Shown here: in pieces, positions 1-25,180 of the stretch
How positions within the stretch are numbered: position 1 is the first letter of the stretch
Layout of the letters: each line of letters begins with the position of its first letter
Position numbers and translations under genes: made by a program
The notes under the pieces: model-generated
Told to the model about the DNA's origin: nothing
Databases searched by the model: none
What the model saw: the letters and a program-made list of their open reading frames with translations, nothing else
Virus record (IMG/VR): IMGVR_UViG_3300007722_000106
Span: 1 to 25,180 of that record
DNA: 25,180 nucleotides
DNA from: a virus
Strand: one strand, 5' to 3'

Positions 1-1
1 A

Positions 2-274
2 GGCAGAGCCATACGTGCTATTGCCGTGGACATTGGTATCACATCTTCATCTGCTACTTGGACTAATACTGCTGAAGCCTACGATGTAGCAATTGCAGGG
101 CAACCTTTTATTCTTGCTACTAATGATGAACGCCTTTACCAAAGAGGTACCGCACCTTTCCAAAAGGAAAAGTTCGATAACTCTATTATGGCTATACGTA
201 CGGATTATCAAGCGTATTTAGCTAAAAATTGGATGGCTACTATGGATGAAAATACACAGAATATGCCCCAATAA
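2..274 (+). CDS. C-terminal fragment of a virion structural protein (possibly major capsid protein)
   Basis: The reading frame is open from the left edge (codons GGC AGA GCC...) to TAA at 272-274, so this is the last ~90 residues of a larger gene. The GTG at 26 is internal, with no ribosome site, and should not be taken as a start. The visible part ends in an RGTAPF-QKEKFDNS segment and a helix-rich tail containing RTDYQAYLAKNW. The next genes are fibre genes and then neck and tail genes, which is where the end of a capsid gene would be expected. I cannot confirm the family from this fragment; another head or virion protein is equally possible. That it is virion-related is inferred mainly from context. 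Confidence 0.45.
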   Translation, partial: GRAIRAIAVDIGITSSSATWTNTAEAYDVAIAGQPFILATNDERLYQRGTAPFQKEKFDNSIMAIRTDYQAYLAKNWMATMDENTQNMPQ

Positions 275-320
275 TAATAGGTATCCACCCTATAATGAAC
301 TGATAACTAAGTAGGAGACT

Positions 321-683
321 ATGGCAATCGACTTTCCAGATAACCCGGTGCTTAATGAGCAGTTTTCTGCTCAAGGTACTACGTGGTATTGGACCGGTAG
401 CGTATGGAGATTACTTGTATCTGAAGGTGTTCAGGGAGATCTTGGCCCAACAGGTCCAACTGGTCCTCAGGGTAATCTAGGGCCTACGGGTCCCCTATCC
501 GTTACTCCTGGACCTACAGGACCGGTTGGCTCTACTGGGCCTACAGGACCCTTATCTACGGTTCCTGGACCTACTGGAAGCGTTGGCCCTACTGGACCAG
601 AGAATGCAAATCTTGACGGGGGCGCATCTAATACCGTTTATGGTGGAGGTATAACTATTAACGCAGGAAATGTGAGCGGATAA
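321..683 (+). CDS. Short collagen-like virion fibre/adhesin protein
   Basis: A 120-residue protein with an AGGAG site 5-6 bases before the ATG. Residues 1-35 form a small Trp-rich domain ([11 protein letters not shown]..., [11 protein letters not shown]) of the kind that begins many environmental phage tail-fibre proteins, usually written FPxxPxxGxxF..WxWxGxxW. Residues ~37-93 are broken Gly-X-Y repeats, mostly GPTGPT and GPLSxxPGPTG, expected to form a collagen-type trimeric rod. The last ~27 residues ([13 protein letters not shown]) match a short DGG/YGG cap often seen at the end of such phage proteins. It is 3 bases from the next, much larger collagen-like gene, so the two may form a composite fibre. 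Structural and host-attachment roles are inferred from the family; the repeat is seen directly. Confidence 0.75.
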
Positions 684-686
684 ACT

Positions 687-2222
687 ATGGCAGTTAAGAT
701 TCAATTTAGACGTGACCTTGCTTCGGCGTGGACATCTGCAGACCCTATTCTTTCACAAGGTGAGGCTGGTTACGAACACGACACTGGTCGTTTTAAAGTT
801 GGTGACGGCTTAACTCCTTGGAACTCATTAGTTTACTCTTCAGGAGTAACAGGCCCTGCAGGCCCTCTCGGCCCAACTGGAGCAGCATCTACAGTTACTG
901 GCCCAACAGGTCCTACTGGACCAACAGGTCCTACCGGACCATCTGTAACTGGACCAACTGGTGCAGACTCCTCTGTTACAGGTCCTACTGGACCAACAGG
1001 TCCTACCGGACCATCTGTAACTGGACCAACTGGTGCAGACTCCTCTGTTACAGGTCCTACTGGACCAACTGGACCAACTGGACCAACAGGTCCAGAAGTT
1101 ACTGGACCAACTGGTGCAGATAGTTCTGTCACTGGACCTACCGGGCCAACAGGTCCAACTGGACCAACAGGCCCCTCTGGTGTTGTATCTGTAACTGGTC
1201 CGATTACTAATACTGGAACATCTACCGAAGCAGTTATTGGCATTAACAAGATTAATAGTCAATCTGGAATTGAATGGCAAGTTTATAATGCTTTTGCAGA
1301 TCTACCTCCAGCTGGAGATAATCACGGAATGTTTGCTCACGTGCACAGCACGGGAAGTGCTTATTATGCACACGCTGGTAACTGGGTGTTACTAGTAACT
1401 ACTAGCGACGCTAGGTTATCGGACGAACGAACACCTACCGATGGCACAGTAACAACTGCAAAGATTGTTGATGGAGATGTCACTAACGCTAAGTTAGATA
1501 ATGACAGCATTACTATTGGTACTGACGTTGTAGCCCTTGGTGGTTCAGTTACTGCGCCAACGTTCTCTGGTTTAAACCTAGCCTCTAGCATTGTCTTTGA
1601 AGGCGCTACCGCAGACGCATTTGAAACTACGTTAACTGTAGAAGATCCTACTGTTGACCGCACAGTTACTATTCAAAACGCTAGCGGAACAGTAGCTCTA
1701 GTTGAGCATGTCTCTGCAACATTTGAATTGTCTGATCAAGTAATTGATGTAACGCCACGCTATGACAACCGTTCTGCTGTTTTTACAAGTGGGACTGTCT
1801 ACTGGACATTCTTTTCTCCTATGCATACCCACACGGCAACGTCTGTGGCGGTAGCCTCTGCGGGTACTGCAACAACTGGTGCCACTACTATTCAAATGGG
1901 TGTCTACAGTTTTGATAACACAACAGCCACCAGACTGGCCACAAGTGCAAATGATGCGACAATCTTTGGTACTCGTAACACTATTTACTCTCGTAACTTA
2001 AACGTGCCTGTAACATTTGTTGCTGGTCAACGCTACGGATTTGCAATCCTTGTTATTGCAACCACTCCCGGAACCTCTTTTCTAGCATTTGGGTACCCCC
2101 CAGCAGTGCTTAACTCTTTGGCTCCTGTCATGCGTGGATACCTTGACTCTCAAACAAATCTTCCAACAACTGCGGTACCTTTGGTTAATACATCTAACGG
2201 ATATTGGGCGAGGTTCACATAA
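687..2222 (+). CDS. Collagen-like tail fibre / receptor-binding protein with Mtd-like N-terminus
   Basis: A 511-residue protein. Residues 1-50 ([35 protein letters not shown]) match the small attachment domain found at the N-terminus of Mtd and many phage fibres. Residues ~54-168 are Gly-Pro-Thr collagen-like repeats interrupted by [12 protein letters not shown] blocks, and include two DNA-identical 72-bp units. Residues ~200-240 ([36 protein letters not shown], split here as a Trp/His-rich patch) resemble a fibre shoulder domain. Residues ~245-330 contain T-A-K-D repeats and residues ~345-511 a Thr/Ser-rich beta-sandwich-like head likely to bind the receptor. It follows the smaller collagen-like gene by 3 bases and overlaps the next ATG. 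The role is inferred; the domain order is visible. No reverse transcriptase or DGR template accompanies it. Confidence 0.8.
906..1049 (+). repeat. Perfect tandem duplication of a 72-bp unit in the collagen region
   Basis: Bases 906-977 and 978-1049 are identical by direct reading. Each encodes 24 residues, [25 protein letters not shown] third, diverged and 9-bp longer copy follows at about 1050-1130, with GPEV replacing GPSV and different codons for the ADSSV block. Identity at the third codon positions in the first two copies points to a recent duplication by slippage or unequal recombination. The unit keeps reading frame, so copy-number change would alter rod length without truncation. Confidence 0.93.
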
Positions 2223-2347
2223 TGAATGTAGTTAAAACAAGTCTTGGTTTAGACGCTCGTGGGTATGAAACCTTTGAGGTAAAAAACGTTGACACTGGCG
2301 AAGTAATTGGGCACGACATAGTCGCTCCCGACTCAATCGACGATTAG
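2222..2347 (+). CDS. Small protein of unknown function (41 aa)
   Basis: The ATG overlaps the TAA of the fibre gene (TAATG) and the frame runs to TAG at 2345-2347. The product is a short acidic protein (RGYETFEVKNVDTGEVIGHDI, ending APDSIDD). I recognise no family. Translational coupling to the receptor-binding gene and the clean frame support it as real. A role as a small fibre chaperone or accessory is possible by position only. Confidence 0.55.
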   Translation: MNVVKTSLGLDARGYETFEVKNVDTGEVIGHDIVAPDSIDD

Positions 2348-2361
2348 TATAAACTGGCGCT

Positions 2362-3411
2362 ATGAAAATAGCCGTCTACGCAATTGCCCTTAATGAGGAG
2401 CAGTTTGTAAAACCTTGGTATGACTCCGCTAAAGAAGCTGACTACCTACTTATTGCTGACACGGGCTCTACCGATGAAACTAAACTACTAGCGCAAAGCC
2501 TTGGCATTACCGTTATAGATATTTCTATTAAACCGTGGCGATTTGATGACGCACGAAACGCATCTCTTGCCTATGTACCAAATGACATTGATTACTGTAT
2601 TGCACTTGATATGGACGAGGTTCTTATTAAAGGATGGCGCAAAGCGTTAGAGGCTACGCCAACACAAACAACTAGACCTAGATACAAGTACACGTGGAAT
2701 TGGAATGTTGATGGAACGCCGGGGCTACAATACGGCGGAGATAAAATTCATTCGCGCCATGGCTATAGATGGAAGCACCCAGTTCATGAAGTAATGGTTA
2801 CGGATCGAATTGCGGAAGTTCAAAACTGGATTGACTTAGAGATTCATCACCACGCTGATAATGCAAAACCGCGTTCACAGTACATGCCACTGCTTGCCCA
2901 GTCTGTAAAAGAAGACCCACTAGATGATAGAAACGCTTTTTACTACGCTCGTGAACTTTTCTTCTATGGACAGTTTCAAGAGTCAACAGATGAGTTTAAA
3001 CGCCACCTAGAACTACCTAGGGCTTTGTGGAAACCAGAGCGAGCAGCATCTATGCGTTATCTAGCAAAGATGGAAGATGACTGGACGGTATCGGAATATT
3101 GGTTTAAAAAAGCTTTTGCAGAATGCCCCGATAGACGAGAGGCATATGTTGACTTAGCCAAAATGTACTATGAAAAATTGATGTGGGCAGAGTCTTTAGA
3201 GATGGCAGAGAAGGCGCTAGAGATAACTGTAAAGCCTCTTGAGTACTTATGTGAAGAATTTGCTTGGGGGTCTGCGCCTTGGGATTACGCGGCTATTGCT
3301 GCTTATAATTTAGGTGAGACAAGTAAAGCCCTTGAATACGGCATGAAAGCCGTGGAGTTAAACCCAACAGATGAGCGTTTAGCGCGTAACCTTATGTTCT
3401 ATAAGAGTTAG
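2362..3411 (+). CDS. GT2 family glycosyltransferase with C-terminal TPR-like repeats
   Basis: A 349-residue protein. The GT-A fold signature is clear: IAVYAIALNEEQF at residues 3-15, the nucleotide-sugar motif D33-T-G-S-T-D38, FDDARNASL at 61-69, and the metal-binding D83-M-D85-E86. A DIEIHHHADN-type segment (LEIHHHADNAKPR, about residue 160) is typical of this phage/bacterial GT2 subgroup. Residues ~190-345 hold helical pairs resembling TPRs (YVDLAKMYYEKLMWAESLEM; YAAIAAYNLGETSKALEYGM). The start has no strong ribosome site, only CTGGCGCT, so initiation may depend on readthrough from the upstream gene. It lies between collagen-like fibre genes and neck genes, where it could modify the host surface or the phage's own virion proteins. 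Donor and acceptor cannot be read from sequence. Confidence 0.88.
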   Translation: MKIAVYAIALNEEQFVKPWYDSAKEADYLLIADTGSTDETKLLAQSLGITVIDISIKPWRFDDARNASLAYVPNDIDYCIALDMDEVLIKGWRKALEATPTQTTRPRYKYTWNWNVDGTPGLQYGGDKIHSRHGYRWKHPVHEVMVTDRIAEVQNWIDLEIHHHADNAKPRSQYMPLLAQSVKEDPLDDRNAFYYARELFFYGQFQESTDEFKRHLELPRALWKPERAASMRYLAKMEDDWTVSEYWFKKAFAECPDRREAYVDLAKMYYEKLMWAESLEMAEKALEITVKPLEYLCEEFAWGSAPWDYAAIAAYNLGETSKALEYGMKAVELNPTDERLARNLMFYKS

Positions 3412-3419
3412 GAGAACCA

Positions 3420-3953
3420 GTGAGAGCTAGCGCCCCTGGTGGTCGATTTACCTCAGACTTTGAGTTGAACTCAATGGGTGACGGAATTACAGCAGACCTT
3501 ACCAACCCTGCTGGTACATCTTTAGACTGGTGGTTCTTTAACTCCATAGACTCCGTTGCCGATCCCGTATACGATGTTGAGCCCATTATCTTAGGTCGAG
3601 TCTGGGATGGCCCAGTCGTATTACCTGTATCTCGCGCCTCAATTACTCAAGGTAGAAACGATTTAAATGACCGAGGTTTTTATAATACGGATACCTTGCA
3701 TTTAACGATAAATGTAGATGACCTTAAATCTGTAAGCCCAGAGTTATTTACAGAACGTGGTTTTGTTAAATCAAACATCTCAGATGCTAACCGTTATAGA
3801 GCAATCTGGAAAGACCAAGTTTACCGACCAATAAGAACCCAGCAATCAGGTCAGGTATCAAACCGTCACACAATTATTGAAATGGATCTAATTCAACTAA
3901 TGCCAGATGAACTCGTCAATGATGAGCAATTCCAGCAGTACGCACTACTCTAG
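3420..3953 (+). CDS. Probable head-closure / neck protein
   Basis: A 177-residue protein starting at GTG 3420 with AGGAG 5-6 bases upstream. It has a Gly/Asp-rich N-terminus, a WWFF patch at about residues 40-43, and a beta-rich body. The C-terminal third (IWKDQVYRPI...SGQVSNRHTIIEMDLIQ...PDELVND) resembles head-closure (stopper) or connector proteins, which end with a strand reporting a modified position followed by a short acidic tail. It sits after the capsid-proximal genes and before tail terminator and sheath candidates, the usual place for a neck protein. The assignment is inference from position and general pattern; no catalytic motif is present. Confidence 0.42.
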   Translation: MRASAPGGRFTSDFELNSMGDGITADLTNPAGTSLDWWFFNSIDSVADPVYDVEPIILGRVWDGPVVLPVSRASITQGRNDLNDRGFYNTDTLHLTINVDDLKSVSPELFTERGFVKSNISDANRYRAIWKDQVYRPIRTQQSGQVSNRHTIIEMDLIQLMPDELVNDEQFQQYALL

Positions 3954-3961
3954 GAGGAAAC

Positions 3962-4129
3962 ATGGCAACACGTATTGGCGAAAGAGCGGGAAAAAACCCA
4001 TCAAAGGGTGTAGATGTTGCCTTGACTGGTAGCAAGTACAAAACGGGAGGCGCTAAAATCCGTAAAAAGTCTGGCGGTATTATTCGTAAGCCAAAAGCAA
4101 CTATTCGCTATAATAATAAGTCTAAATAA
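3962..4129 (+). CDS. Small basic Lys/Arg/Gly-rich protein (55 aa)
   Basis: ATG at 3962 preceded by TAGGAGGAAAC, a near-perfect ribosome site. The product begins MATRIGERAGKNPSKG and has 11 Lys and 5 Arg in 55 residues, concentrated in GGAKIRKKSGG and IIRKPKATIR. It is the first of four consecutive tiny basic genes. No known domain is recognised. Its composition suggests nucleic-acid or acidic-surface binding. The strong ribosome site and tight spacing make it a credible gene. Confidence 0.7.
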   Translation: MATRIGERAGKNPSKGVDVALTGSKYKTGGAKIRKKSGGIIRKPKATIRYNNKSK

Positions 4130-4138
4130 GGAGCACTT

Positions 4139-4303
4139 GTGGCAAAAGACAAACCAGTATGGGAAAAAGAAGACCCAACAAGTAAAGATAAGAAGCTAAC
4201 TACAAAAAAGAAGTCAGCTGCTAAAGCTCGCGCTAAGGCTGCTGGTCGTCCTTACCCCAATCTAATCGACAATATGGCAGCAGCCCGAAAGAAGAAGAAG
4301 TAA
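4139..4303 (+). CDS. Small lysine-rich protein (54 aa)
   Basis: GTG start at 4139 with AAGGAG about 5 bases upstream, ending TAA at 4301-4303, whose last A begins the next ATG. The protein has 15 Lys in 54 residues, including a terminal KKKK after NMAAAR, and a central KKKSAAKARAKAAGRPYPN block resembling histone-H1-like or other DNA-condensing tails. Function is not known. The four-gene array and the coupling support its reality. Confidence 0.66.
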   Translation: MAKDKPVWEKEDPTSKDKKLTTKKKSAAKARAKAAGRPYPNLIDNMAAARKKKK

Positions 4304-4443
4304 TGTGCGCCACCTGTGGTTGCATGAAGCCAAAAGACAAGCACGGTATGAAGACCTTGACCGCAGCTAATAAGAAGTATGCAAAAAATAAGTCTGAGTC
4401 AAAAGCTAAGAAGTCAACTATGGTAAGAAAAAAGGGCATGTAA
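4303..4443 (+). CDS. Small lysine-rich protein with N-terminal Cys cluster (46 aa)
   Basis: ATG overlaps the upstream stop (TAATG) and its own TAA overlaps the next ATG. The protein starts MCATCGCMKPKDKHGM, with Cys at residues 2, 5 and 7 and His at 14, a possible metal-binding knuckle, then becomes Lys/Ser-rich with 13 Lys in 46 residues. No family is recognised. Coupling on both sides argues for co-translation with its neighbours. Confidence 0.62.
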   Translation: MCATCGCMKPKDKHGMKTLTAANKKYAKNKSESKAKKSTMVRKKGM

Positions 4444-4661
4444 TGGCTGCAGGATTTATAAAGGGCAAGTACACGGAGTTTAAGGACAAGAAGAAGGACT
4501 CTGGGATGCTTAAGAAGGCAGGCTTTGACAAGGACGAGAAGGCTAAGTTTGAAAAAGCTGACAAAGCCCACGGTGCCAAGAAGAAGCCTAAGACTATGGC
4601 AGAGGATAAGAAGATCGACGCCAAGATTATTAAAAAGATTAAAAAGTCCGACAAGGATTAA
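4443..4661 (+). CDS. Very lysine-rich helical protein (72 aa)
   Basis: The ATG is coupled to the upstream stop. I count 25 Lys in 72 residues, alternating with Asp/Glu (KDKKKDSGMLKKAGFDKDEK), so it is highly charged and probably helical or disordered. It contains no Cys or Trp. Composition resembles head-packaged or nucleoid-like basic proteins and some scaffold-like proteins, but no specific match is claimed. The terminator begins 7 bases after its stop, so it closes this transcription unit. An ORF from 4525 in another frame overlaps it and is a shadow. Confidence 0.72.
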   Translation: MAAGFIKGKYTEFKDKKKDSGMLKKAGFDKDEKAKFEKADKAHGAKKKPKTMAEDKKIDAKIIKKIKKSDKD

Positions 4662-4667
4662 TGACTT

Positions 4668-4689
4668 AGCCCCCGCAAGGGGGCTTTTT
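4668..4689 (+). terminator. Rho-independent terminator
   Basis: A perfect 7-bp G/C-rich stem, AGCCCCC at 4668-4674 and GGGGGCT at 4679-4685, closes a GCAA tetraloop and runs into TTTTT. It lies directly after the lysine-rich gene cluster and is the only strong intrinsic terminator I see in the window. Confidence 0.9.
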
Positions 4690-4706
4690 CATTTACCATT
4701 GGATTA

Positions 4707-4723
4707 ACTCCCATGCGGGGAGT
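4707..4723 (+). other. Second hairpin in the intergenic gap
   Basis: ACTCCC at 4707-4712 pairs perfectly with GGGAGT at 4718-4723 around a 5-base loop, ATGCG. It sits 18 bases after the terminator and is not followed by a clean U-run (GGCTTTGCCCTTTTG follows). It could be a backup terminator, an RNA stabiliser or a leader structure for the next gene. Confidence 0.5.
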
Positions 4724-4740
4724 GGCTTTGCCCTTTTGCG

Positions 4741-4746
4741 TAATAT
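4741..4746 (+). promoter_or_regulatory. Candidate -10 element after the terminator
   Basis: TAATAT lies 28 bases before the next start codon, in the gap just downstream of a strong terminator, where a new promoter is expected. I find no good -35 box 16-18 bases upstream, so recognition by a phage-modified polymerase or an activator would be needed. This is a weak call. Confidence 0.25.
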
Positions 4747-4773
4747 ACCTGCGAACTCCGATTGGAGACTGCT

Positions 4774-4938
4774 ATGTCAGATAGACCTGAATGGTTGGAC
4801 GGCCCTACAGAGGTCGATTTCATCCGTGGCATAACAGATAAAGCTCCCGGTGCAAAAGAGTCAGCCTTAGCGCTAGCCGCTGTCGGACTTGGGTATATGT
4901 ACGGCATCAAAAAGGCAAAGAAAAAGAAAAAGAAGTGA
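4774..4938 (+). CDS. Small protein with hydrophobic segment and polylysine tail (54 aa)
   Basis: ATG at 4774 with TTGGAG 5-9 bases upstream. The acidic N-terminal half (PEWLDGPTEVDF) is followed by a 16-residue apolar stretch, ALALAAVGLGYMYGI, at about residues 31-45. It ends in KKAKKKKKK. This could be a short membrane-inserting tail with cytoplasmic lysines, or an amphipathic helix in the virion. I do not recognise a family. Its TGA overlaps the next GTG, so the two are coupled. Confidence 0.6.
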   Translation: MSDRPEWLDGPTEVDFIRGITDKAPGAKESALALAAVGLGYMYGIKKAKKKKKK

Positions 4939-5246
4939 GTGACTTCTTAACTCGAGCTTCTAGACTTGCCAGTACTTTTTCTGAGCAATTAGACAACCGC
5001 CTTAAAGACCGCATAGTTGATGCTGGCTGGTCACAAGAGATGAGCATCTACTCAAAAGGTGCACGCATTGAGTTGTCTTATGAGATGGCTGAAGAAACTA
5101 ACATTTTTGAATCAGAGTACGGCTCTGAAAATATGAGCCCAAATGCTGTGATTCGCCCTGTTTTACGTTCAGTTAATAAAGAACTTGAAGTCGCAATTAC
5201 GCAAGACGCTCTTGAATACTTATTTTCGGAAGGGATTCTTCCGTGA
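4935..5246 (+). CDS. Probable neck / tail-completion protein
   Basis: A 103-residue protein starting at GTG 4935, overlapping the upstream TGA. The motif FESEYGSENMSPNAVIRPVLRSV (quoted as FESEYG and SPNAVIRPV) resembles the conserved EYG...P.P.lR segment at the C-terminal half of HK97-gp10-like and related minor tail proteins of actinophages. The N-terminal helix is amphipathic. It lies between the head-closure candidate and the tail-terminator candidate, consistent with a virion joining role. The start has only an A-rich upstream region, so translation is probably coupled. The assignment is inference. Confidence 0.4.
   Translation: MSDFLTRASRLASTFSEQLDNRLKDRIVDAGWSQEMSIYSKGARIELSYEMAEETNIFESEYGSENMSPNAVIRPVLRSVNKELEVAITQDALEYLFSEGILP
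5227..5243 (+). promoter_or_regulatory. Hairpin enclosing the ribosome site of the next gene
   Basis: CGGAAG at 5227-5232 pairs perfectly with CTTCCG at 5238-5243 around the loop GGATT. The stem and loop hold the AAGGGA ribosome site (5230-5235) and the first base of the GTG start at 5243. The hairpin lies in the last codons of the upstream gene, so a ribosome finishing that gene would melt it: a simple translational-coupling device. Confidence 0.5.
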
Positions 5247-5872
5247 CCGTTTCAGATGATGCATTTATTTTTGCTGAAGATAAAGCACTTAAAGCACTTT
5301 TACAAGGCATTACAGTAAGTGATCTAAAGAACAACACTAGAGACGTTAAAGTGTGGTTTGGCTATCCAGATGTAGAACTTCGTACACAAGACTACCCTTA
5401 TCTGGTTATTGATCTGTACGACATTCAAGAGGCAAACGACAGACAGCATTCTGGGTTTTGGATTGATAATACAAACCGTGGAACGCAAACTGCAACCTCT
5501 TCAGATACTTACTCTTACTATGCTCCAACAACTTACGACTTGTTCTACCAAGTCAGTTCTTACTCACGTCACCCGCGTCATGACAGAAGTATTATGTTTG
5601 AAATGTTAAACAAAAAAATACCGGGCAAATTTGGCCACTTAATTATCCCTCAAGATAATGGCGTTGGCGTAGTAGCTCGACATATGTTTCTCGAAGGGTT
5701 CGTAAAGCGCGACTCAGTCGAGGATGGAAGACGACTTCTTCGGAACGTCTTTAGTATCAGAGTGGTTAGCGAAATGACACCTGCTCAGGCGTTACTAGCA
5801 ACACCTCAAGTGGAAATAGTAAATCTCGAAACAACACCTAGCACCCTTCCATCGGGCTTTCAACCGGTCTAA
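5243..5872 (+). CDS. Probable tail terminator / sheath-stabilising protein
   Basis: A 209-residue protein with GTG start overlapping the upstream stop. An alpha/beta pattern is visible: VKVWFGYPDVELRTQDYPYLVIDLYDI at residues ~35-60, then PTTYDLFYQVSSYSRHPRHD at ~95-115, then a helix and closing strands. The pattern of reporting a value, input to an alternate-strand YDL/YQV pair, followed by MFEMLN is like tail-terminator (gpU/gp15-like) proteins. It lies immediately before the sheath gene, where terminators or tail-completion proteins are common. Function is inferred from position and fold-like pattern only; it could also be another neck component. Confidence 0.45.
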   Translation: MTVSDDAFIFAEDKALKALLQGITVSDLKNNTRDVKVWFGYPDVELRTQDYPYLVIDLYDIQEANDRQHSGFWIDNTNRGTQTATSSDTYSYYAPTTYDLFYQVSSYSRHPRHDRSIMFEMLNKKIPGKFGHLIIPQDNGVGVVARHMFLEGFVKRDSVEDGRRLLRNVFSIRVVSEMTPAQALLATPQVEIVNLETTPSTLPSGFQPV

Positions 5873-5911
5873 AATATGATAAACCTAGAAACTCTCAAAG
5901 GAGATAAATAA

Positions 5912-7408
5912 ATGGCTGGATACCTTCGTCCTGGTGTCTATGTTGCGGAATCCCTCAACTTAGTTCCACCAGCTCAAAGCACAACCTCGCAGTCAGTCGC
6001 TGCATTCATTGGCTCTATGGATCGTGGTCCAGTTGATCCCACTCTGGTTACATCCTGGAGTCAATACGTAAGCCTCTATGGAGGCTGGACGACTGAAAAA
6101 GCGGTTCACACTGCTGCTCTTCTCTTCTTCTCAAACGGAGGAAGTCAAGCGTACTTCACGCGCGTAGTTGACCCTAGCGCAGACTCTGCAACAATTACTT
6201 TTGCGGATCGTGCTACTTCACCTAACGACACACTTACTTTAAACGCTAAGAACGTTGGCGCATGGGGTAACGCAATTAACGTGTCAATTACTAACTCTGC
6301 TGTATTGGGAGCATTTGATGTGACAGTGTTCTATCAAGGAACGGCAGCAACTAACATTGTTGAGCGTTTTACTGATTTAACAATGACACCAACTGACAAC
6401 CGATACGCAGTATCTGTGATTAACTCACAATCTAATTACTTATCAGCAGTTAACGAAAACTCAGCTACAACTAGCCTAACGCTACGTATTCCGGTTCTTG
6501 CGACAAACGAGTCACTTGCTGCCGGAACACCTGCTGTTGCTGGAATTGACGAGGCTGAAATTGCTGCTGCTGTTAACGCATTTGACGTAATTCAAAGCTC
6601 GCTAGTTCTTAACGCTCCTGGTGTAACTGGCGCTACAGCGGTAAATTTAATTACCTCTTACGCAGAGAACCGCGGAGATGTATTTGTTGTTATTGATCCT
6701 ATTCAAGGAAGTGCAGCAAATCAAATTACTCGCGCTGATTCGTACACAGCAACATCTTATGGCGCTGTTTACTACCCAGAAATCGTGATTAAAGACCCAA
6801 CAATTACTACACAGGGCGTAACCGTTCCTGCTAGTCCTGGTGGAGCCGTAGTTGGTTTATACCTAGCTACAGATGCTTCTCGTGGCGTTTTCAAAGCACC
6901 TGCTGGTCTTGCGGCACGTCTTGGTGGAGCGGTTTCAGTTGCTCCTCTAACTAACTCAGAACTTGACAACCTTAACAGCAACTCTGCTGCCGTAAACGCA
7001 ATTAAGTTTGTGCCGGGCTCAGGTATTGTTGTTATGGGATCACGCACACTAGATGGTTCATATGTTTCTAAGTATGTTCCTGTTCGTCGTACACTCATCT
7101 ACTTGCGTAAGGCTTTGTCAGAATTAAGCCAGTTTGCAATTTTTGAGCCAAACGACGGAGTTTTGTGGCGTCGCATCACTGCAACACTAGAAGGTCTTTT
7201 AACAGACTTCTGGCGTCAAGGTGGTCTACGTGGTGCAGTTCCAACCCAAGCATTTTATGTAAAGTGCGACGTTGAACTAAACCCACAACAATCTATTGAT
7301 GCTGGTCAAGTAAACATCGAAATTGGTGTTGCTCTACAACGTCCAGCAGAATTTGTAATCATCAAGATCGGCCAGTTTGACGGTGGCACCACCGTTACTG
7401 TGGCGTAA
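5912..7408 (+). CDS. Contractile tail sheath protein
   Basis: A 498-residue protein with AAGGAG upstream of ATG 5912. The N-terminus (YLRPGVYVAESLN) is the classic sheath opening (PGVYvxE), and residues 27-60 (SVAAFIGSMDRGPV...TSWSQYVSLYGGW) match the conserved FIG.t.kGP....V.s..ef...fG region. The C-terminal domain (~385-498) has VPVRRTLIYLRKALSE, the WRRITATLEGLLTDFWRQGGL segment and the closing strand VNIEIGVALQRPAEFVIIKIGQ, as in phage and pyocin sheaths. The middle is a variable outer domain. It is expected to polymerise around the tube and contract on infection. It is followed directly by the tube gene. Confidence 0.97.
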   Translation: MAGYLRPGVYVAESLNLVPPAQSTTSQSVAAFIGSMDRGPVDPTLVTSWSQYVSLYGGWTTEKAVHTAALLFFSNGGSQAYFTRVVDPSADSATITFADRATSPNDTLTLNAKNVGAWGNAINVSITNSAVLGAFDVTVFYQGTAATNIVERFTDLTMTPTDNRYAVSVINSQSNYLSAVNENSATTSLTLRIPVLATNESLAAGTPAVAGIDEAEIAAAVNAFDVIQSSLVLNAPGVTGATAVNLITSYAENRGDVFVVIDPIQGSAANQITRADSYTATSYGAVYYPEIVIKDPTITTQGVTVPASPGGAVVGLYLATDASRGVFKAPAGLAARLGGAVSVAPLTNSELDNLNSNSAAVNAIKFVPGSGIVVMGSRTLDGSYVSKYVPVRRTLIYLRKALSELSQFAIFEPNDGVLWRRITATLEGLLTDFWRQGGLRGAVPTQAFYVKCDVELNPQQSIDAGQVNIEIGVALQRPAEFVIIKIGQFDGGTTVTVA

Positions 7409-7424
7409 AGGAGACTAATAAAAA

Positions 7425-8048
7425 ATGGCAACAGACAGCGTAATTAATCGCTTTTCAAGCGTAGCTACCGATCCGCTTCGCTCGTTTCGGTTCTATGCAG
7501 AGTTCCTTACCCCACAACAGGGCGGAACAGTAAATTCAAAAATCACTACTGGTTTTACTGGTGGTTTTACTCAGATCTCTGGTCTTGGTATTAACACTGC
7601 AAGCATCGCTTATCGCGAAGGTGGCTACAACACCACTATTCACCAAGTACCAGGCATGACTACGTTCAACCCAATCTCATTTAACCGTGGGGTTATTTAC
7701 AAGAACGAACAAGCCATCAACTGGATGAAGCATTTATTTGCTGCGGCAGCTGGAGACGGAATTGCCCTAGGCAGTAACGACTTCCGTTGTGATATCAAGA
7801 TTTACGTCTTGGATCACCCAGCAGCATCAAACGCAACTGCTACACCCACTGGTGAAGGTGGATCAAACACACCAAAGATGGGATTCCATGTACACAATGC
7901 TTGGATTTCAACTTTGAACTACTCAGACCTTGATGCTGGTGGAAACAACCTTATGGTTGAAACTATGGGCGTTGTACACGAAGGTCTCTCTGTGTTCTAT
8001 ACTCAGGGCAGTGGAGCTACTCCGTACGCCCCGCTAGTAACCACGTAA
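7425..8048 (+). CDS. Tail tube protein (T4 gp19-like)
   Basis: A 207-residue protein with AAGGAG upstream. Conserved tube features are visible: DPLRSFRFYAEF at ~17-28, a GFTQISGLG segment at ~48-56 (gp19 family F..v.GL.), YREGG followed by HQVPGMTTFNPISFNRGVI (tube family R.lPG...y..itl.RG), and a C-terminal NDFRCDIKIYVLDHP then AWISTLNYSDLDAGGNNLMVETMGVVHEGL, the usual P.......a.....e.l.l.hegl. It forms the inner tube. Sheath-then-tube order is standard for contractile tails. Confidence 0.95.
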   Translation: MATDSVINRFSSVATDPLRSFRFYAEFLTPQQGGTVNSKITTGFTGGFTQISGLGINTASIAYREGGYNTTIHQVPGMTTFNPISFNRGVIYKNEQAINWMKHLFAAAAGDGIALGSNDFRCDIKIYVLDHPAASNATATPTGEGGSNTPKMGFHVHNAWISTLNYSDLDAGGNNLMVETMGVVHEGLSVFYTQGSGATPYAPLVTT

Positions 8049-8071
8049 TAAAAAAATAAGGAGAACTAATC

Positions 8072-8869
8072 GTGACCGAGCAAATGCTCTCTGATCCACA
8101 ATCTTTAGCACAAGCCGCTAAACAATTTGCAGCCGAGCCCGTGGTACAAGTTATCACTCAGGCGCCGTCTGATACTGAGGTCGTCCTTCCCGGAGGATTT
8201 ATTAACCGGGAAGGCGCCTTAGTTAAGTACGCAGAAGTACGTGAACTAAACGGTGCGGACGAGGAAGCAATTGCTCGTTCTGGAAACACTGGTCGTGCAC
8301 TAAACACGATGCTACAACGAGGACTTGTAACACTTGGTATGGAGTCTACGTCTAAAGAAGACCTAGGTACTCTTCTCTCAGGAGACCGAGACGCAATCCT
8401 TATTGGAATTCGTAGAGCAACATTTGGTAAAAGCATTGAGTTTTCAGGCGCTTGCCCTAGTTGTTCAGCAGAACAAACACTTGTTTTAGATTTAGATACT
8501 GACATTCCAATCGTAACTTTGGATGACCCTATAGAAGATCGACTATGGGAATACACCTCAAAGTTGGGCACTGTAATTGTTGGTTTACCGACTGGTCTTA
8601 CACAACGAAGACTGCTTGAAAACTCTGAAAAAACAGCATCTGAATTAAACACAATTTTGTTGTCTGGGTGTGTAGCATCTATTAATGGAAGCCCTTCTAT
8701 GGGCGCTCCTTCAGTACTAAAACTTAGTTGGAAAGACCGTGAAATACTCGTTCAACAAATTCTAGAACGTAACCCAGGCCCACGCCTTGGGGAGGTGAAG
8801 AAGGCTTGCGAGGCATGTGGTGAGGATATTCCTATGCCATTGACCTTAGTATCGTTGTTTCGCGTATAA
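8072..8869 (+). CDS. Tail/baseplate assembly chaperone, T4 gp26/gp51-type, zero-frame product
   Basis: A 265-residue protein with GTG start and AAGGAG upstream. It resembles the T4-type baseplate assembly family: LPGGFINREG...VRELNGADEEAIARSG near residues 40-72 and a helical RRATFGKSIEFSG segment. Two CxxC pairs are visible, C128-P-S-C131 and C246-E-A-C249, likely forming one zinc ribbon. It lies between tube and tape measure, the place of tail assembly chaperones, and its 3' end carries a shift-prone UUU CGC from which a downstream frame can be fused. The gene is thus probably expressed as a short and a long form, as in lambda G/GT. Confidence 0.8.
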   Translation: MTEQMLSDPQSLAQAAKQFAAEPVVQVITQAPSDTEVVLPGGFINREGALVKYAEVRELNGADEEAIARSGNTGRALNTMLQRGLVTLGMESTSKEDLGTLLSGDRDAILIGIRRATFGKSIEFSGACPSCSAEQTLVLDLDTDIPIVTLDDPIEDRLWEYTSKLGTVIVGLPTGLTQRRLLENSEKTASELNTILLSGCVASINGSPSMGAPSVLKLSWKDREILVQQILERNPGPRLGEVKKACEACGEDIPMPLTLVSLFRV

Positions 8870-9008
8870 GACTGAGGACTACGTAAATCTTTTGGACCAA
8901 TTTGAAGCATTAACTCGCGCATTTACAGGGTGGACTTTGACGGATATCCGATCATTGTCATTTCGTGAACGCAAAAATTGGATTGAAAGATCTGGGCGTA
9001 GGAGGTAA
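8072..9008 (+). CDS. Long form of tail assembly chaperone by programmed +1 frameshift (join 8072-8860, 8862-9008)
   Basis: After the zero-frame stop at 8867-8869 there is an open frame from 8850 to TAA 9006-9008 in the +1 register. If the P-site tRNA-Phe on UUU (8858-8860) slips onto UUC (8859-8861), the product continues F-A-Y-K-T-E-D-Y-V-N for 48 residues to IERSGRRR, giving about 311 residues. The tail includes LLDQFEALTRAFTGW and LTDIRSLSFRERKNWIE, a pattern typical of the second ORF of tail chaperones (a leucine-rich pair then L/SxRERxNWxE). The UUU CGC motif is the same type as the influenza PA-X UUU CGU site. An independent TTG start at 8892 behind GAGGA is a weaker alternative. Shift direction and efficiency are inferred. 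Confidence 0.68.
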
Positions 9009-9010
9009 CC

Positions 9011-11317
9011 ATGGCTAAAGATACCGCATCATCGATGGGTACTGGCGGTAGCGGCGGCATTTTTAGCCGTAAAACCGAGCTTGTTGCTGACCTCACCTCT
9101 GCTTTTAAAACTTTAAACCAAGAACTTGAAAAAACTAAAAAACTTTCTGAAGATATATCTAAAAATTTAAAAGGCGCTTTTCCAGCCAGTGGTTCAGGTA
9201 ATTTACTAGGCTCAAGTTTTGGCACGTCTACTGGAACTAAAAATACTGACGAAAACAACGGCACTGGCGGGGGCGGTGGGGGACCTAAAAACTTTGCTTT
9301 AGGTGCTTTAAAGTTTGTACTTCAAGCTGGTGCATTAGCAATGCAGGCGCTGCCTTCAGTGCAAGAAGCGTTTGAGCAAGATTTACTTCGTTCTCGCTTT
9401 GGGTTTTTTGGTGGTAAAAACGCTAACGCAACTCAAATGCAAATGGCTCGTCAAGGAACAACTACAGATCCTTTAGACGCCGCTCGCGCATCAATGATCG
9501 GCGCAACCCAAGGCTTAATGCCTGGGTTAAAAAACTTTAGCAGTATTGCGTCAAGCGCCGCAACGGTTTCTAACCTTATGCCCGGCGTTGGCGTATCTGG
9601 CGGTATGCAAGCAATGGGTGCATTAAACCAGGGTAAAAACGTAAATATGCTTCGTATGATTGGCATTAACGTTCGTGGGGCTGACGGATTACAGCGTGGG
9701 TTCGAAGACATCGCTAACGACCTGTGGAAAAGCATTAACTCACAAAAAACTGGGTCAGCTAAAATTTCTAAAGAAGACTTGTCCATGTCTTTGCAGCCGG
9801 GTAACGCTCTTGCTTCTATGATGGATCAATATTTTGGTAATGACCCCGTTCTTAGACAAGGTGTTATTTCGGCTTTGTACCAAAAGGCTGGTGGAGGATC
9901 TTTTACAAAAGAATCCCTTAAACAGGCTGGTGCAACTACTGGCGCTGTTGAAAGTATGAGCGATAGAAATGCTGCCTCTTTAAATGTTAATCAAGCGCTT
10001 GCTCCATCTGTTCTTACTGGTTTTGAAAAAGCAAACGAACTTTTGGCTGCAGCAAGCGACAAACTTGCTGATGCTGCGCGAAGTGCTGGAATAATTGGAG
10101 ACATAATTCGAGCCGCAGCAGCAACTAAAGGTTTTACAGATACAGTTGCAAGTTCTGGAAACGGTTCTGGATCTGGGGCTATGGGAATGTTAGGTAGCCT
10201 TGGTGGAACTGCCCTTGGAAGTTTCTTTGGAAGTAAAGGCGTAAAAGGCGCAACTAATATGTTTAAAGGTGGGCCTAAATCTTTCGTTAGTAAGGCTAAA
10301 GGTTTTGGCAGTAAAATTGGGATGAAAGGAGGTCGCGCTGCCCTTGCCGCGCTTACTTACGCAGGGCTAGAAAAAGCACAAAAATATTTAAATGAAAATG
10401 CAGATGTCCCAGACTGGGTAAGAACGAGTGCAAATATAGCCTTTGACGCAGGTCAAGGAGCCGCAACAGGTTTTATTGCTGCAGGTCCTGGTGGTGCAGT
10501 TGTTGGAACTGGCGTAGGAATAGCTGGTTCAATAATGAATCCTTATGGTGAAGGAGAAGAATACGGTGAAGGTGGCGGAAGCGATGATGTAGCCACAGCC
10601 GCTAGGGGGATGATTTATCCGTTATCTGGAAGACCTCCTATAACAAGTGCGTTTGGTAAAGTTCGTCACCTTACATTTAACAACGGACAGCGAAGCCCTT
10701 CTTATGGAAAACCTCACGGTGGCATTGACTTCGGTGTTCCTGAGGGAACTCCTGTTTACGCCGTAACTGATGGCGTTGTAGATGCTACTAATTTTGATGC
10801 ACCGGGTTTTGGAAATTACATTAAAACTTTAAACTCAGATGGTACTGAAAACTTTTTTGGTCACTTAAGCCGTAAGTTGGTTGAAGGTGGAGCAAGAGTC
10901 AAAGCTGGTGACATCGTAGGTTATAGCGGAAACACTGGTTCATCTACGGGTCCACACTTACACTTTGAAGTACGTAAAGATGCAAACAAACTAGACCCTA
11001 TGGCGTACTTGTCTGGCGCTGAAGCCAACTCTTTGACTGCTGGTGCCATACCGCCTTCTTCTGGAAATAACCTTACTTTAAGAAGAGGCGCAGGCGATCT
11101 TATTATGCAACCTATGGGAGGCGAAGGCTTAACCCCAGCCCCAGTAAATGGAATGTTTAACCGAGGTTCCGATTCACCACAAACAATTAATTATGGTGGA
11201 GTTACAATTACGTTTAACATGCCAGAAAAATCTGCTGGAGATGTTAAAGCAATTGCTGCAGAAGTAAAGCGTGTTTTATCAAACGACAGTATTCGTGAAA
11301 AGGCGGTAAATAAATAA
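9011..11317 (+). CDS. Tape measure protein with C-terminal M23 peptidase domain
   Basis: A 768-residue protein with AGGAGG just upstream. Residues ~25-52 form a short coiled coil, then a Gly-rich linker (~78-94). The middle is Ala/Gly-rich with hydrophobic stretches (~100-130, ~355-510), typical of tape measures. Residues ~533-665 are an M23 (LytM-type) metallopeptidase domain: H569-GGI-D573, then GHLS (H618), then H649-L-H651-F-E with the STGPHLHFEV context. All zinc ligands expected for an active enzyme are present (H569, D573, H651, plus H618/H649 catalytic). It sets tail length and, after release, could cut host peptidoglycan. The C-terminus (~735-768) is an amphipathic helix that may bind the baseplate. 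Confidence 0.92.
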   Translation: MAKDTASSMGTGGSGGIFSRKTELVADLTSAFKTLNQELEKTKKLSEDISKNLKGAFPASGSGNLLGSSFGTSTGTKNTDENNGTGGGGGGPKNFALGALKFVLQAGALAMQALPSVQEAFEQDLLRSRFGFFGGKNANATQMQMARQGTTTDPLDAARASMIGATQGLMPGLKNFSSIASSAATVSNLMPGVGVSGGMQAMGALNQGKNVNMLRMIGINVRGADGLQRGFEDIANDLWKSINSQKTGSAKISKEDLSMSLQPGNALASMMDQYFGNDPVLRQGVISALYQKAGGGSFTKESLKQAGATTGAVESMSDRNAASLNVNQALAPSVLTGFEKANELLAAASDKLADAARSAGIIGDIIRAAAATKGFTDTVASSGNGSGSGAMGMLGSLGGTALGSFFGSKGVKGATNMFKGGPKSFVSKAKGFGSKIGMKGGRAALAALTYAGLEKAQKYLNENADVPDWVRTSANIAFDAGQGAATGFIAAGPGGAVVGTGVGIAGSIMNPYGEGEEYGEGGGSDDVATAARGMIYPLSGRPPITSAFGKVRHLTFNNGQRSPSYGKPHGGIDFGVPEGTPVYAVTDGVVDATNFDAPGFGNYIKTLNSDGTENFFGHLSRKLVEGGARVKAGDIVGYSGNTGSSTGPHLHFEVRKDANKLDPMAYLSGAEANSLTAGAIPPSSGNNLTLRRGAGDLIMQPMGGEGLTPAPVNGMFNRGSDSPQTINYGGVTITFNMPEKSAGDVKAIAAEVKRVLSNDSIREKAVNK

Positions 11318-12414
11318 TGTCATACCTTGGCCTACCAGTTATTACTACTAGTGAAGATCGTACGAGAGCGGCAGCCACTAAAGCCGCTGCGGATAAAGTT
11401 GCGGCTGCAAAAGCAGCAAAAATTACACAATATCTTTTAATTCAAAAATTAAAAAAAATAGACCCAAATTTTGCTGCAAAACTAGTGGCACAGAGAAAGA
11501 AAACAGCGATAGAAAAAGCAAAGGCGGCAGCCAAAGCCAAAAAAGATAAAGAAAAAAATAAACCGCCTACTGAGCCACTTCGATATAGATGGAATTTGCC
11601 TCCGCACAAGTGGAGTCTTGCGGTAACCCCTAAACAAATGCACCCAGATCTTTACACGGATCCAAACAATAATGGTTTGGGTGTTGTAGACGAGAGATAT
11701 CGCAGGGGACGTATATGGTGGTACGCCAATACCAAAAACACTTACAACACTGGTGACGGTACGGCTAAAGAGCAGGACGTAGGAAACAAAAGAAAATACG
11801 GTTTTCAATTTATGTGGAACCCAGAGACTTTTTCTACATCTGTAGCTTTAAATACTGAAATTACTCCTACCCCAGCTGATCGATTTGTTGGTGTTGCTGG
11901 AGCATTCCCAAGCGGTGAAACTATCTCTTTTACTATCCGAATAGATAGAACAAACGACTTTGCTTGCCTTAGAAATCTTTTAAAGAAAAATTATGCAAAG
12001 TCTTTAACTTTGTTTTCTTCCGCAGCCGATAGCCCTGTATTTGAACAAATGGCTGACTTTTATTCAAGTGGGTTTTCTTTGGTTGAGGGTGAAAAAATGG
12101 GAACAAAAATTAAAGAATTAATGGAACTTGGTACGCTTGCTGATATTGAATATATCTATAAAGCGGTTAACGGACCTAATTGGACAAGCATTAGTGGAAG
12201 AAAAACCTCTGACATTGGATACTTATCGGCTACCCTTCTTAGAGTAGACATTGGTCCAGCTTCATATGTGGGGTACATAAATAGTTTGACAGTAAATCAC
12301 ATTTCATTTAGCCAAGATATGACGCCTATACGTACTGACGTACAGGTTTCTATGAACCTTATGGCATCTGCTGGTATTGCAAGCGAAGGTATAGCGGCAC
12401 CTGTTGCCCCTTAA
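11317..12414 (+). CDS. Contractile-injection-system tube/hub-adaptor protein with Lys/Ala-rich N-terminal arm
   Basis: A 365-residue protein whose ATG overlaps the upstream stop. Residues ~14-82 are almost entirely Ala/Lys (e.g. AAAKAAKITQYLL, KAKAAAKAKKDKEKNK) and should form a long basic helix. The rest matches the CIS tube-initiator pattern (XkdP/Afp7-like N-domain): YGFQFMWNPETFSTSVALN, a FPSGETISFTIRIDRTND strand pair, and a C-terminal SLTVNHISFSQDMTPIRTDVQVSMNL. In the family this protein caps the tube at the baseplate hub. It lies next to a LysM-type gene and the hub, as expected. The family call is moderate; the charged arm is seen directly. Confidence 0.6.
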   Translation: MSYLGLPVITTSEDRTRAAATKAAADKVAAAKAAKITQYLLIQKLKKIDPNFAAKLVAQRKKTAIEKAKAAAKAKKDKEKNKPPTEPLRYRWNLPPHKWSLAVTPKQMHPDLYTDPNNNGLGVVDERYRRGRIWWYANTKNTYNTGDGTAKEQDVGNKRKYGFQFMWNPETFSTSVALNTEITPTPADRFVGVAGAFPSGETISFTIRIDRTNDFACLRNLLKKNYAKSLTLFSSAADSPVFEQMADFYSSGFSLVEGEKMGTKIKELMELGTLADIEYIYKAVNGPNWTSISGRKTSDIGYLSATLLRVDIGPASYVGYINSLTVNHISFSQDMTPIRTDVQVSMNLMASAGIASEGIAAPVAP

Positions 12415-12423
12415 AGGAGAATC

Positions 12424-12705
12424 ATGGGAATATTTCAAGGGTCTAGGTACGAGTACTCTGTAGTTGACTTTGTTGCTGTTGCGCAAGAAGCCGACTCTAA
12501 CGCTGTTGTTTTTTACTCTTTTGATGAATTAGGTTCTTTTTCTTATTTAGAGCACACGTACGTTGAGGGCGAGCGTTTAGATTCAATAGCGCAGCAGTAC
12601 TACAACAGACCAGACATGTGGTGGGTAATCCTTGACCACAACCCTGAAATATCAGATCCAAATAATATACCTTCAGGTAAGGTTTTAAGGATTCCAAATG
12701 TATAA
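12424..12705 (+). CDS. LysM-type baseplate protein (gpX / gp53-like)
   Basis: A 93-residue protein with AAGGAGAATC before the ATG. Residues ~45-93 form one LysM-like domain: HTYVEGERLDSIAQQYYNRPDMWWVILDHN, then a PNNIPSGKVLRIP closing strand, the usual x..G..LRIP ending. LysM modules of this type are found in P2 gpX and in the T4 gp53 baseplate wedge. Here the role is likely structural at the hub rather than peptidoglycan binding. Its last 8 bases overlap the hub gene start. Confidence 0.8.
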   Translation: MGIFQGSRYEYSVVDFVAVAQEADSNAVVFYSFDELGSFSYLEHTYVEGERLDSIAQQYYNRPDMWWVILDHNPEISDPNNIPSGKVLRIPNV

Positions 12706-14023
12706 CTTTGTTTCCGTAAAATTTCCTAATGCTGGGGAGTCTTTGGTACAAGTTTTAGATATGAACCTTTGGCAGACTAGATATAAACACGATTTTGCTG
12801 TGTTTACATTTAGAGATTATGAGCCTTCTTACAACAACATTAGGCCAGGAACTCCTATGGAATTTACTCTTCACGGAGACTACAGTCAAGAAAACTTTAA
12901 TGGGTACATCCACCACGTAACACCAAGAATAAGCCCTGGTAAAAATTATGTTGAAGTACATTTTATTGGAGCGTCGTACTACTTAAAACAAACTTCACAA
13001 GCAACTTACAAAGAAAAAACAGCATCTGAAATTGTAATTGCAATAGCAAAGCGTAACAATTTTGCGTATAAAGTTGCTCCTCATCCTAGAGTTTACCCTC
13101 AGATCTCCCAAGCTGGGCTAACTGATATGGAAATGATTAACAAATTAGCAAAACAATGTGGCTATTCTGCAAGATTTAAAAACGCTGAAATCTATTTTCA
13201 ACCTATGCTTAAACTGTATGACGAAGGCAGAAAGAACGCGCAAACTCTTGTTTTAAGAGATTCAAGCGACCCTCAAGGAAGTACTTTGTACTCTTTTGAC
13301 CCTTTAATTGGAGAAAGCCTAGAGCACGACGGGGAATACAAATCTGCAACAGCCATCTCTGGAGTAGACGCATTTACTGGAAAACTTATTCAAGTAACAA
13401 ACCAAAAAAGACCTAAAACAACAAGAATCAAGTCTGAACCTGAGTTCTTTGATCGTTTTTCTACAATAACTGTGGCAAACGATTACGCTGTTGCTAAAAG
13501 CGAATCTAAATCTGCTGATGAACGTAATGGTTTTCCTTACAGAGCAACTGCGGAAGCGCTTGGAGATCCAGGGCTTCACCCTGACGCAGCGGTATATGTT
13601 GACGGGGTTGGCAGTGATTACTCTGGGTTTTGGATTATTTTAGAAGCCCACCACAAACTAACTTCTACGGGGTATACCCAATTTGTTTACACCACAACTT
13701 TAACTTTAGGAACTGATTCTTTAGGGGCGTCAGTCTCAGGGGATAAAGTTCCAAACTCAAGGCCAAAGCGAACAATTATTCCTAATGTTCGTCAAACAAA
13801 TGTAAAACCAAAAACTAATTTAAAAAAAGGATCAATTGCTAAGAGTAAAAACGCTCAAGTAGGTTTTGGTAATATTAAAAATAGAACTAAACCGTTGACA
13901 GCAAATCAAGTAATTATTGCTAAAAAATGGGTTAGCCCATCAGGTAACCTAGGAAAAGTAACTGTTAAAAAAACTAGACCGCAAATTGTAGTTAATAAGC
14001 TAAGGAGTCAGGGTGTCCTCTGA
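12698..14023 (+). CDS. Baseplate hub protein (gpD / gp27 / VgrG N-domain type)
   Basis: A 441-residue protein. Beta-rich domains of the gpD/gp27 type are visible: an opening strand set with FAVFTFRDYEPSYNN and RPGTPMEFTLHG, YFSGYIHHVTPR-like strand (NFNGYIHHVTPR, ~residues 65-76), EVHFIGASYYLKQ, and TASEIVIAIAKRNNFAYKV (~100-120) then the LTDMEMINKLAKQCGYSARF helix-strand unit of the hub (~140-160). The C-terminal ~95 residues are Lys-rich and of low complexity (KKGSIAKSKNAQ, KPLTANQVIIAK), perhaps tethering the spike. It is directly followed by the spike gene. The trimeric hub under the tube is the expected position. Confidence 0.85.
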   Translation: MYNFVSVKFPNAGESLVQVLDMNLWQTRYKHDFAVFTFRDYEPSYNNIRPGTPMEFTLHGDYSQENFNGYIHHVTPRISPGKNYVEVHFIGASYYLKQTSQATYKEKTASEIVIAIAKRNNFAYKVAPHPRVYPQISQAGLTDMEMINKLAKQCGYSARFKNAEIYFQPMLKLYDEGRKNAQTLVLRDSSDPQGSTLYSFDPLIGESLEHDGEYKSATAISGVDAFTGKLIQVTNQKRPKTTRIKSEPEFFDRFSTITVANDYAVAKSESKSADERNGFPYRATAEALGDPGLHPDAAVYVDGVGSDYSGFWIILEAHHKLTSTGYTQFVYTTTLTLGTDSLGASVSGDKVPNSRPKRTIIPNVRQTNVKPKTNLKKGSIAKSKNAQVGFGNIKNRTKPLTANQVIIAKKWVSPSGNLGKVTVKKTRPQIVVNKLRSQGVL

Positions 14024-14792
14024 TACTAAGTTTTATGGAGTTTACAGAGCTATTGTGGCTGACGCAGCTGACCCAGAAAAACTGGGAAGAGTTAGCCTTA
14101 TAGTCCCGCAAGTTTTAGGTCAATCTGTTACTAATTGGGCGTGGCCAATTGGCGGAGCTATTTCACAAAACAAATACCCCTACGGAACTTTTTTAACCAC
14201 TTCCGATCAAAACGTGGGCACTAGCGCTACCAAAGTGACTGGGTGGGCGAAAGAAACTTCAAACAAAATAAACTTAGAAAACAACAAATTCTATGTAGAA
14301 GAAGAGGGAGATTATTTAATTAATTTGTCTGCTGTTGTTAAAAAAGACACTTTAGGATTTAGTAACCTATCTATTTGGCTAAAGAAAAATGGGACAAACG
14401 TACCTAATAGCGCTATGTCCCTTACTTCTCTTGGGCTACACGGCGCTCATACCGTGACTTCGTATGCCCACGTCGCTCCAAATGGCGGAGGAACCGTTAC
14501 TGGAAATCACTCAGATATGACAGTCGTTCATAGCGGAACTGCACCTAGTCAAAATATCAGCTATTCATTTATTTTAAATTTGCTAGCAGAAGAGTACTTA
14601 GAGTTTTTTGCCTTAGCAGACGCCTCGGGATCTTATTTAAATTACTCTGCCGCTGGGTCTGCTGCCGCTACACCAGGTGCGGTTGCTACAATCAGTTTAG
14701 TAGGAAAGTACCTGCCTCAGCCAAACGCGGCTGTGTGGGCAATGTTTGAGGGCGGGGATCCCAATTTCCCTCTTTGGATTGGAGCATCGTAA
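14013..14792 (+). CDS. Baseplate spike, gp5/gpV OB-fold split by an inserted beta-sandwich
   Basis: A 259-residue protein starting at GTG 14013 (AGGAG 7 bases upstream), overlapping the hub. Residues 1-48 (FYGVYRAIVADAADPEKLGRVSLIVPQVLG, then WAWPIGG) and residues ~234-259 (LPQPNAAVWAMFEGGDPNFPLWIGAS) match the two halves of the gp5/gpV OB-fold. Between them, residues ~55-232 form an extra domain with a C1q/TNF-like pattern: GWAKETSNKI, FYVEEEGDYLINLSAVVKKD, LSIWLKKNGTNVPNSA, YSFILNLLAEEYLEFFALADASG. No lysozyme domain and no beta-helix needle repeats are visible. The insert would protrude from the tip complex. Identity of the insert is inferred from pattern. Confidence 0.8.
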   Translation: MSSDTKFYGVYRAIVADAADPEKLGRVSLIVPQVLGQSVTNWAWPIGGAISQNKYPYGTFLTTSDQNVGTSATKVTGWAKETSNKINLENNKFYVEEEGDYLINLSAVVKKDTLGFSNLSIWLKKNGTNVPNSAMSLTSLGLHGAHTVTSYAHVAPNGGGTVTGNHSDMTVVHSGTAPSQNISYSFILNLLAEEYLEFFALADASGSYLNYSAAGSAAATPGAVATISLVGKYLPQPNAAVWAMFEGGDPNFPLWIGAS

Positions 14793-15196
14793 TGAGTTCA
14801 GTAATTTCACTGCCTTTTTCTTTTAGCGTATCTGGTGGGGTTAATACAACAACCCTGCTTTCCAAGACATGGTCTGATCGTGTCATTGGTGTAATTTTTA
14901 CTGAGCCAAGTGAACGGTCTATGCGACCTAACTATGGAAGCCTTGCTAGAGGATGCGTGTTTGAACCAGAAGGTGTGGTTGGTGAGTTTTTAAATAGAGC
15001 TATAACGTCTGCGTTTAACCAATACTTACCCGAACTATCTCTTTTATCTATAAAGGTGACGAAGGAAGAAGCCGAGTTAGGTGACGAAGGTTTTGTTATT
15101 TATGTAGACTATATGTTGCCTAATAAACAAACAGACAGCTTAACAGCAAAAATTGGCACGTTTACACGTGCTGGCGAACTTATTCAGGGAGGTTAA
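14792..15196 (+). CDS. Baseplate wedge protein, gp25/gpW-like
   Basis: A 134-residue protein. I choose ATG 14792, which overlaps the spike stop (TAATG), over the in-frame TTG 18 bases upstream. The core matches GPW_gp25: LLSKTWSDRVIGVIFTEPSERSMRPNYGS, then LARGCVFEP, LNRAITSAFNQYLPELSLLSIKV, and the tail FVIYVDYMLPN. The conserved R-M-R-P-xYG motif is present. In T4 it is the inner wedge joining hub and sheath initiation. Gene order spike, gp25, gp6 is the P2/T4 order. Confidence 0.9.
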   Translation: MSSVISLPFSFSVSGGVNTTTLLSKTWSDRVIGVIFTEPSERSMRPNYGSLARGCVFEPEGVVGEFLNRAITSAFNQYLPELSLLSIKVTKEEAELGDEGFVIYVDYMLPNKQTDSLTAKIGTFTRAGELIQGG

Positions 15197-15198
15197 CG

Positions 15199-16665
15199 AT
15201 GGCTAACTTTATACCGCAAGTTGACTACACCTCTCGTGACTACGCCTCTATTCGTGAAGATCTTATAAATTTAATTCCTCTTTACGCACCTAACTGGACT
15301 AGCCGTGACTCGGCAGACTTTGGCATTATTTTGCTTGAAATGTTCGCTTACATGGGAGACCTTTTAAATTACTATATTGATAGGGCTGCTAATGAGTCGT
15401 TTCTTACTACCGCTAGCCAAAGAGAAAGCGTTTTACGCATTGCCGACATTCTTGGCTATACACCTACCGACAGCGTTCCGGCTACCGCAACTTTAACGTT
15501 TTCTAACCCAACTACAAGTGCAATTGTTGTACCAGCTAAAACACAGGTTGGAAGTACTACGGTTGTAAATGGCGTAAACACTCAAATTATTTTTGAAACA
15601 GACGCAGCAATTACGGTGGCTGCGGCAGTAGGCGCTGCTATTGGTCAAACTAGCGTACTGGCAACAGAAGGCGTGTCCTATATTGACGAAGACGCGGGCG
15701 CTTCAGACGGTACCTCCGATCAACAGTTTATTCTTTTAAACACCTCTGTAATTAGCGACAGCATTAGCGTTACGGTAAACGACACCGTGTATAACGCTGT
15801 TCCTTACATTATTGATGCTGCTGGTATCGACCCTGTTTTTTACAGCAAAACTGATGCAGAAGAAACTACATCTGTTATTTTTGGTGACGGCGTAGGTGGA
15901 CGAATTCCGCCAGCAAACTCTCAAATTCTTGTTAATTACCGAGTAGGTGGTGGAACTATTGGTAACGTAAACGCGAACACTTTAACAAACATTCTTACTA
16001 ACTACACTCCTGGTCTAACGGTTAACAACACAAACTCAGCGGGTGGAGGAGCAGACACTGAATCTACAGACTCTATTCGAGTAAACGCCCCTTCAAGTAT
16101 TAGGTCAGTAAACAGAGCGGTTTCATTACGTGACTATAGTGATCTTGCTGTTCAGGTAGCTGGTGTTGCAAAAGCAATTGCAACCTCTGAGGTTTATACA
16201 AACATTAACTTGTACATTGCGCCGTTTGGAGATCCGGGTGTAGATGGCAATGGAGATTTAACCCCTGTGTTTAACCAGTTAAGCAACAAAATTGGACAGT
16301 TTTTTATTGATAAAACACCGCCAAATGTTAGTTTAACTTTGTTCCCCCCAACTTTTAAAGAAATTAATATAACGGCAACAATTCAAGCCCTTCCTCAGTA
16401 CAAGCAAAGCGTTGTTCAACGAAGTGTTGAAACAACTATTGCTGAAATTTTGGCTTTTGATAACGTTAACTTTGCGGATCGAATTTCGTTGCACTACATC
16501 ATTGGAGCATTATCCAATACTTCTGGAGTTTCATACTCAAATGTAACTCTTTTGGCAAGAGAAGATGCAGCGCAATCAGGTACCGCAGACGCAGTATTTT
16601 TAATAAATGAACTTCCAAAAGCTGGGGTTATAACCATAACCGTCGCTGGTGGAATTGTAGATTAG
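15199..16665 (+). CDS. Baseplate J-like protein (gp6/gpJ)
   Basis: A 488-residue protein with GGAGG upstream. The N-terminus (FIPQVDYTSRDYASIREDLI), WTSRDSADFGIILLEMFAYMGDLLNYYIDRAANESFLTTA and a closing ILGYTP segment are the baseplate_J hallmark. Residues ~270-330 (TVNNTNSAGGGADTESTDSIRVNAPSSIRSVNRAVSLRDYSDL, in parts) match the second J motif (GG.d.Es...i..r...s..t..d...la...gV). The C-terminal domain ends at FLINELPKAG. It forms the baseplate ring that holds the tail fibres. It lies just before a small fibre-like and a gpI-like gene. Confidence 0.95.
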   Translation: MANFIPQVDYTSRDYASIREDLINLIPLYAPNWTSRDSADFGIILLEMFAYMGDLLNYYIDRAANESFLTTASQRESVLRIADILGYTPTDSVPATATLTFSNPTTSAIVVPAKTQVGSTTVVNGVNTQIIFETDAAITVAAAVGAAIGQTSVLATEGVSYIDEDAGASDGTSDQQFILLNTSVISDSISVTVNDTVYNAVPYIIDAAGIDPVFYSKTDAEETTSVIFGDGVGGRIPPANSQILVNYRVGGGTIGNVNANTLTNILTNYTPGLTVNNTNSAGGGADTESTDSIRVNAPSSIRSVNRAVSLRDYSDLAVQVAGVAKAIATSEVYTNINLYIAPFGDPGVDGNGDLTPVFNQLSNKIGQFFIDKTPPNVSLTLFPPTFKEINITATIQALPQYKQSVVQRSVETTIAEILAFDNVNFADRISLHYIIGALSNTSGVSYSNVTLLAREDAAQSGTADAVFLINELPKAGVITITVAGGIVD

Positions 16666-16673
16666 GAGAAAAA

Positions 16674-17150
16674 ATGCCAGCCAGTTATCCGTTAAGTGTT
16701 AGACCTTTTACAACAAAGCAAAACGTGGTAGACATCGTAGATGCTGCCGACCCAAACTCACTTCAAGAAGAAGTAGTCGCAATTGAAACTACCCTTGGCG
16801 TAAACCCTGCCCTTTCAACCACTCCTGTATCGTCTAACAGTTTTGCTAACTCAACTCAATTTACAACTTTGGGACAACGTTTAACAAATATTGAAACTGG
16901 AATTGTTGCTGACACTCACACCCAATACATTAAACGTACTGGAAACGAAGTTATTACAAACGCAACGGCTTCAAACGTAGCCTTTACTGTACGGGGAGCA
17001 ACATCACAGTCTGCTAACCTTCAAAACTGGAGAAACGCAGGTAACACTGTTGTTGCTAGCGTTTCCGCTACGGGAGTTGTTTCAGCGCCAAACGGTTTAG
17101 TGGCAGCAGAAATAGACCAGCTTGCTATTCTTTCTATCTTTGGTCGTTAA
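16674..17150 (+). CDS. Small fibre-like baseplate protein
   Basis: A 158-residue protein with GGAG upstream. The region DPNSLQEEVVAIETTLGVNP (~residues 27-46) is a conserved segment of phage baseplate/fibre proteins in this position. The C-terminal half contains the fibre-type THTQYIKRTGNEVI and a Ser/Asn/Thr-rich beta repeat (NATASNVAFTVRGATSQSANL, in parts) ending AEIDQLAILSIFGR. It may trimerise and bridge the gp6-type ring to an outer fibre. I recognise a pattern, not a family; position between J and I supports a baseplate/fibre role. Confidence 0.6.
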   Translation: MPASYPLSVRPFTTKQNVVDIVDAADPNSLQEEVVAIETTLGVNPALSTTPVSSNSFANSTQFTTLGQRLTNIETGIVADTHTQYIKRTGNEVITNATASNVAFTVRGATSQSANLQNWRNAGNTVVASVSATGVVSAPNGLVAAEIDQLAILSIFGR

Positions 17151-17153
17151 TAA

Positions 17154-19424
17154 ATGGCACGGTACGGGCTTGATTATTACGGTGTAGCCGCTTACGGATC
17201 TGGAATTAGCGCCGCGATTCAGTTTAACGCGTCCCCATTTTTAGCAAAGTCTGTTGGTTATCAACGTATTCAATTAACTTGGACCCCTCCAACGGGTGAC
17301 TGGTCTCGTATTAGAGTAGTTCGTAATACTTATGGATTTCCTCTTTCTGTAGATGATGGAACCGTTATCTCTGACGAACCTAAAAACTTTTCAACAGGTT
17401 TGTTTATTGATGACGGAGAAATCCCAAACGGTATCGGCCTTAAAGAAGCAAGCGGTTACCACTACGGGCTGTTTCTTCTTAGCACCCAAACTGGGGCATG
17501 GATTAATGCTGGAAATGCAGTAGGAATCTCTACTAAAAACTTTAATTCTTTTACAAGAATGTATGACGCTATTCCTGCGGTGTATAAAAGCACTAATTTA
17601 ATTACAGTAACTGATAACGATAATAACTCTGATCTTGAAAACTTTTTAAAGATATTTGCTGTGGGGTACGACGAGTACAAAACTAGCGCAAATCTTCTTT
17701 TAAACACCTACGACACATCCGTTGCTTACGCTCCTATTATTCCAGTAATGATGCAACAGTTTGGAATTGCTTACGAACCAGAGCTTGGTCTACAACAGTC
17801 TAGAATTTTGTTAAGAAACGCCGTCCTTATTAACAAGTCAAAAGGAAGCCTTGACGGAGTAAAAAACTTTATTAAAGCGTTTTCTGGGTATGACGAAAAA
17901 ACTATATTGGGTAAGAATTTAATGCTTAACTACAACGATTCTTCTTTTGAAGAATCAATTGGTAACTGGGAAAGTGTATACAGAGCAACATTATCAGTAG
18001 CACTTCCTGCTGAACTTGTAGCGTACTCTGAGCCTAATGCTCTTGCTCTGTTTCCAAACAAAATTACAGGAAGTTTAAAAGTAGTTGCTGAGTTAATATC
18101 TACTCCCCCTAGTCAGTACATTGGCGCAGACATTGAGTTTGCGTGCGGGCTAAGTGCACCAAAAACAAAAGGCATACCAGTAAAAGAAGGTTTTTCTTAT
18201 ACATTTTCTATTTTTACTCAAGCAAGTACCACTGCTAGAAATGTTGTTGTAGATATACGTTGGTTTGATCGTAACGCAGAAGAAATATCTAGAGCGGGTG
18301 AATCGGAAGAAACAAACGTAGTTTCTTCTTGGGCAACCCGTATCTCTACAACTAATGTAGCACCAGTAAACGCGTATTTTGCAATTCCGTATGTTCGTAT
18401 TGAAGGAGTTACTGAAGGTGAAGTTCATTATTTTGACGCTGCGCAACTTGAACAAAGTTCTGAAGGACCTACTACCTTTGAAGAAGCCAGAACTATTAAA
18501 ATTACCTTGAAAGCCAGCCGAGTTAACGAGTTTAAAAATTCAAGTTTTGAACTTAATACTAATTTTTGGACTATTGAAAACGCTACAATGACTAGAGATT
18601 TATTAATTAAAGACGAGTCAAACAACAGCGATGTCTCTCTAAGACTTGAGGCCACAGCAAACGATCAAGTAATTTTGTCTTATACAGACTTTGCTGATGT
18701 TCTTCCGGGATTTTGGTACAGTTTTACTGGGTACCTAAGAACCGCTTTTATTGGAGCAAGAGAAGAAGATTATTTGGGCGGATGGGGCGTAGATTGGTAT
18801 GACGCTAACCAAACTTTTATTAGCAATAGTGAATCTTTACCTCAAAACTTAACTGAGTTTTATGAAGTAATTGAGTACTCTAGAACTAATGGAATTTTAA
18901 CAGTTTTCACCGTTGACACAACAAGCCTTGTTCAAGGTCAAGATGTGCGTCTTCTTGGTTTTCCTGAAATAAATTTAGACGGAGACTATGAAGTCTTAAA
19001 CGCCTCTGGCAGATTTTTTCAAATCTCTTCTATTGGAGAAAATATTAATTTAATTGAAGCGCCGTCTGATACTTTTGTTCAAGATTTACAATTAAATTTT
19101 ACTCGTAATTCTTTTTCAACTTTATCTCCGTTGAACGCATCCTACGGAAAACCATACTTTTTTTGGGCAAACGCTTTATCTGGAGAAACGCTTCACATAG
19201 ACTCCGCAATGTTTGAACGGGCTACAATCGCTAAACCTTATTTTGACGGAAGTACTGGGTTTAGCTCAATTGCCGACTTAATCTGGGAAGGCGGGGTTCA
19301 CGAAAGCCGATCTCATTACTACAAAAACCGCGTAGCCACTCAAATACGTTTAATTGAGCAACTTCCTAACTATTTAACTAACGGAACTACCTTTGAAGTG
19401 GACCTTGCCCAGCCCGGTTTGTAG
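17154..19424 (+). CDS. gpI-like baseplate/tail protein with FN3-like and carbohydrate-binding-like modules
   Basis: A 756-residue protein. Residues ~20-125 are an FN3-like domain (RIQLTWTPPTGDWSRIRVVRNTYGFP, then YHYGLFLLST). Residues ~130-260 are the tail-protein-I core: NSFTRMYDAIPAVYKS, LENFLKIFAVGYDEYKTSANLLLN, MMQQFGIAYEPE, and a helix GVKNFIKAFSGYD. Two modules then follow with CBM4/9-type openings, NLMLNYNDSSFEESIGNWE at ~262 and FKNSSFELNTNFWTIENATM at ~455, each followed by a beta-sandwich. The C-terminus closes with RLIEQLPNYLTNGTTFEVDL. The core joins wedge to fibre; the sandwiches could touch host glycans. Much larger than P2 gpI (~176 aa). Confidence 0.75.
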   Translation: MARYGLDYYGVAAYGSGISAAIQFNASPFLAKSVGYQRIQLTWTPPTGDWSRIRVVRNTYGFPLSVDDGTVISDEPKNFSTGLFIDDGEIPNGIGLKEASGYHYGLFLLSTQTGAWINAGNAVGISTKNFNSFTRMYDAIPAVYKSTNLITVTDNDNNSDLENFLKIFAVGYDEYKTSANLLLNTYDTSVAYAPIIPVMMQQFGIAYEPELGLQQSRILLRNAVLINKSKGSLDGVKNFIKAFSGYDEKTILGKNLMLNYNDSSFEESIGNWESVYRATLSVALPAELVAYSEPNALALFPNKITGSLKVVAELISTPPSQYIGADIEFACGLSAPKTKGIPVKEGFSYTFSIFTQASTTARNVVVDIRWFDRNAEEISRAGESEETNVVSSWATRISTTNVAPVNAYFAIPYVRIEGVTEGEVHYFDAAQLEQSSEGPTTFEEARTIKITLKASRVNEFKNSSFELNTNFWTIENATMTRDLLIKDESNNSDVSLRLEATANDQVILSYTDFADVLPGFWYSFTGYLRTAFIGAREEDYLGGWGVDWYDANQTFISNSESLPQNLTEFYEVIEYSRTNGILTVFTVDTTSLVQGQDVRLLGFPEINLDGDYEVLNASGRFFQISSIGENINLIEAPSDTFVQDLQLNFTRNSFSTLSPLNASYGKPYFFWANALSGETLHIDSAMFERATIAKPYFDGSTGFSSIADLIWEGGVHESRSHYYKNRVATQIRLIEQLPNYLTNGTTFEVDLAQPGL

Positions 19425-19448
19425 CTAAACTAAAAACCTGTGTAGTAT
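19419..19448 (+). promoter_or_regulatory. Candidate promoter for the replication operon
   Basis: TTGTAG (19419-19424) and TAGTAT (19443-19448), spaced by 18 bases, lie between the last tail gene and the first replication gene. The -10 matches sigma70 in five of six positions, the -35 in four. The spot is a functional boundary with a 45-base gap in a genome that otherwise overlaps. No terminator hairpin precedes it. Weak on its own, plausible by position. Confidence 0.35.
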
Positions 19449-19469
19449 CCCCTTCCTAGGAGGATTCAC

Positions 19470-20024
19470 ATGGGATCAAAAATTGTAGTTGTAGCAGGTA
19501 ACGGGGAAACTACCCGAGTTAACGTTGAGGCTTTGCTTGAAGATTACTATCGAGGTAAAGGTAAAGACGTTGTTTTAGTTTTGCCTTTTAACGATAGACC
19601 AAGCCAAGGTCAGGTATGGGCGCATCAAGTCTCAAGCGAGTTGGGTATACCAACAACGGTAATTTGCCCAGAAAACTCTGTTGTTATGAGCATTGGAAAC
19701 TCAAGCGTTCATAACTCGGCAAACCCAATACAAGAAGTCGTAGAGATGGCTAGCGGGGAAGACTCCGTGGCTCTTCTGCTTTGGAATGACACAGATTCAT
19801 TTACGGCTTCTTTAGCAGCGGCATTTAAAGAGGCTTCTGTGCCTTGCTACGACCTTTGCGTAGGGTTGGTTGAGGTATCGGCAGGAAAACCGTTTGTAGA
19901 GCCTGAGAAGGTTGTTACGGAAAAAATCCCACAGGTTGAGACAGTTTTACGCACCCCAGATTTAGAGAAAGCAATTACTCAAGCGGTGCTTAAAGTCCTT
20001 AAAGATTTTGGGATTGCTATATGA
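19470..20024 (+). CDS. Rossmann-type protein resembling the SLOG superfamily
   Basis: A 184-residue protein with a strong AGGAGG. Alternating strands and helices are seen: KIVVVAGNGETTR at 4-16, KDVVLVLPFNDRPSQG at 32-47, GIPTTVICPEN at 59-69, then VALLLWNDTDSFTASLAAAFKEASVPCYDL at 100-129. The pattern of a Gly-rich first loop plus a fourth strand ending in W-x-D followed by a helix and a Pro-Cys/Val strand is like SLOG/LOG/DprA nucleotide-binding proteins. C-terminal ~30 residues form a helix. No catalytic set is obvious. It opens the replication operon and couples by ATGA overlap to the next gene. Function unknown; a nucleotide-related ligand role is inference. Confidence 0.5.
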   Translation: MGSKIVVVAGNGETTRVNVEALLEDYYRGKGKDVVLVLPFNDRPSQGQVWAHQVSSELGIPTTVICPENSVVMSIGNSSVHNSANPIQEVVEMASGEDSVALLLWNDTDSFTASLAAAFKEASVPCYDLCVGLVEVSAGKPFVEPEKVVTEKIPQVETVLRTPDLEKAITQAVLKVLKDFGIAI

Positions 20025-20944
20025 CAGGGGGGTTGTCCGCCAAGGCTTACGGTCTGCTCATGGGAATCATTCAGCATAATTTAAATATCTCTGCTGATAA
20101 TTTAAGCCTTTACTTTAAAGAGGGTCGCAGATCAATTTTAAGCGGGCTAAAGGAACTTAGGGAGAACGAGTACATTGAGACTAAGAAGCAAAGGATTGGC
20201 AATCGTGTCATGACTTTGTCGATAGTTACAACAAAAGCAGAGGCTCTTTTCTTTGGCGTGAATTCACAAAGTGTGAGGTCACAAAACAGCACTACAGTTA
20301 CCAGTAATGAGCATATAAGCAGAATTACTAATTCTACTGTTATAAGTAAAAATCCTTCCTTGACAAAATCAAGGGAAGATTACAACGTAATGAATATCGA
20401 GGTGGGTGAAATGGCATGGGGCGGAATCTTTGAATCACAGTCAGGTCCTGACGATGAACTGACCAACGAACTTAAAAAAGCCAAAGACCAGCGCAAGGTT
20501 GACAACAAGGCTGCTTCGGATGATCGAAAACAAAAGTTTAAAGAAGCTAAGGCTGCTTTGAACTACGGAAGAAAAGTGGGTCGAGAAGGAGAGCCGTTAG
20601 CCGAGTGGAGCGTGCGAGATGTTTGTTTTGAGTTTGCCAGCCGAATATCAGATCAGTTTCATATTGCGCCGTGGGAAGTTACTCAGAGCAAGTTCTCTGG
20701 CGCGTTAGCTGGTGCTCGAACTAGGCTTTCTACAAATGGCGAACTTGAAGTTAAGGCTATGGAGATATTTTTTTCTCAGATAAACATAAAAGAATATAAA
20801 GATGCTGAAATTCTTTGGAGGTTGTATGTTAGCCGTTTACCGGGTCTACTGGGTCAAGCCAGAATGACAATGCCAAACGTTCAAGCAAAAGAAACTGCAA
20901 AGAAGTCAAGAGAAAAAGCACGACGTGAATTAAGGGGAGAATAA
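20021..20944 (+). CDS. Winged-helix protein, putative replication initiator
   Basis: A 307-residue protein with ATG overlapping the upstream TGA. Residues ~5-70 form a winged helix: AYGLLMGIIQHNLNISADNLSLYF, GRRSILSGLKELRENEYIE (recognition helix region), then a wing IGNRVMTLSIV. Residues ~80-120 are a Ser/Thr/Asn-rich linker over a dense dyad cluster in the DNA. Residues ~145-180 are charged and coiled, and ~195-285 form a helical domain (WSVRDVCFEFASRI, WEVTQSKFSGALAGAR, EILWRLYVSRLPGLL). It lies directly before a DnaC-like loader, helicase and primase, the order of lambda O/P-like modules. Initiator role is inferred; a transcriptional regulator is the alternative. Confidence 0.55.
   Translation: MTGGLSAKAYGLLMGIIQHNLNISADNLSLYFKEGRRSILSGLKELRENEYIETKKQRIGNRVMTLSIVTTKAEALFFGVNSQSVRSQNSTTVTSNEHISRITNSTVISKNPSLTKSREDYNVMNIEVGEMAWGGIFESQSGPDDELTNELKKAKDQRKVDNKAASDDRKQKFKEAKAALNYGRKVGREGEPLAEWSVRDVCFEFASRISDQFHIAPWEVTQSKFSGALAGARTRLSTNGELEVKAMEIFFSQINIKEYKDAEILWRLYVSRLPGLLGQARMTMPNVQAKETAKKSREKARRELRGE
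20258..20377. other. Dyad cluster, candidate origin of replication inside the initiator gene
   Basis: Three separate symmetries fall within 120 bases. GTGAATTCAC (20258-20267) is a perfect palindrome; a near copy GTGAGGTCAC (20273-20282) starts 15 bases on, so GTGA/TCAC half-sites occur four times in 25 bases, and TCACA-AAG-TGTGA bridges them. AGAATTA-C-TAATTCT (20321-20335) is a perfect 7+7 dyad. CCTTGA-CAAAA-TCAAGG (20358-20374) is a perfect 6+6 hairpin. They lie in the low-complexity linker of the putative initiator gene, like lambda ori inside O. Function is inference; the repeats are direct. Confidence 0.45.
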
Positions 20945-21624
20945 TGTTTAATCCGGATCAGTTAAAGTTACGACGTAAAACTTGGATCAAAGCTGCAGGT
21001 TTGCCAAAGCATTTGCAGGGCTGGGAATTTAGTGACTTTACCGCCGTACCCGCAGATGTTATTGAAGACATCCAAGGATGGTTAAGCAAAGTTAAAGACA
21101 ATAAAATAATTGATGCTATTGGCGAACGCTCTTGCGGTAAGGGTATGGCTTTTTACGGGTCACCCGGTCATGGTAAGACAACAATTGCGTCAGCAATTAT
21201 TCAAGAAGCACTTAGAACTTTTTCTTTAGACGTGTTCCCACTTAACGACGTTCGCCCTTGTTACTTTATAACTTACGCAGGTCTTTTAGATTTAAAGGGC
21301 GAAATGATGGACGACTCAGTTGAAGAGTCCAGAGAGATTCTTTATGACGGAATTATGGGCGCTTGTTCTGACGAGCACCGAAACGTTAAGATCCTTGTAA
21401 TTGATGACGTAGGGCGAGAGCACAACAACGCCTCGGCTTGGAACAAAAGCATGCTTCACCACGTGCTTAGGACTAGGTTTAATAACGGGCTTCCGACTAT
21501 TGTAACTTCCAATATTTTGCAGGGTAACTGGGCCGAATGGTACGGTGAGGCAACGGGCAGTTTTACCCATGAGGCTTTTTACAATATTGACCTAGAATCT
21601 ACGGAAGGGGACTTACGACAATGA
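20944..21624 (+). CDS. DnaC-like helicase loader, AAA+ ATPase
   Basis: A 226-residue protein, TAATG-coupled to the upstream gene. It holds a Walker A GSPGHGKTT with Lys78, Walker B LVIDDVG with Asp154-Asp155, and a sensor-1 PTIVTSN at ~180-186. The N-terminal ~65 residues (LPKHLQGWEFSDF) match the pre-ATPase linker of DnaC/IstB-type loaders (f..fd....). The size fits the family. It lies before the DnaB-like helicase in the same operon, so loading of that helicase is its likely role. A transposition IstB is unlikely as no transposase is present. It ends in ATGA overlap with the SWIM gene. Confidence 0.9.
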   Translation: MFNPDQLKLRRKTWIKAAGLPKHLQGWEFSDFTAVPADVIEDIQGWLSKVKDNKIIDAIGERSCGKGMAFYGSPGHGKTTIASAIIQEALRTFSLDVFPLNDVRPCYFITYAGLLDLKGEMMDDSVEESREILYDGIMGACSDEHRNVKILVIDDVGREHNNASAWNKSMLHHVLRTRFNNGLPTIVTSNILQGNWAEWYGEATGSFTHEAFYNIDLESTEGDLRQ

Positions 21625-21932
21625 CGGAGTCATCAGTGAAGCAGAACAGATTGATACAGGTTTTTCTTAGCCCAACGGCTACACCTGGCCCAAGCATTTT
21701 TGAAGTTAGTTCCGACGCAGAAAGTAAGTTGTACTGCACTTGCTCAGGGTACAAAGGTAGAACCACTTGCAAGCACACTCGTTTTGTAAAAGCGCGTATT
21801 GATTCTAATCAAGGAACTTACCCTCTTGAGATATCAAAGGCTGCAACCGAAGAAGATGCTGAAATAGCAAAGTCTTCTTTAGAAGCCTTTAGACATTTTG
21901 TAATTAGGTTTGCAAAGATCGAAGTTTTTTAA
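21621..21932 (+). CDS. SWIM zinc-finger protein (103 aa)
   Basis: The ATG overlaps the loader stop. The motif C39-T-C41-x8-C50-K-H52 is the SWIM pattern CxCx(n)CxH, followed by a short helix. The N-terminal part before it (RLIQVFLSPT, FEVSSDAESKLY) forms strands as in other SWIM proteins. SWIM domains are found in Shu2/Swi2-type DNA repair proteins, transposases and bacterial ATPases. Here a nucleic-acid or protein-binding role in replication is inferred from its place between loader and helicase. It is a stand-alone small protein without an ATPase domain. Confidence 0.78.
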   Translation: MTESSVKQNRLIQVFLSPTATPGPSIFEVSSDAESKLYCTCSGYKGRTTCKHTRFVKARIDSNQGTYPLEISKAATEEDAEIAKSSLEAFRHFVIRFAKIEVF

Positions 21933-21933
21933 A

Positions 21934-22344
21934 ATGAGAAACGGGGATATAAGTAACGACATACCGCAACGTATTATTGTTACTGATGATGTTTTTATTC
22001 TTTTAGAAACCGAAGTGCTTCCAAAAAAATATAAAGTTTTTAAAAGAACAAGAAAAAAAGTATCTTTTAAAAAAGAAGTTCTTAGCCAGCTCTACTTATG
22101 GGCTGTTAGAACTCCTTACACGATTGAACTGGCGTCCTTTAACTTAAACCAAGAAGAGTTAACAAAAGTTATGGACACCTTGGATGAATACGGGACTAAT
22201 CCCTTTCGGTACTGCGTGGCGTACACGACTATCGAAGATCTAATTGGTCAGTTACCATATCGTCCTGAATTAATTGGGGTCATTGATAGACCTGATCGAA
22301 TGTTACGTTACGGGCACTGGGGAATGGATATGGCGAGACTATGA
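21934..22344 (+). CDS. Protein of unknown function in the replication operon (136 aa)
   Basis: I take ATG 21934, just after the SWIM gene stop, rather than the TTG 24 bases upstream. A Lys-rich stretch (KKYKVFKRTRKKVSFKKEV, ~residues 33-51) is followed by TPYTIELASFNLNQEELTKVMDTLDEYGTNPFRY and a YCVAYTTIEDLIGQLPYRPELIGVIDRPDRMLRYG segment, described here in parts. The latter half looks like a degenerate HAD-type or nuclease-like alpha/beta unit (time-course strand, helix, GVID), but I see no active-site set. Function unknown. It ends in ATGA overlap with the helicase gene. Confidence 0.7.
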   Translation: MRNGDISNDIPQRIIVTDDVFILLETEVLPKKYKVFKRTRKKVSFKKEVLSQLYLWAVRTPYTIELASFNLNQEELTKVMDTLDEYGTNPFRYCVAYTTIEDLIGQLPYRPELIGVIDRPDRMLRYGHWGMDMARL

Positions 22345-23588
22345 ACAACGAGAAGCGATTACTTAGCAAGGCTCTTTTAGAAAGAGACTTAACTCCTCTA
22401 TTTGACCGAAACGTTACACCATCTTGGTTTTCAGATGAAGCTGACAAAAAGATTTGGATTTACTTTCGTGAGCACTACGCTCGTTACGGAGAGTGTCCAA
22501 GCCTTGACGTAGTTAAAGACAATTACCCTTCTTACGAAATAGTTCCAGTTAACGACACCATTGACTACCTTTTAGATTCCCTATCTTCAGCCCGACGTAA
22601 GGTTTACACGGCTAACCTTTTGCGTGATGCGATTGAGAAGATTGACAGAGAGCAAGACCACGAAGGCGCTCTTCAAGTCTTACAGGCTGGCGTTCTTAAA
22701 ATGGACGAGGCTGGGTTTAGTAAAACCAACGACATAGATATTACTGAAGACAAAGAATTAGACCGACGTTGGGATCGCTACCAACAACGAAAGTTAATCC
22801 CAAATGGGTTGCTTGGCTACCCCACTGGGTTTCCTACTATTGACAAAGTAACTAACGGTCTTCAAGACGAACAGTTAATTGTTATTACCGCAACACCAAA
22901 GACTGGTAAGTCTACTGTTGCAATGCAAGTTGCTATTAATATTCATGTTAACTCTGAAGTAATGCCTATGTTTTATTCTTTTGAAATGAGCAACAGAGAG
23001 CAAGAAGACCGTTACGACTCTATGCGTGCAAGAATTTCTCACCAGCGTTTAATTACAGGAACTTTAAACGAAGACGAAGAAGGCAGGTACAGCAGACTTG
23101 TTACTAATAGAATGCGAGAAGACAAAGAGAAGTTTTGGCTTGTCGACTCCTCATCTGGGTCAACGCTAAGTGGAGTAACCGCTAAGTTACAACTACACCG
23201 CCCAAGTATTTTATTTATTGACGGTATGTATTTGATGACAGACGAACAAACTGGCGAGCAAAATACTCCGCAAGCTTTAACTAATTTAACTAGAGGGTTT
23301 AAACGTTTGGCGCAGACTTTTAAAATTCCTATTGTTATTACTACTCAGTCTTTAGACTGGAAAAAAGGTAAGGGCGGCAGACTTACCGCAAACTCTATTG
23401 GGTACTCTTCTTCTTTCTTTCAAGATGCCGACGTACTGTTTGGTCTTGAAAAACCAGAAGAAAGCGATGACCAGACTCGTATCCTTAGCGTTCTTGCAAG
23501 CCGTAACAGCGGACCAGGATCTACGTTCTTAACATGGGCATGGGATGAGGGAACGTTCCGTGAAATGACGGGAGAGTTAGACGCATGA
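22341..23588 (+). CDS. DnaB-like replicative helicase
   Basis: A 415-residue protein, slightly shorter than bacterial DnaB. The N-terminal domain (~1-115, LLSKALLERDLTPLFDRNVTPSWF) is the reduced helical version seen in phage helicases. A linker follows, then the RecA-like core: GLLGYPTGFPTIDKVTNGLQ, Walker A ATPKTGKST with Lys190, FYSFEMSNREQEDR (catalytic Glu near 218), Walker B ILFIDGMY with Asp294, and an IVITTQS segment with sensor Gln (~335). ATGA overlap with the primase gene. Unwinds the fork ahead of phage DNA synthesis. Confidence 0.93.
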   Translation: MNNEKRLLSKALLERDLTPLFDRNVTPSWFSDEADKKIWIYFREHYARYGECPSLDVVKDNYPSYEIVPVNDTIDYLLDSLSSARRKVYTANLLRDAIEKIDREQDHEGALQVLQAGVLKMDEAGFSKTNDIDITEDKELDRRWDRYQQRKLIPNGLLGYPTGFPTIDKVTNGLQDEQLIVITATPKTGKSTVAMQVAINIHVNSEVMPMFYSFEMSNREQEDRYDSMRARISHQRLITGTLNEDEEGRYSRLVTNRMREDKEKFWLVDSSSGSTLSGVTAKLQLHRPSILFIDGMYLMTDEQTGEQNTPQALTNLTRGFKRLAQTFKIPIVITTQSLDWKKGKGGRLTANSIGYSSSFFQDADVLFGLEKPEESDDQTRILSVLASRNSGPGSTFLTWAWDEGTFREMTGELDA

Positions 23589-24514
23589 CCGTTGAGGAGA
23601 TGGAAGACTTTCTTAAAAGTCTTGGTATTGAAACTTACGGCGCTCGCGGTTCAGAGGTAAAAGGTTTATGCCCCGGTCACTTTGATCGCACAGGAAAAAA
23701 AGACCGCAACCCTTCTTGGTCTATTAATGCCGACACTGGCGCTCACAACTGTTTTTCTTGCGGATTTCGTGGAGGATTGCAGTACCTTGTTTCATACGTT
23801 AACGGCATTCCTATGCAAGAAGCTGACGAGTGGGTTAAAACAACGACTAGCGATTTATCAATGCGGTTAGAGCGAGCGCTTAATCCAAAACCAAAAGTTG
23901 AATCGGTATCAACTGATATCACCGAGGCTAACCTTGCCGCTTACGTTACTCCCCCGGTAAAACTTTTACGTAGTAGAGGAATAACAAAAGAAGCCGCTGA
24001 GAAGTACGGCATTTTGTATGATGATCGCTTAGAGAATTGGATTATTCCAATTAGAAATTTAGAAGGAAAGCTTTTAGGCTGGCAAGAAAAAGGTTCAAAA
24101 GGTCGTTACTTTAGAAACTATCCCGCTGGTATTCAGAAAAGCCATTCTTTGTTTGGCTACCATCAATACAAAGGCGGGCTAATGGTAGTAGTCGAATCCC
24201 CACTAGATGTGGCTCGTATGGCCTCTGTAGGGGTTCTAGGGGGTGTTTCTACTTACGGTACAGCCGTGTCTAAAGAACAGTTAAATGTAATTAAGGGCGC
24301 TGACAGGGTTGTCGTGGCAATGGACAATGACAAGGCTGGTCACCAAGCCTCTAAAGATTTTTTAAAGAAGTCTATTGAGATGTGGTTTGAGTGTTGGTTT
24401 TTTGACTATGCCTCTAGCGATATAAAGGATATTGGCGGAATGAGCAAGGTTGAGATAGTCTATGGAATTGAACACGCAAAGCACGCACTACACGGAGAGA
24501 AGGCACTGACATGA
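23585..24514 (+). CDS. DnaG-like primase with zinc-finger and Toprim domains
   Basis: A 309-residue protein. The N-terminal zinc-binding domain has C29-PG-H32 and C56-FS-C59, a CHC2 finger. The Toprim domain has the acidic set VVVESPLDVARM with Glu204 and VVVAMDNDKAG with Asp247 and Asp249, plus a GGVSTYGTAVSK loop. Between them LRSRGITKEAAEKYGI and LGWQEKG segments match the phage/bacterial DnaG core. The length suits a compact phage primase without a C-terminal helicase-binding domain, so contact with the helicase must be made otherwise. It follows the helicase gene with overlap. Confidence 0.93.
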   Translation: MTVEEMEDFLKSLGIETYGARGSEVKGLCPGHFDRTGKKDRNPSWSINADTGAHNCFSCGFRGGLQYLVSYVNGIPMQEADEWVKTTTSDLSMRLERALNPKPKVESVSTDITEANLAAYVTPPVKLLRSRGITKEAAEKYGILYDDRLENWIIPIRNLEGKLLGWQEKGSKGRYFRNYPAGIQKSHSLFGYHQYKGGLMVVVESPLDVARMASVGVLGGVSTYGTAVSKEQLNVIKGADRVVVAMDNDKAGHQASKDFLKKSIEMWFECWFFDYASSDIKDIGGMSKVEIVYGIEHAKHALHGEKALT

Positions 24515-24681
24515 TTGATGTAGAGCTGAGATACGGCGCAATTTGGTTAAACAATTTGCCTGTTGTTGTAGTAGATGAAGATTTTATTGAGTACCTTCGA
24601 GAGGAAAGCTACGTAGAGATAGAGTACTCAGATTTTTGTTTAGAGTATGCCGCGTGGGAAAAAGAAAATAAGGTTCAGTAA
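24511..24681 (+). CDS. Small acidic protein (56 aa), unknown
   Basis: The ATG overlaps the primase TGA (ATGA), and its TAA overlaps the next ATG. The protein is acidic (VDEDFIEYLREESYVEIEYSD) with a single Cys. No family recognised. Coupling on both sides supports translation; a role in replication or as an inhibitor is unsupported. Confidence 0.6.
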   Translation: MIDVELRYGAIWLNNLPVVVVDEDFIEYLREESYVEIEYSDFCLEYAAWEKENKVQ

Positions 24682-24833
24682 TGCTTAAACCACGAATACA
24701 CATGCGAGGTCGCTATGTGCCACCTAAACCAAAACATGAACACGATTTTGTACTTGATCAAGATGGGCAAGTCACCTGCAAGGACTGTGGTGCTATGGAT
24801 GATGAGAAAGAGTTAATACATGATTTCGAGTAA
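24681..24833 (+). CDS. Small zinc-finger-like protein (50 aa)
   Basis: TAATG-coupled to the upstream gene, ending TAA at 24831-24833. It has a basic N-terminus (KPRIHMRGRYVPPKPK), a HEHDFVL segment and a TCKDCGAMDDE knuckle (CxxC), a pattern like half of a small zinc ribbon found in many phage accessory proteins. Metal binding is likely with the His residues at 19 and 21; function unknown. Confidence 0.6.
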   Translation: MLKPRIHMRGRYVPPKPKHEHDFVLDQDGQVTCKDCGAMDDEKELIHDFE

Positions 24834-24846
24834 AACAGGAGGAATC

Positions 24847-25180
24847 ATGGAGCGTATTTGTGATCATGGAGTAGGGCACCCAGACCCAGATGAATACCGA
24901 GTTCTTAATGGATTAGATGATGGGATTCATGGTTGTGACGGATGTTGTCAGGACGGAACAGATGAAGACTACATAAACTATATCCACCAACATAGAATAG
25001 ACCAATATGAAAAGATGAGGGCATTACGAGAGAGGGAGGCGGAAGTGATGAAAGAAGCAGAACTCCGACTTTGCCAACATAAATGGCGAAATGAATTTAG
25101 CAATACCCATCTTATAACACACATTGTATGCACCATATGTGATCTTGAGATTAAGAGGCAGGATTTAGATTCTATTATGC
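24847..25180 (+). CDS. Cys/His-rich protein, truncated by the window edge
   Basis: ATG 24847 behind AGGAGG. About 111 codons are open to the right edge. It contains ERICDHGVGHPDPDE, a HGCDGCC cluster, a charged helix (QYEKMRALREREAEVMKEAEL), then CQHKW and CTICDLEIK. This makes two separable possible zinc sites, and the end CQHKW...H...CTIC is a common phage zinc-ribbon ending. The N-terminal HPDPDE resembles small actinophage proteins of unknown function. The stop is outside the window. Confidence 0.72.
   Translation, partial: MERICDHGVGHPDPDEYRVLNGLDDGIHGCDGCCQDGTDEDYINYIHQHRIDQYEKMRALREREAEVMKEAELRLCQHKWRNEFSNTHLITHIVCTICDLEIKRQDLDSIM

Follow-up and report, generated by a model that had tools for sequence, protein, structure and literature searches.

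A tail chaperone gene of the T4 gp26 family, found in a 25,180-base stretch of viral DNA analysed here over its whole length (hereafter the window), very probably contains a +1 programmed frameshift at a UUU_CGN site, through which a 265-residue G protein and a rarer 311-residue G-T fusion would be made. We put the probability of this reading at roughly 0.88. It is built on features read from the sequence, namely two overlapping frames, an invariant site, selection acting in the +1 frame only, the absence of a separate start, and a position between the tail tube and tape measure genes. Relatives were drawn from viral contigs at 52-100% identity, together with Streptomyces-type relatives. We use “freshwater clade” as a label for the closest relatives of the window and not as a statement about habitat; its 40 representatives share <90% nucleotide identity with one another, and the 89 distinct tails mentioned below come from two clades, that of the window itself and that of the Streptomyces phages. 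The features discussed are the following:

7425 to 8048, + strand: tail tube gene, directly upstream of the chaperone gene (PF06841 Phage_T4_gp19, E 1.2e-21)
8072 to 8869, + strand: frame-0 gene of the putative G-type chaperone, T4 gp26 family, 265 aa, GTG start
8771 to 8815, + strand: element inside this gene, conserved at the RNA level and with reduced synonymous variation, holding GGGGAGGTGA (8789-8798)
8855 to 8863, + strand: predicted +1 shift site UUG_UUU_CGC, with UUU C in 89/89 distinct tails
8867 to 8869, + strand: frame-0 stop TAA, two codons (CGC GTA) after UUU, located here in 40/40 freshwater-clade representatives
8862 to 9008, + strand: +1-frame extension of 48 aa plus stop, completing the predicted 311-aa G-T fusion
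9011 to 11317, + strand: tape measure gene, directly downstream (PF01551, E 9.4e-28, plus tape-measure PHROG matches)

The window carries contractile-phage genes for sheath, tube, tape measure, and baseplate. In it, the chaperone gene follows the gp19-like gene (7425-8048) and precedes the tape measure gene (9011-11317), as is characteristic of G/GT-type genes. Based on profile similarity, the 8072-8869 product belongs to the T4_baseplate/gp26 family PF12322, with a match above the curated cutoff (E 5.2e-8, 33.3 bits vs a cutoff of 24.5), and it also matches phrog_150 (baseplate hub). The two parts of the protein, frame-0 product and extension, were modelled separately. For the frame-0 AlphaFold model (pLDDT 88), the top PDB match was the HK97 tail assembly chaperone 2ob9, with a Foldseek probability of 0.89 but an E-value of 0.39; the Z-score of 2ob9 was 6.5 and that of the next entry 4.5, in a range (<8) that can be reached by chance, so that the model is suggestive of an HK97 chaperone fold. 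Viral models named T4-like hub assembly proteins matched the frame-0 model strongly. The role of tail chaperone, which a preliminary description of this DNA had assigned to the gene, is thus supported by position and by T4 gp26 family membership, and weakly by fold. The neighboring tape measure protein (9011-11317) includes an M23 peptidase domain at residues 568-663, likely used for cell wall penetration. Elsewhere in the window, two adjoining genes at 321-2222 contain collagen-like GPTGPTG repeats, the second one with an Mtd_N domain (PF18454) at its start, and probably encode receptor-binding or fibre proteins. No tRNA genes were found in the window, and no Rfam match was obtained at 8600-9100.

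The frame-0 gene ends with GTA TCG TTG TTT CGC GTA TAA, in which TTT occupies 8858-8860. The +1 frame is open across 8850-9008, with a stop (TAG, 8847-8849) before it and another (TAA, 9006-9008) at its end, and it reads FAYKTEDYVNLLDQFEALTRAFTGWTLTDIRSLSFRERKNWIERSGRRR from the slip codon onward. Slippage from UUU to UUC would join 263 residues, counted through the Phe, to 48 additional ones for a total of 311, and direct reading of the sequence bears out the preliminary description in its coordinates and in the junction peptide that it predicts (VSLFAYK). The site at 8858-8863 is by sequence of the UUU_CGN class, i.e., an in-frame UUU followed by CGN with the product in the +1 frame. It does not belong to the -1 heptamer (X XXY YYZ) class, since no such heptamer is present in the junction TTGTTTCGCGTATAA and the extension lies in +1. 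The SD sequence of the tape measure gene (AGGAGG, 9000-9005) overlaps the end of the extension.

Across the 40 representatives, the extension had a pN/pS of 0.30 when read in +1, compared to 1.67 for frame 0 and 0.95 for the third frame, which indicates purifying selection in the +1 frame only; the downstream frame in +1 register that had been proposed for this DNA is therefore real and coding. Its conserved core can be written GWT-L-D-I--LS-RER-NW, and its AlphaFold model (pLDDT 86) comprises a helix, a short helix, and a helix.

Across the 89 distinct tails, the junction displayed UUU C in 89/89, as part of CGN in 87 and CAG in 2, with the frame-0 stop shortly after, although these conservation counts come from sequences related by descent and carry no formal probability. 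Loss of UUU C in relatives that keep both frames, which had been named as an outcome that would speak against the proposed site, was thus not seen in the window's own and Streptomyces-phage clades; it does occur in some distant SP-15-type phages, in which the extension is still in +1. In the freshwater clade, a near-invariant TTG TTT CG was identified (TTG in 39 of the 40 representatives and ATG in the other, TTT in 40/40, CG in 40/40), while the N of CGN and the base following it vary freely. At the site, Phe is encoded by TTT in all freshwater loci (40/40) and all Streptomyces-type loci (12/12), compared to 37/40 and only 4/12, respectively, for another invariant Phe of this gene used as a control. 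Of the 40 freshwater representatives, 39 have UUG as the E-site codon, even though UUG makes up 14% of Leu codons; Streptomyces-type loci have CUG or CUA. Among the latter are Streptomyces phages BRock and pSt2308 (CTG TTT CGC) and LuckySocke (CTG TTT CAG), all three with a homologous +1 extension that has been annotated apart or left unannotated.

From these patterns we infer slippage at UUU, its efficiency, and the role of each product, with the roles of G and T taken by analogy to lambda G/GT. Most ribosomes would read UUU CGC GUA UAA and terminate, yielding the 265-aa G protein. A minority would pause while tRNA-Phe occupies UUU in the P site and the A site holds CGC, and the anticodon GAA would then slip one base forward, from UUU at 8858-8860 to a fully paired UUC at 8859-8861, after which reading in +1 would add 48 residues and produce the 311-aa G-T fusion from the same start. 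By analogy, the binding partner of the G part would be the tape measure protein encoded by the next gene, and recruitment of tail tube subunits would fall to the helical T extension. No 3' stimulatory RNA structure was found downstream of the site (mean z 0.14, empty consensus fold), and the efficiency of frameshifting may thus be low.

Several alternatives were weighed against slippage at UUU. The one that fares best, while still improbable, is a +1 shift elsewhere within the six-codon overlap, for instance at the GUA preceding UAA: the overlap (8850-8869) permits other places, and UAA could act as a slow A-site codon. However, full re-pairing is available only at UUU (to UUC). The codon next to the stop is also variable (CUA, AUA, UUA, GUA, CUC), and in Streptomyces-type phages the frame-0 stop is located one codon further on with UUU C unchanged. 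We consider it very unlikely that the extension represents a separate small protein, coupled to the upstream gene and translated from the TTG at 8892 or from some other start. This TTG is present in the window, and small ORFs are annotated apart in BRock and LuckySocke, yet the TTG lacks an SD, the conserved core is not preceded by any ATG, GTG, or TTG in 27/40 representatives, and none of the start candidates in the 40 has an SD. A separate start would also leave UUU C free to vary at codon position 3, where it is invariant. The extension is thus an overlapping second frame under selection without a start of its own, as in G/GT-type genes, and the originally suggested +1 frameshift at UUU CGC holds as a predicted site, given UUU C in 89/89 tails and no separate start. 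Similarly slim is the likelihood that the frame is restored by polymerase (transcriptional) slippage or by a -2 shift, the latter leading to the same frame as +1. Polymerase slippage is possible on the six or seven Us (TTTTTTTGG) found in a second, Mel-JY01-type clade, but the window has only three Us, slippage would not require the CG that is conserved after UUU, and for a -2 shift no re-pairing is available on the overlap codons. Finally, a decaying remnant or sequencing artefact without function is hardly credible for an arrangement repeated in many independent assemblies and isolated phages, and with the low +1 pN/pS reported above.

The frame-0 gene also includes a conserved element upstream of the predicted +1 shift site. 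Synonymous variation decreased to 0.33 of expectation at codons -30 to -21, compared to 0.81-0.98 in segments covering codons -260 to -31, and the sharp loss extends over codons -30 to -15 before UUU (8771-8815), i.e., about 43-87 nt upstream of the site. Within this region, GGGGAGGUGA contains an 8-base complement of the 16S anti-SD. The SD-like sequence at 8789-8798 ends 60 nt upstream of the site, at which the A-site codon is CGC, and a prfB-like action on the same ribosome is excluded because this sequence is too far upstream. A short GCCU/AGGC stem in the element is invariant, hence covariation is uninformative on its pairing, and the element was not found in the Mel-JY01-type clade. An internal ORF as an explanation of the upstream GGAGGUGA element was considered and rejected, as downstream NTG triplets lead to short frames for which conservation was not apparent by eye. 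Region 8771-8815 is a possible stimulator or regulatory element.

More distant members of the gp26 family display a broader set of candidate sites. SP-15-type viruses, whose proteins are about 20-25% identical to that of the window and for which the SP-15 relative matches PF12322 at 100 bits, mostly encode UUU_CGN and +1 extensions; exceptions in which the extension is still in +1 are SP-15 (UUU_CAC), locus L213 (UUU_CAU), and LIS04 (UUU_AGU). The junction of Streptococcus phage GXN1 reads TTC TTT CGT. Loci L207 and L210 (UUU_AAU_CCC_A), as well as L212 and L216 (UUC_AAU_CCC_A, with CCC_AGU), also keep the extension in +1, with CCC_A as a plausible alternative +1 site in all four. A large and mainly environmental sister clade with a +1 extension (L223-L302), related to Microcystis phage Mel-JY01 and Flavobacterium phage immuto, carries UUU_UUU_UGG_CCU in nearly all cases, with CUU_UUU_UGG, UUU_UUU_UAC, and, in immuto, UUU_CUU_UGG as variants. 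The +1 extension in this clade has a pN/pS of 0.24 (23 representatives) and the motif GNGGF..DVYNMPVW.R.FYI, and its U run may represent a second type of +1 site, polymerase slippage being a live alternative there. In Agrobacterium phage Atu_ph07, the gp26-family gene has a -1 extension behind a U_UUU_UUC heptamer (L185, about 2770-2786), which points to a change of shift direction within the family. In a gp26-family gene of uncultured phage LR756511 (L186, about 2000-2900), the frame-0 tail is longer and is followed by a possible extension in the third (-1) frame. No cyanophage isolates were brought up by tblastn. Fused-protein profiles of the three main clades align through the extension, with E-values, each for one pairwise comparison, of 5e-20, 4e-46, and 5e-14.

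G-T frameshifting was described in a 2016 review as conserved in long-tailed phages “except T4” (PMC5009743). T4 gp26 has been presented as a hub assembly chaperone (PMC3004832), and hub or tape-measure chaperone roles have already been stated for gp26 and gp51 (PMC3004832; Konradin annotation). Both proteins match PF12322 (gp26 8.8e-64, gp51 3.9e-52), and the two families align with each other (hhalign E 8e-20), which identifies gp26 and gp51 as paralogues at the sequence level. PF12322 covers residues 1-201 of gp51 (L303, 4480-5229) and leaves 48 residues (202-249), while on phrog_150 gp26 ends at profile position 235 and gp51 at 280 of 282. The C-terminal end of gp51 resembles the extension GWTLTDIRSLSFRERKNWIERSGRR, and a combined profile aligns through this region (E 3.2e-7). 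The match of the extension alone to gp51 is moderate (E 1.5e-4, probability 51%, score 24.2 vs ≤13.8 for null blocks), and that of the single T4 gp51 sequence to the clades is weak by hhalign, with stronger results from the family alignment and the combined profile. No hidden extension was seen after the stop of T4 gp26. The paralogy of gp26 and gp51, and an extension-like C-terminus of ~48 extra residues in gp51 alone, suggest that T4 has split G/G-T into two genes of the same Pfam family; in contrast to the single gene of the window, the two are separate, and no frameshift was seen in T4. A precedent for G and GT on paralogous genes is found in gp143/gp144 of phage 0305phi8-36 (PMC2147016), likened here to the T4 pair for the two-gene arrangement, gp26-family membership aside. 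On balance, we lean towards PF12322 representing frameshift-made G/G-T chaperones across several contractile-phage lineages, mostly by +1 (UUU_CGN or UUU_U) and at least once by -1, with T4 as a split version in which 26 would be G and 51 would be G plus T. In the literature covered, mostly papers outside subscription, we found neither a previous description of frameshifting in the gp26 family nor a statement of gp26/gp51 as a split G/G-T pair.

In long-tailed phages, frameshifting of the tail chaperone gene is textbook knowledge, and is reported to be -1 in most of them and missing from T4. As in lambda G/GT, two products of the window's gene would come from one start, the long form by frameshift, beside a tape measure gene. 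However, lambda-type shifts are -1 on a heptamer while the window's would be +1 on UUU_CGN, and its G protein, a T4 gp26 relative with paired-cysteine motifs, is larger than lambda G. The same shift site and slip are known from influenza A PA-X and plant amalgaviruses, for which a P-site slip from UUU to UUC has been proposed at UUU_CGN and all four CGN codons occur (PMC5052127); the N of CGN varies there as it does here, but these are eukaryotic RNA viruses and other genes, whereas the window is from a bacterial phage with a conserved E-site codon. UUU-CGC has been proposed for the tail chaperones of HF1-group haloviruses (PMC7230728), a published case of six genomes from one group, and for HSTV-2 (PMC5009743), and we read it in two HF1-group genomes (L165, L182). 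Thus, this type of site in a tail chaperone is not new, and the earlier impression that a UUU CGN +1 site is unusual in a contractile phage does not stand: it has this precedent, and is the rule within the present family. HF1 and HSTV-2 chaperones differ in being short, unrelated-looking proteins from viruses of archaeal hosts; the HSTV-2 chaperone had no Pfam match, and its single sequence no significant hhalign match to the three clades. What is new here is the gp26 family, the breadth of conservation, and the link to T4.

Taken together, bacterial phages here show strict conservation of a type of +1 site for which most other descriptions come from eukaryotic RNA viruses, and the large sister clade adds a second +1 type to UUU_CGN. 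If the proposed reading of gp26 and gp51 is true, it becomes possible to test what these two long-known T4 genes do, and a large number of genes annotated as “baseplate hub” would have to be joined to the small “hypothetical” ORFs adjoining them.
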